Assembly (NCBI RefSeq): GCF_001983935.1
Contig: NZ_CP017641.1
Span: 2,170,001-2,234,000 of the forward strand
DNA length: 64,000 bases
Origin: Fuerstiella marisgermanici
Lineage (GTDB): Bacteria; Planctomycetota; Planctomycetia; Planctomycetales; Planctomycetaceae
Direction: 5' to 3'
Positions 1 through 64,000 of the stretch are shown here, in pieces (position 1 is the stretch's first letter; every line of letters starts with the position of its first letter). Under the pieces are notes generated by a model, which searched no databases, had not been told where the DNA came from, and was given only the letters and a program-made list of their open reading frames with translations. Position numbers and translations under genes: made by a program.

Positions 1-19
1 CCAACTTGAAGTTCTCGGT

Positions 20-98
20 CCGCCGTTCGGCGGTTTGTGGGAGCTTACGCTCCGAAATTGCGACCGAGCGGCAGCTCGAACAAAGTGGCGAACGCCAC
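20..98 (-). repeat. Multi-hairpin dispersed repeat, copy 1
   Basis: Four short hairpins lie in a row: 20-33 (CCGCC/GGCGG), 40-53 (GGAGC/GCTCC), 66-77 (GAGC/GCTC) and 85-98 (GTGGCG/CGCCAC). Read on the minus strand, the block matches 1484-1560 hairpin for hairpin, with base changes that keep the pairing. No protein explains it. It is probably a REP- or MITE-like structured element. Confidence 0.7.
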
Positions 99-305
99 CT
101 CACCGGCCGCAGCTGGGGTGTTTCGATGAAACGTCGTTTGAGCGAACTGCGAAGCTATCTTCGCGGCCGGGCGGGATACTTCTGTCTGGTGATGGAGTTG
201 AAACTGTTCGACAGACTCGATCAGTGGATCCGTCGGCGGATACGCATGTGCTTCTGGAAGCGGTGGCGACATGCTCGCACGCGCAGCCGAGAACTGATGC
301 GGTTA

Positions 306-335
306 GGATTGTCTCGCCGCCAGGCGACACAATCC
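306..335. repeat. Small inverted repeat
   Basis: Arms 306-318 and 323-335 pair at 12 of 13 positions (GGATTGT.TCGCC) around a 4-nt loop. The rest of 99-526 shows no convincing gene. This may be another REP-like unit or a terminator-like hairpin; there is no T-tract beside it. Confidence 0.5.
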
Positions 336-526
336 CGTGATTCGCGATTTCGCCGACCGGCTCGAAGCTCAAGGCAATCTCCCCAAAGTTATCCTCGTGG
401 CCTGCATGAGGAAACTGCTTGTCATCCTCAACACCATGGTCAAAACAAAGACTCCCTGGAATCTGAGATCCGCGTGAGAAAGACTTGAAAATGAACACAG
501 CCGCTTACCCGATTTCGGCCCACACG

Positions 527-979
527 TCATTCGTCTTCGATCGCTTTTCCTTTGATCGTCTTGACACCTTCCCGTTTGATCAACGCAAACTGGTATGCGA
601 ATTCGGTAGGGTTGAGGAAGCCAATCAAAGTCGATTCGTAAATCAGTTTCAGATCACTTTTATCGTCAATAGCAGGGATCACGCTGATCTGGTTGAGATC
701 ATCGTTTGCGGCTACAAGGACGATCGCCTCTTTAAAATTTACCGACGGCGCCTTTTCAGTGGCTCGCCATGCCTTCCACAGCCTTTCCCATGTCTTCCCG
801 TCAGTAACGTAACCTCGCTTCGGAGCTTCTTTGCGTAACTCCATTCTCACTTCACCTTGCCAAGACACCACAACAGGTACGCTTTTGGTCTTCGCCAGTG
901 GGTGCCAATACGCGGGAGGGCCGGTCAACACCGCAAAAGTCATTGCAAGTACCACGGAGGCAGGCCAAGGCAGTCGCAT
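527..979 (-). CDS. Small secreted protein, possibly PrcB-like
   Basis: This 150-residue protein starts at an ATG preceded by an AGGAAG Shine-Dalgarno sequence. The N-terminus is a signal peptide of about 20-25 residues with a hydrophobic Ala/Val/Leu core. The mature part contains a W-x-x-LW-x-x-W segment followed by VNFKEAIVLVAAN. That combination resembles the C-terminal domain of PrcB-like protease-stabilising proteins, where a Trp-rich helix is followed by a 'VDF..E.V' strand. The family call is tentative; secretion is better supported than function. It is isolated between repeats and a group II intron fragment and has no operon partner. Confidence 0.5.
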   Translation of the reverse strand: MRLPWPASVVLAMTFAVLTGPPAYWHPLAKTKSVPVVVSWQGEVRMELRKEAPKRGYVTDGKTWERLWKAWRATEKAPSVNFKEAIVLVAANDDLNQISVIPAIDDKSDLKLIYESTLIGFLNPTEFAYQFALIKREGVKTIKGKAIEDE

Positions 980-1081
980 TGATTTCTTCCTTTACGTGAT
1001 GACTTTGAGGCCGAACGCCGACGATCACGGGATTGTGACGAGCGACGTTGATTTGAAAATTCGGGGTGATATACAGTTTCC

Positions 1082-1745
1082 GTGCACCGTTTTGGGTACG
1101 CCTGGCATGGCGTGTGTTTTATGGGGTGTGAGTCCCCTGTACGAGAATGGAGGTCTTGTGGACTAATGGTATCGCCATCGAACTACATGAATCAAGTACG
1201 AGACGAGGGCAACTGTGGGGAGGAAGCCTGCGAATGCGCCGTCAAGCTGACTCTCAACAGTCGTCGTCAGCCGCATTCTCGTCAAAGCTGCGAGCCACCA
1301 TTGGTGATTGAAATTCTACGAACAGAAATCGGATACAAGGCCGGTACGGACAGGTGAGTGAGCCCATCCTCACGAAACCCGCCCCAAATAACTAACACCG
1401 CGTTCATCCGCATTGGTAAATCCGGAGGTGCGAGCCGCACGGGCGAATTCCTGTGCCGCAAAAGTCACACGTCTTATCCAGGGCGGCACGGCCGCTTTAT
1501 TCAAGCTGCCGCTCGGATGGCACTTCGGAGCGGAAGCTCCAACAAACCACCGAATGGTGGCCAGGGAGATCCGTCGTTCGTATCTGTCAGAAGAGCTTGC
1601 TCAAAGGCAGAGCGATTCGTGGTCAACACGTTTCGTGATCGACGGAAGTCAGCAGAGGTCGTAGTACTGTCTCGTCAAACGCCACTGACGACAGGAAGGA
1701 CCGAACTTTGAAGAACAAGGACGAGCACTCGCTGATCTCGAACCG
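1082..1745 (+). mobile_element. Degenerate group II intron 5' portion
   Basis: The plus strand begins with GTGCACC and carries landmarks of a bacterial group II intron domain I: GGCATGG, a GGGGTGTGAGTCCCC hairpin, CGAGGGCAACTGTG..GAGGAAGCC, CGAACAGAAATCGGATACAAGGCC and GGACAGGTGAGTGAGCCC. Further on are AAGTC.CACGTCTTATCC and GGAAGTCAGCAGAGGTCGTAGTA, which normally sit just before the intron-encoded reverse transcriptase. No plus-strand reverse transcriptase follows, so the intron is truncated near 1700-1750. A 77-bp repeat interrupts it at 1484-1560. The 3' limit is approximate. The start departs from the GTGYG consensus in one base. Confidence 0.75.
1484..1560 (+). repeat. Multi-hairpin dispersed repeat, copy 2
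   Basis: This is the second copy of the structured element at 20-98, in opposite orientation, inserted in the group II intron remnant. It is bordered by CCAGGG at 1478-1483 and again at 1561-1566, which looks like a 6-bp target-site duplication. The intron sequence reads sensibly if the insert and one CCAGGG are removed. Hairpins include GGAGC-GGAA-GCTCC and CCACC-GAAT-GGTGG. Confidence 0.75.
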
Positions 1746-2025
1746 AGGGGGAACGTCTGCTCAGCAGATGGTTCCCGTGCTCCGACCGGAGCGAACCGGT
1801 TTGGCGGTTAGTGTCCTGCCAGCCTTGAGGGCGTTTATTGTGACCGTCTTGTCTTCGGACAACTCTGACGCAGAGCTTGCGTCTCTTCAGGGAACCGCCT
1901 GGTGGGCGAGTAGGATGGCGTCTTTCGGGTTTAGGATGCGGTTTGTGTTCCCTGTTGGCCACCCGTTTCCTCTGGTGGTGTCACAATATTTTATCCGTGT
2001 CCGATTGTACGCTCAACCCCTCTCA

Positions 2026-2058
2026 GAACCGGACGTGCGCCGTTAACGCATCCGGCTC
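2026..2058 (-). ncRNA. Group II intron domain V
   Basis: Read on the minus strand, the 33 nt begin GAGCCGGATGCG, turn at TTAA, and return as GCGCACGTCCGGTTC. This is the canonical domain V hairpin with the catalytic AGC-like triad region and 2-nt bulge. It is followed by TGAGAGGGG, as usual. It sits 26 nt after the reverse transcriptase stop, the expected place. Confidence 0.85.
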
Positions 2059-2083
2059 CCGACCATCACTTGTCACCCGGTCA

Positions 2084-3655
2084 TCACTTTGGCTGTATCG
2101 CAATCAGGTCAGTCAGCTTCGAAGGAGATGCCAGGGGAAAGCGAGCTATGTACGCATCGAACTGAGGCCAGGTCTTTGACTTCCTCTGCGAACGACGATT
2201 GAGCCAGCGGAAGGCCAGCTGCTTTGCTGCCTGGCGGAATTTCATCAGTTGGGACCAATTGTCATTGATTCCATAGTACTGATAATGGCCACGCAGCTTC
2301 GCATTCAACTTCGCCCAGACTTCGGACAAAGGTGTCGTCAGATTCCGTCGGAACCAATGCTTCAGATCGCCTACCTTAGCTCGGTATTTCTTACTGGCTG
2401 TCTTCCGTTTCGGCTTGAACTTTCCCGCACGACTCAGGCCGCAGTAATGAGTGAAGCCGAGGAAGTCGAACGTCGCGGGAGCCCCTTCGCCAAGACGCTG
2501 GCAATCGCGTCTCGCAAAGCGGCCGAACCGCAGCAGTTTAGTCTTCTCTTCGGCCAGCTCCAGCGAGTATCGGGCCAGTCGCTTCGGTAGCACATCCTGA
2601 AAGCGTCTCGCGTCAGACTCCAGTTCGAACGCACAAATGAAGTCGTCCGCGAAGCGGACAATGTACGATTCACCTCGCATACGCGGCTGCACATCCCGGT
2701 CGAACCATTGGTCCAGGACGTAATGCAAATACACGTTCGCTAATAACGGTGAAAGAACCGAGCCTTGCGGAACACCTTCGTCAGTGTTACGGCGACGACC
2801 TTCGATCATCACACCGGACTTCAGAAAGCGCTGGATCAGGGCCAATAGCTTCGGATCGGAAATCCGCTTTTGTAGCAGTTCGAGCAAACGTTCATGACAA
2901 ACGTTATCGAAGAAGCCACGGATATCCGCGTCCGAAATCCAGCTCACTTTCCGGGTCGCGATGGTTTGACCGTGCACACTTAAAGCCTGGTGGCATGACC
3001 GTCCCGGACGGAAACCATAGGAAGTCTCACAGAAGTCGACTTCGTAGATCCGTTCCAGAATCATCACGACCGCACGTTGTACGATCTTGTCTTCCACACT
3101 GGCGATACCCAGCGGTCTGGTCTTGCCATTCCCTTTCGGAATGTCACGACGAAGACTGGGCTGAGGCCGATACGCACCACGGTGTAATCTGGTTAACAGG
3201 TCGTGCAGGTTGTCCCGCAGATTCGACTCGTATTGATCCACCGTGACACCGTCGACTCCGGGTGCCTTGCCTCGCTTGAGCTTGCGAAACGCATACCACA
3301 GCAACTCGTAATTGAGCAGCGAAAAGAGGTTGTTAAACGCCTCTTCAGAGTACGTTTCCGCGCGTTGGGTGATGCGATCCAGTCGATCAAGCACCGGTGA
3401 TCCGCCACTGAGTGCGGTCGGTGTATCGCTGGAGTCGCGTGATGGCCTGGCGGCCTTCCCTGCACCCGCATTACCGGGCTTCAATTCACGCGATTGGTCT
3501 TCGCGCTTCAACGGTACTATGCCGCCATCCGACTTCCCAGAGTCGTCTGCACTCCTTGCCTTTTCAGCTTGTACGTGCATACTCGTTTCGTCGTGATTGG
3601 ACGTCACGTCGAACAAGAACAGCTGGGATCTCACTGGTTGCTTCATTGGCATCAT
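2084..3655 (-). CDS. ltrA: Group II intron reverse transcriptase/maturase
   Basis: The protein is about 523 residues from the ATG at 3655 (first Met of MMPMKQPVRSQ); an in-frame upstream Met at 3769 would run into intron RNA structure. It mediates splicing and retrohoming of its host intron. Visible motifs are GKAPGVDGVT, IPKGNGKTRPLGI (RT2), YGFRPGRSCHQAL, the GVPQGSVLSPLLANVYL block and the catalytic FADD (usual form YADD). A maturase X domain and a C-terminal group II maturase-specific segment (KLRGHYQYYGI..N) follow. No HNH endonuclease motif is apparent at the C-terminus. The frame is intact, so the protein may be active. Domain V lies just downstream. Confidence 0.93.
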   Translation of the reverse strand: MMPMKQPVRSQLFLFDVTSNHDETSMHVQAEKARSADDSGKSDGGIVPLKREDQSRELKPGNAGAGKAARPSRDSSDTPTALSGGSPVLDRLDRITQRAETYSEEAFNNLFSLLNYELLWYAFRKLKRGKAPGVDGVTVDQYESNLRDNLHDLLTRLHRGAYRPQPSLRRDIPKGNGKTRPLGIASVEDKIVQRAVVMILERIYEVDFCETSYGFRPGRSCHQALSVHGQTIATRKVSWISDADIRGFFDNVCHERLLELLQKRISDPKLLALIQRFLKSGVMIEGRRRNTDEGVPQGSVLSPLLANVYLHYVLDQWFDRDVQPRMRGESYIVRFADDFICAFELESDARRFQDVLPKRLARYSLELAEEKTKLLRFGRFARRDCQRLGEGAPATFDFLGFTHYCGLSRAGKFKPKRKTASKKYRAKVGDLKHWFRRNLTTPLSEVWAKLNAKLRGHYQYYGINDNWSQLMKFRQAAKQLAFRWLNRRSQRKSKTWPQFDAYIARFPLASPSKLTDLIAIQPK

Positions 3656-4018
3656 GTGTAGCGCGATCGTGGCCTTCGACCCCGGGTCTCCGAGCTTCGC
3701 TCGCCAAAACGCGAAACTCAGTGTTGCCTTTAGCAGGTCCGAATGCCTGGGCAGATACCGAGAAAACATGCATTTCGGGGCTCAATACCATTCACGGTTT
3801 GGGCGGCCAGCCCAGTCCATTCGTCCTCACTACCTTTCTGTGTACGCTTCAACGCAACTGTTACCAGTGACGCTGCAACACTCGATACCGGGCCTCAGGC
3901 TAAGAGTTACCCGGACGGGATTCGCACCCGCTTGTCAATAAACCATTTCCAGTTCGCTCCGGACCCGCACGATAGGTGGTGTGGGGAGGGTCACCGGAAA
4001 CGGTGGCCCTTACCCGAT

Positions 4019-4714
4019 TTAGCCAGCCGTTGAACGCTTGTGTCGTCGGATGCGCCAAGCATACCAGACAGTGGCCAGAATGCAGGCAGTTCCTGAAACG
4101 TAAAACTGAACACCAAGGGCAAACCAGCCGCAAAGTAGGCAAGCAATACCAACAACAGAGAACATCAATGCGCACCTTCTGGCGACGCGACGCTCGTCTT
4201 CCGGGCTAGGTGCCGCCGTTGATGAGTATCGATTGAAATCCGACCATCCAGTTTGAACTCTGTGGTCGAAGTGGCTGCGGATAAACTCAATGAATTCAGT
4301 GCGGTCTTTGGCAGTTAGATTGTCTAAGTCGATCTTCATCCGGCAGTCGCTGCCGTGAAGAATGATTTTGCCAGCTTGCGGAATACCTTTCCATTGTATC
4401 TGCGATATGTCGGCGACAGACATTCGCCGACGGATCAAGCAACCCTGCTGCGTGAATTCGAGAGGCGTGATAAAAAGGCACGTGCGGAAATATGCGGCGA
4501 TTAACCAAAAAGCGATGAGGGTCCAAAGGAACCAGAACACGCCGTAAACGAGGGCGTGAGCCTTGGGGTGAGGGAATGACCCGTCGATATTCCAATAGGC
4601 GACATAGACCGAAGTGATCCCCATCACCTGAAAGAAGATGCCACCGACAATGCCAATAACGAGCCAGTGGCGACCGGGCCGGTAACACTTCGAGATTGGC
4701 GGTGCATCGGACAT
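4019..4714 (-). CDS. Membrane protein with PH-like middle region
   Basis: This 231-residue protein has two hydrophobic segments near the N-terminus (about 17-40 and 55-78). A soluble stretch of about 100 residues follows, with a strand-rich 'ITPLEFTQQGCLIRRRMSVADIS' pattern reminiscent of bacterial PH-like membrane proteins. Two more hydrophobic segments lie near the C-terminus (about 182-218), and the tail is basic. I do not recognise a precise family. The gene ends 49 nt outside the proposed 5' end of the minus-strand group II intron, so the intron may have inserted immediately downstream of it. Confidence 0.6.
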   Translation of the reverse strand: MSDAPPISKCYRPGRHWLVIGIVGGIFFQVMGITSVYVAYWNIDGSFPHPKAHALVYGVFWFLWTLIAFWLIAAYFRTCLFITPLEFTQQGCLIRRRMSVADISQIQWKGIPQAGKIILHGSDCRMKIDLDNLTAKDRTEFIEFIRSHFDHRVQTGWSDFNRYSSTAAPSPEDERRVARRCALMFSVVGIACLLCGWFALGVQFYVSGTACILATVWYAWRIRRHKRSTAG

Positions 4715-4888
4715 CTCACCGTGTCGGTCTTGCTGGCTAACATATCTTCTACGGAAAATGTCCGTATAAGTCCGGACGTAGCCTGTTGAGTGTGGCGACG
4801 GGTTTCCCTGCTGTCAATGAAATCTCTGCCTTAATGCGATTCCTCGAAGACTCGGACATGTGGGCTTCCGATTTATACTGGTAACCCA

Positions 4889-4955
4889 GTTGCGGTAGGT
4901 CAGGCTGTGCCTGACTCGCAGCACGGCGTCAGGCACAGCCTGACCTACGTCTACT
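4889..4955. repeat. 67-bp palindromic repeat, copy 1
   Basis: Perfect 21-bp arms (GTAGGTCAGGCTGTGCCTGAC and its complement) flank an 11-13 nt loop. The whole 67 bp is identical to 5324-5390. Its right end abuts the REP-like repeat at 4954-5070. The rest of 4715-5096 contains only these repeats. Confidence 0.9.
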
Positions 4956-5070
4956 GGCCGCCGGGATTGGAACATGATGACCAGTTCGCAACCGATCTGT
5001 AGTCGACCCCCACGATGATCCATCTTGTGCCTGCGGCACCCAACCGCCATGAACGGCGGTCGGGCCACCC
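4954..5070. repeat. 117-bp REP-like repeat, copy A
   Basis: The 117 bp match 6991-7107 with a single mismatch. The unit contains a CCGCC-ATGAA-GGCGG hairpin and ends in GGTCGGGCCACCC. Copy B lies directly behind the RAYT transposase, so this is probably a dispersed non-coding copy moved by that enzyme class. Confidence 0.85.
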
Positions 5071-5096
5071 GGCGAATCCCAGTCTCTTCCGACGAG

Positions 5097-5285
5097 TCAT
5101 AAGTCATCGGTTTTTACCAACAGCAGCCCGACACCGGCAACGAGCATGGCAAATGAGAACATCCACACAAGCTCAACCTTGTCTGTAAAAAAGCTCGTCC
5201 TGTCAAACGCCGCACCCATTCCAAACAAGAACCCGAGCGGGGCCAAATGTAAGAGAATAGCCCCAGCAACCTTGTATCCGTTCAT
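5097..5285 (-). CDS. Small two-segment membrane protein
   Basis: A 62-residue protein starts at the ATG at 5285 (MNGYKVAGAIL...). Two hydrophobic segments at about residues 6-26 and 38-58 are joined by a short polar loop containing DRTSFFTDK. No family is recognised. It lies between the two copies of the 67-bp palindrome and ends close to REP-like copy A. Its hydrophobic pattern is regular enough to be a real gene, but it could also be a remnant. Confidence 0.45.
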   Translation of the reverse strand: MNGYKVAGAILLHLAPLGFLFGMGAAFDRTSFFTDKVELVWMFSFAMLVAGVGLLLVKTDDL

Positions 5286-5323
5286 TTTGGCACAATAACG
5301 CTGTCCGAGGCATAACAATGTAA

Positions 5324-5390
5324 GTTGCGGTAGGTCAGGCTGTGCCTGACTCGCAGCACGGCGTCAGGCACAGCCTGACCTACGTCTACT
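5324..5390. repeat. 67-bp palindromic repeat, copy 2
   Basis: This is identical over 67 bp to 4889-4955, in the same orientation. The perfect 21-bp arms could act as a bidirectional terminator, but the identity of the two copies argues for a mobile or gene-converted unit. Confidence 0.9.
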
Positions 5391-5862
5391 GTTATTCCGC
5401 AAGCACTACGGTACTCGACTGCAAAGATGATCGCATCGAACCCACACACCAATTCAACACATTTCCCGGACGCCACTGGGCAAAGCCAGTGGAACCCGTG
5501 CGGAAGCCGGCCTGGCTGACGGCAAAACGGTTGAACTGGAAACGTACGTATGTTTCCTTGAGTGGTTTGAACGACGTACGAAACACAAATCGTTGTAAAC
5601 GACAGTGAGCTTCCGTTGCTGGGGACAATGTTACTTGCAAGACACCGTCTGAAGATTGACTACGAGCAGCAAACGGTATCGATCCGATAGCATAGAAGTC
5701 AGGCTGATTCTCCACTTCACTTGGCATCATGTTGAGGAGTGAATACAGTGGTGTTGGAATAATGGTGTTGGTTTCCACAGACGGACTGCACAAGGGCATG
5801 CCGCACGCAGGTGGTGTGGCACTTTATGAACTCTACTTTCCGTTATCCAAACCGTATAAGTC
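5391..5862. other. Gap with only a weak open frame
   Basis: A minus-strand open frame (5392-5799) begins with a plausible ATG but runs into the palindrome copy and shows no recognised family, signal or membrane segment. It may be a decayed gene end. No RNA gene or strong hairpin was seen in the rest. Confidence 0.35.
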
Positions 5863-6330
5863 ATGATTTTCCACCCTGTTTCTGGCAAGCTTGCACTTGA
5901 GGTTTTTGATTACCCCGAGATTTCGCGGAATGCATTTCTTGCCGTAAAGATCGAGATTGATTTTTCTGAACCCAACGATCCGGAAATTGCAGATGGCACT
6001 CGAGTTGGGGTCTACATTCAGGGCGTTGCAGTTCCGAGTAACGATTGGAGACAGCTCGCTGACAGCACGCTGACCATCGAGAGTGAATCCGGAGTAGATG
6101 CGTTTGAGGGCTACATCTATTATTACAGCTACTATAACGCTGCAAATGTCTCGCAGATTGTTATGGGCGGCTGGAATGATGGCGTGGTTGCTGCAAAATT
6201 GACTGGACGGCTCGATTTTACCCTTGAAGGTCTGGCAAATCTCGGTAAACCCGCATTCAGTTGGGATGTCAACTTGGCCTACGAGCCCGATGAGTTAGAA
6301 AGCGTTCAGCGTGACTTTGAAAATCGATGA
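5863..6330 (+). CDS. Hypothetical protein
   Basis: This 155-residue protein has no signal peptide or membrane segment. It is acidic and rich in beta-prone residues (KIEIDFSE.., GTRVGVYIQG, GRLDFTLEGL) and has a Tyr cluster (YIYYYSYY). It does not match a family I know. Composition and frame use look like real coding sequence. It is isolated in the repeat island, about 160 bp before the RAYT gene, and may be cargo or an orphan. Confidence 0.5.
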   Translation: MIFHPVSGKLALEVFDYPEISRNAFLAVKIEIDFSEPNDPEIADGTRVGVYIQGVAVPSNDWRQLADSTLTIESESGVDAFEGYIYYYSYYNAANVSQIVMGGWNDGVVAAKLTGRLDFTLEGLANLGKPAFSWDVNLAYEPDELESVQRDFENR

Positions 6331-6384
6331 AGCGTTATCAGGCATTCACATCCATTGATGCGAGTCTTTGGTGATGTAATGGCT

Positions 6385-6413
6385 GGGTGGCCCGACCGAC
6401 TTGTTCGGTCGGG
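6385..6413. repeat. REP-like hairpin upstream of RAYT
   Basis: CCCGACCGA (6391-6399) pairs with TCGGTCGGG (6405-6413). The stretch 6385-6398, GGGTGGCCCGACCG, is the exact reverse complement of 7094-7107 at the end of REP copy B. The transposase gene is therefore bracketed by inverted REP sequences. Confidence 0.75.
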
Positions 6414-6490
6414 TCGCGTAGCGACAAGATGTGATATCATACGAGTGGAATATTTCGAGGCACTCACCCCACACCTTCCGGCTGACCAGT

Positions 6491-6955
6491 ATGGTTAAAC
6501 GGCGCGTTTACGATACGCACAAACACATTCATTTCGTGACGTTCTCCTGTTACAAGCGGCGGAAACACTCGCAGCATGATCAGGCGAAGAGGATTGTCAT
6601 TGGAACCATGGGCAGCCGACTGGCCGTGCAGAAAGGTCTGTGCCCTGGATTCGTCATCATGCACGATCACGTCCACGCTCTCGTGTGGTTTCCCGAGCCT
6701 CGTCAAGTCAGTCCGTTCATGAATAAGTGGAAGGAACTGACGTCCAAAACATTGAAGTCCGTGCTGCGTGAGCGTTTCCCCAATTATTGGTCGCAGATCG
6801 ATTCGTCCGAGCCGATCTGGCAGTCACGTTACTACGGCTTCAACATTTGGTCACGCGCGAAGGTGGAGGAGAAACTGGATGACATGCACCTGAATCCCGT
6901 CCGGGCGGGTTTGGTGCAACGAGCCAACCACTGGCCATGGAGCTCAGCCCGCTGA
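6491..6955 (+). CDS. REP-associated tyrosine transposase (RAYT)
   Basis: A 154-residue single-strand DNA transposase of the IS200-like Y1/HUH superfamily. Y1 transposases of this type bind and cleave REP hairpins. The HUH pair is seen as M-H-D-H-V-H-A-L-V (family usual MPNHVH), preceded by the N-terminal strand HIHFVTFSCYKRR. The C-terminal DMHLNPVRAGLV..A..WPWSS is the hallmark of this family, and a Tyr pair in SRYYGFN is the likely nucleophile region. The start is the ATG at 6491 (MVKRRVYD). The frame is complete. REP-like hairpins lie on both sides. Confidence 0.92.
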   Translation: MVKRRVYDTHKHIHFVTFSCYKRRKHSQHDQAKRIVIGTMGSRLAVQKGLCPGFVIMHDHVHALVWFPEPRQVSPFMNKWKELTSKTLKSVLRERFPNYWSQIDSSEPIWQSRYYGFNIWSRAKVEEKLDDMHLNPVRAGLVQRANHWPWSSAR

Positions 6956-6990
6956 TATCTGGAACGTCGATCTGTTGGCTTGCCGATTCG

Positions 6991-7107
6991 CTGGCCGCCG
7001 GGATTGGAACATGATGACCAGTTCGCAACCGATCGGTAGTCGACCCCCACGATGATCCATCTTGTGCCTGCGGCACCCAACCGCCATGAACGGCGGTCGG
7101 GCCACCC
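6991..7107. repeat. 117-bp REP-like repeat, copy B
   Basis: Identical at 116 of 117 positions to 4954-5070. It starts 35 bp after the RAYT stop. The terminal GGTCGGGCCACCC is inverted relative to the hairpin before the gene. Confidence 0.85.
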
Positions 7108-7134
7108 TGCGGCTACCCGATTTTAGGCAGTTGT

Positions 7135-8073
7135 TTACGCCGGCACGACGTTGTATTTGTCGTTGGCCTGCAGTTTTTCAATCCAAGCCGTGAACAATTC
7201 GAGCCCCAGTGGATTGAATCGGGGTTCGTAAAACGATGCGACTGCATCACCAAGTGCTGTCGGGATAGTGCCGGAGACGGAAAGTGTTTCCCCGACACAA
7301 TTAACCATGAATGCAGATGAGCCGTAACGAGCAAGGAATCGCGATCCTTGCGGTATTTGCCGCTCAGCCATTAGCGAATTTGAAAGTACGCCGATATCGC
7401 TGAGCTGGAAAGTTAGATTTCCGATCCTAGTGTCACTGCCACCGACTGGGCACTCTGGTATCGGCTTTTTGAAGAGCTTATCGTTTGCCTTTGGGATCAT
7501 GAGCCCGCCGCCGATATCTGTGCATAGGTCGAGAATGCTAGCGAAGGCATCGAACACTGGTTTTTCGAGAGTGCCAAGCAACCAAAGCGCCCGCGGCGAT
7601 ACCGTACCGGGTTTTGAAGATTCCGTGGCCAAGGCCCGCGCGAGCAAATCGCCGCGCCATTCCTCATTTCTCTTCCGTGCGAGATCATTGAATCGATCAA
7701 TCCAATGCCCTTCGATTTCAGGAACAGGGTCGGCCGCTTCCGGTTCGGGTGCTTGATATTCAAGTGCAAGCGATGTGATCCCAATCTGCCGGACCGTTTG
7801 TGCTACGAATTCTAGATCACGTTGAATCTGAATTCGTTCAACGGGCGAAGCGTCTGAAAGCTTCGCCAAAAGGGTCTCGCGGACTTTAGCGCAGGATTCT
7901 GCTTCGACCCGCATCATTTCTTGTGCGGTGTCGATGTTGGCAAGACGGGCCTTCTGACGCGCGTACGCTTCTGATGCAGATTCGGACTGCGCGATCAAGA
8001 ACGGACCGATGCTCTTGATCACGTTCCATGTGCGTGAGGCAGCGTCGGATGCTTTTTTCAATGCGTCGGACAT
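7135..8073 (-). CDS. DUF2806-like protein
   Basis: The protein is 312 residues from the ATG at 8073. A helical N-terminal half with many Ala/Glu residues leads into HWIDRFNDLARKRNEEWRGDLLARALATESSKPGTVSPRALWLLGTLEK (given here in two parts: the W.DRF..LA start and the PGTVSPRALWLL end). This resembles the core of DUF2806/TIGR03899 proteins, where '..LWarIL..E...PG.fS.rtL..L..L' is conserved. No signal peptide or membrane segment is present. DUF2806 proteins have no settled function and often sit in accessory DNA, as here beside RAYT repeats. Confidence 0.6.
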   Translation of the reverse strand: MSDALKKASDAASRTWNVIKSIGPFLIAQSESASEAYARQKARLANIDTAQEMMRVEAESCAKVRETLLAKLSDASPVERIQIQRDLEFVAQTVRQIGITSLALEYQAPEPEAADPVPEIEGHWIDRFNDLARKRNEEWRGDLLARALATESSKPGTVSPRALWLLGTLEKPVFDAFASILDLCTDIGGGLMIPKANDKLFKKPIPECPVGGSDTRIGNLTFQLSDIGVLSNSLMAERQIPQGSRFLARYGSSAFMVNCVGETLSVSGTIPTALGDAVASFYEPRFNPLGLELFTAWIEKLQANDKYNVVPA

Positions 8074-8091
8074 AGCCTTACTTCCTAACAA

Positions 8092-8426
8092 TGTAAGTAA
8101 CGGGGTATCGCCTCATATCGCGTCTTTTTCCCCATTAGTGGTAACTTATCAAGAGTTAAGGCTTGCCGCAAGAATGCGGTTTTAGCTTGTGATAAAGAAT
8201 AGCTTGCTGGCGAAAGCCCGAGGCACCGTGACGCAGTGCTGCGAGATGACGTGTCATTTCGCTCGAGGTCTCATGCGGTTGCTGCGAGGCGGGCACGTTA
8301 AGGCGGGGGGATGTGGTTTGAGGAATTGGTGTGCGGGCCCCGCGCCCAGCGCAGCGATATGCGGCTCGGGGCACCGGAACCGGCGGCCTTGCTCGATGTA
8401 TCCCAGACCGAAGGCGTCGGCGAAAC
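8092..8426. other. Non-coding gap
   Basis: Between two minus-strand genes. The few open frames do not resemble proteins. Several short GC-rich inverted stretches are present but none is convincing as a terminator. Confidence 0.5.
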
Positions 8427-9149
8427 TTATTCTGACAGGGGCAGCGTCATCATGAGCGTTGCAGTGTGACGGATCGACTCATATTGTTCTTCTCCGTGTT
8501 TACCTGCTTTTTGTTCTTCGAAGCTGGTGCGAAAACTGTATTCGCCATCTTCACCAATCGTAAGCCTCACGATACCCCGTTTGTCTGTCGTGAAATTGTG
8601 CTTGTATCCTTTCGGGCCCCGCACATGAACGACACTGTCTGGAACGGGTTTGCCGTTCCAGAGTACACGTAGCTCAAGCTTTCTCCCGGAATCGTGCGGA
8701 ACCATGTCGAGAGCCATCTGGTCAGCTCGCCCGAGTTCGTGAAGATCCTCATGGGAGTCCACGTCGAGGTACCGTGCATAATAGTGCAGCAGAACATTGG
8801 TCTTCCCGTACTGATACACGCCGAACAACCAATAGCTGTCGACACTCCTCGGATTCTTAGCGGGCAAAGGCGTCTCTACCCATCGCTTATCAGGCTCAGC
8901 CCGCTTTTCAACGAGAGAAAGCCGCTTCGGTTCAATCTCTGCGACAGTTCGAATCCAGGTTGTCTTTGATTCAAGAAACGGATCGAGATAGTGGCCATCG
9001 CCCGCCGCAGCCGAATGCTCGAAGTAGATGTTCGCGGTCCCGTGATCACCATTGCCCTGGTCGATCTTTACCCATAGATAATGGGCATCCGCGATTGAAT
9101 GTGTGAAGGCCACCCCGACCACCATGAGAAGAACAATTCGCTGGACCAC
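8427..9149 (-). CDS. Secreted DUF4198-like protein
   Basis: About 240 residues. The start is taken as the GTG at 9149 because GGAG lies 6 nt before it; a TTG at 9161 is in frame. A signal peptide (about 24 residues) ends near SIADAHY. The mature protein starts with AHYLWVKI, as in DUF4198 proteins, which begin with the exported 'AH..W' motif and form two beta-sandwich regions. A second half reads ELRVLWNGKPVPDSVVHVRGP..TDKRGIVRLTI, the carboxypeptidase-regulatory-like or NikM-like fold. Related proteins are linked to metal uptake; no transporter genes lie next to it here, so the substrate is unknown. Confidence 0.75.
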   Translation of the reverse strand: MVQRIVLLMVVGVAFTHSIADAHYLWVKIDQGNGDHGTANIYFEHSAAAGDGHYLDPFLESKTTWIRTVAEIEPKRLSLVEKRAEPDKRWVETPLPAKNPRSVDSYWLFGVYQYGKTNVLLHYYARYLDVDSHEDLHELGRADQMALDMVPHDSGRKLELRVLWNGKPVPDSVVHVRGPKGYKHNFTTDKRGIVRLTIGEDGEYSFRTSFEEQKAGKHGEEQYESIRHTATLMMTLPLSE

Positions 9150-9221
9150 GTGAGTCTCCAAATAGATTTAAATAATATGATCAGTTTCGCGGATAATGGC
9201 GGGCGGTCAGTACTTTTGTCC

Positions 9222-9279
9222 CACGTAGCAGCGTCTCTCCGAGACGCTGAATCGAGTCTCGGAGAGACGCGCCTACGTG
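9222..9279. repeat. 24-bp-arm inverted repeat
   Basis: Arms 9222-9245 and 9256-9279 match at 22 of 24 positions (CACGTAG..GCGTCTCTCCGAGAC). The 10-nt loop is CTGAATCGAG-like. It lies upstream of the DUF4198 gene, so it is not that gene's terminator and is probably another REP-like unit. The rest of 9150-9919 shows no gene. Confidence 0.7.
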
Positions 9280-9919
9280 TTCGCGGTACACTCTCGCTAG
9301 CCGCTCGCCAATAAATTGCGACCTACGCGACGGCAGGGAAGGCGACTCATGATCGTGTGTTGAAGTGTTCCGCTTCGTGAGCGGAGGACGACGTTCGCCC
9401 CCGCGGAATCAATCCAATTGACTGATCGCCTCAGGCAACATCGTAGCCGTCCTTTGAGTGACTGTCACGCAGGCATCGCGACCACGACTCACTCGTGGAC
9501 GCCCATCGGCGTCTCTCCTCATCGTTGCCTGCAATGAAAACGTCCTTCCCGTCGGAAGCTCACGGAAGGCTTCGACCCTGGCCGGGAATTGCGGGCTGTT
9601 AACAGTTGGTCCGCACAGCGGACCCTACTTGCTTTGGCGGTGTGAGCAGCGGCGGAGACCTGTAGTCAGGTGCGTGTGCCTGTAGTCACAATTCGTGTGA
9701 CCGGAAGTGCGGATTCATCAGTCATCGTGAAGTGCGAACATCGTGTGCGCAACCGATCGGTTGGGTCCGATCATTGTTATCAGCACCACCGAACGGCGGA
9801 AAATCGCGCCGTCTGCCGCCCTCACGTTGACTAAGTGCTTTCAACGACAATAATTAGGTCGATTCCTTTTTCATCTCCTGCCGGTTGACTGATCTTAAGC
9901 GGCGTTTCGGAGCATTATC
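9280..9919. other. Non-coding gap before map
   Basis: About 640 bp with no supported gene or RNA. The promoter of the methionine aminopeptidase gene should lie in its last part, but no box could be assigned with confidence. Confidence 0.5.
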
Positions 9920-10723
9920 TTGACGCGTCTGCTAAAAAAAATCCCGCGATACACAACCGACGAAGAAATTGAGAAGCTGAAAGCAGCCGCTCAGTTTAAT
10001 GCTCAGTTGATGGACATGCTGCGGCCGCACGTTCAAGCCGGCACGACAACCGAACAACTGGATCAGTTGGCTCACGAATATACTCTTGACCACGGCCACA
10101 CGCCGGCCTGCCTGGGTTACCACGGGTATCCCAATACGATTTGCACCAGCGTGAACGAAATCGTCTGCCACGGCATTCCCAACGATGTCGCACTTAAAGA
10201 CGGCGATATCGTCAACGTTGATATCACCACGATTGTTGACGGCTGGTACGGCGATCAATCAGAAACATTCATGATCGGCGAAGTGACACCCGCAGCCAAA
10301 CGATTGGTGCAGACCACGTTTGACGCGATGTTTCTTGGCATCCGCGCCTGCAAACCCGGCGGACCGGTGTCTTTGATTGGCCGAGCAATCCAGTCGTTCG
10401 CGAAAGAAAACGGTTATGCCGTCGTGCGTGAATACCAGGGCCATGGCATTGGCCAGGACTTTCACCAGGATCCAGGCATCCCGCATTTTCCAACGCCAAC
10501 GTCGCGGCGCGATCTGCTGAAACCGGGAACCTGTTACACGGTCGAACCGATGCTAAACATTGGCGGGTGGAAGACGAAAGTGGACAAGGACGATGGCTGG
10601 ACGGTCCGCACGCTGGACCGATCTCTATCCGCTCAGTTTGAACACACGGTGCTCATGACAGAAGACGGCCCGGAAATCTTGACACTCACGCAGGACGGTC
10701 CTCAGGAAGGCCACGTGTTTTAA
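9920..10723 (+). CDS. map: Methionine aminopeptidase, type I
   Basis: This 267-residue cytosolic metalloprotease removes the N-terminal Met from nascent proteins. The start is a TTG at 9920 with GGAG 7 nt upstream. The pita-bread fold landmarks are all present: NEIVCHGIPND (substrate His), IVNVDITT and WYGDQSETF (the two metal Asp residues), GHGIGQDFHQDP (metal His), TVEPML (metal Glu) and FEHTVLMTEDGPEILT (last metal Glu). Length fits type I. The stop codon shares TTAA with the convergent prenyl synthase stop. It is not in an operon with rpl genes here. Confidence 0.95.
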   Translation: MTRLLKKIPRYTTDEEIEKLKAAAQFNAQLMDMLRPHVQAGTTTEQLDQLAHEYTLDHGHTPACLGYHGYPNTICTSVNEIVCHGIPNDVALKDGDIVNVDITTIVDGWYGDQSETFMIGEVTPAAKRLVQTTFDAMFLGIRACKPGGPVSLIGRAIQSFAKENGYAVVREYQGHGIGQDFHQDPGIPHFPTPTSRRDLLKPGTCYTVEPMLNIGGWKTKVDKDDGWTVRTLDRSLSAQFEHTVLMTEDGPEILTLTQDGPQEGHVF

Positions 10724-11697
10724 CTGCGCCGTTGCACGGCAAAGGTTGCGATCAGTTCCAGAAAGCTGCGATCAGCGGACGCTGGAAAATGAGTCAGGTC
10801 GCGGATCGATTTTGTCACCAGGTCTTCGGCGGTTTCTAAAGCCGAACGGATACCTTCCTGAACTGCCTCAACTTCGCACAACGATTCTCGATCGTTCGCG
10901 CCGTTACGGAAAAGAGTTTCCGGCGACGCCAACTGACACGCTCGCAGCAGCGGCAGCGTCAAACGGCCGTTTTGCAAATCGTTGCCTGCGTCTTTGCCGG
11001 TCTCTGCTGTGGTTTGGGTCAGGTCCAGAACATCATCCGCAATCTGGAAAGCCATTCCCAGCCGCATACCAAAGCGCCGAGCCGCCTTTTGTTGTGCGGT
11101 GTTGCCGTCAGCCGTTCGAGCACCCAGCAGGCAGCTGAGGCCAAATAGCTGGCCGGTCTTATCGCGAATGATGCGGAAGTAGTCCGTTTCCGTTGTCGAT
11201 CCGTCAACACGAATGGCCGACTGGTTTAATTCGCCTTCGCACGTGCGGTCGGTGGCCAGTCCGATTAGTCGGCAGGCTTCTGCGTCGCCGGTTGATGCTG
11301 CGAGGTGAAAGGACTTCGAGAACAAATAGTCTCCCAGCAGGACGCTGGTTTCTGTGTTCCATCGGCGATGGACAGTTGTGACGTGACGGCGAGTTTCCGC
11401 TTCGTCGATCACGTCATCATGCACCAATGTGGCAAGATGAATCATTTCGACGGACGCCGCCAGCATCGCGGCATTTCGATCTGCGCGGCCGGAAATCATC
11501 CGACTGGTCAGAAGCAGCAACATGGGCCGAATCTGCTTGCCCTGGAATCGGGATACGTGCTGAGTGACGTCGCTGACGAAACTGCTGCGAGTTTCCAGCT
11601 TGCGCCGCATGACTTCGTTAACCGCCTGCAGGTCGCCTTGCAGATGTTCCAGCAGTTGTTTTTTCAGGTCGCTCGCGCTAAGCGTTGACGCGTTCAT
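10720..11697 (-). CDS. ispB: Polyprenyl diphosphate synthase
   Basis: About 325 residues from the ATG at 11697 (MNASTLSASDLKK); a GTG at 11763 is less likely. It belongs to the trans-isoprenyl diphosphate synthases and builds the side chain of quinones. The first Asp-rich motif is LVHDDVIDEAETRR (DDxxD) at about residue 97, followed by the usual RR. The second is FQIADDVLDLTQT, followed by GKDAGNDLQNGRLTLP. Length fits the octaprenyl/solanesyl type rather than farnesyl synthase; chain length cannot be read off. It is last in the minus-strand run after moaC, with a 113-bp gap. A link with the quinol-using bc complex encoded at 20.5-23.3 kb is plausible. Confidence 0.9.
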   Translation of the reverse strand: MNASTLSASDLKKQLLEHLQGDLQAVNEVMRRKLETRSSFVSDVTQHVSRFQGKQIRPMLLLLTSRMISGRADRNAAMLAASVEMIHLATLVHDDVIDEAETRRHVTTVHRRWNTETSVLLGDYLFSKSFHLAASTGDAEACRLIGLATDRTCEGELNQSAIRVDGSTTETDYFRIIRDKTGQLFGLSCLLGARTADGNTAQQKAARRFGMRLGMAFQIADDVLDLTQTTAETGKDAGNDLQNGRLTLPLLRACQLASPETLFRNGANDRESLCEVEAVQEGIRSALETAEDLVTKSIRDLTHFPASADRSFLELIATFAVQRRS

Positions 11698-11810
11698 CGT
11701 CCGTGTTCCGTCCGTTGCCGTGTTACGGGTCAGTGGATTTTGCAAAACCGCCGACCGTATCACGATGTGCCGAGCGAACCTGAGGATTGCAGTCCTCGAC
11801 TCGCCTTTTC

Positions 11811-12287
11811 TTAGTTGTGTCGAATAAAATGTCCACTCTTCCCGCCCGATTTCTCCAACAACCGCACGTGCGAAATCTCGATCGCCCGGTCAATCGCTTT
11901 GCACATATCGTAGACCGTTAAAGCGGCGACGCTCACGGCTGTGAGAGCTTCCATTTCCACGCCCGTTTTCCCGGCGACGCGTACCGTACTCTTGATGTGC
12001 AGTGACTTTTCGTCGAGGAACGAGAACTCAATACTTGCGGAATCGAGGCCCAACGAATGGCAGAGCGGAATCAGTTCGTCGGTGCGTTTGGTCGCCATGA
12101 TCCCGGCCAGTCGAGCCACCTCAAGGACGTCGCCCTTTGAGATTTCCTTCTGGCGAATGATCCGCAAAGTTTCTGGTCGCATGAACACGGTGGCTTCTGC
12201 TTTGGCCATCCGATCGGAAACCGGCTTCGCCGAAACGTCCACCATCCGGCTCGCCCCGTCATCGTCAAAATGAGTCAGGCTGGTCAT
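11811..12287 (-). CDS. moaC: Cyclic pyranopterin monophosphate synthase MoaC
   Basis: A 158-residue enzyme of molybdenum cofactor synthesis that turns 3',8-cyclo-GTP into cyclic pyranopterin monophosphate. Signature elements are MVDVSAKP, A.A...F...T, KGDVL..ARLAGI.A.K.T.ELIPLCHSL (active-site His and Cys region), GKTGVEMEALTAVSVAALTVYDMCKA (the conserved Lys/Glu block) and a KSGGKSGH end. It starts 5 nt after the stop of the heme dehydrogenase gene, so the two are probably co-transcribed and translationally coupled. No other moa genes are in the window. Confidence 0.96.
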   Translation of the reverse strand: MTSLTHFDDDGASRMVDVSAKPVSDRMAKAEATVFMRPETLRIIRQKEISKGDVLEVARLAGIMATKRTDELIPLCHSLGLDSASIEFSFLDEKSLHIKSTVRVAGKTGVEMEALTAVSVAALTVYDMCKAIDRAIEISHVRLLEKSGGKSGHFIRHN

Positions 12288-12292
12288 GCGAT

Positions 12293-15200
12293 CTACTCGC
12301 CTTCCTTGCCGTGACTGCCGTCTTTGGCAGTCTTTAATCCGGCCATAAACTCGACCAGATCCCGCACGTCTTCGCGACTCAACGCCTTGGTGATATCGGA
12401 CGGCATGCCGCTTTGGCCTTTCGCTCGTTCGTCGATGTCGTCCGTCGCTACGGTGATGATCGCTCCCTTGGGCGTCATCAGCTTCACGACATCAGCTGTT
12501 TCTTCCTTGATGATGCCCGAATGGATACGTCCGTTGATGTCGACAATGATTGTCGTTTCGAAGCCTTTGGCAATCTTGGCGTTGGGGTCGACGATCGCTT
12601 CCAGCAGATAGGTACGGTCCTTGTCTTTGGCGACGGCAGAAAGATCGGGCCCCACGTCGGCTCCTTCGCCATTCACCTTGTGACAGCGACGGCACGACGC
12701 GGCGGCTCGGCCAAAGAACACCGTGCGACCGCGTTCCGCATTGCCACCTTCCAGACACTCATTCCATTCGGCCACTTTTGTGCCGATCATCTTTTGGTCC
12801 ATACGGAAATTGTTGACCAGCTTAGTCAACTTATCGCTGCCAACAGCTTCTGAAGCCTGCAGCAGATCCAGAGCGACCGCTTTAGGAAGCATGTTTTTGT
12901 TGTACGCGTCGAAGGCTGACGCCAGGACCTCTGCAGTGGCCGGTGTGTTAATCTGCCCCAACAGCCGCAGCGCGGTTTGTTTGGCTTTGACGCTGCCAAC
13001 GTCCAGTGTCGACTTCAACGCGGGAACGGCATCTTCCGGGCGTCGTTCGGCTAACAGTTCCAGCGAGGCGACGCGAATGGCTTCCGACATATCGCCTCGC
13101 CCTTTGTTCAATAGCGAATCGATATCGGCTTCCAGATTCGCCAACGCCTTAAACGCTGCCACTCGCGTATTTTCTTCTGCAGCGTCGTCGGCCAGCATTT
13201 CTTTCAACGTTGGGATCACATCCTTCAGGCCCAGCATCGCGGCGACTTCAATCGCGGTCTGCCGAACTTCTTTCGGCCCTGCCAGCATGCCGGCAAGATG
13301 AGGCCGAACGACTTCGTCCAAGCCAGAAACTTCTCGCTGAGGCAGCGGACGCCAACGGCCGTTAACGGTGTCGGTCTGTTGAGGATTGTTCCATGTTTTT
13401 AGCATCTCGGCAGCGACGGCGCGCATGCTGTCGTCGGTTGTGCCATTGCTTGCAAATTCAGCGACAAGTGTCGCTGCCTCATCGCTCCCGATTCTGTACA
13501 TGGCTTCAAGAGCTCGGCGAAGTAAATCGCCCTTAAGGTCAGATGTGACGGAATGCAAAACCATGAATTTAGCGGTTCCGGTTCGCTCGTCCATCAATGC
13601 CCGAGCGACTTCCAGGTTCGTCTCCGGATCACCCGATCCGAGCTTACTCAGTCCGGCCATGTCGTCGGTTCTTCGGAATACGACCGCCAGCGCCCGTTGC
13701 GTGGCGGTTGTGGATTCAGGGTTGTTCACAAAATTCAGTAAGCTGCCGGGGGATCGTTCGGCGAGCGGCACGAGTCCCATCACAGCCTGGTGCCGCAGCA
13801 CGGGATCCGCATCGTTGTTGCGAGTCAACAGCTTGATCAGCGGGGCGGCGTCTTCGGCTTTGCCAATCTTCCCGAGTGCAACAGCCGCAAAACCAGCGAC
13901 TCGTAAATCCGCGACTTTGGTCAGCTCCGCTGCCCGCTCGCGCCATGCAGCTCGCAGATCAGAAGGCAGGACGGCATCGATCGGATGCCGCCGCGCAAGG
14001 TCCGCAAATATCTTCAACTGCTGAGTCGTGATTTCTGATTCAGAACTGGAATGCTGCAAAAACGCCGCCGCAACTTTGGTCGCTCGTTCCGCCGACTGAA
14101 GTCCGAACTGCCACAATGCCCACATTACGTGGCGGCTTTTTGTGTCGTCCGTTAGCGATTCCGCGGCTTTCAGCAGCAAAGGGAATTCTTCGCGTTTGAC
14201 GAGTTCAAACTGAGCCATCTGCCGAACGCGTCGATCCGCGTGGTTGAGCAATTCCATCAGTTCTTCGGCTTTGAAATCTGTCAAACCGCTGGCCAGCAGC
14301 TTTGTCACGTTCGCGCCAGTGACAGCGCTGATGTGTTCTTTGTCTGCAAAACGGTACAGGCGGCCTTTCCCTTCGCCCGTCCAGCCGTTGACCCAGTCGG
14401 TCACGTACAGGCTTCCATCCGGAGCGAAGTCCACGTCCGTCGCCAGAATTGACCAGATGAATTCGTGCGAGTCGGTGATGTCGAAGGTGGCTCCCTTTGG
14501 TGTAACCGCAAAGCTGCGAATGCCGCTGTTCCCAGCGGTGCCTCGGAAGTCGGCAAGGAAGAAGTGATCGTTATATCGGTCGGCCAACCCAAGTCCCGGG
14601 TAAAATGTGAAGCCTGACGGGCCGTCGCTGATGTTGACGATCGGCGGCAGAATGTAGGCGGGCTGAACGGCCGCGGTTTCGTCGTCGGCCTGATGAGGGT
14701 ACCACATGCGTTCGCGGTTCCAGGGGCCTCGATCGTCCAGATACTGATAGTACATCCGCCAGCCGCTGTCGCTATCCTGCACGACGTAGACCAAACGAGC
14801 CTGGTCGCCACTGTCGGAATTGTTGTCGACGGTGAACAGGTTGCCGTTGTTGTCGAAGGCCAGTTCCTGAGAATTTCGCAATCCGTAGGCGAAGACTTCC
14901 AGGTTCGTTCCGTCCAAATCACAACGGAACACAGCGCCGCTGTCCGGTCGCTTTAACCGAGTTCCCTCTTTGGTGATCACGTTGTAGCCACGGTCGCCGA
15001 TGCTGAAATATAAACGTCCGTCCGGGCCAACGACCAGGCCGTGCATGTCGTGGCCTCGAAACGCGACTCGCACGCCGTACCCGTGATGCAACGCTTCGTG
15101 GCGATCCGCCTTGCCGTCACCATCTGTGTCCTGCATCTTCCACAGCTTCGGGATGCAGGTGTAGTACACGTTGCCATCAAGTTCCAACACACCCGCGCCG

Positions 15201-15667
15201 GTGCCGTCCAGAATGTTGTTGAAGCCCTGAGCGAACACCTTTGAACTATCCAGGGTTCCGTCGCCATTGGTGTCTTCCAGCAGACGAATGCGATCGTGTT
15301 CTGTGGCATATTTTTCAACTTCGTGACCCAGATACTTCTTGAACATCGCCAGCCGCTCTTCGACAGTTTCCAGCCGCAGATCGTTGTGCAGCCAGTCCAT
15401 GTGGTTGCGGTTATCCTCGACGCCGATTTCCTGACGAAACGTTTCGCACACGAAGACTCGCCCGTCGTTCGCCACGTAAAACGCAACAGGATTTGCGATG
15501 TTCGGTTCGGCGGCCAGCAAACGGCCCTGGATGCCATCGGGCAGCACGAAGCCTTCCAACGCCAGTTCGGCGTCTTTGGAAGCTTCCGCAACTTTCGGTT
15601 GGTATTCGTCTGCCCGGCACAGAAGAGGCAGGCAACAGAAGAGTGCGGCGGTGAGAATTCGAATCAT
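12293..15667 (-). CDS. PVC-type heme-binding membrane-bound dehydrogenase
   Basis: A 1124-residue exported protein. The ATG at 15667 (MIRILTAALFCCLPLLCRADEY) is chosen because it gives a clean signal peptide; the upstream frame to 15811 does not. Residues about 25-470 form a sugar-dehydrogenase-like beta-propeller with NPVAFYV.NDGRVFVCET, DTNGDGTLD and DTDGDGKADR loops and a HDMHGLVVGPDGRLYF strand. About 500-920 is HEAT-like helical repeats. A single c-type heme motif, CRRCH, lies at about residue 993, followed by GPDLSAVAKDKDRTYLLEAIVDPNAKI, the typical PVC heme domain. Such proteins are abundant in planctomycetes and are thought to oxidise sugars or alcohols in the periplasm; the substrate here is unknown. 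It precedes moaC. Confidence 0.9.
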   Translation of the reverse strand: MIRILTAALFCCLPLLCRADEYQPKVAEASKDAELALEGFVLPDGIQGRLLAAEPNIANPVAFYVANDGRVFVCETFRQEIGVEDNRNHMDWLHNDLRLETVEERLAMFKKYLGHEVEKYATEHDRIRLLEDTNGDGTLDSSKVFAQGFNNILDGTGAGVLELDGNVYYTCIPKLWKMQDTDGDGKADRHEALHHGYGVRVAFRGHDMHGLVVGPDGRLYFSIGDRGYNVITKEGTRLKRPDSGAVFRCDLDGTNLEVFAYGLRNSQELAFDNNGNLFTVDNNSDSGDQARLVYVVQDSDSGWRMYYQYLDDRGPWNRERMWYPHQADDETAAVQPAYILPPIVNISDGPSGFTFYPGLGLADRYNDHFFLADFRGTAGNSGIRSFAVTPKGATFDITDSHEFIWSILATDVDFAPDGSLYVTDWVNGWTGEGKGRLYRFADKEHISAVTGANVTKLLASGLTDFKAEELMELLNHADRRVRQMAQFELVKREEFPLLLKAAESLTDDTKSRHVMWALWQFGLQSAERATKVAAAFLQHSSSESEITTQQLKIFADLARRHPIDAVLPSDLRAAWRERAAELTKVADLRVAGFAAVALGKIGKAEDAAPLIKLLTRNNDADPVLRHQAVMGLVPLAERSPGSLLNFVNNPESTTATQRALAVVFRRTDDMAGLSKLGSGDPETNLEVARALMDERTGTAKFMVLHSVTSDLKGDLLRRALEAMYRIGSDEAATLVAEFASNGTTDDSMRAVAAEMLKTWNNPQQTDTVNGRWRPLPQREVSGLDEVVRPHLAGMLAGPKEVRQTAIEVAAMLGLKDVIPTLKEMLADDAAEENTRVAAFKALANLEADIDSLLNKGRGDMSEAIRVASLELLAERRPEDAVPALKSTLDVGSVKAKQTALRLLGQINTPATAEVLASAFDAYNKNMLPKAVALDLLQASEAVGSDKLTKLVNNFRMDQKMIGTKVAEWNECLEGGNAERGRTVFFGRAAASCRRCHKVNGEGADVGPDLSAVAKDKDRTYLLEAIVDPNAKIAKGFETTIIVDINGRIHSGIIKEETADVVKLMTPKGAIITVATDDIDERAKGQSGMPSDITKALSREDVRDLVEFMAGLKTAKDGSHGKEGE

Positions 15668-15856
15668 GGGCTGAGTTTGACGCTGGAGGTGGCAGATCTG
15701 ATGTTCGACCCGGGGCGGCTTTTGGCGCAAGACTGCCGAAATTGTGACGTGATCCGTGTGTGAAACAATTGGTTTGACGACCTGCGGCCTGATTTCCTGG
15801 AACTCGGCCACACATTTCGCCGCTGCCGTACTGAAAACCGCCCAGCAGAAGCGCCG

Positions 15857-16564
15857 CTACCAGAGCGCCAGCGTACGGCACGCCGGGGCGCGAAAGTTGC
15901 ACCACGCGAAGTGTTCGACATCGCAGGCAATCTGCGGAAACTGAGAATCCACGACGCCGCTGTCAGCCAGCACGGTTGCTAATGCGACGCGAGCGTGCTC
16001 GACAGCGCTAACGTCAATGTCGGTGGACTTCAGCAACAGCAATTGCGGCACGCGACAACACACGGCGATCCACGCTGCGAGAGAATCACTCGTGACGTCC
16101 CACGATTGCGGCAAAGCGGCGTGAATGAGTTCCAGTTCCGCCACGATGTTCGTTGGGTGCAGTATAGCAACAGTGTCCGGCGAGGAGTCATGCGTGCTTC
16201 GCCATTCCGCCAGAGAATTGACCAGCACAAGACGGTCATGCAGCGAAGCCAGCAACTTCGCATTCAGCGACATCGATTCGATAGCCAGCGTATGAGCCAC
16301 ACTGTCGGACAGACCGAATTGCCGATCCCACCGGCGCACCAAATCGGCCGCTTCACCACCGCCGACAAGCACGGCCACGTTCAGGAGTTCTTCGCGATCG
16401 ACCAATGCCAGCAAACGGTCGACGACGCTGCCACGATTAGAACCAGCACATTGAGCGCCGTCCGAATGGTCGCTCTGCAGCAAACTGCCTCCCAGCTTAA
16501 TAAGACTGCATGCGGAACGTTGGCTGGCGGCTGACAACGGCGGCGACTTTCTGAAAACGCTCAC
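15857..16564 (-). CDS. Amino-acid-kinase-family protein, MfnE-like
   Basis: A 235-residue protein with a GTG start at 16564, 9 nt after the preceding gene's stop. It opens with SLIKLGGSLL, the phosphate-binding strand of the amino-acid kinase fold, followed by VLVGGGEAADLVRRWD. Later motifs are LKSTDIDVS and a truncated C-terminal region. In archaea a related kinase (MfnE) phosphorylates the furan precursor of methanofuran, and homologues occur in the H4MPT-linked C1 gene sets of methylotrophs and planctomycetes. The neighbouring divergent fae makes that role likely. Function is inferred from fold and context; an aspartate or uridylate kinase role is unlikely because of the short length. Confidence 0.65.
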   Translation of the reverse strand: MSVFRKSPPLSAASQRSACSLIKLGGSLLQSDHSDGAQCAGSNRGSVVDRLLALVDREELLNVAVLVGGGEAADLVRRWDRQFGLSDSVAHTLAIESMSLNAKLLASLHDRLVLVNSLAEWRSTHDSSPDTVAILHPTNIVAELELIHAALPQSWDVTSDSLAAWIAVCCRVPQLLLLKSTDIDVSAVEHARVALATVLADSGVVDSQFPQIACDVEHFAWCNFRAPACRTLALW

Positions 16565-16572
16565 TGTATTTG

Positions 16573-17955
16573 CTAACAGTATTCGCTGACGCCATCGGCA
16601 GAAATCACTAACAGCCGGCTGGTAAGCGGGTGGTGCATCGCCTGAAAGTCGTAAGCCACCTGCCGTTGAATTTCTCCAATCAGCTTCGGGTGGTTCAGCG
16701 AGATCGCCACAAAGAAATCGCGGTTCGGAACGCCGACCACAAGTTCGGCTCCCAAAACCTGACGCAGCCGACCGTGCAGTTCGCCGCCCAGAAGTCTGAC
16801 GGTGTTGTAGGCGTGCGGCGTAACGGGGACCAGCATCCTTGGATCGTCGTCTTCGCCAACAAGAGTCACTTCCAGCGGGTGGTCTTCTGCAAACCGCGCC
16901 AGATTATCCATCGCCAGTGATTGCAGATCTTCGGCGGTGACGTCCCATGTCTTCAACATGGCCTTGTGGACAAAGCGATACGTGTCGTCTTCGTCCACCA
17001 CGAACATGATGCTTAAACCTGCCACCCAGGGAACTCGCACAAATTCCTGCAACGATGATTCCGCTTCGGATTCCGGATACAGCATCGGCATGATGCGGTC
17101 GGCCACGGCGTCCAGAGCAGGCATCAACTGTTCCGGCCCCCATTCCTGAAGCCTCACAACGGTGGTAATGCCGGGCAGCACAATCTGCTTCAGGCGATCG
17201 GGTGCCTGAAGGTAAGAACGGTAGAAGTTCGTCAGATGAATTTCTGATTCGTTGATGCGTATGCCAAAGTTGCCAGCCGGAGTGACTTCCAACAGAGGGA
17301 AGTGTTTACGAGCCAGGCCAACAACCTCGCGGCGGAATAACTCCGGTGGGCGAGCCAATTCTTCGGCAAAGCAAATTGACGACAGCACGTGGTTGCAGAC
17401 GTTCACCGTTTCGACGTCCAGTGCGCGTCCCTGTTGTGACTGCAGACTGGCCACCATGATAATTTGCTGGTACTCAATCACCCACAATCGCCATTCGTAG
17501 CTGTTTCGCTTTTGAAACAACCGGCGCCACCATGAACCATTGGCTTTGATGGACTGTCCGGTCCACGACCGATTGGTCGCATCGATCGGAAGGGAACCGG
17601 CGGAGCTGCTTTTGATCACTCTGGGAAACAAAGTCGCCGGGCTAAACGACGCGGCGTCTGTGTTGGGCTGATCTTCTTCTACCCACGCGGCGTACAGGGT
17701 GAGCGACCATGGCAGCGATGCCGCATCAACCGCGTTCTTTTTTGATCCAAGCGGTGCGGTAGACTCATCCTGATCTCGGGCGGGGCCTGCGTCTGTGGTT
17801 GCAGCAGACGCCATGCGCGGCGTGATTTCGAAAAACGCTTCGGTCTGCTGCAGGTTCAGCATCGCGGGCACCTGCAACGTGAACCAATTCGCGGGCCCTC
17901 GAAATTCCGAGAAACCGCTCATAGGATCAGGAGGCGAATCAGATTCCTCAGACAT
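16573..17955 (-). CDS. DUF1444-like (YtpQ) protein
   Basis: About 460 residues from the ATG at 17955 (MSEESDSPPD), rejecting an Arg-rich upstream extension that looks non-coding. No signal peptide. The N-terminal half (PANWFTLQVPAMLNLQQTEAFFEITP..) resembles lipoprotein LpqN-type or PsbP-like stress folds. The C-terminal half (from about residue 215) carries VVGLARKHFPLLEV, IVLPGITTVV, LRQVLGAELVVGVPNRDFFV and HPLTSRLLVISADG, which resemble the DUF1444/YtpQ family, of unknown function. It starts the minus-strand run with the kinase-like gene and faces fae across about 394 bp. Confidence 0.6.
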   Translation of the reverse strand: MSEESDSPPDPMSGFSEFRGPANWFTLQVPAMLNLQQTEAFFEITPRMASAATTDAGPARDQDESTAPLGSKKNAVDAASLPWSLTLYAAWVEEDQPNTDAASFSPATLFPRVIKSSSAGSLPIDATNRSWTGQSIKANGSWWRRLFQKRNSYEWRLWVIEYQQIIMVASLQSQQGRALDVETVNVCNHVLSSICFAEELARPPELFRREVVGLARKHFPLLEVTPAGNFGIRINESEIHLTNFYRSYLQAPDRLKQIVLPGITTVVRLQEWGPEQLMPALDAVADRIMPMLYPESEAESSLQEFVRVPWVAGLSIMFVVDEDDTYRFVHKAMLKTWDVTAEDLQSLAMDNLARFAEDHPLEVTLVGEDDDPRMLVPVTPHAYNTVRLLGGELHGRLRQVLGAELVVGVPNRDFFVAISLNHPKLIGEIQRQVAYDFQAMHHPLTSRLLVISADGVSEYC

Positions 17956-18349
17956 AGCAGATTCAAAGCGACGTAAATGGAAAAGGACTTGAGATAGTGT
18001 AGGGACGTCGACAAGCAGGATGAAGTCAGAATCTGAAAGCGAGGTTCGAACGGTTCGGTGCTGCGAAGAACGCGCCAGATTCTTCGCTTGTGAAATTGCC
18101 CGCAGCGTGCTTTTCCTGCCCAATCGACCCTCTTCACGCTCCCGCCTGCTCACTCGCCGCTTTTCCCGCCTCGTCGCTTGAAGAATGAGGAAAAAAACGC
18201 GATGCTTCGCGGTTGGCCGGGGCCACAAAGCGGAGCTTTTCCTTCGATTTGTCGTCGTTCCGCCGTTTCTGAAAGTACGACCGTGGTTGAGACGCGTTGT
18301 CTGTAGCCCGAATTTCGTGTGTCGGTTTTGAATTAAGAAGGCAATTTTG
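17956..18349. promoter_or_regulatory. Divergent intergenic region, fae/DUF1444
   Basis: About 394 bp between divergently transcribed genes must hold both promoters. The only clear element is AAGAAGG at 18335-18341, the ribosome-binding site for fae. No operator palindrome or -35/-10 pair could be assigned with confidence. Confidence 0.45.
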
Positions 18350-18844
18350 ATGTCAATGTACGTTGGTGAATCGCTTGTTGGTGAAGGAAACGAAGTCGCT
18401 CATATCGACCTGCTGATCGGCGACAAAAGTGGACCTGTCGGATCAGCGTTCGCAAACGCTCTGGCCGACCAGAAAATGGGGCACAGCAACCTTCTGGCTG
18501 GTACGCCAAACCTTGCCGTAAAGCCATCCACCGTGATGATCACGAAAGTGACGATCAAAGGTGCCAAGCAGGCTGTGCAGATGTTCGGCCCAGCTCAAAA
18601 AGCCGTTGCCAATGCCGTCGCTGACTGCGTTAAGTCTGGCGCGATTCCTAAAGATCAGGCCGATAACCTGTGCATCGTTTGCGGCGTTTTCATTCACTGG
18701 GATGCGTCTGACGACAAAAAGATCTACGAATACAACTACGAAGCCACAAAGCAGGCGATCGAACGAGCCATGAAGAACGAGCCATCAATCGACGATGTCC
18801 TCGCTCAACGAGACACTGCTGATCACCCCTTCTACGCAGGCTAG
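18350..18844 (+). CDS. fae: Formaldehyde-activating enzyme
   Basis: A 164-residue cytosolic enzyme that condenses formaldehyde with tetrahydromethanopterin. The ATG at 18350 follows AAGAAGG by 8 nt. Recognisable family features are YVGESLVGEGNEVAHIDLLIGDKSGPVG (start; His of the active site), FANALADQKMGHSNLLA, KP.TVMITKVTIKGAKQAVQMFGPAQKAVANAVADCV and VFIHWDA. Length is typical for a stand-alone Fae without the Hps fusion. It shows that this bacterium has an H4MPT-linked C1 route. In planctomycetes the route is thought to serve formaldehyde detoxification or oxidation; no methanol dehydrogenase is in the window. A strong hairpin lies 129 bp downstream. Confidence 0.96.
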   Translation: MSMYVGESLVGEGNEVAHIDLLIGDKSGPVGSAFANALADQKMGHSNLLAGTPNLAVKPSTVMITKVTIKGAKQAVQMFGPAQKAVANAVADCVKSGAIPKDQADNLCIVCGVFIHWDASDDKKIYEYNYEATKQAIERAMKNEPSIDDVLAQRDTADHPFYAG

Positions 18845-19270
18845 CCGGGATGCCCCGGCGGGCGATTGGCGTGGCAGGCGTGTGACGGTTGGAAAACCGT
18901 TGCGCCGGCGGTGCTCACGTTGTTCGCTGGCGGTGGTGTGACGTTCGAAACGTCGAAGCAATTGCACGATTAGAAGCCCGGCTTCTCAAACAAGCCGGGC
19001 TTCTTCGTGCGCCGGGATGCCCCGGCGGGCGGTTGGCGTGGCAGGCGGGTGACGGTTGGAAGACTGAAGCGCCGGCGGTGCTCACGTTGTTCGCTGGCGG
19101 TGTTGTGACGTTCGAAACGTCGAAGCAATTACACGATCAGGAGCCCGGCTTCTCAAACAAGCCGGGCTTCTTCGTGCGCCGGGATGCCCCGGCGGGCGGT
19201 TGGCGTGGCAGGCGGGTGACGGTCGAAGACAGTTGCGCCGGCGGTGCTCACGTTGTTCGCTGGAGGTGTT
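18844..19270. repeat. 167-bp tandem repeat, 2.5 copies
   Basis: Unit 1 spans 18844-19010, unit 2 spans 19011-19177, and a partial unit 3 runs from 19178 to about 19270. Each begins GCCGGGATGCCCCGGCGGGC and is about 90% identical to the next. Units 1 and 2 end in a GAAGCCCGGCTT/AAGCCGGGCTTC hairpin; unit 3 stops before it. It fills the whole fae-to-dipeptidase interval. A diverged relative lies at 55147-55239. Confidence 0.9.
18973..19003. terminator. Terminator-like hairpin after fae
   Basis: Perfect 12-bp arms GAAGCCCGGCTT and AAGCCGGGCTTC with a 7-nt loop are followed by TTCGTGC. A near copy is at 19141-19170. Placed between convergent genes, both could terminate transcription in either direction. 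Confidence 0.65.
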
Positions 19271-19291
19271 GATCAAGTTCGCCAAACTGGA

Positions 19292-20407
19292 CTATTCGCG
19301 AACCGCCTCGGCTGCCCTGAGAACTCGCATGACGTTGGTTCCCATCAGCTTGTGAATGTCGGCCGCTGAATGACCGCGGTTGAGTAGTTCCTGAGTAATC
19401 AGCGGGTACGTGGAGACGTCTTCCAGTTGATCAGGCAACCTGGGCACACCGTCGAAGTCGGAACCGATGCCGACGTGGTCGATACCTGCGACATTGATGA
19501 TGTGTTCGATGTGGTCAACAACGTCGTGAATGCTGCCGGGATGAGTGTCGTCTTTTTCGAGTTGCTTTGTGGGGATCACAAACTTCGAATAGAAATTCAC
19601 CATCACCACTCCACCGTTGTCCGGCATCATTTTCAGGATGTCGTCCGGCACGTTGCGAGGGTGTTTATTGAGAGCTCGAGCAGAAGAATGTGAAAAGATC
19701 ACGGGCGCTTTGGTGACGGCCAGTGATTTCCTCATGCATTCGGCCGACACGTGAGACAGATCGATCAGCATGCCAACGCGATTCATTTCTGCGATGACCG
19801 CTTCGCCGAATTCAGACAGTCCGCCGCAGCGAGGTTCGTCGGTCGCGGAGTCGGCCCATTCCAGCGACTTGGAATGCGTGAGCGTCATATATCGGCAGCC
19901 ACGATCGTATAGCCGCTTGATATTGTCCAGCGAATTTTCGATAGAGTAGCCGCCTTCGATCCCCATCATGCTGGCGATTTTTCCGGACTTCACAATGCGT
20001 TCGACATCGTCCGGTGTTGACGCCATTTCGAAGACGTCCGAATAGCGTTTGACCATGTTTTCGACGAGGTCGATTTGCTGGGTGGTTTGCAGCAGTGCTG
20101 TGCCAGCTTTGTCCGTTTCGGCGGGCACATACACCGACCAAAACTGAGCCTTCACGCCGCCTTTGCGAAGACGGTCGATGTCTGTGTGTAGCTTGGGCTG
20201 AGCTTTGCGGATGTCGAAGACATCAAACGAGGAACTCCCGATTTCCCTCATCTGCCACGGCAAATCGTTGTGCCCGTCAAACAGCATGCCGGCGGAATGC
20301 ACTTCGCGACCATGTTCCGTCAGGACTACCGGCGAACGCTGCTTGTCTTCTGCAAAGACAGTCGTCGCCAACAACGGCAGCATCAGAAACAAAGGAGATC
20401 GCAACAT
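19292..20407 (-). CDS. Membrane dipeptidase (peptidase M19)
   Basis: A 371-residue exported zinc dipeptidase. The signal peptide MLRSPLFLMLPLLATTVFA is cleaved before EDK. Metal and active-site motifs of the renal dipeptidase family are present: FDGHNDLPW (His-x-Asp), MGIEGGYSIENSL (bridging Glu), LIDLSHVSAECM (His), PVIFSHSSARALNKHPRN (His, Arg) and HVGIGSDFDGV (Asp). Members cleave dipeptides, including D-amino-acid ones, in the periplasm. It is transcribed alone and is convergent with fae across the 167-bp repeats. Confidence 0.93.
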   Translation of the reverse strand: MLRSPLFLMLPLLATTVFAEDKQRSPVVLTEHGREVHSAGMLFDGHNDLPWQMREIGSSSFDVFDIRKAQPKLHTDIDRLRKGGVKAQFWSVYVPAETDKAGTALLQTTQQIDLVENMVKRYSDVFEMASTPDDVERIVKSGKIASMMGIEGGYSIENSLDNIKRLYDRGCRYMTLTHSKSLEWADSATDEPRCGGLSEFGEAVIAEMNRVGMLIDLSHVSAECMRKSLAVTKAPVIFSHSSARALNKHPRNVPDDILKMMPDNGGVVMVNFYSKFVIPTKQLEKDDTHPGSIHDVVDHIEHIINVAGIDHVGIGSDFDGVPRLPDQLEDVSTYPLITQELLNRGHSAADIHKLMGTNVMRVLRAAEAVRE

Positions 20408-20483
20408 GGGAACATCCAGAATGGGGATGAGGATTTAAGTTTAAGAAGCGTCGCCGTCAGACGAAGATGCAGCCTCGCTCCGG

Positions 20484-22550
20484 TTACTCTTGCTCAGTCG
20501 CTTCTTCGCCTGCGTTCTCTTCCAGGTCCTGCCCCTCCGTTGCATCCTCGTCAGCTTCATTGCTGTCGGCTGCGGCGTCTCCGGCCGACGGCAGATCACC
20601 AAGTCGACTGGGGTAGTCGGGCACGTCTGAAGGCAGATAGTCGTGAGTCAGCCAGCGGACCAGCAGGTTCAGGTCTTCGTCCGTGAGTTGCTGCGGTGGA
20701 TAAGCCGGCATTTCATTCTTTGCACCGTAGTGGCGAGGCGCTCCGGGGTTGCGAATGAAGTCGGTCAACCATTTGGCCGAACCATATTTCGCCATCGTGG
20801 GATAGCCATCAGCGTCATCATCAGAGACGGCCACGAAGTCTTCACCAATCGTTGTGTGGCAATCGGCGCACGACGTGCCTTCCAGGTCTCCGGCCCATGC
20901 GCCTTCAGTAGCGACAGCTCGACCTTTCGCGGCCAATTGTTCATTGGCTGCGAGGGCATTCACCCATTCTTCTCGCTCTTTGACATCGGCCGGTATGTAG
21001 CCGGGATTCGCTTCCGAATAGAGGAACTCCACCAGCGCGTCCAGGTTTTCGGAGTTCTCGTCCGACAGCAGCGATTCCGGATAGCCCGACCAGTCGGCCA
21101 TTTCAGATTCGTCCGGATTCAGATACGTGACGTCTTCGCCAGCTTCTTCCTTCGCCTTCGCGTCCTTGAACCAGCCCGCATTTTTCAGCGGTGACAGATG
21201 AGCCGCATAGTCGACTACAATGGAACGCATCCATTCGCGACTGCCGAAGTTACCGAGATCAGACGCCGTCGGTGGTGCAACTTTTTTCTTTTCTGTAACC
21301 AGCATGCCACGGCCATCGTGACCGTTGTAGCGATGGCAACTGGAACAATGCTTCGCGAACAGTCGCGGCCCCTGAGTAAACGGATCGCGCCGCAGCATCC
21401 CGACCGCTCCATCCACAGGAATGCGGTCCGGTCCCGATGCGAGTTCCACCGCTCGCCCGCCATCTCGGTGAGCTTCGGCTAGAGCCGCCTGGTGGTCGAT
21501 GTCGTTTCTGTCTTCGATGAACGCCATGGCAGTGAGGACCACGATTGCCGCGCCGAGTAGCCAGATGAACGCTTTATTCAGTGTATGTCCGAACTCACCC
21601 AAAAACTTGTGCGTGAGCGGCATCAATGCGATCACGCCCATGATCACACCGGGCAACACGATGGCTCCCCAGACAAGGCCGATGGATTCCACCGCGTGAA
21701 ATCGCAGAAAGCGAAACAGAAACAGGAAGTACCATTCCGGGCGAGCCGCGTCGAACTTCACCGCCGCGTCAGCGGGCGCGCTAAGTTCAGCTCCTTTGAA
21801 GATGGCAAACAGTAGTACAACAGCCAGAACAGCGAGGCACGCAATGGCGTCCTTCAAAACCTGATCAGGCCAAAACGAAGTTTCGGGTGCGTGGTTTTCG
21901 TCGTGGACGGTGAGGCCGTGCCGACGGAAGCAGTAAATGTGCAACGCCAGAAACGCCACCAGCAGCGCGGGAAGTATTCCTGCATGCATGGCGAAAAAGC
22001 GAGTCAGCGTCATGTGCCCGTATTGATTGCCGCCCTGAGCCAGCGTTTGCACTTCGGCTCCCGCCACCGGCGTGAGACTCATAATATTGGTCGTCACCTG
22101 AGTCGCATAGTAGCCCTTCTGGTCCCACGGCAGCAGGTACCCGGTCAGTGACAGACCGAGCACGATCATCATCAGTACCATGCCAAGCCAGAAATTGATT
22201 TCTCGCGGCGCCTTGTACGCTCCGTCGATGATCACCTGCACCAGGTGAATGGCCATCAGCACGACCATCGCCTGAGCCGCAAAGTGATGCACGCCGCGGA
22301 TGAGATAGCCCAGCGTCATTTCGTTTTGAATGTAATAAACACTTTCCCAGGCGGTGCGAGTGCTGGGGCTATACGCCGACCACAGCATGAATCCGGTAAT
22401 CACCTGCAGAACGAATGTGAAGACCAGCGTACTGCCCCAGACGTATCGCCAGCGAGCCCCGCCGGGCACTCGTTCGTACAAAGCTTCGTGCATCAAAGAC
22501 TTGTAGCCGGTACGGTTATCAAGCCATGCCATCAGAGCGTTCATTGCCAT
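20484..22550 (-). CDS. Cytochrome b/b6 fused to two c-type heme segments
   Basis: A 688-residue membrane subunit of a bc-type quinol oxidoreductase. Residues about 1-360 are cytochrome b/b6: heme-b His residues in RGVHHFAAQAMVVLMAIHL and FFAMHAGILPALLVAFLALH, the SLTGYLLPWDQKGYYAT loop and the Qo-site RPEWYFLFLF. The C-terminal part carries two CxxCH motifs, CSSCH at about 402 and CADCH at about 561, in cytochrome-c-like domains. The last 40 residues are very acidic. It follows the Rieske gene by 63 bp; there is no separate cytochrome c1 gene, so the fused hemes probably replace it. Confidence 0.93.
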   Translation of the reverse strand: MAMNALMAWLDNRTGYKSLMHEALYERVPGGARWRYVWGSTLVFTFVLQVITGFMLWSAYSPSTRTAWESVYYIQNEMTLGYLIRGVHHFAAQAMVVLMAIHLVQVIIDGAYKAPREINFWLGMVLMMIVLGLSLTGYLLPWDQKGYYATQVTTNIMSLTPVAGAEVQTLAQGGNQYGHMTLTRFFAMHAGILPALLVAFLALHIYCFRRHGLTVHDENHAPETSFWPDQVLKDAIACLAVLAVVLLFAIFKGAELSAPADAAVKFDAARPEWYFLFLFRFLRFHAVESIGLVWGAIVLPGVIMGVIALMPLTHKFLGEFGHTLNKAFIWLLGAAIVVLTAMAFIEDRNDIDHQAALAEAHRDGGRAVELASGPDRIPVDGAVGMLRRDPFTQGPRLFAKHCSSCHRYNGHDGRGMLVTEKKKVAPPTASDLGNFGSREWMRSIVVDYAAHLSPLKNAGWFKDAKAKEEAGEDVTYLNPDESEMADWSGYPESLLSDENSENLDALVEFLYSEANPGYIPADVKEREEWVNALAANEQLAAKGRAVATEGAWAGDLEGTSCADCHTTIGEDFVAVSDDDADGYPTMAKYGSAKWLTDFIRNPGAPRHYGAKNEMPAYPPQQLTDEDLNLLVRWLTHDYLPSDVPDYPSRLGDLPSAGDAAADSNEADEDATEGQDLEENAGEEATEQE

Positions 22551-22613
22551 TCAATCCAGTATGTCGTCGCCAGTGGGCTGAAAGTGTGGTGGTTCAAACT
22601 GCGTCGTCGCGTG

Positions 22614-23252
22614 CTAAACAGGAATCTTCTGTTCTGTCGCACCGCGAAAGTTCTGAAACTTCAGCCAAAGTTCCTTGCCGTCTTTGCCAGGCTCGCCGTC
22701 TGTTGCCGTGATGATTTCCAGTTCGTCCATGTTGCGTGGAGGAACTTCGTTTGTCTTCGTGCCGTCAAGGTCGAAGGAGCTTGTGTGACACGGGCAGAAA
22801 AAGTCGTCGTCGCTGCGGCGGTAATTCACAGAGCAGCCCAGGTGTGGGCAGATCGAATTGAACGCGATCACGGAACCGTCCGGCTGTTTCCGTAGCCAGA
22901 CACTGCCAACAGGAACGTCTTTGAACCGATTCCAGGCATCATCGAGCGTCGACTTCACCGTGACGGCAACCGGCGTACCGTCGTCTGGTAGCGAATCTGT
23001 GGTAGCGTCGAGCTTGATGAAACCGTCCAGTGCACCGCCGCCTGCCGCTCCGCCAGACTTTTTCCGTCGCAGAATGGGATCGAGGTAGAAGGCGCCCGCC
23101 AGAAACGACGGTATGGCCACGATTACGAAGCTTAAAAAGCCAGTCAAGACACTCACCAATGCGTTGCGGCGAGATTCCGAGCCTGACGACAGCTCGGCGT
23201 CTGAGGGCGTTTCTGCAGGCGCAGAAGTATCGGGGCTGTTTGTATCGCCCAT
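22614..23252 (-). CDS. qcrA: Rieske iron-sulfur protein
   Basis: A 212-residue subunit of the bc-type complex. An Asp/Ser/Glu-rich cytoplasmic N-terminus precedes one membrane segment at about 30-56 (VLTGFLSFVIVAIPSFLAGAFY), which may be Tat-like and uncleaved although only RR is seen. The 2Fe-2S ligands are in CPHLGC (about 135-140) and CPCH (153-156), the standard pattern. It is first gene of the pair with the cytochrome b-c fusion. It passes electrons from quinol to the fused c hemes. Confidence 0.93.
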   Translation of the reverse strand: MGDTNSPDTSAPAETPSDAELSSGSESRRNALVSVLTGFLSFVIVAIPSFLAGAFYLDPILRRKKSGGAAGGGALDGFIKLDATTDSLPDDGTPVAVTVKSTLDDAWNRFKDVPVGSVWLRKQPDGSVIAFNSICPHLGCSVNYRRSDDDFFCPCHTSSFDLDGTKTNEVPPRNMDELEIITATDGEPGKDGKELWLKFQNFRGATEQKIPV

Positions 23253-23608
23253 GGTTTAGTTCTCTGAGCTTTAGGTAGGATTGAACGAACCAGTTGGTCG
23301 TCGCAAAACCGCTTCTGTAAACAGTTGGCTTAACATTCAGGATTGTGAACGGGATCGCAATTGCGACTGACTTGTCGCCAGCGATTGACCTTGCGGCACG
23401 CTCACAGCTGATGTTTTCGCGTCTGTTCCGTTAGGTAGGAATTGTTGACTGGTTCAGGAGGGAGTCTAATTGGAACCGACGAGGCAGCAAATCACAAGCC
23501 AGTAAATCTTTGCCTGGCTGCAACAACCGCCTTGCGTAACGAAGACAGCATGAAATAATTAACAACCTTTAGGCGAGCAAACACGGAACAGTGGACAGGA
23601 AACCGGGA
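23253..23608. other. Divergent gap, qcrA/PSD1
   Basis: About 356 bp between divergent genes. No RNA gene or repeat seen; promoters for both directions must be here. A purine-rich ACAGGAAACC before the ATG at 23609 is the likely ribosome-binding site. Confidence 0.4.
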
Positions 23609-26470
23609 ATGACAATAACTAAGAAACTAGCGGCTTGTTTTTCGCTGTTTTTTCTTATGAACGCATCGCTTTGCAGCGTGCAGGCTGATGAGGGCGATCG
23701 CCTGTTTACTCTGCGGGTGCTGCCACTACTGAAAGAAAAGTGCTTTGGCTGCCATGCCTCAACCCCGGATGACCTCAAGGGCGACTACGCCGTCGATTCG
23801 CGCGAAGCGCTGCTGGAAGGCGGCGAATCGGGCGATCCGTCTATCGTGCCCGGAAAGCCGGAGGACAGCGTGCTGTACCAGGCGGTGATGTGGGAGGGCT
23901 ACGAAATGCCGCCCAAGGAAAACGATCGGCTGACCAAACGGCAAACCGAGTATGTCCGACGCTGGATAGAATTAGGAGCTCCCTGGCCGGAAGAAGCCAA
24001 ACAACAGGAAATCCGCGAGGCCGAGTGGGCCGTCCGTGAAAATGAAGACGGCCTGATTGTGGATACCAGCGGCGGCACCGCTGACGAATGGACGTACCGA
24101 CGCTACCAGCCCGCAGACACGTGGGCGTTTCAGCCCGTGAAGTCGAAATCAGACTTCGATCCGTCGCCCGGCGAAGCGGATCATCCGGTCGACTTTTTTA
24201 TCGGTCGGCAGCTTGCCTCGGCCAAACTTCAGCCGGCGGAACGGGCTGACGCCAGCACGTTGATTCGGCGAGCCACCTACGACTTGACGGGACTTCCACC
24301 GACGCCGGAAGAAGTCGAACAATTTCAGGCATCGTCGAAAAAAGATGCCACGAAGGCGTATGAGAACCTCATCGACCGCTTGCTGGCCAGTCCTCATTAT
24401 GGCGAACGACAAGCTCAGCACTGGTTGGACGTCGTTCGATACGCAGACACCGGGGGCTTCAGCAACGACTACGAACGCAGCAACGCGTGGCGATACCGCG
24501 ACTACGTGATTCGATCCTTTAATGATGACAAACCGTTCAATCAGTTTGTGATGGAGCAGATTGCGGGCGACGAAATCGCAGATGCAACATCTGAAAGTCG
24601 GAAAAAGGACGCAGCAGTCGCATCGAACATTGGCTTTTCTTTAAGCCAGGCAGAAGGTGCGGTCGCGACGGGTTTTCTACGGCTGGGGCCTTGGGGAACG
24701 GCCATGATTCCTCAGGAAGAAGCTCGCCAGATTTACCTGGACGACCTTGTCCACACAACGGGGCAAGCGTTTCTTTCGATGCCACTGCGCTGTTGTCGCT
24801 GTCATGATCACAAATTCGATCCGATCCCGACGCGAGACTATTACCGCATCTATGCCGCGTTCGCGACGACTCAGCCAGCCGAAGTAGAAGCCGAATTTCT
24901 GCAGGAAGAAAACCTCAGCGGCTTCGATGAAAAGCGAAAGCTGGTGGAAGAACTACTGGCCTTTGCGAAGGCAGATCTAAAAACCGTCAACGACAAAATG
25001 GAGGCGGCCGCAAAAGCGTGGTACGCCGAACATGACCTCCCATACAAAAACGAGAACGCTCGACAGAAAGATCCGGAAGACAAAAAGCCACCGCGACACG
25101 TGGGCCTGACGCCTGAAGAAAAGGGCATCAAGAAAGTACGCGAACAGGACGTCTGGATTTGGGAACGCCGTCTGGAACGCTATCAGCCGATGGCTCAAAG
25201 CGTGTACAACGGCCCGGACAAATGGTCCAACGCTCGCAAGTTACGGCCTGCCCCAAAGGTCGACAAATCATGGCGTCCGCCCACGTTTATCCTGACCGGC
25301 GGTGCTCTGGAAGCCAAAGGCGATCCGGTAGGACCGGGCGTGCTGAGTGCCACGGGGCTGCCAGTCAAGGGAAGCGCTGGGCAACAACCTGTTGAAGACG
25401 ATCCTTGGCGAATCAGCGACGACCTGTCCGGTCGCCGCCTGCAACTCGCACGCTGGATCGCCAGCGACAAGAACCCGCTGACCGCTCGATCGTTTGTAAA
25501 CCGCATCTGGCAGTCGCATTTCGGCACCGGCATCGTCAAAACGGCGAACAACTTCGGTGCGAAAGGCAGCAAGCCGACGCATCCAGAATTGCTGGATTGG
25601 CTGACCGCAGATTTCATTGAAAACGGCTGGAAGGTGAAGCGACTGCATCGCCTGATTATGACGTCCGATGCGTGGCAGCGATCCGGCAGCCATAACAACC
25701 TGAAGCATCTGGAAACAGTCGATCCCAACAACAACCTGCTGGCTCGTTTTCCGGCGAGGCGTCTGACAGCTGAAGAATTCCGTGACACAGCGCTGCTGTT
25801 AAGCGGTGAACTGAATCGAGAAATGGGCGGAGTTCCCATCATGCCGGAAATGAACATGGAAGTCGCATTGCAGCCGCGCATGATTCAATTTTCGATTGCT
25901 CCGGCACATCAGCCGTCGCGAACTCCGGCAGAACGCAACCGTCGTACGATCTACACTTACCGGGTTCGAGGCCAGGCAGACCCTCTGCTGGAAATCCTGA
26001 ATCTGCCCAACCCGAATGAAAGCTGTGAACTGCGAGACGCCGCAGCCGTGACGCCTCAGGCCTTCACACTGATGAACAGCGACGTGGTCACCGACCGATC
26101 CATCGCGTTTGCGTCTCGCGTGCAGTCTGATCAGCCGAATGCCCCCGCCACGCAAATTCATCAGGCCATGCGACTGGCGTTCGGCCGAACACCTTCGCCC
26201 CACGAACAATCCAGCCTGCTGGAGTACTACAAAAAGATGCTGGCCTATCACGAAGACCATACGCCTGAAGAAGTCGCATACCCAACTCAGGTGACTCGCT
26301 CGCTGGTCGAAGAATTCACCGGGGAACCCTTCGAATTCATCGAACTACTAAACGTGTACAACGACTATGTACCGGACAAAAAGCCCTGGACAGTTTCAGC
26401 GCAGACCCGAGCGATGGCCGATGTTTGTTTACTATTGTTGAACAGCAACGAGTTGCTTTACGTCTATTAA
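23609..26470 (+). CDS. PSD1 cytochrome-c domain protein (DUF1549/DUF1553)
   Basis: A 953-residue exported protein. The ATG at 23609 gives the signal peptide MTITKKLAACFSLFFLMNASLCSVQA; a GTG at 23591 is also in frame. Domains in order are a planctomycete-type cytochrome c with CFGCH at about residue 45 and KPEDSVLYQAVMWEGYEMPPKENDRL; then DUF1549 (about 185-400: DFFIGRQL..LIRRATYDLTGLPPTPEEV, HYGERQAQHWLDVVRYADTGG); and DUF1553 (about 630-890: RLQLARWIASDKNPLTARSFVNRIWQSHFG). The family is abundant in planctomycetes, usually beside DUF1501, and is thought to act on polysaccharides or associated substrates in the periplasm; its activity is unknown. The partner DUF1501 gene lies beyond a four-helix-bundle cassette. 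Confidence 0.92.
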   Translation: MTITKKLAACFSLFFLMNASLCSVQADEGDRLFTLRVLPLLKEKCFGCHASTPDDLKGDYAVDSREALLEGGESGDPSIVPGKPEDSVLYQAVMWEGYEMPPKENDRLTKRQTEYVRRWIELGAPWPEEAKQQEIREAEWAVRENEDGLIVDTSGGTADEWTYRRYQPADTWAFQPVKSKSDFDPSPGEADHPVDFFIGRQLASAKLQPAERADASTLIRRATYDLTGLPPTPEEVEQFQASSKKDATKAYENLIDRLLASPHYGERQAQHWLDVVRYADTGGFSNDYERSNAWRYRDYVIRSFNDDKPFNQFVMEQIAGDEIADATSESRKKDAAVASNIGFSLSQAEGAVATGFLRLGPWGTAMIPQEEARQIYLDDLVHTTGQAFLSMPLRCCRCHDHKFDPIPTRDYYRIYAAFATTQPAEVEAEFLQEENLSGFDEKRKLVEELLAFAKADLKTVNDKMEAAAKAWYAEHDLPYKNENARQKDPEDKKPPRHVGLTPEEKGIKKVREQDVWIWERRLERYQPMAQSVYNGPDKWSNARKLRPAPKVDKSWRPPTFILTGGALEAKGDPVGPGVLSATGLPVKGSAGQQPVEDDPWRISDDLSGRRLQLARWIASDKNPLTARSFVNRIWQSHFGTGIVKTANNFGAKGSKPTHPELLDWLTADFIENGWKVKRLHRLIMTSDAWQRSGSHNNLKHLETVDPNNNLLARFPARRLTAEEFRDTALLLSGELNREMGGVPIMPEMNMEVALQPRMIQFSIAPAHQPSRTPAERNRRTIYTYRVRGQADPLLEILNLPNPNESCELRDAAAVTPQAFTLMNSDVVTDRSIAFASRVQSDQPNAPATQIHQAMRLAFGRTPSPHEQSSLLEYYKKMLAYHEDHTPEEVAYPTQVTRSLVEEFTGEPFEFIELLNVYNDYVPDKKPWTVSAQTRAMADVCLLLLNSNELLYVY

Positions 26471-26479
26471 GTGCAAAAC

Positions 26480-26972
26480 GAATATCGAATGCCGAACAAG
26501 GAATTTCGAATTGCGAAGTGAGCCGCAAAGGGGCGAGGTACAATGGGGCAAAAGTACGCGTTCGACCTGGAAGATCGATTGGTAGAATTCGCAGTTCGGA
26601 TCATCAGTGTGGTAGAAGCGTTGCCGGAGACTCGAGTTGGAAAGCATGTTGCCGGTCAACTGGTTCGGTCCGCAACTTCGCCAGCCCCAAACTACGGCGA
26701 AGCACAGAGCGCCGAATCCCGCAAAGACTTTATTCACAAGCTGAAGGTGGCACTGAAAGAACTGCGTGAAACAATGATCTGGCTGAAGATTATCGAACGC
26801 AAACCATTGTGTTCACCAGATCGCACGAAAGACATCATCGAAGAATGCAACCAACCGATTTCGATCTTCGTCAAGAGCATAGAAACCGCCAGATCGAAAC
26901 CATAAAGGTCTGAAATCGACCCACTGCGGTTCACTTCGTCATTCGAAATTCCTTGTTCAACATTCGACATTC
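26480..26972. mobile_element. Inverted-repeat-bounded four-helix-bundle gene cassette
   Basis: Arms 26480-26527 and 26925-26972 are inverted copies (42 of 48 positions match; core GAACAAGGAATTTCGAAT). They enclose only the gene at 26543-26905. The cassette sits between PSD1 and DUF1501 genes, which are normally adjacent. It contains no transposase. The unit looks insertable, but no target duplication was recognised. Confidence 0.65.
26543..26905 (+). CDS. Four-helix-bundle protein (S23 family)
   Basis: A 120-residue protein of the 23S rRNA intervening-sequence/four-helix-bundle family, which also includes the Avd proteins of diversity-generating retroelements. Visible family features are F.LEDRLVEFAVRII.VVEALP.TRVG.HVAGQLVRSATS, NYGEAQSAESRKDFIHKLKVALKELRET and WLKIIERK. 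A GAGG lies 4 nt before the ATG. Members form basic pentamers that bind nucleic acid; the cellular role of free-standing copies is unknown. The gene lies between inverted repeats and is not in an rRNA operon or beside a DGR reverse transcriptase. Confidence 0.9.
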   Translation: MGQKYAFDLEDRLVEFAVRIISVVEALPETRVGKHVAGQLVRSATSPAPNYGEAQSAESRKDFIHKLKVALKELRETMIWLKIIERKPLCSPDRTKDIIEECNQPISIFVKSIETARSKP

Positions 26973-26990
26973 AACTTCCGAGTCAAAGCT

Positions 26991-28379
26991 ATGTCCCTCA
27001 TTCCACGTCGAAACTATCTCTACGGCCTCGGATCTTCCCTTGGCGCCCTTGCCCTAACCGACCTGCTGGCGGCAGACACGCCGAAGGCAGGTCCGCTGGC
27101 TCCGAAGAAGCCACAACAGCCAGCGAAGGCGAAAGCCGTCATCATGCTGTTCATGGAGGGCGGGCCGAGTCACGTCGACACCTTCGACCCCAAGCCGTAT
27201 CTCAACGCCCTTCATGTAAAGGAATCGACTCGCACAAAGGGCCTGGCCACCGGCAAGCGGTTCTACGTCGGTAGCCCGTTTAAGGCGCGCAAGGTGGGGA
27301 ACGCTGGGATCGAAATGAGTGAACCGTGGCAGTTTCTTGCAGACGCGGAAGTCGCCGACGAATTGTGCGTGTATCGCGGCTGTAAGGCGGAATCACTAAA
27401 CCACCCGGAAGCGTTGCTGCACATGAACACGGGCAGCCGGCTGGGCGGCGATCCGGGCCTGGGAGCGTGGGCGACGTACGGCCTTGGATCCGAAAATCAA
27501 AACCTGCCGGGCTACGTCGTCATGACGGAACTCGCCCTGCCGCAGGCCGGTCCGGCGAACTGGACCAACGGTTTCCTGCCCGCGCACTATCAGGGAACCC
27601 GGCTGCGATCGACTGGCTCCCCGATTCTGGACCTGAATCCGCCGAAGTTTAAGACGCGTGAGCACCAAAGACAGGCACTCGACCAATTAGCAATGCTGAA
27701 TGCGACTCACGCCGAACGGCATCCCGAACATCGCGACCTTGCCGCTCGCATGGAAAGCTACGAATTGGCGTTTCGGATGCAGACCGAAATTCCTGGCATC
27801 GTCGATATCGACAGTGAACCAGCACACATTCAAAAGTCGTACGGTCTGGACCGCAAAGAATGTGAAGCGTTCGGGCGGCAGTGTCTGATGGCTCGGCGGC
27901 TGGTCGAAGAAGGCGTTCGCTTTGTGCAGATCTTTAGCGGTGGCTGGGATAGCCACGACTACCTGGAGAAAGGCCATTCCTCACGAATTAACAGTGTCGA
28001 CCAGCCGATCGCGGCGTTGATCAAAGACCTGAAAGCGAAAGGATTGCTGGAAGATACGCTGGTCGTCTGGACGGGCGAATTCGGTCGCACGCCAGACAAC
28101 AATTATCGCGGCGGAGTCACCGCACTGGGCCGCGGCCACAACGTCGATGCAATGAACATGTGGTTTGCTGGTGGCGGCGTCAAAAAGGGAACCATCGTCG
28201 GCGCGACGGACGAAATCGGGGCGGAAGCGGTCGACGTTGTGCATCCAATCCGCGATGTCCATGTGACACTGCTACACCTGCTGGGACTGGACGACAACAA
28301 ACTGACCTACTTCCACGGCGGACGCTACAAGCAGTTGTCTCAGTTTGGCGGTGAAGTGATTCAGGAACTGGTGGGGTAG
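26991..28379 (+). CDS. DUF1501 protein
   Basis: A 462-residue protein with a twin-arginine-like start (PRRNYLYGLGSSLGALALTDLLAA), so export by Tat is likely. Motifs are KAVIMLFMEGGPSHVDTFDPKP, ESLNHPEALLHMNTGS, FGRQCLMARRLVEEGVRFVQIFSGGWDSH and VVWTGEFGRTPDNN..GRGHNV. It belongs to the alkaline-phosphatase/sulfatase-like superfamily but lacks the usual C-x-P-x-R sulfatase site. It is normally encoded directly after a PSD1 protein and probably works with it. Its ATG lies 18 nt after the right arm of the inverted repeats. Confidence 0.92.
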   Translation: MSLIPRRNYLYGLGSSLGALALTDLLAADTPKAGPLAPKKPQQPAKAKAVIMLFMEGGPSHVDTFDPKPYLNALHVKESTRTKGLATGKRFYVGSPFKARKVGNAGIEMSEPWQFLADAEVADELCVYRGCKAESLNHPEALLHMNTGSRLGGDPGLGAWATYGLGSENQNLPGYVVMTELALPQAGPANWTNGFLPAHYQGTRLRSTGSPILDLNPPKFKTREHQRQALDQLAMLNATHAERHPEHRDLAARMESYELAFRMQTEIPGIVDIDSEPAHIQKSYGLDRKECEAFGRQCLMARRLVEEGVRFVQIFSGGWDSHDYLEKGHSSRINSVDQPIAALIKDLKAKGLLEDTLVVWTGEFGRTPDNNYRGGVTALGRGHNVDAMNMWFAGGGVKKGTIVGATDEIGAEAVDVVHPIRDVHVTLLHLLGLDDNKLTYFHGGRYKQLSQFGGEVIQELVG

Positions 28380-28726
28380 ACAAGGTCAAACTGAGGCGAA
28401 CCGACGATCGGCCAAAGCACCAGAAAATGATGGATCATGTCGCTGAAGAACAGGCCCAGTCCCGCTGCCAGCAGCCCCCACGAAAAACCAGGAAACTTCT
28501 GCCAAAGCCAACATGCGAATACGATCATCAGCACGCCAATATAGCTGTGATGGATCCGCAGCCCGCACGTGATGTGACCAATTGTTGAGGCTGTGTTTCG
28601 CGTGGATTCCATCTGCATGCCGAAACGCAGTAGACACGTCACAGCTTCGAAAATAAAAGTCAGCCCCACCGACCAAAGTGTCAGGCTTCGCTTCTTTGTG
28701 GGAATGCTCGGAACAGAAGTGCTCAT
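28361..28726 (-). CDS. Small multi-spanning membrane protein
   Basis: A 121-residue protein starting at the ATG at 28726 (MSTSVPSIPTKKRSL); the longer upstream frame is antisense to the NamZ gene. Hydrophobic segments lie at about 16-35, 55-78 and 80-105. Two His pairs (RIHHSYIGVL, MIHHFLVLWPI) could bind metal or heme, but no family is recognised. Its stop overlaps the convergent DUF1501 gene by 19 bp. Confidence 0.65.
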   Translation of the reverse strand: MSTSVPSIPTKKRSLTLWSVGLTFIFEAVTCLLRFGMQMESTRNTASTIGHITCGLRIHHSYIGVLMIVFACWLWQKFPGFSWGLLAAGLGLFFSDMIHHFLVLWPIVGSPQFDLVYPTSS

Positions 28727-28790
28727 GGCTGATTGTAGGCAGCCAGGTTTCGCCGAGTCGACCACGGTTTTAAAAGATTGAAAATTCACG

Positions 28791-29981
28791 TTGACTGAAT
28801 ACGTCAAAACCGGACTGGAAGAATTTCTCGCCGCACCGCCAGCAGACCTGCGAAACGCAAATCTGGGCCTGCTGATGAACCAGGCGTCGGTCGACAACAC
28901 GTTCCGGTACGCTTGCGATCTGCTCGAAAACGCTTTCCCAGGCCGACTGAAATTGTTGTTTTCTCCGCAGCACGGGTTGTGGGGCGAACAGCAGGCCAAC
29001 ATGATTGAATCGCCGGATAACACTTACGAGTCGCTGAACCTTCCGGTCGCCAGTTTGTATTCGGAAACACGTCGTCCCACCCAGCAAATGCTGGCGCAAA
29101 TCGATTGCCTTGTCATCGATCTTCAGGACGTGGGGACTCGCGTCTACACATTCATCTGGACGATGCTGGAATGTCTGCACGCCTGTGCAAAGCACGGGGT
29201 AAAGGTTTGCGTCCTCGATCGCCCCAATCCACTTGGCGGACTGGTCGCCGAAGGCCCTCTGTTGGAACCCGGCTTCCGCAGCTTTGTGGGCGGCACCGAA
29301 ATTCCCATGCGTCACGGGCTGACGATTGGCGAACTGGCGAAGATGTTTAACACCGAAGAAAACATCGGTGCGGATCTAACGGTAGTCCCCATGACCGGCT
29401 GGCGGCGGTCGATGTTATTTCCCGAAACCAGGCTGCCATGGATCGCTCCTTCGCCCAACATGCCTCGATTCGAAACCGCGGTGTTGTATCCCGGTCAAGT
29501 GTTACTGGAAGGAACGACGTTGTCGGAAGGTCGAGGAACAACGATGCCGTTTGAAGTCGTCGGAGCACCGTTTCTGGATCCCACGGAACTGCTGCGATTG
29601 GTCAACAGATGGGACCATCCGGGCGTCGGGTTGATGCCGGTCCACTTCAGGCCCACGTTTGACAAATGGAAGGATGCCTCCTGCGGCGGGCTCGCGATTC
29701 ATGTGCAAGACGCAGCGGCCGTGAGATCTTTTGAGCTGACAGTAGCGATCATTGCCGCGGCGGCTGAACTGGCGAGTGATCAGGATCTCTGGCTGCCGCC
29801 ACCGTATGAGTATGAATATCACAAACCGCCAATTGATATTCTCTACGGCCACGACCGGTATCGAACAGCCGCCAATAAAGGCCTGACTCAAAATGAGCAC
29901 TCAATGCTGTCGCTGGCGGCGTGCGACGAAGACGCGTGGTGGAGCCGCTGTGAACCGTTCCTGATGTATGGCGCAGATTGA
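28791..29981 (+). CDS. DUF1343/NamZ-like exo-N-acetylmuramidase, cytosolic form
   Basis: A 396-residue protein with a TTG start and no signal peptide. It matches DUF1343, the family of NamZ, which releases N-acetylmuramic acid from the non-reducing end of peptidoglycan fragments. Landmarks: NLGLLMNQASV, LKLLFSPQHGLWG, DCLVIDLQDVGTRVYTFIWTM, CVLDRPNPLGG, IPMRHGLTIGELA, APSPNMPRFETAVLYPGQVLLEGT and SEGRGTTMPFEVVGAPF. The lack of a signal suggests a cytosolic recycling role, unlike the exported paralogue at 56550-57770. The start is somewhat uncertain. A terminator-like palindrome follows at 30026. Confidence 0.9.
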   Translation: MTEYVKTGLEEFLAAPPADLRNANLGLLMNQASVDNTFRYACDLLENAFPGRLKLLFSPQHGLWGEQQANMIESPDNTYESLNLPVASLYSETRRPTQQMLAQIDCLVIDLQDVGTRVYTFIWTMLECLHACAKHGVKVCVLDRPNPLGGLVAEGPLLEPGFRSFVGGTEIPMRHGLTIGELAKMFNTEENIGADLTVVPMTGWRRSMLFPETRLPWIAPSPNMPRFETAVLYPGQVLLEGTTLSEGRGTTMPFEVVGAPFLDPTELLRLVNRWDHPGVGLMPVHFRPTFDKWKDASCGGLAIHVQDAAAVRSFELTVAIIAAAAELASDQDLWLPPPYEYEYHKPPIDILYGHDRYRTAANKGLTQNEHSMLSLAACDEDAWWSRCEPFLMYGAD

Positions 29982-30025
29982 ATCGAAGCTGCGGCTGCGT
30001 CACAGTAGCTTTGAATCAAAAAGAA

Positions 30026-30059
30026 CAGGGCGGCCGAGACATTTGTCTCGACCGCCCTG
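30026..30059 (-). terminator. Terminator between convergent genes
   Basis: Arms 30026-30041 and 30044-30059 pair with one mismatch (CAGGGCGG.CGAGACA). Read on the minus strand the hairpin is followed by GTTCTTTTTG, a T-rich run, so it most likely ends the minus-strand secreted-protein gene that stops at 30103. It may also stop the plus-strand NamZ transcript. Confidence 0.8.
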
Positions 30060-30102
30060 TAGCTATCCAATTTTCAAAGTTCTAAGCGAACTTCACACTG
30101 CT

Positions 30103-33100
30103 TTAAGCAGGGCTGGCGAAGTCCAGCAAACCGTCGAGTCCCACACTGGCCAGACGTTCCATCAAGGAATCCAGCAAGCCCGACACATCAGCGATTGAAT
30201 CGCTCTCAAAACGCTTCACGCTTGGCTCAGATACAAACGTCGTGGAACTATCAACGTCCAACGCGTCCGTTCCGGCCCCACCGTCTGCCGTCACTTTGCC
30301 GCCCAGTGAGTTTGCTCCAACCAGTACGACCTGGTCGTTGTCTCGGCCGGCGTCGACACTGACATTGCCAAGGTGAGACGAGTCACGGATCGCGAAGACG
30401 TCGTCCCCACGCTTGGTGGAAATAGTCGTCTTGCCACCAACGGTCACACCATCACCGAAGATCGCATCCTGACCATTGCCCGTCACGATCTTCGCGGCGT
30501 CACCAATTTCCGAATCCTGAATCACGATGGTGTTGTGGCCCGAAGACGTCTTGACATCAAGATTGTCCGCTACCGCCAATTCAGAAGCGAGCAGGTAATT
30601 ATCGCCTCCGTCCAACCGCACCGTCACATCGTCGCCGACAGAAAGATTCTGGATGATCAGAGCGTCGTCACCGTCGTTTAGATCGACTCGAAGATCGCCT
30701 GGAATTGCTGTCCATGACTGGCTGACCCATGGCGTGCTGTGACCATCGATCGTGGTATCGCCCAGTCCTTCAACTGTGACAAATCCTGCAGAGTTCGTGT
30801 AAACCAGAACGCCGTTGCCCGCGTTGTCACCGGTCAAAATCAGGTGATTGCCGGACACGCGAACTTTGACATTGCCCTGACCATCAAAGTCAGTCGAACC
30901 TCCGCCGCCACCGATTTCACGATTGCCGAAGTTAATGTCTTCGACCGTTTGGCCCGGAGTTACCGTCAGGCTGTAGGCTGCTGGGTTCAACGCGTCGTAG
31001 ATCAGTTCCGGACTCGCGTGGTAATCAGCAGACAACTGCCCGATCTTTGTGCCACTTAGGTTGTCTCTTGCACTGCCGTTCCATTCGAAGAACGAACCAT
31101 CTGGAGTCACGAAGTACCAGTTGCTGTCGCCCAGCATCCAGCGTTCGCCAAGACCACCCCAGTTGTTAAACAGGCTGCGGCTGTACCGCAGATTAAGTTC
31201 GCTGTCTAACTTGAAGGCTTCAGCAGCAACCGCATCGGCGGGTGACGTCTGCTCCCAACCAGCCTGGACCACTTCGCGAACGGTCCACTGACCAGGCGTC
31301 ACATCGTTAAACGAATACCAACCGGATTCAACACCGGGAGTGATCACGTTGTCGCCGTTGATGTCCATGTCGGCCGTAATGGTTGAACCAACAACTACAC
31401 CGTCAGCATTCAGAAGCTCAATCGTCCAACCGTTCAGCCACGGCTCATCGTCGCTGCGTTGACCGTCGCCATTCAGATCGTTCCACTTGCGACCGGTAAT
31501 CGAAGCAGGATTGCCGATGTTAAAGTTGCCAAAGTTGACGTTGGGGGACGTCTGGTTGGCCACAACGGTGTAGGTATCGCTGACGGCTGGAATGGCGTCG
31601 AACAGCAAGCTCGGATCCTGGTGGTATTCCGGGCTAAAAGTTTCGACCAAGTCGCCAGACAGGTTGTCGCGAGGGCTGCCGTTCCATGCATATAGCGAAC
31701 CATCGGGCGTCACGTAGTACCAGTTGTTGGCACCAAGGAACCATGTTTCACCAAGTCCGCCCCAGTTTTCAAAGGCACTTGTTGTTTCGCGGAATTCCAG
31801 TTGGGAATCCAGCTCGAATGCCCGAGCAGCCAGACGGCTCGCGGGAGCGGTTTGCTTCCAGCCATCCTGAGGAACTTCTTCAAGCGTGTAGGTGCCTGGC
31901 GTTGTTGAGAAGCGGAACCAGCCCATTTCCGTCGCGGGATCAATCTGGTTGTCGCCATTGAAATCGATATCACCAGTCACCTGAGAATCGATTGTCTGGC
32001 CGGCCGCGTTGACCAGCAGAATCGTCCAGCCATTCAAAAACGGCTCGTTGGCGTCCCGGAAACCGTCGCCGTTCAGGTCGTTGAACTTACGGCCCTGAAG
32101 AATTCCGTTCGAGCTTTCATCAACGTCGGTCACCGTGACTACAATGTTCTGAAGAGCGGAACCGCCGTTGCCGTCCGTCACAGTGACTTGCAGGTTGTAG
32201 ATATTGTCGCCACCCGTGTCGCCGGGGATTTCGAAGTCCGGAGCAACTTTGAAAGTGACAACACCGGTCGCCGCGTTGATGTTGAAGTCGTCGCTATCAG
32301 ATCCTCCCGTGATCGCGTAGGTCAGAGTATCGCCGTCCGCGTCTGTCGCGTTAACGTCGATTGCTGAAACCTGGTTCTCAGCCACCGACACGGCCGCTGC
32401 AGAACTAATCACAGGATTCTGATTCGTTTGCTCAACGACGTTGGTTACCGTGATGGCAATATTCTGCGAGGCAGAGCCGCCATTGCCGTCATTTGCTGTA
32501 ACCACAATGTCGTAAACGTTGTTGCCACCAACATCGCCAGGAGCTTCAAAATCGGGAGCTGCCTTGAAGGTCACAACACCTGTCGACGCCACGATGTTGA
32601 ACAAGCTGGCGTCCGCTCCACCGGAAATTGAGTAGGTAATCGTGTCTCCGTCGGCGTCGGTCGCGTTGACATCAATGGCAGAAGTTTGGTTTTCCTGCAC
32701 CGACGCACTGGCCGCGGAATTGATGACGGGATTCTGGTTCGCTGTTTCATTGACATCGGTCACCGTGATGGCGATGTCCTGTGAAGCGGTTCCACCATTG
32801 CCGTCGGTGACCGTTACCGAGAAGTTATAGACATTGTTAGCACCGGCATCTGCGGGTGCTTCAAAATCTGGAGCCGTCTTGAACGTTACAAGACCACTGC
32901 TGCCATTGATGTCGAACAGTCCCGCGTCCGCACCGCCAGAAAGTGCGTACGTCAGCGTATCACCGTCGGCGTCAGTTGCATTGACATCAATTGCTGTCAG
33001 CTGGTTTTCCGGAACAGAATCGCTGGCAGCGGACGCAATCACTGGGTCAGCATTTCCCGCGGGGGCATTGAGCATCAGTGGGGTCTGCTGGAATTCAAAT

Positions 33101-33705
33101 GAGGCCCCCTGCCCAACAACGTTTCCCGTTTCGTTGGCTGAGAAGTTAACCGTCGTTCCCGTGAAGCCAGCTTTAGCTGTGAACGTCGCGGTATACAGGG
33201 TCAACCCCGACGCGGAGGGTGAGTTCGGCCATCCGAAAAACAGGGCAAAGTCGCTGTCTGTGTAACTGGCTACCAGAACATCATTGGTTGATGCGTCGTT
33301 GTCGTCACCAGAAACCTCGCTTTCAGCTCGCACGGCCGTCGGAACTGCTGTTAGGCCTTCTGTAAAAATACCGGCCGGAGCCGTCTCGACAAACTCAAGT
33401 TGCGTTGAGTCAAAGTGCAGGTTGAAACTAATGAGATTGGACTGAAGGGCCGCTGCAGTCCCACTGTCATCAAGAGTTTGGTAGATCACGGGAACAGTGA
33501 AAGTGTCACCCGCCGAAACGGTTTTGGTGGTCACATCAGACGCGATCAGCTGAGCCGCCAGCAGGGCTCGATCTTCCAGCTTTTCGAGGGTTGAAGCTGG
33601 TCGCAGATGGGCTGCTCGCCCAAATGAGCCGTGCCGCGTCATCTTGCTGCGCCGCGATCGCGATCCGTGGCCCTCAGAGAACAGTGATTTCAGAATCTTT
33701 TGCAT
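30103..33705 (-). CDS. Large secreted cohesin/cadherin/SdrD-like protein
   Basis: A 1200-residue protein. An Arg-rich start leads to LEKLEDRALLAAQL, the planctomycete LEPRxLL-type N-terminal export signal. Residues about 55-215 look like a cohesin domain. Three cadherin-like repeats of about 100 residues follow (each with SVPENQ/SVQENQ..AIDVNATDADGDTLTY and PDFEAPGD..NVYDI.VTANDGNGG). Two SdrD-B-like blocks start near 533 and 738 (GRKFNDLNGDGFRDANEPFLNGW), each with a related WYYVTPDGSLYAWNGS insert. The C-terminal 300 residues repeat short Asp/Gly-rich strands (VRLDGGDNYLL, GDDAL). It is probably a calcium-binding cell-surface or extracellular adhesin. Confidence 0.88.
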   Translation of the reverse strand: MQKILKSLFSEGHGSRSRRSKMTRHGSFGRAAHLRPASTLEKLEDRALLAAQLIASDVTTKTVSAGDTFTVPVIYQTLDDSGTAAALQSNLISFNLHFDSTQLEFVETAPAGIFTEGLTAVPTAVRAESEVSGDDNDASTNDVLVASYTDSDFALFFGWPNSPSASGLTLYTATFTAKAGFTGTTVNFSANETGNVVGQGASFEFQQTPLMLNAPAGNADPVIASAASDSVPENQLTAIDVNATDADGDTLTYALSGGADAGLFDINGSSGLVTFKTAPDFEAPADAGANNVYNFSVTVTDGNGGTASQDIAITVTDVNETANQNPVINSAASASVQENQTSAIDVNATDADGDTITYSISGGADASLFNIVASTGVVTFKAAPDFEAPGDVGGNNVYDIVVTANDGNGGSASQNIAITVTNVVEQTNQNPVISSAAAVSVAENQVSAIDVNATDADGDTLTYAITGGSDSDDFNINAATGVVTFKVAPDFEIPGDTGGDNIYNLQVTVTDGNGGSALQNIVVTVTDVDESSNGILQGRKFNDLNGDGFRDANEPFLNGWTILLVNAAGQTIDSQVTGDIDFNGDNQIDPATEMGWFRFSTTPGTYTLEEVPQDGWKQTAPASRLAARAFELDSQLEFRETTSAFENWGGLGETWFLGANNWYYVTPDGSLYAWNGSPRDNLSGDLVETFSPEYHQDPSLLFDAIPAVSDTYTVVANQTSPNVNFGNFNIGNPASITGRKWNDLNGDGQRSDDEPWLNGWTIELLNADGVVVGSTITADMDINGDNVITPGVESGWYSFNDVTPGQWTVREVVQAGWEQTSPADAVAAEAFKLDSELNLRYSRSLFNNWGGLGERWMLGDSNWYFVTPDGSFFEWNGSARDNLSGTKIGQLSADYHASPELIYDALNPAAYSLTVTPGQTVEDINFGNREIGGGGGSTDFDGQGNVKVRVSGNHLILTGDNAGNGVLVYTNSAGFVTVEGLGDTTIDGHSTPWVSQSWTAIPGDLRVDLNDGDDALIIQNLSVGDDVTVRLDGGDNYLLASELAVADNLDVKTSSGHNTIVIQDSEIGDAAKIVTGNGQDAIFGDGVTVGGKTTISTKRGDDVFAIRDSSHLGNVSVDAGRDNDQVVLVGANSLGGKVTADGGAGTDALDVDSSTTFVSEPSVKRFESDSIADVSGLLDSLMERLASVGLDGLLDFASPA

Positions 33706-34419
33706 TGTCGTTGCGCTTTTGTAAACAGTCTCGGCGAGTTCGTTGGACGCAGCTCCCGTATGCGAACGCCCACAACATGTTCAGAAGGTGCCGTTAAATT
33801 CTCAGCAAAGCCTCCAGAATACCTGAGTTACCGAAAGAGTGTATCGGTAAAGGTACCCAGTGGGCCTTAGAAAGCGGACGAAAAGGTTGAGATTTTCTGA
33901 CACTAATTATTGTTTTGATCCTGACGATTGTGGTTAGCGAGCATGCCGTCACCAGCGAAAACGCTGTTCAATCGCTTTTGCTACTCCCCCCATGTGGTTG
34001 ATTTGCCACAGCCACTAGAGACAAATCGATCATGGCCGACAAAACCCGCCAAATCAACGCATTTCCCGCAATCCACCAAGTCGACTCAATACGTGCCCGA
34101 AATTCGTGTCAGATTGCAGTGTTCGTAGGGCCCAACACAACTTGGGTGAACTGCGATACTTAAGGCTCGTTTCAGGCGAGGAGCAACGGGAAGACCAAAG
34201 ATCCCGACGACAAACACCGCCGACATGTTTCGCTGAGTTCCAAGCAGGCTGTTTATCGTGACATGGCGGCGTCCGTCAGCGCTTAACATGCTGGTCGGAC
34301 CACATCGGACCTCACGTTGATTTTGCAGAAGCATCCTGCAAACGTTTGTGAAGCGAAAAATAAATTAACGCGCCATTCGCAACTCGTTTTGTGCGGGTAA
34401 ACATAAGGAAAGATTTCCC
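33706..34419. other. Non-coding gap
   Basis: About 715 bp upstream of both neighbours. No gene, RNA or long repeat could be supported. AAGGAAAG just before 34420 is the ribosome-binding site of the next gene. Confidence 0.45.
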
Positions 34420-34644
34420 ATGGCAAAAGTCGCTTCCACGTTGACGATTATCGGTGTGGTCTGTCTGGGTGTCGGACTATTAGGCCTCCTTTCCAAACTG
34501 CTGGCCCTCGCGAATGTTGACTTCACCTTTGTCGTATCTCCGTGGTACGGCCCATTCTTCGCTGGCATCGTGCTTTCGCTCGCCGGTTGGATGATGCGTT
34601 CAAAACAAAAGCCTGCTGCAGCAAACGGTGAACCACGCGAATAG
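34420..34644 (+). CDS. Small membrane protein
   Basis: A 74-residue protein with two hydrophobic segments (about 8-30 and 43-60) and a basic, Ala-rich tail (RSKQKPAAANGEPRE). An AAGGAAAG ribosome-binding site precedes the ATG. No family is recognised. The clear start and membrane pattern support it as a gene. Confidence 0.7.
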   Translation: MAKVASTLTIIGVVCLGVGLLGLLSKLLALANVDFTFVVSPWYGPFFAGIVLSLAGWMMRSKQKPAAANGEPRE

Positions 34645-35226
34645 CGATCCCAGGAGTGTGGTATTGCGGGCGTGACTGGTGAACTCAGAGCAGCTCACGC
34701 TGTCACCAAAACGCATAGATCTTTGTGACCACAATCAATCCAATGCGGCAGCCCGTCACAAGTTCTGCGCGATGTCTTTTGTTTAGCCATTCGAGCTCGA
34801 TCTTTGGTTGGTCAATCTGCTCAGAAAATTCGGCCGCCTGAGGTTCACTTTTTTTTACCCTCAAACCGGTCGACTCGAACGCCCGCTCTGCTTCTTCGCG
34901 CAGCTGCTTCTCCCGACGCGTGATCAGGTTCTGTTAAACCTTGGACGGCTTCGCAATCTCAATGATCGCCCGCGCATAAGGAACGCGTTCGAAACCAACT
35001 TTCGCCTTAAATCGAAAATTGGCATTTGGGTCCCCTTCCCCGCCAGCGCGTGTGGATTCGCGGAATGTAGTTGCACAGATGCCGTACGACGGATGGTTTG
35101 CAACTTTCGCACACCGCATTGGCGGGTTCATTCAACGCTCCTCGATTGTTTGCCGTCGGCACAGGCGGTGTTTAGCCGCGGCCAGACATTCCACTGAACG
35201 CTTGTTTAAACGCACGAGGGGCACTT
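34645..35226. other. Non-coding gap
   Basis: About 580 bp without a supported gene. The only clear signal is GAGGGGCACTT just before 35227, a strong ribosome-binding site for the heme protein. Confidence 0.45.
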
Positions 35227-38094
35227 ATGCGATTCACAACGTCATTGCTGCTTGCCAGCACGATCACGTCCGCCGCGTTTGGCCAGGAAATCTACCTGAA
35301 TCAGGGCTGGAACGACGACGAACGCGAAGAATTCTACTTTACGCCGCAGGGATCGCAGCTCATTCCGTACCGCTGGTTTCTTGCCCTGGAGCAACCGACT
35401 TCGAAAAATCTGTTTCGCAGCGACGCTAACATGAGGCGGTACGGAATCCTGCCTGCAAAGCCGTCGCCGCGGAATCCAGACGGCCTTCCCATCGGGTTTG
35501 TGCGCGACGGTGTGGACAAGTCTGAATCTGGAAACGCCGCCGTTGCCGCCGCGAAACGACAAGTGCAACGGCGATCGCTTCGCTTTGACATTAAGCAGTC
35601 GTATCTGGGCAAGGAATCCACCGAAAAGCTATATCCACGCGAACAGGAGGCATGGTTCGGGCTAACATGTGCAGCCTGCCACACGCATGAAATCGACTAC
35701 GGTGGAAAGACGGTGCGGATCGACGGTGGTTCGACTCAAGCCGATCTGGAATCCTTCCTCCGTGATCTCGGCCTTGCCCTGGAAGCAACTCACACGCAGC
35801 CCGAAAAGCTGGAACGTTTCGCAACAGCGATTGGGCGGTCCAGCGCGAACCGGCAGAGCCTCGGCGATGAAGTGAAACAAATCGCCGACGCAGTGAACCG
35901 GCTAGTCGAGCGGAACAAAGTTGCCCATCCCTACGGCTATGGTCGGCTTGACGCATTTGGCGCGATCCTGAACGCAGTGTGTGAAACGGCGTTGGATGAT
36001 CCTCGCAATCGTCGGCCGGCCAATGCGCCGGTCAGCTATCCATCGTTGTGGAATACGCCGCACATGAGCCAGGTGCAGTGGGCGGCGACGGCGGATCGAC
36101 CGGAAAAACGCAACGTGGGTGAAGTGCTGGGAGTCTTCGGGTGGTTCAGTCTGGAGCCCGGCCCCAAACTATTCGATTCCACTGTGCGACTCGGCAACCT
36201 GCTGCGTCTGGAACACGGTCTGCTCGGTCATCTGACAGCACCGGATTGGCCGGAAGAGGTGCTGGGAAAACTCGACCAGGCCAAGGTCCGCCGCGGTGAA
36301 AAGCTGTTTCGTCAGAACTGCCAGTCCTGCCATCCAGTGCGCGGAGCGGACGGCGAGTTCGCGTTGAACGATGCGAAACGAATTCAGGTGACGTCGAATA
36401 CGTTGGAAGAGGTCGGCACGGACGCTCAGTTCCTGAAGAATCTCTCACCCGCGGATCACGTCTTCACAGGCATCCTGAAAGATGAACTCAACGGCACAGA
36501 AAAAGTGCCACGTCTGTTGGTGCTGGCGACAGTCGTTCGAGGCATCATGGCGAAACGAGCTTCGGCCGAAGGCATCGACCTGACCGAAACAGATCCCGGT
36601 CCGCAACCGCCTCCTCATCCGCGAGGTATGGGCTCGGGCTATATCTCGCGGCCGCTGGAAGGCATTTGGGCCAATCCGCCGTACTTCCACAACGGCTCCG
36701 TACCCAGCCTTTACGAAACGCTGCTGCCAGCGGCCGAACGTAGTCTGTCGTTTTCAGTGGGTGCTCGAAAGTTTGATCCGGTGAACGTCGGTTTCGCAAT
36801 CGATGCCGAAGGAGCCGGCCGCTTTGAAGTTAATGATGACGATGGCACACCGATTATCGGAAACTCAAACGTCGGCCATGAAGGGCATGGTTCCAGCCCG
36901 GCCGAAGGGTTCACTCAAACATTCGAAGATGGCAAGTGGCGCGACTTCACCGACGACGAACGTTACGCACTTGTCGAGTACATGAAGTCGCTATCCAGTC
37001 GCCCGCGCACGCCAGGCGACAGCGAATCGCTCGAAGCAGTCCCGGGTGGCGAAGCAGAGATGATTGCCAGTCTGGTCGACTTGATGACCGACCGCATGCA
37101 AAAGCAATATTCCGGTGCTAAGCGCATGTTGCGAGGAGTGCACCCGAAGGATCATGGCTGCGTGACGGCGACCTTCGAAGTTCTGCCGGATCTTCGGCCG
37201 GATTACCGTGTCGGAGTTTTCCAACCCGGCGAGACCTACGATGCCTTCATTCGATTCTCCAACGCAGCCACACAAGTTGGCCCGGATTCAAACCGCGATC
37301 CGTCGGGTAGGGCAGGACACGGTAGTCGAGGCATGGCGGTCAAGTTGTTGGGGGTTGAAGGTGAATCGCTGCTGCCGCTGCATGGCGCACTGACTCAGGA
37401 TTTTCTGATGGTCAATCAACCGGCCTTCGCCTTCGCAACTGTCCACGACTATGAGTTATTCAATCAGACGGAAGGCGACGGACTACCGAAATTTCTGGCT
37501 TGGAAAGCCGCCATGGAAGCCAGCGGAAGTCCAGGAGCCGCTCAACGAGCGCTTCGCACGCTGCAGATTGTGGGCCGAGTGACCGCCAGTGCTGTGGATG
37601 GAGACAAAGGCGCATTCGAGCAGCCTCCGGCGAGTCCCGTCGACAACACCTATCATGGAGCGGCCGTGTTTCAATTCGGCGACGGACGCGTGATGAAGTA
37701 TCGCGCCAGGCCAGTCAACCGAAGCATGGAAGCGCCGAATGTTGATGATCCCAACTATCTGCGCACAACTTTGATTAAACGACTGGCGTCCGAAAGCGTC
37801 GAATTCGAATTTGCCGTGCAGGTGCGCACGGCCGACCAGTTGGACATCGCCACCGATGTGGAAAATGCTTCGACTGAGTGGGACGACCCATTTGTCCCAG
37901 TTGCCAGAATCATCATCGGGCCTCAGGAATTTGATTCGCCTGAACAGCGCGTGAAGTGTGAGCGGTTGTTCTTCACTCCGTGGCACGGGATCACGGACCA
38001 CCGCCCGCTCGGCGGAATCAATCGAGCTCGAAAAGCGGTGTACCTGAAGTCGGTCGAACTGCGCAGCCTGCCGAAGGAACCAAGCGGGTTGTGA
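35227..38094 (+). CDS. Di-heme cytochrome (RoxA/CCP-like) fused to catalase-like domain
   Basis: A 955-residue exported protein; the signal peptide is MRFTTSLLLASTITSAAFG. The N-terminal part (about 20-600) has two c-type heme motifs, CAACH at 148 and CQSCH at 365. GIWANPPYFHNGSVPSLYETL and GRLDAFGAI are typical of the RoxA/di-heme peroxidase-like group. The C-terminal part (about 612-955) is a catalase-like fold: GCVTATFEVLPDLRPDYRVGVFQPGETYDAFIRFSNAA, GHGSRGMAVKLLGV, QDFLMVNQPAFAF and a V.FE...Q.RT..D segment. The usual catalase Tyr/Arg heme-binding motif is not clear. Heme count in the second half is unknown. Likely an extracytoplasmic peroxidase or oxygenase. Confidence 0.85.
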   Translation: MRFTTSLLLASTITSAAFGQEIYLNQGWNDDEREEFYFTPQGSQLIPYRWFLALEQPTSKNLFRSDANMRRYGILPAKPSPRNPDGLPIGFVRDGVDKSESGNAAVAAAKRQVQRRSLRFDIKQSYLGKESTEKLYPREQEAWFGLTCAACHTHEIDYGGKTVRIDGGSTQADLESFLRDLGLALEATHTQPEKLERFATAIGRSSANRQSLGDEVKQIADAVNRLVERNKVAHPYGYGRLDAFGAILNAVCETALDDPRNRRPANAPVSYPSLWNTPHMSQVQWAATADRPEKRNVGEVLGVFGWFSLEPGPKLFDSTVRLGNLLRLEHGLLGHLTAPDWPEEVLGKLDQAKVRRGEKLFRQNCQSCHPVRGADGEFALNDAKRIQVTSNTLEEVGTDAQFLKNLSPADHVFTGILKDELNGTEKVPRLLVLATVVRGIMAKRASAEGIDLTETDPGPQPPPHPRGMGSGYISRPLEGIWANPPYFHNGSVPSLYETLLPAAERSLSFSVGARKFDPVNVGFAIDAEGAGRFEVNDDDGTPIIGNSNVGHEGHGSSPAEGFTQTFEDGKWRDFTDDERYALVEYMKSLSSRPRTPGDSESLEAVPGGEAEMIASLVDLMTDRMQKQYSGAKRMLRGVHPKDHGCVTATFEVLPDLRPDYRVGVFQPGETYDAFIRFSNAATQVGPDSNRDPSGRAGHGSRGMAVKLLGVEGESLLPLHGALTQDFLMVNQPAFAFATVHDYELFNQTEGDGLPKFLAWKAAMEASGSPGAAQRALRTLQIVGRVTASAVDGDKGAFEQPPASPVDNTYHGAAVFQFGDGRVMKYRARPVNRSMEAPNVDDPNYLRTTLIKRLASESVEFEFAVQVRTADQLDIATDVENASTEWDDPFVPVARIIIGPQEFDSPEQRVKCERLFFTPWHGITDHRPLGGINRARKAVYLKSVELRSLPKEPSGL

Positions 38095-38177
38095 CGGCGT
38101 GAAGTTCACTGCTGAGCCGAAGCTGGAACGCAAAAAAAACGTCGCCCGTGAATTTGCACTGCAACGCCACAAACTTA

Positions 38178-38309
38178 GCTGGACAGCGCCATGTTGGTGC
38201 GAATGGCAACCCCGAAGTGTAAGCGAGGGCTCGAGTTACGACGAACCCCTCGCTTACACTTCGGGTGACCGAAAACACGGCCCAACGCCCAAGGGTGGCG
38301 CTGTCCAGC
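38178..38309. repeat. Nested inverted-repeat element (MITE-like)
   Basis: Outer arms 38178-38190 and 38297-38309 (GCTGGACAGCGCC and complement) are perfect over 13 bp. Inside, 38211-38229 and 38247-38265 form a perfect 19-bp pair (CCCGAAGTGTAAGCGAGGG). It lies between the heme-catalase fusion and the DUF2235 gene. The inner palindrome could also terminate the upstream transcript. Confidence 0.75.
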
Positions 38310-38324
38310 CAGGAACCTACCACG

Positions 38325-39827
38325 ATGACCAATCGCCTCATCTTCTGTTTCGACGGCACTTCCAACAAGCCGGAAGACTCCGTTCAGGATCACAAGCTGA
38401 TCTCGATCGACGACAAGAGTATTACCAACGTGCTCAAGCTGCATCTGTTGCTCGGCGGCGATATGAGGGACGGAGCTCACATCGACGGGCAGAGGTCCTT
38501 CTACTTTTCCGGCATCGGCACGCGAGGGTCCCGGCTGGAACAGATTTTCGACAAGGCGTTCGCGCTGCCTCGACTGTCGCTGAACACCATGCTGGAAGAA
38601 GCATCCGCACTTGTCGACAGGCATTACAACGACGGTGACGAGGTCTACTTGTTCGGCTTCAGCCGCGGAGCCGCCACGGCGAGACGGTTTGCGTGCGAGC
38701 TTCCAGACGGGGTCAAAGTTCGGTTCATGGGGATGTTTGATACCGTTGCGTCTTTCGGAAAGCCCAACCTCAAAGCGGACAGCGATCCACGCAGTGAAGT
38801 CCTGTTCGAAAACGGAACAATCGCCGCCAGCGTACAGGAGGCCGTTCATCTGGTCGCGATCGATGAAACTCGCCTGGTATTTCGTCCGACGCTGATGAAC
38901 CGTGACGACCGCGTGACAGAAATCTGGATGCCGGGCGTGCATTCCGATGTGGGCGGCGGCTATCGCGACGACGGATTGTCAGACAGCGCTTTGCAGGTCA
39001 TGTTGGAAGCCATGCAGCAACGCGACGTCGGACTGAAGTCAATGTCTCCGTCCGCAATCGACTTCAGCAACCTGTTGCCGGACGATGCCGAATATGAGCT
39101 CGACCTGGACGACATTGTGATCGAACCGGATCACTTCTCCACGATGCATCTGCACGAACGGACGCCGCGTCTGTCCGACGCGACGCTGGCCACTCGCAGA
39201 ATTTGTGTCAACGTCAACGACTCGCCCGGCAACGACGCGCCGCTCATTCACTGGACGGCTGCGGAACGAATTTATGGAGACAGAACGTACCGCCCAGAAG
39301 CACTCAGAAGCGTCCCGCACAAGCTGCTGCTTCCGGACGGTGAAAGTCAGGCGTTTGATGGGCTGGCCGATCATCTGCGTCGAGGTGTGCGGCGACTGGC
39401 TCATTTGGAAGTCGGTGAAGAACGCCAACTTCTGTGCCACGCGCTGCGAACCCAAAATCGCAATGGCGTCGCAATCGTAGCCGGTCACAAATACGTGTTT
39501 ACCGTGCCGGTCGGCGAACGATGGAAAGACAAGACGATCACTTGTGGGCCGGAAGGATGGACACGTGACGACATTCAGGAAGGGTTTCTAAAGGAAGCAG
39601 CGATCGCCGCATCAGAATTCCTGCGCCGCTCACCGGATTCAAACTGGTTCGCATTGATGGGATCCGTGGGCCCGCACGATGGCGAACTGTTCGAAATCAT
39701 GCGCCACATCAGCCAGCCCTTTGTGGCTGCGACATCAGGCGAGTTGTGTTCGTTCGCCAACGACATCGACCGCCTATACAGCAACAACAGCGGCAGTATT
39801 CGATTCTCAATCAAACGCGTCGGTTAG
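38325..39827 (+). CDS. DUF2235 alpha/beta-hydrolase (Tle1-like fold)
   Basis: A 500-residue protein starting at the ATG at 38325. It opens with RLIFCFDGTSNKPED, the first strand of DUF2235. The nucleophile elbow is YLFGFSRGAATARRFA (G-F-S-R-G, about residue 112). HSDVGGGYRDDGLSD supplies the likely catalytic Asp/His region. DUF2235 includes type VI secretion phospholipase effectors (Tle1) but also many cytosolic homologues. No T6SS genes are near and no signal peptide is seen, so effector status is not supported. The 39828-40109 gap that follows is non-coding. Confidence 0.88.
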   Translation: MTNRLIFCFDGTSNKPEDSVQDHKLISIDDKSITNVLKLHLLLGGDMRDGAHIDGQRSFYFSGIGTRGSRLEQIFDKAFALPRLSLNTMLEEASALVDRHYNDGDEVYLFGFSRGAATARRFACELPDGVKVRFMGMFDTVASFGKPNLKADSDPRSEVLFENGTIAASVQEAVHLVAIDETRLVFRPTLMNRDDRVTEIWMPGVHSDVGGGYRDDGLSDSALQVMLEAMQQRDVGLKSMSPSAIDFSNLLPDDAEYELDLDDIVIEPDHFSTMHLHERTPRLSDATLATRRICVNVNDSPGNDAPLIHWTAAERIYGDRTYRPEALRSVPHKLLLPDGESQAFDGLADHLRRGVRRLAHLEVGEERQLLCHALRTQNRNGVAIVAGHKYVFTVPVGERWKDKTITCGPEGWTRDDIQEGFLKEAAIAASEFLRRSPDSNWFALMGSVGPHDGELFEIMRHISQPFVAATSGELCSFANDIDRLYSNNSGSIRFSIKRVG

Positions 39828-40109
39828 AGCAGTTTCTCTTTTGCTGTGGACGGTTCGGCTCGTGGGAAACCCCGTTCAACGTCCGAAACGCCTGTTCCGC
39901 GGCCACAATTCGACGAGATTCGCTGTTGGTCTTCGCGCAATCCGCTGCAGTTGCATGGGCCTCTGGTGAAGGTTAAGTCATGCGTGGGCGGGAAGCCGCT
40001 TTCAAGGCTGAGCCTTGTGAGTTGCTGGTCGTTCGAAAACGCACGATGAACCCAAGGCACATTCGCGATCGCAGATGCATCTTCCGGCCAAATGATGACG
40101 CAATCTGCA

Positions 40110-43100
40110 CTACGGCATCCGCCATAATCGGACTGTCCCGCCCCAGATGCCGCGGTCTGTCTCGAAGTCAGATGTTAACACTGTCTGGCCGTCGGGTGAC
40201 ACATCGAATCTGTAAAGCGGAGGGACTGCAATAACAATGTCCTCATCCTCTCTGTCAGTCATGGGGTGCCAGAGGGTCAGTTGGTTTCTCAGTATTCCGC
40301 GACACGTGAGGAACATGCCGGTGTCGCCGACTGGTTCAATGAAGACCTGAGGTTTCAGGTGACGGCAGTGACCTTTCTCGACGATGTCGCCGGTTTCCAC
40401 ATCCCACATCACAAACTTGTGGCCGTCGATTGCGATGACAAATTTTTCATCCTGCGTCATCTCTACATAATCTGCTTCGAAGTTTTCATCGGTGAACGTC
40501 GTCAGCGACAACTCCGAACCAGACCGGTCAAAAATGGCTGCGACTTGCGGCCTTCTCAGCCGCGCAATCATGCGTTGACCATCGCGAGTGAACCTGGCGC
40601 GATGTTCGCTGGCCAAGCGTACCTGCTGCACAACCTCCCCTGTTGACGTATTGAGAATCGTTATGGCGTGTACCTGGCCCACAGCGATCAAATCGTGCCC
40701 CGGAACATTGGTGGCCCATTTGAACGAGTCGCCTTCATAAGTCCATTCGCATTCACGTGTGTCGAGATTCAACTTCGTGAAGCCACTTGTCCCACCGAAG
40801 TACAGGTGGTCTCCGTCTGGTGAGACTTCCATTGCCTGCCCGATTCGTTCCGATTCAAACCTGAATATGGTTTCATGCGTCCCGTCGCTCAGGTTCCACT
40901 TCAGCACACGCCCTAGATTCTCGATCGCGTAAGCAACGTCTGATTGTGGACCGAATTGAAATGCGGTCACCGGATTTTGAAGTCCGTCAAGGGTGCGGAT
41001 CAGTTGCGGGTGGGCACTTTGATCAATAATGGCTGCGGACAGCAGCAGGGGCACCGGCGTTTCTTCTGTGGGACCGGGCATTGGCGCCATCGCTTTTCGT
41101 TCTCCGACTGAACGGCAAACCCGAATGGCGTTCCGTTCTGAAACCGGGTGCTGCTCGCCTGCAGCTCGAATCGCGGCCCCAACCTGAAACGGCATTAAGT
41201 ACCTGCCAGCACCACGGCTGCTGTGGCGATCCGCCATCGGAGGACCAATCGGGTCAAGAGTCGGCGATTTCTCGTACCAGTCCCTGTCGAACCAATCGTA
41301 GCACCAGTCCTCGGGGATGCTAAGCATGTCCTGAAGTCCAAAGCCGTTGGGGGCCTTTGTACCCACAGCAGGCTGAACAAAGTCCGAGTCCGGAACCGTG
41401 GTCGTGACGGCAGCATAGTGGTGCAGTTCATGGTGCACGCCATCCGTCCAGAAGGCGTCGTCACTACCCGATCGACAGGCGAACTCCCATTCCGCTTCCG
41501 TCAGCAGCCGATAGCCACTTCCACCGTTTAATTCGACAACTCCATCGTCAGAAATTGTGTAGAACGCCGGAAGATCCTCTGCGTCGCTCAGCAAATTGCA
41601 AAACCGGACGGCATCGAGCCACGTGGTCTGGACCGGGCAGCGACTGATGTCAGTAGATTCAGTGTCATCGGAGTCACGCCTTTCAAGGTTCCGAATCAGG
41701 TCTTCGCCTGTCAGGGCTTGGTAGTTGCCGAACGTGACTTCGTGTTGTGAAACCAGAATGGGTTTGGATAGCCGCACTTTGTGTCGTTTCGCCATCTGCC
41801 GCCATACGGCGTCCTCGCCTGTCTGCGGTTTTCCGGTTTCCTCTTCCCAGCGGTTCAATAGTGCCTCAACCTGTTCTCCCCTCATACCCATTTCAAACTC
41901 GCCTGGAGGGACCAGCCTCATTGGCATCCCCAGACTATTTCTCTGGACCACTGGCAATTCAACATAATCGGCCCATTCCTGCTGATGTCGAATCGCCTGC
42001 TCCGCGTCAAAAGGAATGACGGCAAAATCCGGAGCATCCGGCGGCCACGTTGCGGAAAAACGTGAGCCCTGCATGTTCACCGTCGAGCCATCATTGTCAG
42101 CGGAAGGCGCCGCCGGCGTTGTGTCTACTGACGGCATGCGTACAGCCGCCATCGCGCCGGTGTCGTTGATCGAGGTTTCGGCCGCCGCCTTATCGGTTTC
42201 CAAACTGATCGCCGTGCCATCGCTTAGGCTAAAAGTGATGACAAAAAGTAAGACCAACGCTGCACCAAAGCCCGCCATCGCCACCGTGCCGAAGCGACGT
42301 TTCGGTGGTTCGTCGTAACCATCACCACAGTGGACGGTCAGCAGTTCGGCAACCTCACCTGCAGACTGAGGCCTGTCTTTTGGCTCGATGCTCATCATCC
42401 GTTGAATCAGCAGTGACAGCCGCTGCGGAATCCGCGAATTCAGATTCCCAGCGTGCGGCCGAGGTTCGCAGGCATGAGCCAGAAGTTTCTGCGATGCGCC
42501 GCGAAACTGGTCGCCTGAAAACGGTGCCTGGCCGGTCAGGAGTGCAAACAGGGTACAGCCGAGACTGTAAACGTCTGATCGCGCGTCAGCCACGCGAGCG
42601 TCACGGCCCTGTTCCGGAGCCATATAGTCCAGCGATCCCATGATTGTAAGCACATCGGTAATCGCCCCATCGGTGAAGTCGTCGACCTGTACACTGGCTA
42701 GCCCCAGGTCAAGCAACTTGACGGTGCCGTCAGATGTCAGCATTACATTCGACGGTTTCACATCGCGATGCACAAGCCCCTTTTCGTGAGCGGCCTGCAA
42801 CGCCAGCGCGACATCACGGATGTGGCGACAGATCATAACGACGGACAGCTCATCGCTGTCTTCTGCAGACAAGTGTATGCCGCTCGACTGCTTCTTCAAA
42901 ACCTGATGCAGATCTTCACCATCGAGATGCTCCATCACCAGATAGGGAATCCCATCCACTTCCCCGGCGTCGAATGCCTGCACGATGTTAGGATGAGAAA
43001 GCAGACCGACAGCCGACATTTCACGTTCAAATCGAGCAACAAGCTGGGGGTCCTGCGTGGGACGCATCACCTTAATCGCCACGTTGCGATTCAGCGCCAC

Positions 43101-43469
43101 ATGACGAGCTTTGTAGACGGCTCCCATGCCTCCAACGGCAAGTTGATTCAGAACGCGATAACCGGGAATGTTGGGAAACACAATCGCATCGGACTGTCGG
43201 ATTCCCTGCATGGTGGTCGCCTGATTCTGAGGCGCCGTACTGCCAGCAAGGCCGGGCTGTGCAATAATTTTGTTCCACAGGTCCTTCTGGCCGTCAGTGA
43301 GTGATTGGTCAGCCATGCTGTCCGTCAGAGCGTCCAGTCGTGCCTGACACTGCAGACAGTTCTCGATGTGCTGATCAAGTTCCGGAGCAACGACAACATC
43401 CGTATCGGAAAGCAGCGCCTGCAGTTGTTCCTGATCAGGACAATCCGCTCTTAAATTGACGGCTGACAT
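40110..43469 (-). CDS. Anti-sigma/Ser-Thr kinase with FGE-sulfatase and WD-like domains
   Basis: A 1119-residue membrane protein from the ATG at 43469. An N-terminal zinc-finger-like anti-sigma segment has H-x-x-x-C-x-x-C (HIENCLQC) near residue 35. The kinase domain (about 101-390) has VGGMGAVYKARH, VAIKVM, HRDVKPSNVML, DLGLASV and APEQGRD. A membrane segment lies at about 393-414. Then comes a formylglycine-generating-enzyme-like domain (about 508-786: MRLVPPGEFEMG, EAEWEFACRSGS, IRVCRSVG). The end is a WD40-like propeller (about 820-1119). DLG replaces the usual DFG. It overlaps the sigma factor gene by 35 bp and probably regulates it. Confidence 0.9.
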   Translation of the reverse strand: MSAVNLRADCPDQEQLQALLSDTDVVVAPELDQHIENCLQCQARLDALTDSMADQSLTDGQKDLWNKIIAQPGLAGSTAPQNQATTMQGIRQSDAIVFPNIPGYRVLNQLAVGGMGAVYKARHVALNRNVAIKVMRPTQDPQLVARFEREMSAVGLLSHPNIVQAFDAGEVDGIPYLVMEHLDGEDLHQVLKKQSSGIHLSAEDSDELSVVMICRHIRDVALALQAAHEKGLVHRDVKPSNVMLTSDGTVKLLDLGLASVQVDDFTDGAITDVLTIMGSLDYMAPEQGRDARVADARSDVYSLGCTLFALLTGQAPFSGDQFRGASQKLLAHACEPRPHAGNLNSRIPQRLSLLIQRMMSIEPKDRPQSAGEVAELLTVHCGDGYDEPPKRRFGTVAMAGFGAALVLLFVITFSLSDGTAISLETDKAAAETSINDTGAMAAVRMPSVDTTPAAPSADNDGSTVNMQGSRFSATWPPDAPDFAVIPFDAEQAIRHQQEWADYVELPVVQRNSLGMPMRLVPPGEFEMGMRGEQVEALLNRWEEETGKPQTGEDAVWRQMAKRHKVRLSKPILVSQHEVTFGNYQALTGEDLIRNLERRDSDDTESTDISRCPVQTTWLDAVRFCNLLSDAEDLPAFYTISDDGVVELNGGSGYRLLTEAEWEFACRSGSDDAFWTDGVHHELHHYAAVTTTVPDSDFVQPAVGTKAPNGFGLQDMLSIPEDWCYDWFDRDWYEKSPTLDPIGPPMADRHSSRGAGRYLMPFQVGAAIRAAGEQHPVSERNAIRVCRSVGERKAMAPMPGPTEETPVPLLLSAAIIDQSAHPQLIRTLDGLQNPVTAFQFGPQSDVAYAIENLGRVLKWNLSDGTHETIFRFESERIGQAMEVSPDGDHLYFGGTSGFTKLNLDTRECEWTYEGDSFKWATNVPGHDLIAVGQVHAITILNTSTGEVVQQVRLASEHRARFTRDGQRMIARLRRPQVAAIFDRSGSELSLTTFTDENFEADYVEMTQDEKFVIAIDGHKFVMWDVETGDIVEKGHCRHLKPQVFIEPVGDTGMFLTCRGILRNQLTLWHPMTDREDEDIVIAVPPLYRFDVSPDGQTVLTSDFETDRGIWGGTVRLWRMP

Positions 43470-44091
43470 CGGGCGAATCACTTTCTGAAGGTTCCAGACG
43501 TCGAATTTCCTGTCGCAATGCTTTCAGGACTTCGCTTTTGGCGACATAGACATGCGTGACCTGCATGCCCAGCTGTTTGGCAACTTCGGCTCCGGACTTG
43601 CCTTCCTGCGCAGTTAGTTGAAATGCCTGCCAGGTTCGTGGCTGAACTTTCATTCGGATTCGCAGAATCGCCAGTTGAGTCAGCTCGTGAAGATATTCGT
43701 CTTCCAGACGCTTGCTGAGGTCGTCCTGAGCCGCAATTGTACCGAGGCGACTCAGGATCTGTGTACCGCCCTCGCCTTTGCCAACCCGCTGATCGCGGTC
43801 GGCAAAGGTTGATGCAGCACGCCGCGTGACGGTCTTCAACCAGGACCGAAAATTTAACGATGGATCGTACTCGAATTCCTTCATCGCTGCGGCCAGACGC
43901 AGCATGACATCCTGAGTCACGTCGTCGCAATCTGCGTTCTGAAGTCCCCACGCCTTACACCAACGTTTAATCAAGCCTTGATACTTCGCAACAAACGTCC
44001 CCCAGACAACGGAGTTCGGATCCGTTCGCAGTGTCATCAGCAGACTTGCGCTTGTCGCATCTGAATCTGGAAGTGACGGTACGAGCGACAT
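43435..44091 (-). CDS. ECF-type RNA polymerase sigma factor
   Basis: A 218-residue sigma factor of the planctomycete-enriched ECF groups. Region 2 reads LIKRWCKAWGLQNADCDDVTQDVMLRLAAAM...FEYDPSLNFRSWLKTVTRRA; region 4 reads RTWQAFQLTAQEGKSGAEVAKQLGMQVTHVYVAKSEVLKALRQEI. The C-terminal tail is Ser/Asp rich. It is encoded upstream of, and overlaps by 35 bp, the kinase with an anti-sigma-like N-terminus, which is the usual arrangement for such pairs. Its promoter targets are unknown. Confidence 0.93.
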   Translation of the reverse strand: MSLVPSLPDSDATSASLLMTLRTDPNSVVWGTFVAKYQGLIKRWCKAWGLQNADCDDVTQDVMLRLAAAMKEFEYDPSLNFRSWLKTVTRRAASTFADRDQRVGKGEGGTQILSRLGTIAAQDDLSKRLEDEYLHELTQLAILRIRMKVQPRTWQAFQLTAQEGKSGAEVAKQLGMQVTHVYVAKSEVLKALRQEIRRLEPSESDSPDVSRQFKSGLS

Positions 44092-44555
44092 GCGAAGCTG
44101 TTGACAAAAGACAGTTCAAAGGAAGGGACCAAAACATAAGACGCTTTTCCCCAAAAGTCTGCGTTCGATGGCGTACCCGATGGGGTTTTTCGAGAGCGTA
44201 CCGGAGATTTTTCGGAAGAACAGCGTGTTGTACTTCGATCTCACACTTTCAAAAAAGACGGATAGCGATCGGAACCCATCTTCCGATTGTCTGGCCTGCA
44301 ATTCACGCTGCCCCAGGGGCGGCAGTCTGAGTCTGCACAACCCCCGCCACGGCTGCCTACGCTGCGAGCGCCGCACCAGCAATGCAGACAAGAGCATGAG
44401 TCACCTGAGAAGCTTCCTGCAAAAAAAATCAAGTTTCGCAATTTACCGCCTTAGGTTTCGGCCCATTGTCTGGAACTAGGCTTTGAAGACTTATGCCTTG
44501 CGTTTGGGCGAGTTGGTCAAATCCTGTGTTTCCTGAAGGTCCAAGGGCTGTTCCT
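44092..44555. other. Divergent gap before the giant surface protein
   Basis: About 460 bp between the sigma factor gene and the giant protein. It must hold both promoters. Nothing resembling an RNA gene or repeat was found. A promoter recognised by the neighbouring ECF factor could lie here, but no motif could be assigned. Confidence 0.4.
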
Positions 44556-47500
44556 ATGTTGTTGAATTTCTGGTTAAAGTCATTTCGAAGTGTGTGTGCG
44601 GAAAAAACACGAGAAAAGAGTTCGTTAAAACGGTCCGCCAGGCAGCAGAGACGGACCCATACCAGCCGAAATCCCGCTGAAGTGCTCGAACAACGTTCGC
44701 TGCTCACGACGTTTAATCCGACAACTCCGAGCGAACTCATTGCTAATATCAACACGGCAAACACCAACGGCGAGGACGACACCATTGATCTGGGCGGGCA
44801 GACGTTTACGTTCGATCAAACCAATTTCTTTCAGGGCGCTGAAGCCGACGGCCGAAATGCCGTTCCCAGCATTCTGAGCGATGGCGGAAATGTGGTGACG
44901 ATCATCAATGGACACCTGCAACGAGACGCCGCGTCGACGGCCAATTTCAGGCTTCTTCACGTCTCAGGCAATGCTGAGTTGAACCTGGAGGGGGTCACGA
45001 TTTCCGGGGGCGATTCCCGCAGCACAGATGCCTTTCAGGCAACGGGCAATCGCGGAGGGGGAATCTTCGTCAGTCGGAATGCCACGCTCAACGTCACAAG
45101 CAGCGTGATTCGGGACAATACGACAACCAACTCCGGTGGTGGAATTTCCAACCGCGGATACCTGACGATTGAGGACAGCCTGATCTCCGGTAACACCGCA
45201 GTCAGCCGGTTCTACACGAATGGCGGCGGCCTTGTCAACGCACAAGGCACGGTCATCGTTCGCTCGAGCACGTTCACAGAGAACGCTGCGGATAGTGGTG
45301 GAGCGATTTTAACGTCTGGCTCCGGAAGCAGCCTGGACATCGACGATTCCCTGTTGTCCGGGAATGAGGCATTGACCGGCTCGGGTGGGGCGATCAGAAA
45401 CTCATCCGCGACGACGGTGACTAACAGCACGATTTCGGACAACCGTGCTGGCACGTTGGGTGGCGGCGTGTACAACCTCAACGGCGGCCTGACAGCAACG
45501 AACACCACGATCACCGGAAATCGAGCAGGAACGGGCGGCGGTGGCATTCAGTCCTACGCTGTGACCGCTGTGACGTTGAATAATACGATCGTCGCCGGGA
45601 ATTCTCTTAACTCGGGTGCGTCGAATGACATCGAAGCCACCACCCCAGCCACGGGTTTCAACAACCTGATCGGAGATGCGGCCACTTCGGGAGGATTCAT
45701 GGATGGCGTGAACGGCAACATCGTGGGCAACGGCGGCACCGGTACGATCGATATCACCACCGTGCTCGACTCCAACCTCGCCGCTAACGGCGGCCCGACG
45801 CTGACGCACGCACTGATTGATGGCTCGCCCGCGATCGACGGCGGAGACAACACCTTAGCCGCCGGGCTTGACTTCGACCAGCGCGGTGCGGGGTTCAACC
45901 GCATCATCGAAGGCACCGTCGACATCGGAGCTTTCGAGGCTGAGGAAGCGGCGAGCCTGGTGGTGACGACGGATCAGGACGTCGTGAATGCAAACGATGG
46001 CCTGACCAGTCTTCGCGAAGCCATCGCGTTTGCGAATTCGGATCCGGACTTCAGCGAAATCACGTTCGGAGACGGCAGCAGCCTGGCTGGCGGCACCAGC
46101 TTCATCGATGCCACGCCGGACACCATTACTCTGGGCGGCACGCAGCTTGTGATTTCCTCAGATGTCACCCTCAGTGGCCCAGGAGCCGACCTGCTGACAA
46201 TCGACGCCGCAGGCGCCTCGCGAGTGTTGCGCATCGCCCCGGGGAACTTCGATGTTACGTTAGATTCGCTGTCCCTGATCAACGGAGATTCCATCGACGA
46301 CGGCGGCGGCATTCTGAATAGCTCCCATGGCGTGTTCACACTGTCCAACAGTGTGCTTGCGTCAAACACCAGCGCCCGCACGGGGGGAGGATTGTCCTCA
46401 TTCGAGAATGGCACCGTCCGGATTTTGGACAGCACAGTCACAGGCAATCATGCAGATTCGGGAGGTGGTATCACAAGTCTCGGAAACGTGCCGCTGATCA
46501 TTGATGGAAGCGCCATCACGGCAAATACAGCAACGGTCGTGGGAGGCGGGGTTTACGTAGGGGGACAGTTGCGTATCACAAACAGCACCATCGCCGACAA
46601 TGTTAGCGCGTTGGGAGGTGGAATCCTCCAATCCGCCTGGACAGCGGAAATCGTCAACAGCACAATCGCCGGCAACAGGGCGACAGACCCCGTCGTCGGC
46701 GGAGGGGGAATCTTTAACGTAAACGATCTGGATTTGACAATCAGCAACAGTCTGATTGCCGGCAATGTCGCGCCTACGGGCTCCGATTTTTCGAACACAT
46801 ATACAACAGGATCGACCACGATCAACAACAGTATCGTCGGCGACGCCAGTGACATCGGTACCACGTCCGGCAGCAACAACCAGTTTGACATCGACTGGAA
46901 AACAGTGCTGGAGAACGACGGCTTGGTTCCGATTCTGGCAGACAACGGCGGGCCGACACAGACCATTGCTCTGTTGCCCGGTTCGCCCGCGATCAACGCG
47001 GGTGATGACGCGGCAGCGAGTGGCCTGTCCACAGACCAACGCGGTGAAACCCGATTCGTCAGCACTGTGGACATTGGTGCGTTCGAAGCTCAGGAAGCGG
47101 CGAGCCTGGTGGTGACGACGGATCAGGACGTCGTGAATGCAAACGATGGCCTGACCAGTCTTCGCGAAGCGTTGGCGTTTGCGAATTCGGATCCGGACTT
47201 CAGCGAAATCACGTTCGGAGACGGCAGCAGCCTGCCTGGCGGCACCAGCTTCATCGACGCCACACCAGATACCATCACCCTGGGCGGCACGCAGCTTGAG
47301 ATTTCCTCGGATGTCACCATCACAGCCCCCGGAGCTGACCTGTTGACGGTCAGCGGGGATGATCAATCAAGAGTGTTTGACGTCCTGAGTGGTGACGTCA
47401 CGTTCGACTCACTCAAGATCTCTGATGGAACCGCACAGGCTGCAGTTGACGATCGCGACAACGGTGCCGGTGTCAGGGTAAGTAACACAGCGGAGGTCGC

Positions 47501-50435
47501 AATTTATGATAGCGTCATATCAGATAACCTCCAACGCTATGGAAACGGTGCAGGAATTCACAACGAGGGTGTATTAACCATTCTCCGGAGTGCGATCGTC
47601 CATAATCTGTCCGCAAAAGGGAACGGGGGTGGTGGTATTTCGAATGACGGAGGGACGTTGACAATTTCCGACAGCTCTGTGTCGCAAAACGACACCACGG
47701 ATGTGGGTGGTGGCATTTGGAACATCGCCGGAACTCTAATCATTACCAACAGCACGATTGCTAACAACATTGGTGGAGGCGTACATGTTTCGGCGGGCAC
47801 TGTTAGTGTGGTAAACAGCACAGTCGCAGGAAACAGGCTCGAGTTGCCAAACCAGGGCGGCTTCACAAATGTCAATGGAACCGTAAGTCTTCAGAATAGT
47901 ATCGTTGCTGCCAACGACCGATATATCCCGGGCAGCGGTCCAATTGATGTGATGGGAACTGTCACAGGCAACAACAACGTCATCAGTGAGTTGAGTAGTT
48001 CTGGTGGCTTGCAGAATGGCCTCAACGGCAACATTGTTGGGGGCGATTGGACCACCGTCCTTGCAAATGACGGCTCTGATCCAATTCTGGCAGACAACGG
48101 CGGGCCAACAGAAACAATTGCTCTGTTGCCCGGTTCGCCCGCGATCAACGCGGGTGATAACGCGGCAGCGAGTGGCCTGACGACCGATCAACGTGGTGAA
48201 TCTCGATTTGTGGGCACTGTAGACATTGGTGCGCTCGAAGCTCCGGCTGTCACACTGGCTCAGGCAATCAGCGATGCCACGGTGCTTGAAGACGCTTCTG
48301 ATGAAGTGATCGAACTGTCGCAGACGTTTGCGGATTCTTCCGCTGTGATGCTGAGTGTTTTCAGCGACAACACGTCTTTGGTCAATGCGACACTCAGTGG
48401 AACGGAGCTGACGCTAAACTTCGGAACGGACCAAAACGGCACCGCAGAAATTACGGTCATCGCGACCGATGGTCCCCTGCAAACGACGGAAACCTTCACT
48501 GTGACGGTTTCGGCTGTCAACGATGCTCCGACGGTTTTGACCCCGGTCGCAGACGTGACAGTGGACGAAGACTCCGCCGATGAAGTGATCGATTTGAGTA
48601 ACGTCTTCGCCGATATTGATTCTTCCAGTCTGACACTGACCGCTGCGAGCAGCGACGGCACAGTTGTAGGTACGTCGGTGAGTGGAACTGACCTAACTCT
48701 CAGCTTCCCAGCCGATGCGAACGGTTCGGCGACTGTGACCGTGACCGCCGATGATGGTGCCCTGACGGTTTCGGACACCTTCAGCGTGACGGTTTCGGCT
48801 GTGAATGATGCACCGACCGTGGTGACTCCGATTGCCGATGTCACAGTGGACGAAGACGCGGCCGATGAAGTGATTGATCTGGCCGGAGTGTTCGATGATA
48901 TTGATGGTGACACACTCACACTGACCGCTGTGAGCAGCGACGGCACAGTTGTAGGTACGTCGGTGAGTGGAACAAATCTGACGCTCAGCTTCCCCGCCGA
49001 TGCGAACGGTTCGGCGACTGTGACCGTGACCGCAGATGATGGTGCCCTGACGGTTTCGGACACCTTCAGCGTGACGGTTTCGGCTGTGAATGATGCACCG
49101 ACCGTGGTGACTCCGATTGCCGATGTCACAGTGGACGAAGACGCGGCCGATGAAGTGATTGATCTGGCCGGAGTGTTCGATGATATTGATGGTGACACAC
49201 TCACACTGACCGCTGTGAGCAGCGACGGCACAGTTGTAGGTACGTCGGTGAGTGGAACAAATCTGACGCTCAGCTTCCCCGCCGATGCGAACGGTTCGGC
49301 GACTGTGACCGTGACCGCAGATGATGGTGCCCTGACGGTTTCGGATACCTTCAGCGTGACGGTCAACGCAGTCAATGATGCTCCGACCGTGGATTCAACC
49401 CTTCTGCCCGACTTCGCGGTTGATGAAGGTTCGTCGGATGTGACGATTGATCTTTCAACGGTCTTCGCTGATGTCGACGATGCAACTTTGGTTTACTCCG
49501 CTCAGTCTTCCGATGGCACCATCGTCGCGACAAACCTTTCGGCTGATCTGCTGACGTTGAGTTTCCCGGCAGATGGCGCGGCGACGATTACGGTGACCGC
49601 GACGGATGCCGCGGGTGCCTCTGTCAGTGACGATTTCATCGTGACGGTGAATGACGTTGTGACGGAACCTGATCCGGGTGTCACTGTTGTGGACGGAAAG
49701 CTGATCATCACCGGCACCGACGGCAACGACAGTATTCTGGTGAAGAAGTTCTTCGGCAAATACTATGTTTACACAAATATTCCGGGCTTCACATTCACAA
49801 AAATCAATGCTTCGCAGGTGGATGAAATCTGCGTCGACGGCGGTGCCGGAAATGATACCATCGTCATGGGCTGGTTCGTGTACGCTCCGACGACGCTGAA
49901 CGGCGGTGCTGGCAATGATTACATTGTCGGCGGATTCGGCAATGACTTGATCGACGGCGGCGAAGGCGATGACTGTCTGCACGGTGATACGGGCGACGAC
50001 ACCATCTTTGGTGGTGACGGTGATGACTGGATCGACGGCGGCTGGGGCGACGATATCGTCTACGCCGGAGCGGGTGACGATTACGTCTGGGGCGGTTTTG
50101 GTGACGACATTTTGCTGGGACAGGCGGGTAACGACCGCATGTACGGTGGTTCGGGTCGAGACATCATCATCGCCGGTGAAGGTGCCGACCGGTTGTACGG
50201 TCAGGGGCAGGACGACATCCTGATCACCGGCGACACCAACTGGGATGATGATGAGGACGCACTGAAAGCCATGCGTGACGTGTGGACGGGCCGCGGTTCG
50301 GCACGCAATCGGGCTCAGGCCGTCCATGATTCCGGTCTGGAAGTGTTCCATGACGACGACGTGGACAAAGTATGGGGCGGCTGGGGTCTGGACTGGATGC
50401 TGTTCGACCGCAACCTGGACCGAGCCTATTGCTAG
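44556..50435 (+). CDS. Giant secreted beta-helix/CSLREA/cadherin/RTX protein
   Basis: About 1959 residues from the ATG at 44556; one at 44493 is in frame. The basic N-terminus leads to VLEQRSLLTTF, a LEPRxLL-type export signal. Next come three right-handed parallel beta-helix blocks (Ser/Thr/Gly/Asn-rich, many 'NSTI..N.A..GGGI' rungs). The second and third blocks begin with CSLREA-like segments (LTSLREAIAFANSD near 470 and LTSLREALAFANSD near 852). Four cadherin-like repeats of 95 residues follow (about 1230-1620), two of them identical at protein level. The C-terminus has RTX-type nonapeptides (GGAGNDYIVGGFGNDLIDGG, about 1765-1890). It is probably a calcium-dependent adhesin or matrix protein. 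Confidence 0.9.
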   Translation: MLLNFWLKSFRSVCAEKTREKSSLKRSARQQRRTHTSRNPAEVLEQRSLLTTFNPTTPSELIANINTANTNGEDDTIDLGGQTFTFDQTNFFQGAEADGRNAVPSILSDGGNVVTIINGHLQRDAASTANFRLLHVSGNAELNLEGVTISGGDSRSTDAFQATGNRGGGIFVSRNATLNVTSSVIRDNTTTNSGGGISNRGYLTIEDSLISGNTAVSRFYTNGGGLVNAQGTVIVRSSTFTENAADSGGAILTSGSGSSLDIDDSLLSGNEALTGSGGAIRNSSATTVTNSTISDNRAGTLGGGVYNLNGGLTATNTTITGNRAGTGGGGIQSYAVTAVTLNNTIVAGNSLNSGASNDIEATTPATGFNNLIGDAATSGGFMDGVNGNIVGNGGTGTIDITTVLDSNLAANGGPTLTHALIDGSPAIDGGDNTLAAGLDFDQRGAGFNRIIEGTVDIGAFEAEEAASLVVTTDQDVVNANDGLTSLREAIAFANSDPDFSEITFGDGSSLAGGTSFIDATPDTITLGGTQLVISSDVTLSGPGADLLTIDAAGASRVLRIAPGNFDVTLDSLSLINGDSIDDGGGILNSSHGVFTLSNSVLASNTSARTGGGLSSFENGTVRILDSTVTGNHADSGGGITSLGNVPLIIDGSAITANTATVVGGGVYVGGQLRITNSTIADNVSALGGGILQSAWTAEIVNSTIAGNRATDPVVGGGGIFNVNDLDLTISNSLIAGNVAPTGSDFSNTYTTGSTTINNSIVGDASDIGTTSGSNNQFDIDWKTVLENDGLVPILADNGGPTQTIALLPGSPAINAGDDAAASGLSTDQRGETRFVSTVDIGAFEAQEAASLVVTTDQDVVNANDGLTSLREALAFANSDPDFSEITFGDGSSLPGGTSFIDATPDTITLGGTQLEISSDVTITAPGADLLTVSGDDQSRVFDVLSGDVTFDSLKISDGTAQAAVDDRDNGAGVRVSNTAEVAIYDSVISDNLQRYGNGAGIHNEGVLTILRSAIVHNLSAKGNGGGGISNDGGTLTISDSSVSQNDTTDVGGGIWNIAGTLIITNSTIANNIGGGVHVSAGTVSVVNSTVAGNRLELPNQGGFTNVNGTVSLQNSIVAANDRYIPGSGPIDVMGTVTGNNNVISELSSSGGLQNGLNGNIVGGDWTTVLANDGSDPILADNGGPTETIALLPGSPAINAGDNAAASGLTTDQRGESRFVGTVDIGALEAPAVTLAQAISDATVLEDASDEVIELSQTFADSSAVMLSVFSDNTSLVNATLSGTELTLNFGTDQNGTAEITVIATDGPLQTTETFTVTVSAVNDAPTVLTPVADVTVDEDSADEVIDLSNVFADIDSSSLTLTAASSDGTVVGTSVSGTDLTLSFPADANGSATVTVTADDGALTVSDTFSVTVSAVNDAPTVVTPIADVTVDEDAADEVIDLAGVFDDIDGDTLTLTAVSSDGTVVGTSVSGTNLTLSFPADANGSATVTVTADDGALTVSDTFSVTVSAVNDAPTVVTPIADVTVDEDAADEVIDLAGVFDDIDGDTLTLTAVSSDGTVVGTSVSGTNLTLSFPADANGSATVTVTADDGALTVSDTFSVTVNAVNDAPTVDSTLLPDFAVDEGSSDVTIDLSTVFADVDDATLVYSAQSSDGTIVATNLSADLLTLSFPADGAATITVTATDAAGASVSDDFIVTVNDVVTEPDPGVTVVDGKLIITGTDGNDSILVKKFFGKYYVYTNIPGFTFTKINASQVDEICVDGGAGNDTIVMGWFVYAPTTLNGGAGNDYIVGGFGNDLIDGGEGDDCLHGDTGDDTIFGGDGDDWIDGGWGDDIVYAGAGDDYVWGGFGDDILLGQAGNDRMYGGSGRDIIIAGEGADRLYGQGQDDILITGDTNWDDDEDALKAMRDVWTGRGSARNRAQAVHDSGLEVFHDDDVDKVWGGWGLDWMLFDRNLDRAYC
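45943..46111 (+). repeat. CSLREA-segment DNA repeat, copy 1
   Basis: This stretch is nearly identical in DNA to 47092-47260, offset 1149 bp (383 codons). Identity at synonymous sites points to recent duplication or gene conversion inside the giant gene. The ends given are approximate. Confidence 0.8.
47092..47260 (+). repeat. CSLREA-segment DNA repeat, copy 2
   Basis: Second copy of 45943-46111. The only clear changes are around the REAI/REAL codons and a few single bases. The two copies begin successive beta-helix blocks. Confidence 0.8.
48801..49370 (+). repeat. 285-bp tandem repeat in cadherin region
   Basis: Two units, 48801-49085 and 49086-49370, of 95 codons each are virtually identical in DNA until the last dozen bases. 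The preceding unit is more diverged. The pattern fits recent unit duplication, which could change protein length by recombination. Confidence 0.85.
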
Positions 50436-50540
50436 GTCTGATCCCGCAGTTTGTTGGGTGGTACTGAACATTCTGCAGCCGGACACACCGGTCGAAGACT
50501 CAATTCGCGGCAACGACTCCGCGCAAGCCGGGATGATTAC

Positions 50541-50565
50541 GTGCTGAATAAGATCTATTCAGCAC
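50541..50565 (+). terminator. Terminator-like hairpin after giant gene
   Basis: Perfect 10-bp arms GTGCTGAATA and TATTCAGCAC with a 5-nt loop lie 105 bp after the stop. An outer pair CAAGCCG/CGGCTTG extends the structure. No T-tract follows, so termination is only likely. Confidence 0.55.
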
Positions 50566-50633
50566 TTCACGCGGCTTGAACGCGGGGTTTCAATGACTTT
50601 TGTCATCTCCTTGAGATTGCGATTTTCCCATTT

Positions 50634-50888
50634 ATGTACGGAATGGGAATCATTTCCCTGACACCGTTCATGATATATCCAAGTGCCTTCACCCCGGTCG
50701 CAAAGGGAGCTCTTTTGGTTTGGACGCTGAATGCCTCAATTTCTGCGTTGTACATAGCTGTGCACTGCGATCAATGGAGGTTGTTATCGGCCGTTTCATT
50801 CCTCGATTTGTATTTCAGCCTTTGCCTATCTGCCGGCCTCGTCCATTCACTTTTTGACGAGTCGCGAACCACGAAAATGAAATGGTAG
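50634..50888 (+). CDS. Possible small membrane protein
   Basis: An 84-residue open frame with hydrophobic segments at about 5-25 and 26-45 and a third near 53-70. No family and no good ribosome-binding site is visible. A strong palindrome begins 1 nt after its stop, which makes it more likely to be a real transcript end. Confidence 0.35.
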   Translation: MYGMGIISLTPFMIYPSAFTPVAKGALLVWTLNASISALYIAVHCDQWRLLSAVSFLDLYFSLCLSAGLVHSLFDESRTTKMKW

Positions 50889-50889
50889 T

Positions 50890-50923
50890 CGACAGCTGTG
50901 TTCCAAATGGAACACAGCTGTCG
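50890..50923. terminator. Strong palindrome after small ORF
   Basis: Perfect 15-bp arms CGACAGCTGTGTTCC and GGAACACAGCTGTCG flank the loop AAAT. It lacks a T-tract. The position right behind a stop codon fits a terminator; it could instead be a protein-binding palindrome or REP unit. Confidence 0.6.
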
Positions 50924-51473
50924 CGGTGGAAATGTTCCCAACTGCGCACCAAAGTGCCGTACTGCCGGGCGAACCGTACCCACGCTTTGTTTTTCGTGAA
51001 AACAGTTGCGCCCCAATAACACTCAACGATGTGCTGAGGTTTCGATTGGAGTCTGACGAGCTCATCGCGGGCTCGGCAGGATCCACGCGACGAAAATCCA
51101 TTCGAGCACTGTGGAATACATGTTCATGTTTTGGATTGTTGAGATGCGACCGCGAAAACTCCTGTTGATCGCGAATCCATAGCAGGCTGATGGAACAAGG
51201 ATGATTTGAGCCGACCGCCTGCGTGGCCCAATTCTCGCTGGCAATCCACTAAAGCCAGGCTACAAATAAGCCCGGAAAAGGATGTCCCGCCACGGATACC
51301 AGGGGGGCGTCGGCCAATCACCTCGCCAACTTGTTACGGTCGCTGCAGTGTTGAGGTAAGAAAATCTGTAATGTTGAGGCTGGCTGGGCCGTCCTCAGCC
51401 CGGCGGAGTTGCTGCTTTTTGCTTTTCTGCCAAACAAATTTGACCGATGGCCCGCTGTCTCTAGAATGCCAGT
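50924..51473. other. Non-coding gap before GT2 operon
   Basis: About 550 bp with no supported gene. The promoter of the GT2-LigD-BioF operon should lie here, but no box was assigned. Confidence 0.4.
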
Positions 51474-52229
51474 ATGTACGAAAGAACCCTCACCGCATTG
51501 CCGGTCTACAACGAAGCCAACCACGTGCCTGATGTGCTGAATCAGGTGCTGCAGCACGCAGACGATGTGTTGGTGGTCAACGATGGATCAACAGACGGCA
51601 CCAGCGCCGCTTTGGCCGCGTTTGAAGACCGCGTGCATGTGGAAACTCACAGTGTGAATCGTGGCTACGGTGCGGCGTTGAAGACGGCGTTCGATTACGC
51701 AGTCCGCTATGGGTACGACGTTCTCGTCACCATTGACTGTGACGGACAGCACCAGCCGCAGCTGATTAGCGAGATCGCTCAGCTGGTGGGTGATCCGGCC
51801 AATCCCGTCGACATGGTGTCCGGCAGTCGCTACCTGCAACCCACAGCACAAGTAGGCGTGGCGCCTGAGGATCGGCGGCGGATCAATATGCAGATCACTC
51901 GCTGCCTGAACGAACAACTGGGCTTCAACATCACGGACGCTTTCTGCGGGTTTAAGGCATATCGAGTTTCGTCGCTGGCCGATCTGGACATCACCGACCA
52001 TGGTTATGCCATGCCGTTGCAGTTGTGGGTGCAGGCGGCCGACCTGAACTGGAAGATCTCTGAGTTTCCGACGCCGCTGGTTTATCTGGACGAAGATCGC
52101 TCCTTCGGTGGTTCGCTGGACGATGCCGCCGTCCGATTGGCTCACTATCGTTCTGTGCTGAATGCGGAACTCAGCCGACGCGGCATGCACCAACGTTTCA
52201 CGGCCGACTGCGGAAAAAGCGGCGCGTAG
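51474..52229 (+). CDS. Family 2 glycosyltransferase
   Basis: A 251-residue GT-A fold enzyme without membrane segments. Motifs: LTALPVYNEANHVPDVL, VLVVNDGSTDGT (nucleotide binding), NRGYGAALKTAFDYA, VTIDCDGQHQP (DxD metal site) and DMVSGSRY. This pattern is close to dolichyl-phosphate-mannose/undecaprenyl-phosphate sugar synthases, but the lipid and sugar are unknown. It heads a plus-strand operon; the next gene starts 4 nt after its stop. Confidence 0.9.
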   Translation: MYERTLTALPVYNEANHVPDVLNQVLQHADDVLVVNDGSTDGTSAALAAFEDRVHVETHSVNRGYGAALKTAFDYAVRYGYDVLVTIDCDGQHQPQLISEIAQLVGDPANPVDMVSGSRYLQPTAQVGVAPEDRRRINMQITRCLNEQLGFNITDAFCGFKAYRVSSLADLDITDHGYAMPLQLWVQAADLNWKISEFPTPLVYLDEDRSFGGSLDDAAVRLAHYRSVLNAELSRRGMHQRFTADCGKSGA

Positions 52230-52232
52230 CTG

Positions 52233-52613
52233 GTGGTTCTTCCATCCGAAGAAGCAAGGCGGCGATTTGTGATTCTGGAACACAACCACCCGTTTCTGCA
52301 TTGGGATCTGCTGATGGAACGTGACGGCGCGTTGGCGTCGTGGCGGCTGTTGCAGCCGGTTGTCTGTGGCCAGTGGATCGATGCAGAAGTACTGCCCGAC
52401 CATCGCATGATGTATCTGGATTACGAAGGCCCCGTCAGCCGCGACCGCGGCAGTGTGAAACGAATTGCAGGCGGCACGTTCCGACAGTTGACCGCAGTGA
52501 CCGGTCCAACGGATTCAACGACAACCAGCTTCGAGCTCGCGGACTGCGAGCTTGCCATGCAAGCTATGCTTCGCACGCGGACCGACTGTCCGCCACAATG
52601 GCGTTTCGAATGA
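52233..52613 (+). CDS. Stand-alone LigD-type 3'-phosphoesterase domain
   Basis: A 126-residue protein with a GTG start. It matches the phosphoesterase domain found at the N-terminus of LigD in bacterial end joining: RFVILEHNHPFLHWDLLMERDGALASWRL (His, Asp and Arg of the metal site), then L.DHRMMYLDYEGPVSRDRGSVKRIAGG. LigD phosphoesterases trim 3' ends of nicks; stand-alone forms exist in bacteria and archaea. No Ku or ligase gene is in the window. Its stop overlaps the bioF start by ATGA. Confidence 0.85.
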   Translation: MVLPSEEARRRFVILEHNHPFLHWDLLMERDGALASWRLLQPVVCGQWIDAEVLPDHRMMYLDYEGPVSRDRGSVKRIAGGTFRQLTAVTGPTDSTTTSFELADCELAMQAMLRTRTDCPPQWRFE

Positions 52614-53812
52614 CGGACCAGAGTTTCGAAAATCGCGTTCAGCAGCGACTTCAGGAACTACACGATCAGCAGCGTTTTCGTGCTGCGAACGTCGTGCAGT
52701 TACTGGCAGATGGGCGTTGCGAAATCGATGGCCAAGCGATCATCAATTTTGGCGGCAACGACTACCTGGGACTCGCGCACGAAGTTGGGCGTGTGTTTCG
52801 TGAAGAAGCGGTGACTCAGGTGGGAGCGACCGCGAGTGCTCTTGTGGCCGGCCGCAGTCAGCTGCATCGCGACCTTGAAAACGCCTTGGCCGCCTTCGAA
52901 GCCACGGAAGCGGCGCTGCTGTTTCCCACCGGCTATGCGGCCAACTTAGGCGTGCTGACAGGATTGGTCGAAGACGGCGACGCGGTGTTTTGTGACCGCG
53001 ACAATCATGCCAGTATCATCGATGCGGCGCGAGCGTCGGCCGGGAAGATGCTGGTCTATCGGCGAGATCGGTTAGCCGCGTTACAGCAGTCGCTTGCCAA
53101 ACGTCGCCACGAATTTCGCAATGTGTTTCTGGTCACGGACGGCGTGTTCAGTATGGACGGCACGGTCGCTCCGCTGGCCGAACTTTGTGACCTGGCCGAA
53201 CAGTTCGATGCTCGAGTGATTGTTGACGAAGCTCATGGAACCGGCGTGTTGGGAACTCACGGCCGCGGCGCGTGCGACCTGGCTGGTGGAAACGACGGAG
53301 CCAGCGTCGAAGACCGCGTGCTGCTGCGAGTCGGCACGATGAGCAAAGCGATGGGCGGGTTGGGCGGCTTTGCTGTTTCGACTCAACCAGTGATCGACCT
53401 GCTTCGCAACACCGCTCGGACGCAGTTTTATTCCACCGCGTTGCCGCCAGCGATGTGTGCCGCGATGTTAGAATCGCTGCGCATCATCACGTCGGAACCG
53501 GAACGCCGCGAACGCGTGCAGCAGCTCACGGAGCTCGCACACAACGAAATTGTAGCTCGAGGCCTAAGCACCGTGCCCGGTGGAGTGACGCCGATCGTTC
53601 CGGTGATCGTGCCTGGTGAAGCGGCGGTCATGAAAGCGTCGAGCGGACTTCGTGAAGCCGGCTACTTTGTCCCCGCGATTAGAACTCCCACCGTCCGTGC
53701 GGGTGCTGAGCGGCTGCGGTTATCGTTTGGGGTGCATCATTCGGAAGAGGCGGTCACTAGCGTGCTCGCGGCGATCAGTGACCTGACATCCGGTTTAGCG
53801 GCTGGTTTTTAG
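52610..53812 (+). CDS. bioF: 8-amino-7-oxononanoate synthase-like PLP enzyme
   Basis: A 400-residue alpha-oxoamine synthase. The ATG at 52610 overlaps the preceding TGA. Family motifs: INFGGNDYLGLAHE, GATASALVAGRSQLHRDLE, ALLFPTGYAANLGVL, DRDNHASIIDAARAS, FLVTDGVFSMDGTVAPL, VDEAHGTGVLGTHGRG and GTMSKAMGGLGGF, with the PLP-binding Lys. BioF makes the first pimeloyl-derived biotin precursor from alanine; a KBL or serine palmitoyltransferase-like role cannot be excluded by sequence alone. No other bio genes are nearby. Confidence 0.88.
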   Translation: MTDQSFENRVQQRLQELHDQQRFRAANVVQLLADGRCEIDGQAIINFGGNDYLGLAHEVGRVFREEAVTQVGATASALVAGRSQLHRDLENALAAFEATEAALLFPTGYAANLGVLTGLVEDGDAVFCDRDNHASIIDAARASAGKMLVYRRDRLAALQQSLAKRRHEFRNVFLVTDGVFSMDGTVAPLAELCDLAEQFDARVIVDEAHGTGVLGTHGRGACDLAGGNDGASVEDRVLLRVGTMSKAMGGLGGFAVSTQPVIDLLRNTARTQFYSTALPPAMCAAMLESLRIITSEPERRERVQQLTELAHNEIVARGLSTVPGGVTPIVPVIVPGEAAVMKASSGLREAGYFVPAIRTPTVRAGAERLRLSFGVHHSEEAVTSVLAAISDLTSGLAAGF

Positions 53813-54682
53813 ATGCTCGCTGGCTTGTGTCAGAATGCGTCGTTCGCGTGCGGTGAGACTGGCTTCGCCTTCGCGACTGATCTTGGCCAGAATGTCGTCG
53901 ATCTTCACTGAATAGTCGACTTCGGGCTGAGTGCCAGGATTGTACAGCTTGATGTTCTGCCGCCGCAGCTTGGGTACTCGCGTTCGCCCCGCAAACCGAT
54001 CCCACCACGACGTCAGGTTCATGTCCCAGCGAAAATACAGCAGTCCAAAGATCAGTCCGCCAAGATGAGCCGCGTGAGCAACCGTCGCACCAGCCGGTAC
54101 AAAGAAGGATGGCACAAGTCCCAGAAAACCGAGTGCGTCGTAACCGACAACGACGGCTAGCAGCCAGCGAGCTTCAACTGGCAGGATACCGAACAAATGA
54201 ACTTTGACGCGAGGATAGTGCAGCGCGAACAGCATGAAGACGGCACTCACTGCCCCCGATGCTCCCATGACCCAAGCTGCTCCAGGCGATCGGAAGATTG
54301 CCATGACAGAAGTCTGGACGATACCGGAAAAGACTGCAGCCGCCAGATACATCCATAGAAATTCGCGTTGCCCGATCGTTTGAGCGACAATGCGGCCGAG
54401 AAAGTACAGCGCGAGCATGTTAAACAGCACGTGCGACAGCTGAACTTCGCTGTGACAGAACGCATACGTTAACAGACGCCAAATCTGTCCGTATTGAAAG
54501 ACAAGGTCGCGTTCGATCGCGAACCAATCGGCAATTAATGAACTGCCCTGAGCCGTTCTGGTGAGAATTTGCAGAACGAACACCGCCACCGTCGCGATGA
54601 TGATTTTGCTGACGATCGACCGGGGTGTCGCGGGAAATTGATCAATCGGTTGTTGAGCGTATGGACGGTTCCGGATTCCCAT
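53795..54682 (-). CDS. Rhomboid-family intramembrane serine protease
   Basis: A 295-residue membrane protein from the ATG at 54682 (MGIRNRPY). Six or so hydrophobic segments. The catalytic Ser is in WVMGASGAVSAVF, the catalytic His in VAHAAHLGGLIFG, and the first-loop HVLFNMLALYFLG is typical. The C-terminal 60 residues are polar and predicted to be cytosolic with an LTARERRIL helix. Substrates are unknown. It overlaps the convergent bioF end by 18 bp. Confidence 0.92.
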   Translation of the reverse strand: MGIRNRPYAQQPIDQFPATPRSIVSKIIIATVAVFVLQILTRTAQGSSLIADWFAIERDLVFQYGQIWRLLTYAFCHSEVQLSHVLFNMLALYFLGRIVAQTIGQREFLWMYLAAAVFSGIVQTSVMAIFRSPGAAWVMGASGAVSAVFMLFALHYPRVKVHLFGILPVEARWLLAVVVGYDALGFLGLVPSFFVPAGATVAHAAHLGGLIFGLLYFRWDMNLTSWWDRFAGRTRVPKLRRQNIKLYNPGTQPEVDYSVKIDDILAKISREGEASLTARERRILTQASEHLKTSR

Positions 54683-54839
54683 CAGCAATCATACCCATGC
54701 AGTGGATGCGTCGTCAGCGGCCGATCGAGCGTTCGATGGGCTGTATGTCTCTGTCATCGACGCCAGTCCACAACCATCTGAAGAATTGAGTGTCGGCTGC
54801 GAAGTCGAAACCCAAAACAGGCAACACCTGCCGGTAAAC

Positions 54840-55239
54840 TCTGCCAGGCGGGATGGCCCGCCGGCCGGCTTTAGCTGACGCTCCGATTAGAAGTTGCCGC
54901 TCCCGTTGCCCACTTAATGAAGGCCAGACCTTCGGATGCCGAATTTTTCCCGTCCCGGACGTAGGCATGCGAGAAGCGGATGAACGGAGCCATGTTTCGG
55001 GGAACGGGACGGCGTCCGCGGGCCCCCAAGCCGACATGCGCGGCCCCCTCCCGGACGTTGCTTCGCTTCGTCCGACCTCCCCCCAACGCTTCGCTGGGGG
55101 AGGTGCGCGCGGCTAATGCCGAAACCCAAAGACGAACCGCACGCGTCGTCTCCAGCGACCAACCGAAGCAACGCCGGCGCCTTAGCCTTCACACCGTCAC
55201 TCGCCCCGCAACGCCAACCGCCCGCCGGTGCTGACCGGC
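54840..55239. repeat. GC-rich hairpin cluster with relative of 167-bp repeat
   Basis: The gap between the rhomboid and coiled-coil genes is full of short inverted repeats: CCTCCCCC/GGGGGAGG at about 55075-55105 and CGGACG..CGTCCG around 55050. The minus strand of 55147-55239 aligns with the 167-bp unit at 18844-19270, sharing CGGCGGGCGGTTGGCGT exactly and GAGTGACGGT and GCGCCGGCG nearly. No gene is seen. Confidence 0.7.
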
Positions 55240-55245
55240 CTGCGA

Positions 55246-56229
55246 CTATTGGACGTCGGCGGCGATTTTGCTGGGGAGACGGTCGTAGTCGGTGGATGAG
55301 CCGGGAAGAGCTTCTGTGGCTTTGCGAAGGTCTTCCACCAGTGCGTCACGTTCTTCAGACGCGGTTTTGATAGCGCGACGCAATCGATCTACTTCCAGCA
55401 GAAGCTGATCGCGTTCTTCTTCGACCAGTTCGGTAACCGTCAACAGTCCTAGTGCGATTTCCGGTCGACCGGGAACGTCTTCGACCTGTCGATTGGGGTC
55501 ACCGAGTAACTCAGACCTTCGCACGGCCAGAGCGGCTTGAGCCAGTTGCAGCTGTTCCTGCTGACGCTGAATGTTCGCCTGTGTTTGCTGAAGCATTTCC
55601 TGTGTGCGGCGGCCATGACGATACAGTTCGTCAATTTTGGCACGAGGAGCAGCGGGAATCATTGTTCGCAGACGCCAGCCAGCATTCATCGGCCATGAGG
55701 CGACTTCCTGCGGGTTGAGAACGTGCACCGGCTGCAGCACGGCATTTCGGGGGCCGATGTCAGTGGCGATAAATTCACCAACATAGGTTTCACCTTCTGC
55801 ACCGCCGTAAAAAGCATGAACAGTCGGACGCACGGTTTGGGGCGCGTTGTTGTCGCCCTGAATCTGGCTGTTTGTTAAACCATGCTGTTCGCCAATATTG
55901 TTCACGACAAGCTGGCCGTTGTTATTGGCGATGGAAGGTGCATCGGCAGGCAGGTTGGGGCCACGAGGTGGAATGTTCCAGACTTTATCCCAACCAATTT
56001 TCAAAGCTTCCAGTTCGGCGGACGCTTCCATCAGTTCCTGGCGAGCTTTTGCTTCCGCCGTTTTCTTGTTGCGTACGTCTTCCTTGCCGTCGCGAATTTT
56101 TTGCGACCATTCACTGTGAATGACCAGCAGACGCGGCAACCAACCGCCGTACGGCGACGGGATTGGGGCGATCGCCACAATCAGCAGCAGCAGCGTGAGA
56201 ACTAAGCAGATTTTTCCAACGGTACTCAT
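55246..56229 (-). CDS. Membrane-anchored coiled-coil protein
   Basis: A 327-residue protein. One membrane segment at about 6-23 (ICLVLTLLLLIVAIAPIPS) anchors it. A first coiled coil (about 42-75) precedes a Pro/Asn-rich mixed domain (about 85-200), with a second coiled coil at about 200-240 (RRTQEMLQQTQANIQRQQEQL) and a third near 265-310. No family is recognised; Gln/Glu content fits an extracytoplasmic structural role. It is transcribed alone. Confidence 0.75.
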   Translation of the reverse strand: MSTVGKICLVLTLLLLIVAIAPIPSPYGGWLPRLLVIHSEWSQKIRDGKEDVRNKKTAEAKARQELMEASAELEALKIGWDKVWNIPPRGPNLPADAPSIANNNGQLVVNNIGEQHGLTNSQIQGDNNAPQTVRPTVHAFYGGAEGETYVGEFIATDIGPRNAVLQPVHVLNPQEVASWPMNAGWRLRTMIPAAPRAKIDELYRHGRRTQEMLQQTQANIQRQQEQLQLAQAALAVRRSELLGDPNRQVEDVPGRPEIALGLLTVTELVEEERDQLLLEVDRLRRAIKTASEERDALVEDLRKATEALPGSSTDYDRLPSKIAADVQ

Positions 56230-56549
56230 AGTGGTCCTCCGAGAATGCCGGCCGTCTTGCGAGGCAGACTTCCCGATTCCACGAAACTTGCGAATTGCTG
56301 ACTGTCGCGGCCCGAACCGGCCACCGACAATCTGCGCCGTAGTCCTCCCATCGACGCTTGATGCCTGGATGGTGATGGAGATCGGCGTGAGCCAGTTTCT
56401 CCTGCGGAATTACACGATGCCCGGGCATTTCCAGTTGCCCAGCCTAATCAGCCCGATCAGTCGACGCTATCCGATTATATCCCCTACGCATCGCAAATTC
56501 GGAAAAATCCACGCCAGCCCCGTACTGGCGACACACACGGGCCACACCG
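56230..56549. other. Gap between coiled-coil gene and NamZ
   Basis: About 320 bp upstream of the coiled-coil gene. No gene or RNA recognised. GAGGACCAC just before the ATG at 56229 (minus) is the likely ribosome-binding site. Confidence 0.4.
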
Positions 56550-57770
56550 TCAATTGTACAGCAGGAACTTCTTGCGCCGTGCGAGGAACTCATCCACGCC
56601 TTCAGCGGCCGCGCGACGGACATCGTCGGCCGACTGGCCTTCCGTAATCGCGTTTAGAGTCTTCTTGTTTCCCAGCAGCCGGTAGGCGCTTTGGCCCTTC
56701 CAGTCATCCGGATGAAGCTTCTGCAACTGGCGCGATATTTCGAAGCCGGTTTGAAGCGGTTCAAACTTTTCGCGATCGGTAATGATGATGTTGATCCCGC
56801 CACACACTTCGTCCGCGTACTTGCTGGACGCCGGTGAATAGCGAATCGGTACAAACACGACGCCGGGGACATTTTGAGCGTTCAATGCCGCAGCCAGTTG
56901 CCGTGGCTGGATCCACGTCGCACCGATGACTTCGAAAGGCGTGTCGGTGCCTCGACCCACGGAAATATTCGTGGTCTCAATCATGCCGATGCCAGGATAC
57001 AGCAGCGCCTGAGTGAGGCACCTCATGTTCGGTGACGGGTTCACCCAAACCAGACCAGTGCCGTCCCAGAACATGTCCCTCTTCCACTGCTCACATTTCA
57101 CAACCTGCAGGTCGACTTCCAGCTTCAGTTCTGACTTGAACATCATTGCCAGTTCACCGATTGTCATCCCATGACGAACCGGCAGCGAATGGAAGCCAAC
57201 AAACGATTCCTGCCCCGCATCCAGCATCGGCCCGGCCACGTCCACACCGTTGATCGGATTCGGGCGATCCAGCACAACAAAACGTTTGCCGTGTTCGGCG
57301 GCCGCCTTTAATGCTTCGCCCATCGTTGAAGTGTATGTGTAGAACCGAGCACCAATGTCCTGAATATCGAAGACGATCGTGTCGATCTCCTGCAGCATCT
57401 CGGGAGTCGGTTTGCGTGTCTTACCGTACAGGCTGAAGATTTTCAGGCCCGTCGATTCGTCGGTCGCGTCGCCGATTTTTGAAACGTCCAGTTTACCTTC
57501 GAAGCCGTGTTCCGGACTGAACAACGCCGCCAGCTTGACGTTGGGAGCATCGTGCAGCAGTTGTACAGTCGTGACTCCGTCAGCCGTCAACCCTGTGTGA
57601 TTGGTAATCAAACCAACTCGCTGCCCGGCCAGTGTTTTGAATTGATCACGCCGCAGCACGTCGACGCCTGTGAGCACAGGATCGGCGGCCACAGCCACAG
57701 CCGACATGGCCACGACGCTTAGCAACATAACTGCCGACAGCGATCTCCGTCGTAGCGCAGGCGGAGGCAT
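56550..57770 (-). CDS. Exported DUF1343/NamZ-like exo-N-acetylmuramidase
   Basis: A 406-residue protein from the ATG at 57770; the start region (PPPALRRRSLSAVMLLSVVAMSAVAVAADP) is a signal peptide. Family motifs mirror the paralogue at 28791-29981: RVGLITNHTGLT, VKLAALFSPEHGFEGKLD, DTIVFDIQDIGARFYTYTSTM, FVVLDRPNPINGVDVAGPM, LPVRHGMTIGELAMMF, NPSPNMRCLTQALLYPG and SVGRGTDTPFEVIGATW. NamZ in Bacillus removes terminal MurNAc from muropeptides. Export puts this copy in the periplasm, near its substrate. Confidence 0.93.
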   Translation of the reverse strand: MPPPALRRRSLSAVMLLSVVAMSAVAVAADPVLTGVDVLRRDQFKTLAGQRVGLITNHTGLTADGVTTVQLLHDAPNVKLAALFSPEHGFEGKLDVSKIGDATDESTGLKIFSLYGKTRKPTPEMLQEIDTIVFDIQDIGARFYTYTSTMGEALKAAAEHGKRFVVLDRPNPINGVDVAGPMLDAGQESFVGFHSLPVRHGMTIGELAMMFKSELKLEVDLQVVKCEQWKRDMFWDGTGLVWVNPSPNMRCLTQALLYPGIGMIETTNISVGRGTDTPFEVIGATWIQPRQLAAALNAQNVPGVVFVPIRYSPASSKYADEVCGGINIIITDREKFEPLQTGFEISRQLQKLHPDDWKGQSAYRLLGNKKTLNAITEGQSADDVRRAAAEGVDEFLARRKKFLLYN

Positions 57771-58015
57771 CCTTGACAGCCTTGTGGTGTGATTGTGCGT
57801 AGAAGTGTTCAGTGTTGAATGGTAGTTATGTTGCATGATTCTATTCTGAAGGCGTGGTCATTAATTTCAGGAAAGCGGCAGGCGTTTCAGCCGTTTGAAC
57901 GCGATGGCACAGTAACAGGCAGCCCTTGGCGCGGCCGAATTCACAGCAGTGCATCGCGGCGTCAAGTCTTACGCTTTTGGGCTAAGATGCAAGGGATGAA
58001 CGCCGCAAACGGCCG

Positions 58016-59464
58016 CTACATCGATCGCGTGATGGCACCGACTTCTTCAAAATGCAGCCGGATTTCACGAAGTGTGGCCGGCTGAAAAGCTGTCGCACCG
58101 AACTTCGTCGACCGAATCGATTTGTTAACTCGTTCTTCTTCTTCGCGCGGAAAAACGGCAAGGCACGGGACTTTTTTCGATCGTCCGTACGCCTGCATCT
58201 GCGGGAAGGCAGACAGAGTTTCATCGGTGAAGTGGTCCGCCAGAACCAAAAGGCCATCGGGCGGACTGTCGCCTTTCAAGCGTTCAATCGCCACGTCCGG
58301 GTGCGATACAAACGACGTTTCGAACTCATGTTTAGCGAAGTATTCGGTCAGTGCCTTGATGCGTTTTTTGACGGAATCGACGATCAGAAGTTCGAACGGC
58401 TGCGGTTCACCGACGGCGATGTCGATGCCGCCGTCTTCCTGTCCGGTCCATTCGCCGAGTTCGATCAGCGCGGCCTTCAGGTCGACCATCGCTTCGGCGG
58501 CCGATTGGTAGCGATCGTTCGGTCCGACCTGCATCAACTTGTCGACAATAGCGGCAATGCAGTTCGGCACGTTGGGCAGAATGCTTCGCAGCGGCGGTGT
58601 GCTGGTATAGCGGCTTAGTTGCTTGCGTTCGTCGCGGTCTCGCGTGCGTGGCCAGGCCGACTGCCCGGACACGAGTTCGTACATGATCGCGCCGGCAAAG
58701 AACAGGTCGCTGCGAGGATCGTTGTCCGGGGCGTTGGTACCTCGTTCCAGCGACGCGTATTCGAGTGCTCGGTGAACGTCGTCGCTGGTCCCGACTCGCG
58801 TGGGCGATTCCGCGCCAGCGAGGCCGAAGTCGACCAGTTTGGCCACACCGGTGCTGCTCATCAACACGTTCGTCAGCTTCAGGTCCCGATGAGTCGCTCC
58901 CATCGAAAGAGCGTAGTCGAGTCCCGCGCAGATTTCGTACGTGCACCTGGCGGCTTCTGCTGGCGACAGGCTTTTTCGAATCCGCATGAAATCGCGAAGA
59001 TTGCCGCCTTCAACGAAGTCCATCGTGAAGTAATGAAAATCGCCTTCGCTGCCGACATCCAGGATCGGCACAATGTTCGGATGCTGAAACCGCTGGCAGA
59101 TGCGAGCTTCGCGATGAAAGCCAGCCACAGCCTCCGGATCAGCGGCCCACCGTTCTCGCAGCAGTTTGACGGCTACCGTTTGCTGATCATCCAGCGTGGC
59201 CGCTCGGTACACGCGAGCGAAGCTTCCAGACGCATTCCGGTACAGAAGTTTGTAATTGCCCAGCACAAGGCCGTCCGTGGTGCCCTTCAAAATCCGCTTC
59301 GTCTGCAGACTGGTCAGTAACTGACGACGTTCCATCAAGCTAAGGACGCCGGCCACACTTTCCCCATTGGTCAACTCGCGTTCGATCTGTTTCCATTGCT
59401 CCATGCGCACCAGACGACTGGTGATCAAGAATCGCTTCAGATCTTCTTGAGAGTGAAATTCCAC
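58016..59464 (-). CDS. Ser/Thr protein kinase with receiver-like C-terminal domain
   Basis: A 482-residue protein with a GTG start; no membrane segment. The kinase domain covers about 70-335: VAVKLLRERW (Lys), HPNIVPILDVG, THRDLKLTNVLM (catalytic loop), DFGLAG and RSDLFFAGAIMYELVSG. The glycine-rich loop is weak (NASGSFARVYRA), so nucleotide binding may be unusual. Residues about 358-482 resemble a response-regulator receiver fold (FELLIVDSVKKRIKALTEYFAKHEFE..), but the phosphorylated-Asp position reads DGLLVLADHF and the acidic pocket is incomplete. It is probably a pseudo-receiver or signal-binding module. Confidence 0.85.
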   Translation of the reverse strand: MEFHSQEDLKRFLITSRLVRMEQWKQIERELTNGESVAGVLSLMERRQLLTSLQTKRILKGTTDGLVLGNYKLLYRNASGSFARVYRAATLDDQQTVAVKLLRERWAADPEAVAGFHREARICQRFQHPNIVPILDVGSEGDFHYFTMDFVEGGNLRDFMRIRKSLSPAEAARCTYEICAGLDYALSMGATHRDLKLTNVLMSSTGVAKLVDFGLAGAESPTRVGTSDDVHRALEYASLERGTNAPDNDPRSDLFFAGAIMYELVSGQSAWPRTRDRDERKQLSRYTSTPPLRSILPNVPNCIAAIVDKLMQVGPNDRYQSAAEAMVDLKAALIELGEWTGQEDGGIDIAVGEPQPFELLIVDSVKKRIKALTEYFAKHEFETSFVSHPDVAIERLKGDSPPDGLLVLADHFTDETLSAFPQMQAYGRSKKVPCLAVFPREEEERVNKSIRSTKFGATAFQPATLREIRLHFEEVGAITRSM

Positions 59465-59657
59465 GATTCGACAGCAGCGGGCCAGAGGTTGGAAGGTTGA
59501 GGCAGCGGTAGGACGTTCAAAGGGTAACGATTTAACGGGGCATGTGCAGGCAGAAAATCCGAGGGATCACAAGGTTTGATTGTTCGCCCCTGCCTATTCG
59601 GAATTCTCCACCACATCGCTATCAATCCACTGCCGGAGAGATTGCCAGCTGAAGCCA

Positions 59658-60857
59658 CTAAACGGCGCTGGTTGCGGCGTCGGCAGAGAAATATTCCTTA
59701 CCAGCAACGAACGTTTGAACAGGCTCAAAGCGGGAACATACCCTACCCCCCGATTCTGACAACGTCACACGAAACAGCGTCAGGTTGGCCGCGTCGCCCG
59801 CGCCGATTGAGGCAATCGGTTCGTGAAATAACCGGCCGGGGTTGTGAGTTGCCATGTCGACGGCGGTTGCCAGCGGAATTTCGCACGCGTCAGCCATGTG
59901 GACAACGCAGTCGCCTGTTGTCGCGCCAGACCCCGCCAAAAACTGACGCTGCCCCGCTACAACCAGACGCCCGTCCTCAAGCACTTCCACACCAACGTCG
60001 CCTTCGGCATACGTTCCCGGTGGGCAACCGGCGAAGCCTGAAACGTCGCAGGTCAGAATTGTTTGTTGATCCGTTTTGCACTTCAACACACATTTCAGTA
60101 CCGATGCCGGCACATGCCAGCCGTCCGCGATGACGCTGGCCCACAGGCGGTCGTCGGCCAATTGTTCCCACAGGTAGTTGGGATGCCGCCGCAGAGTTCC
60201 GTGTGCTCCGTTGCCAAAGTGAGTGCTTAAGACCGCTCCTGCATCAGCCGCCGCCTGAATCTGTTCCGGCGTCGCGCCGGTGTGGCCAAGAGCCACTACA
60301 ACGCCGTCCTGGCACGCCTGCTGAATAAACGCTACTGCGTTTTCTGCTTCGGCCGCCAGCGTGACCAGTTTAATGCGGCCACCGGATGCTGCCTGCAGCT
60401 CGCGGAATTCTTCGTAATCTGCCGGTCGCACGTGCTGCAACGGATGAGCGCCGCGTGGACCGTCTTCAGCCGAAATATACGGGCCTTCCAGGTGATAGCC
60501 GGCCACGCAATCGTTGACCAGTGGGTTCTCTTCGCATGCCTGGCGCAGCGTGCTGAAGCCGTGGATCAACGCTTCGCGCGACGCCGTAATCAGTGTGGGA
60601 AAGTACCGAGCGATCCCTTTGGCCAGCAGTGCTTCGGTGACGTCGGTCACATTCTGTACCGTGAGTTCCGGGCTGCTGAACCAGATGCCGTTGTAGCCGT
60701 TGATTTGAATATCAAACAGGCCTGGACTGACAAACGGCAGCTGCTGAATTTCTTCTGCCGAACATTCCAGCGGCTCGACGGAAGTAATCCGTTCACCGTC
60801 GGTTTCAATCGCGATCGGAGCCTGCGTTTTGTAGTGCTTTGCCAAAATACGTGTCAT
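59658..60857 (-). CDS. nagA: N-acetylglucosamine-6-phosphate deacetylase
   Basis: A 399-residue amidohydrolase from the ATG at 60857. Motifs: GLFDIQINGYNGIWF (metal His usually in D.H.HG is changed to D-I-Q-I-N-G), GYHLEGPYISAEDGPRGAHP (metal Glu region), ALGHTGATPEQIQAAADAGAVLSTHFGNGAHG (two His), VIADGWHVP and LAGSGATTGDCV. The D-I-Q-I-N-G form occurs in planctomycete homologues. It removes acetyl from GlcNAc-6-P. Its ATG overlaps the LOG stop by 4 bp, so it is third in an operon. Confidence 0.85.
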   Translation of the reverse strand: MTRILAKHYKTQAPIAIETDGERITSVEPLECSAEEIQQLPFVSPGLFDIQINGYNGIWFSSPELTVQNVTDVTEALLAKGIARYFPTLITASREALIHGFSTLRQACEENPLVNDCVAGYHLEGPYISAEDGPRGAHPLQHVRPADYEEFRELQAASGGRIKLVTLAAEAENAVAFIQQACQDGVVVALGHTGATPEQIQAAADAGAVLSTHFGNGAHGTLRRHPNYLWEQLADDRLWASVIADGWHVPASVLKCVLKCKTDQQTILTCDVSGFAGCPPGTYAEGDVGVEVLEDGRLVVAGQRQFLAGSGATTGDCVVHMADACEIPLATAVDMATHNPGRLFHEPIASIGAGDAANLTLFRVTLSESGGRVCSRFEPVQTFVAGKEYFSADAATSAV

Positions 60858-61417
60858 GGGATTTCTTCTGAGGGTGCAAATTGTGCGTGCAGCCATGCCT
60901 CCAGCTCGTCGGCGGAGGAGGCCGCAGTAAGCAGTCGCCGATAGACCGGGTCTAAGAACTGCTCACTGATCATAGAGTTAATAAGCGTGATGAGGCCGTC
61001 ATAGTAGCCATCGGGATTCAGCACCGCGATGGGGGCCGCGTGGAATTTTAGTTGTGCCCAGCACAGCACTTCAAACAACTCTTCCATCGTGCCAAACCCA
61101 CCAGGCAGAGCGATGTAAGCATCTGCCAGTTCGTGCATGGTTGCCTTGCGGACATGCATGTTGGGTACGACCCGCATATCTGAAACGCCGGTGTGCATCA
61201 ATTCGACGTTGGCCAGTGCTTCCGGGATCACTCCGACGACGTCGGCTCCGTGACGCAGCATTTCGTCTGCAATCGCGCCCATCAGGCCCGTGCTGCCGCC
61301 ACCGTAAATCAGAGTGTCGCCGCGTAGTGCCAGAATTCTTCCGAGTGCCGTGGCTGCGCCGACGTGGATCGCATCGGAACCGCTACGCGATCCGCAGAAC
61401 ACACAGATGGATGCCAT
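60854..61417 (-). CDS. LOG-family protein (TIGR00730)
   Basis: A 187-residue protein from the ATG at 61417 (MASICVFCGSRSG). Signature motifs: VFCGSRSGSD, LIYGGGSTGLMGAIAD, MHVRKATMHELADAYIALPGGFGTMEELFEVLCWAQL. The PGGxGTxxE and RK motifs mark the LOG phosphoribohydrolase group, which hydrolyses nucleoside 5'-monophosphates such as cytokinin nucleotides or AMP/dGMP. Encoded 14 nt after GNAT and overlapping nagA. Confidence 0.93.
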   Translation of the reverse strand: MASICVFCGSRSGSDAIHVGAATALGRILALRGDTLIYGGGSTGLMGAIADEMLRHGADVVGVIPEALANVELMHTGVSDMRVVPNMHVRKATMHELADAYIALPGGFGTMEELFEVLCWAQLKFHAAPIAVLNPDGYYDGLITLINSMISEQFLDPVYRRLLTAASSADELEAWLHAQFAPSEEIP

Positions 61418-61430
61418 GGTCGAGGTCCGT

Positions 61431-62414
61431 TCAATCGTTCTGCGCCTGCGGTTCGGCGGGCGTGAGTTCTCGGCGATACGTGACCAGTTCCTGCACGTGC
61501 TCGAAGTTCGCAGCCAGGAACATCTGCTGAGCAGCTTCGTTGTTGCTGTCGACCTGAGCTTCAATCAGCTGAATGGATTGTTCGCGAAGTCGCCGGCAGA
61601 TTTCCAGCACCAGCGATAGACCGTAGCCATTGCGCCTCTGGTTTTCCGGCACGTAGATGTCTCGCATGCCAACCGCGCGGACGCCCCACTTTGGCACATA
61701 CACGTCCAGGCCGACAATCTGTCCGGACGCGACGATTTCCTCGTTGTGGCGTTCCTGTAATTCAAATCGCAACGCATCCAGGTGGCCAAACCGTACGTGC
61801 CACCACCACGAAAGGTCGCGCACGCGGTCTGTGATCACCAGATTCAGTCGCCGCCGATGTCGAATTAATCGTGAGCTGATCGGATCACGGCCCATGGTGA
61901 GATCGCGATGAAACACGAAAATATTCTGATCGGGCTGGTAGCCCAATGCCTCGTAGAATTCGTCCCACGGAACAGTCGCCTTCGACAGGCCGGACGCCTG
62001 CAGGCCGCCGTAAATGCCGTTGTAGAATCCGTTGCCGTCCAGCCCGGCGCCTGCGACAACCACGCGGGCACCTTTGCGAGCCAGATATTCTTCTGCCTGC
62101 CCGACAAGCTGCCGGCCGAGCCCCTGGCCACGAAAGTCAGGGTGTACGACCAACCCCGAAATTACGCCTTGAGTGTAGTCGAGATCTGAGCCGGATTCGT
62201 TACTGCGAAAGCCTGCATGTACGAATGCGACGATGCGATCGTCTTCGGTGGCGACAATAAAGCCGTTTCTGTCAAAGAACGGTTGAGAGAAAACGAATAG
62301 CTCAAGGATGTCGCATGGAAAGCCTTCGGCAGCACTGGGGCCGAGCTTGCTGGCGTGCCAGAGTTTCAGGATTCCGGGTGTGTCGCGGTTATGGAACGTG
62401 CGAAATTGAACCAC
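61431..62414 (-). CDS. Tandem GNAT N-acetyltransferase
   Basis: A 327-residue protein with a GTG start and two acetyltransferase domains. The first (about 1-160) has GVISGLVVHPDFRGQGLGRQLVGQAEEYL (acetyl-CoA loop). The second (about 180-315) has MRDIYVPENQRRNGYGLSLVLEICRRL and AQVDSNNEAAQQMFLAANFE. Two-domain GNATs act on antibiotics, amino acids or polyamines; the substrate is unknown. First gene of the GNAT-LOG-nagA operon. Confidence 0.88.
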   Translation of the reverse strand: MVQFRTFHNRDTPGILKLWHASKLGPSAAEGFPCDILELFVFSQPFFDRNGFIVATEDDRIVAFVHAGFRSNESGSDLDYTQGVISGLVVHPDFRGQGLGRQLVGQAEEYLARKGARVVVAGAGLDGNGFYNGIYGGLQASGLSKATVPWDEFYEALGYQPDQNIFVFHRDLTMGRDPISSRLIRHRRRLNLVITDRVRDLSWWWHVRFGHLDALRFELQERHNEEIVASGQIVGLDVYVPKWGVRAVGMRDIYVPENQRRNGYGLSLVLEICRRLREQSIQLIEAQVDSNNEAAQQMFLAANFEHVQELVTYRRELTPAEPQAQND

Positions 62415-62606
62415 GAGATCTACAATTCCTCAACGCAGACGGATTGTTCGGACGAATTCTACAGCCGGGCCGTGTCTGGATGTGGACTGTAACGGTCGAT
62501 TTCCACGGTGACAAGTTGCTGGAATCGATGCTGGATTCATCCCCGAAAACCGGTGAATGAATCGCCGCCTCGGAATCGACAAAAAAAACGAGAACTGGAA
62601 GCAACT

Positions 62607-63032
62607 GTGTCAAACTTTACCTGGACCGATCGCGAACTGATCGCGTGGCTCGACGAACTGCTGCCGGTCGAACGCATGACCCAATTCGAAGAACAGATGC
62701 GGTCGGACGAAACGCTTCAATCTCGCTTGTCGCAACTGATCCATCACCGTGACCAGGGCGGCCATTCGGTTGGCGAAATCTGGCAGCGAGCGGGCTTGAG
62801 CTGTCCTTCCCGCAGCGAACTTAGCGGCTATCTATTGCAGACGATGCCCGAGGAAGCGGCTGGCTACATCGAGTTTCATCTGAAGACGATCGGCTGCCGC
62901 GTTTGCCAGGCGAATCTCAAGGATCTTGAAGACCACGCCCAGCAAACAGAAGCCGCTCCCGGCCGCCGTCGTCGTTTCTTCGAATCGTCGGCCGGACTGT
63001 TGCAGGATTCAGCTGATTCCGACGAATTTTAG
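62607..63032 (+). CDS. Small anti-sigma-like zinc-binding protein
   Basis: About 141 residues from the GTG at 62607 (SNFTWTDRELIAWLDELL); an upstream frame to 62508 adds a Lys/Arg-rich stretch. The N-terminal half is helical with Glu and Arg charges. The second half contains FHLKTIGCRVCQANLKDLED, an H-x5-C-x2-C pattern resembling zinc-binding anti-sigma (ZAS) fingers, and an earlier Cys at LSCPSRSEL. No sigma factor is adjacent. It may be cytosolic: no membrane segment. Confidence 0.7.
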   Translation: MSNFTWTDRELIAWLDELLPVERMTQFEEQMRSDETLQSRLSQLIHHRDQGGHSVGEIWQRAGLSCPSRSELSGYLLQTMPEEAAGYIEFHLKTIGCRVCQANLKDLEDHAQQTEAAPGRRRRFFESSAGLLQDSADSDEF

Positions 63033-63766
63033 TGATTGTCGGTGCGAACTCGTACCTGCAATGCACCCAGCATCTTGGTGATGCGTTCTTCTTTCTGATT
63101 GATAAAGAAGACGTTCTCTAACACGATGGCGCGGCGTTCCTGACTGGGATGCAGGATTAAACGCCCCGATCGCAGCAGCAGGTATTCGAACACGTCATTG
63201 ATCTCTTTATCGATCCGCAGGTTCGGGGCAGAAAAGCGTTCCAGGTCGCTAAGCACACCGTGATGGTGCAGCAACTCGTTACCACGCACTTCCCAATAGT
63301 CGAAGCGACGGCTGACGATCACCACAAGAAACAGTCCCATCATCCCCAGCGTGAATATCACGTAGAACGAAGCGTTTGCGGCCGGCCGGATTTTTGTAAT
63401 CTGAGCCGTCACCCACGGAATCAGGTTCGCGTTCAACCGGAACAGGGTCCACAATCCGATCACGACCGCCACCGTCGCAAAGAACCACGTCAATGATGTG
63501 GTGCGAGGAAAATCGAACGCTACGACGACCAGGTTGATCAGCAACACGGTCAGAAAAATGCGGCCTGGAATGACGGCCGCTTCCGCATCCGCGCCGATTT
63601 TGTTGAACCACATAAAAATGGCACCGAACATCGCGGCCAGCACCGTGGGGTACAGAAACACGACCTTCGGATAAGAAACCAGATAGACGGGGCCTGGATT
63701 ATTCGGGTTCTTCGGGTCGGGACCATCGTCCGGGGACGGTGCAGTTGTTGTGGTTACTTCGGCCAT
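63029..63766 (-). CDS. Membrane protein with PH-like C-terminal domain
   Basis: A 245-residue protein. A Pro/Thr/Asp-rich start is followed by hydrophobic segments at about 35-55, 66-83, 90-108 and 133-155. The C-terminal 90 residues (SRRFDYWEVRGNELLHHHGVLSDLERFSAPNLRIDKEINDV) look like a bacterial PH-like domain. The protein is convergent with the anti-sigma-like gene, sharing 4 bp. No function is known. Confidence 0.65.
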   Translation of the reverse strand: MAEVTTTTAPSPDDGPDPKNPNNPGPVYLVSYPKVVFLYPTVLAAMFGAIFMWFNKIGADAEAAVIPGRIFLTVLLINLVVVAFDFPRTTSLTWFFATVAVVIGLWTLFRLNANLIPWVTAQITKIRPAANASFYVIFTLGMMGLFLVVIVSRRFDYWEVRGNELLHHHGVLSDLERFSAPNLRIDKEINDVFEYLLLRSGRLILHPSQERRAIVLENVFFINQKEERITKMLGALQVRVRTDNH

Positions 63767-64000
63767 GTTTGCTAATTCTCCGACAAGTCTGTCGTTTTCG
63801 ATTGGGATCCAACTTCATGTTGGCATGAGTGCCGTCCTGACACGTCGCCGTTTTTGCGTCCTGTCACTGCGACGCACTCTATCGCCCTCGCACCCGGTTA
63901 TCCAGAGTCCCAGCCTTCGGCATGGCGGAATCCTGACTGACAATACAAGGCGGAATGCAACCAACGCACTGGCTAACGCTTAGAAGTTAGCCGCAGATCA
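63767..64000. other. Non-coding window end
   Basis: About 230 bp upstream of the PH-like gene with no supported feature. A short CTGGCTAACG../AGTTAGCC inverted stretch near 63970-63993 could be a hairpin. Confidence 0.35.

Follow-up and report, generated by a model that had tools for sequence, protein, structure and literature searches.

How does a gene of the S23 four-helix-bundle family come to lie between inverted repeats, inside a gene pair of Fuerstiella marisgermanici whose members normally stand next to each other? The window analysed here is the whole stretch of 64,000 nucleotides around this locus, taken from a genome (label G000) that is a single contig of 8.92 Mb. The cassette takes up 493 bp (26480–26972, + strand) between the gene of a PSCyt1-PSCyt2-PSD1 protein upstream (23591–26470, +) and that of a DUF1501 protein downstream (26991–28379, +), both assigned by ORF and domain match. 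Its left arm (26480–26536, +) begins 9 nt past the PSD1 stop codon, and its right arm (26916–26972, −), an inverted copy of the left one, ends 18 nt ahead of the DUF1501 start codon. Between them lies the sole gene of the cassette (26543–26905, +; 120 aa), which matches PF05635 and TIGR02436.

The original prediction, made from the sequence alone, had described an S23-family gene carried by itself between 48-bp inverted repeats, with no transposase. We found that the arms match at 42 of 48 positions (26480–26527 against 26925–26972) and that a longer pairing (26480–26536 with 26916–26972) gives 48 matches in 57, whereas the best inverted 48-mer match in 200 Markov shuffles of both flanks was 30 (mean 22.9). 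The S23 gene is the only ORF of at least 60 aa wholly inside the arms, and neither a transposase nor a reverse transcriptase was found there, so this part of the prediction was borne out. It had missed that the arms are built of heptamers and that most S23 genes examined carry a version of their own. Read in sevens, the left arm consists of about six degenerate units of the CGAATNN type (CGAATAT, CGAATGC, CGAACAA, GGAATTT, CGAATTG and CGAAGTG); the arms in the window are arrays of degenerate heptamers, unlike ordinary unique terminal repeats.

The RNA of 26465–26990 has a predicted fold of −182.3 kcal/mol (z −6.1), in which the paired arms form a long stem. Terminal inverted repeats, as in insertion sequences and in the intervening sequences (IVSs) of rRNA, are thus present; there is no rRNA among the four Rfam matches in the 64-kb window, and the cassette is without the rRNA location that defines an IVS. 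The four matches are to group II introns on both strands (1316–2060 and 3670–3924), perhaps several introns or remnants, and we draw no link between these signals near the window start and the S23 cassette. Elsewhere in the window, strong short hairpins with a REP-like look occur as inverted pairs at 4886–5391 and 18972–19171 (GTCAGGCACAGCCTGACCTACG type; AGAAGCCCGGCTTCT type), and a surface-type protein of 1200 aa with cadherin, Ig-like and SdrD_B domains is encoded at 30103–33705 (−).

The S23 protein of the window matched PF05635 with E 2.1e-14 and 54.1 bits (curated cut-off 33.8) and TIGR02436 with E 1.7e-22 and 79.7 bits (curated cut-off 24). Its predicted monomer model (pLDDT 92.7) is a four-helix bundle like those of solved members, with TM scores (query) of 0.80–0.83 to 2rld and 0.75–0.84 to 2gsc, the latter being Xcc0516 of X. 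campestris, a solved S23 protein; both structures have five chains each. A weaker fold match was Avd of a Bordetella phage diversity-generating retroelement, or DGR (4dwl; TM 0.71, Foldseek E 0.07). S23 structures have been at hand since 2006 (2gsc), and the available part of PMC4990558 describes the X. campestris S23 protein as a pentamer and the function of S23 proteins as not known. Avd is essential for retrohoming and is resembled by PF05635, according to the accessible portion of PMC10053308.

We then compared cassettes from same-family genomes and from genomes of several phyla. From 216 S23 hits in 205 loci, 9 near a contig end and 11 duplicates were dropped, leaving 196 cassettes, and 146 genes of at least 200 aa from the same loci served as controls. 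The results showed that the pairing score of a cassette's own arms had a median of 42, against 21 for mismatched flanks, and that 144 of the 196 cassettes lay above the 95th percentile of the cross-pairs, as against 3 of the 146 control genes. Arm self-identity was 0.50–0.55 at lags 7, 14 and 21 and 0.39–0.40 at lags 6 and 8, whereas control genes gave 0.39–0.40 at lag 7, 0.40–0.41 at lag 14 and 0.46–0.47 at lag 21, and shuffles 0.38–0.43. Both arms were periodic in 73 of the 196 cassettes, and in 57 of these 73 their heptamers agreed at six or more of seven positions, compared with 6.7% of random pairs. Among 392 arms, 211 could be scored as arrays (median 4.4 units per arm, mode 4); among the shuffled arms, 0 of 392 could. 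In the subset of loci from named genomes, sorted into groups by record title, own arms passed the test in 13/15 cassettes from Planctomycetota, 22/28 from Verrucomicrobiota, 17/22 from Bacteroidota with Balneolaceae and 6/10 from others, and one or both flanks showed the 7-nt period in 12/15, 23/28, only 9/22 and 5/10, respectively. The arm test was failed by 52 of the 196, including L162 (Syntrophorhabdus) and the Patescibacteria-type L181, L184 and L196. A test that pairs the flanks would miss cases such as several Xanthomonadales cassettes whose right arm falls within the 3' end of the S23 ORF.

These results indicate that inverted heptamer arms are the usual anatomy of S23 genes and that each cassette has its own unit. 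Within G000 itself there are three further S23 genes, around each of which inverted low-complexity blocks can be made out by eye, with a unit that differs per gene; an alignment search in this genome confirmed an inverted arm pair for the window cassette and L003 only. Stop codons in each of the three frames are provided by 27 of 111 arrays, so the idea that this is a constant feature of left arms was discarded.

The motif of the arms follows the protein between them. When pairs with homologous neighbours (longest ORFs, blastp 1e-4) were set aside, 18,592 cassette pairs remained, in which the arms were more alike the more identical the S23 proteins were (Spearman 0.285); the highest value in 300 permutations was 0.108. 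The median arm score was 17 below 45% protein identity, 27 at 55–65% and 36 at 65–80%. One exception is L103, whose protein is 78–81% identical to those of L100 and L101 and whose arms score only 21 and 18 against theirs; the same arms score 38 against those of the window.

The cassettes are placed close behind upstream genes. In 73 cases with a scorable array behind a co-directional upstream gene, the array begins a median of 2 nt past the stop codon of that gene (quartiles −3 and 11 nt), and in 25 of them array and stop codon overlap. At tandem junctions the S23 gene is co-directional with its neighbours in 126 cases and opposite in 19, and the other junctions are divergent (30), convergent (18) or without an orientation call (3); as the longest ORFs stood in for the neighbours, individual calls may be in error. 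By eye, L021, L026 and L033, from three genomes, each hold an S23 cassette between likely ATP synthase gamma and beta genes, with differing heptamers. Searching with the single query L195, we found 0 tblastn matches among 50,697 phage records and matches in 25 plasmid records, mostly cyanobacterial. The three cyanobacterial plasmid cassettes examined have GGGTGTA or GGAGTAG arms with the heptamer period. The cassettes of two Calothrix plasmids are embedded in about 3.2 kb of shared sequence, so that no separate jump of the cassette is evident there. On plasmid pNe_5 of Nostoc edaphicum (L319), an S23 gene with GGAGTAG-type arms lies antisense between annotated ribonucleotide reductase beta and alpha genes.

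The cassette had also been predicted to split a normally adjacent PSD1/DUF1501 pair and to be a mobile unit. We took the best DUF1501 match in each of 30 same-family genomes including G000 (70–100% identity) and found PSD1 directly upstream in 29 of the 30 loci. The S23 gene is absent from 26 of these 29 junctions (gaps of 20–286 nt), as expected of a pair that is normally adjacent, and the cassette is present in three (gaps of 490–523 nt), those of G000, G094 and G010, which belong to three genera. It is therefore not fixed at this locus, and the junctions without it include those of other members of the genera of G000 and G094. In the congener G132, the junction of 139 nt appears by eye to hold decayed arms and no gene. 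The closest S23 relative within the genus (L102 of G127, 72% identical, one internal stop codon) lies beside a different DUF1501 gene (60% identical) and has an arm of the window type. On a maximum-likelihood tree of S23, the three copies at PSD1/DUF1501 junctions need 3 changes, and the starred branches force only 1, so that a single vertical origin and several origins both fit.

Copies of the window arms were also found away from the cassette, and neither outcome named beforehand as speaking against the prediction (arms absent elsewhere, or a cassette fixed at one locus in all relatives) was thus observed. An inverted pair of them at 3260844–3261023 of contig C1 of G000, 99 nt apart and with no S23 match, is a short gene-less copy with a MITE-like look, and a single arm lies at 3097118–3097155. 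Among 8 genomes of the genus searched with the window arms, matches occurred in two, G000 and G127, those in G127 being weak (E 0.002–0.006) and located at its own cassette and at two other sites; the six other congeners gave 0 matches, including G077 and G137, which have S23 relatives, and G132 with its decayed remnant. Arms elsewhere in G000 and a cassette in three of 29 junctions together support mobility, by distribution only. At these junctions, where the intergenic DNA of the empty ones in the nearest relatives is too diverged to align, we saw neither a target-site duplication nor an exact empty site, and we found no recent jump or moving enzyme for the cassette; we thus infer movement from its distribution. 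Of the mobile unit without transposase, the second half stands and the first is supported to that extent. In the same-genus pair G076 and G119, the alignable flanks stop at the cassette edges, and the slot of the G076 cassette (L047) holds in G119 (L254) a 553-aa AAA ATPase with DUF4435 between the same flanks; with another insert there, the pair gives the edges of conserved DNA and no empty site.

Gene-less arms were further sought with L024 as query, 40 of the 112–164 first-look candidates being scored per genome. Among the matches listed for the S23-bearing genomes G066 and G089, at least 20 of 34 (17 separate sites) and at least 5 of 20, respectively, fell within arm parts, as did 0 of the 23 listed for G023, a genome without S23, where the search was not exhaustive. 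AGTGGCC-type heptamers are visible in 16 of 19 stretches, which represent all 17 G066 sites (16 stretches) and 3 of the 5 G089 sites; L256, L260 and L271 do not show them. In stretches sampled from several genomes (800 kb), one weak heptamer array each was found in G023 and G048, both without S23, and none in G038 (without S23) or G000 (with S23). The G066 sample, with S23, contained two long arrays, L278 18698–18860 (GTAGACG) and L284 8072–8232 (GCCTACT); these are near-perfect, with more than 20 units, and far longer than typical cassette arms. The weak arrays of G023 and G048 rule out that heptamer arrays are restricted to genomes with S23. The association with S23 is one for a given motif and not for heptamers in general.

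The first alternative is that the cassette is a resident regulatory module, old, vertically inherited, often lost and immobile, with arms that are autoregulatory or RNase III sites and are kept alike by selection or gene conversion. The strong predicted RNA stem speaks for it, as do the mostly co-directional placement of S23 with the operon and the copies at one junction in three genera. At the window junction the arms co-vary, with CGAA/TTCG in G000 and CCAA/TTGG in G010 (by eye, not in every unit). Certain junctions also recur in Xanthomonadales, where about half of the 30 cassettes read lie, by eye, at a carA-carB or accB-accC junction, and arms of GGGATTC, GGGACTC or GGGACCG units are frequent among them. 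This explanation fails to account for arms that recur without the gene elsewhere in their genome, for the arm-protein correlation among non-homologous loci, and for a junction cassette present in G000 and G094 and absent in their congeners, and we regard it as unlikely. Still less probable in our judgement is that an ordinary transposase acting in trans, such as a RAYT, moves a MITE-like element whose ends are the arms and whose cargo is S23. The inverted ends and the shorter gene-less copies do look MITE-like, but the ends are degenerate heptamer arrays whose motif varies by cassette even within one genome, unlike fixed terminal repeats, and the motif follows the S23 protein.

The relation between arms and dispersed repeats was analysed in 299 genomes of the order of the 'Lysobacterales' genome L188, taken as Xanthomonadales. 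PF05635 was detected at E <= 1e-3 in 116 of them. Three or more tandem GGGANTC units occurred in 65/116 genomes with S23 versus 17/183 without (Fisher p 1e-18, kinship ignored), and at least 20 array sites in 41/116 versus 5/183 (kinship likewise ignored); the arrays are absent from 51 of the 116. A search for hidden S23 in the 17 array-bearing genomes without it gave nothing at E <= 1 in 15 and two weak partial matches, none of them credible. For the 30 cassettes read, all five genomes with tandem GGGANTC arms have at least 5 sites, compared with 8 of the 25 without such arms; G185, with GGGACCG arms and 294 GGGANTC sites, is a loose fit only.

A further 40 genomes with S23, outside the 30 cassettes already read, were compared with one cassette each, 20 of them array-rich (at least 45 sites) and 20 array-free; they were picked from listings and are non-random, and several rich ones look closely related. 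Flanks with three or more GGGANTC units were found in 13/20 array-rich versus 0/20 array-free genomes (kinship ignored), and flanks with at least one unit in 17/20 versus 3/20. Some heptamer array was present in a flank in 20/20 and 16/20, respectively, in the latter mostly of other units. The first cassette of G416 did not fit, and its second, L395, has GGGACTC arms with 7 GGGANTC units. Among 11 further cassettes from six multi-copy genomes, GGGANTC arms were present in one (L395), a single unit in one and none in nine. The reversed-motif control CTNAGGG occurred in 8 genomes with S23 (302 sites) and 6 without (29 sites), with 221 sites in G209, 51 in G223 and 21 in G196. G223 has GGGCTGA arms and G209 has two cassettes, one with GGGCCCA-type and one with TTACGTT arms, so the reversed control is itself a near motif there; the GGCGAAT arms of G196 do not fit its CTNAGGG sites. 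Taken together, the motif in the arms goes with the S23 protein and, more loosely and in part, with the dispersed heptamer repeats of the genome. An origin of the heptamer arrays in slippage of a polymerase or in template switching, independent of S23, whose genes would merely sit there, is very improbable, since this idea, raised for heptamer repeats in the available text of PMC4692102 and favoured by arrays in some genomes without S23, predicts neither inverted pairs around one gene family nor the S23-array association and the concordance of array and arm motifs in Xanthomonadales.

We therefore prefer to see the cassette as a mobile element, and it probably belongs to a large class of IVS-like selfish elements that lie between cistrons, have no transposase and seed dispersed heptamer repeats with their solo arms. 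In such a scheme, gene and arms would travel together and settle within operons, directly after stop codons, and arms left or copied without the gene would give rise to solo heptamer arrays and hairpins. The arm duplex in RNA could let RNase III cut the element from the operon message, as for IVSs, and the insertion would thereby be tolerated. Much more tentatively, as the likeliest mechanism, a putative S23 homopentamer may recognise its own arms with about one heptamer per subunit and, like Avd, escort nucleic acid to a host copying or recombining enzyme acting in trans. If each subunit of a pentameric ring reads a single heptamer, the period of 7 and the four to five units would both be accounted for. 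The TRAP protein offers an analogy for a ring that reads repeated units. No S23 protein is known to be a nuclease, and its relatedness to Avd points to an enzyme acting in trans as its partner, which may be a reverse transcriptase.

It is conceivable, though somewhat short of an even chance, that the whole picture holds: that S23 with inverted heptamer arms is a distinct and very widespread transposase-less mobile element, that the heptamer repeats reported as the most abundant intergenic tandem repeats of prokaryotes are largely its solo arms, and that the S23 ring dictates their period, with each subunit reading a single heptamer and each S23 lineage its own. S23 arms may help to explain the origin of common and puzzling bacterial heptamer repeats, whose abundance is without clear explanation in the accessible part of PMC6344855; similar repeats were left unexplained in the available texts of Rehm et al. 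(PMC4692102) and MacGregor (PMC4679880). As S23 and heptamer repeats are linked by anatomy, motif and co-occurrence, the function of S23 and the origin of the repeats are both directly testable, with a predicted seven-base target beside each S23 gene.

Several known systems have features in common with the cassette. The REP/RAYT system shares with S23 cassettes a gene flanked by inverted repeats that have relatives scattered over the genome. Its gene encodes a Y1 nuclease (RAYT) and its repeats (REPs) are palindromic, unlike the heptamer arrays that form the cassette arms. The S23 protein has the same fold class as Avd of DGRs (PDB 4dwl, 8ub7), but, unlike a DGR with Avd, the cassette lacks a reverse transcriptase, and its arms leave no space between them for template and variable repeats.

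Its arms resemble the GGGAATC and GGGGA(C/T)T repeats of Xanthomonas and Nostoc, which are heptamer arrays between aligned ORFs. As far as the available text of Rehm et al. 2015 (PMC4692102) goes, two Xanthomonas genomes have 186 and 183 GGGAATC arrays, which form inverted pairs in 70 and 75 cases, favour four units, lie near stop codons and have a role given as not known; the repeats were reported there without a linked gene and studied as G-quadruplex repeats, and 'S23' and 'four helix' are absent from that text. Xanthomonadales S23 cassettes, in turn, often carry GGGAATC-like motifs as arms. The heptanucleotide elements of Geobacter metallireducens (PMC2700814), a genome with scattered GGGACCG arrays, and the TAACTGA repeats of Beggiatoaceae (PMC4679880) are likewise dispersed arrays of few heptamers; unlike S23 arms, they have been proposed in the portions available as regulator binding sites, and 'S23' is absent from both texts. 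Beyond Coxiella, we found no link between S23 and heptamer arrays in the open-access literature, which was covered mostly by titles and abstract openings, with subscription papers and bioRxiv largely outside it.

The closest known kind is the 23S rRNA IVS with an S23 ORF, from which the cassette is set apart by its location. In the available part of PMC4990558, such ORFs lie in IVSs with terminal inverted repeats that are excised by RNase III. The IVS sits in a helix of 23S rRNA and is cut out there, whereas the cassette lies between protein genes and its excision is hypothetical; dispersed arm copies, found for cassettes, are not described for the IVS in that part of the paper (PMC4990558). 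The nearest counterpart is the IVS of Coxiella burnetii, termed a selfish element (PMC4990558), which like the cassette holds an S23-family ORF in sense orientation inside a terminal inverted repeat with a stable stem-loop, and which has three tandem heptamers (GACAGAT) and a degenerate one upstream of its ORF (PMC4990558).
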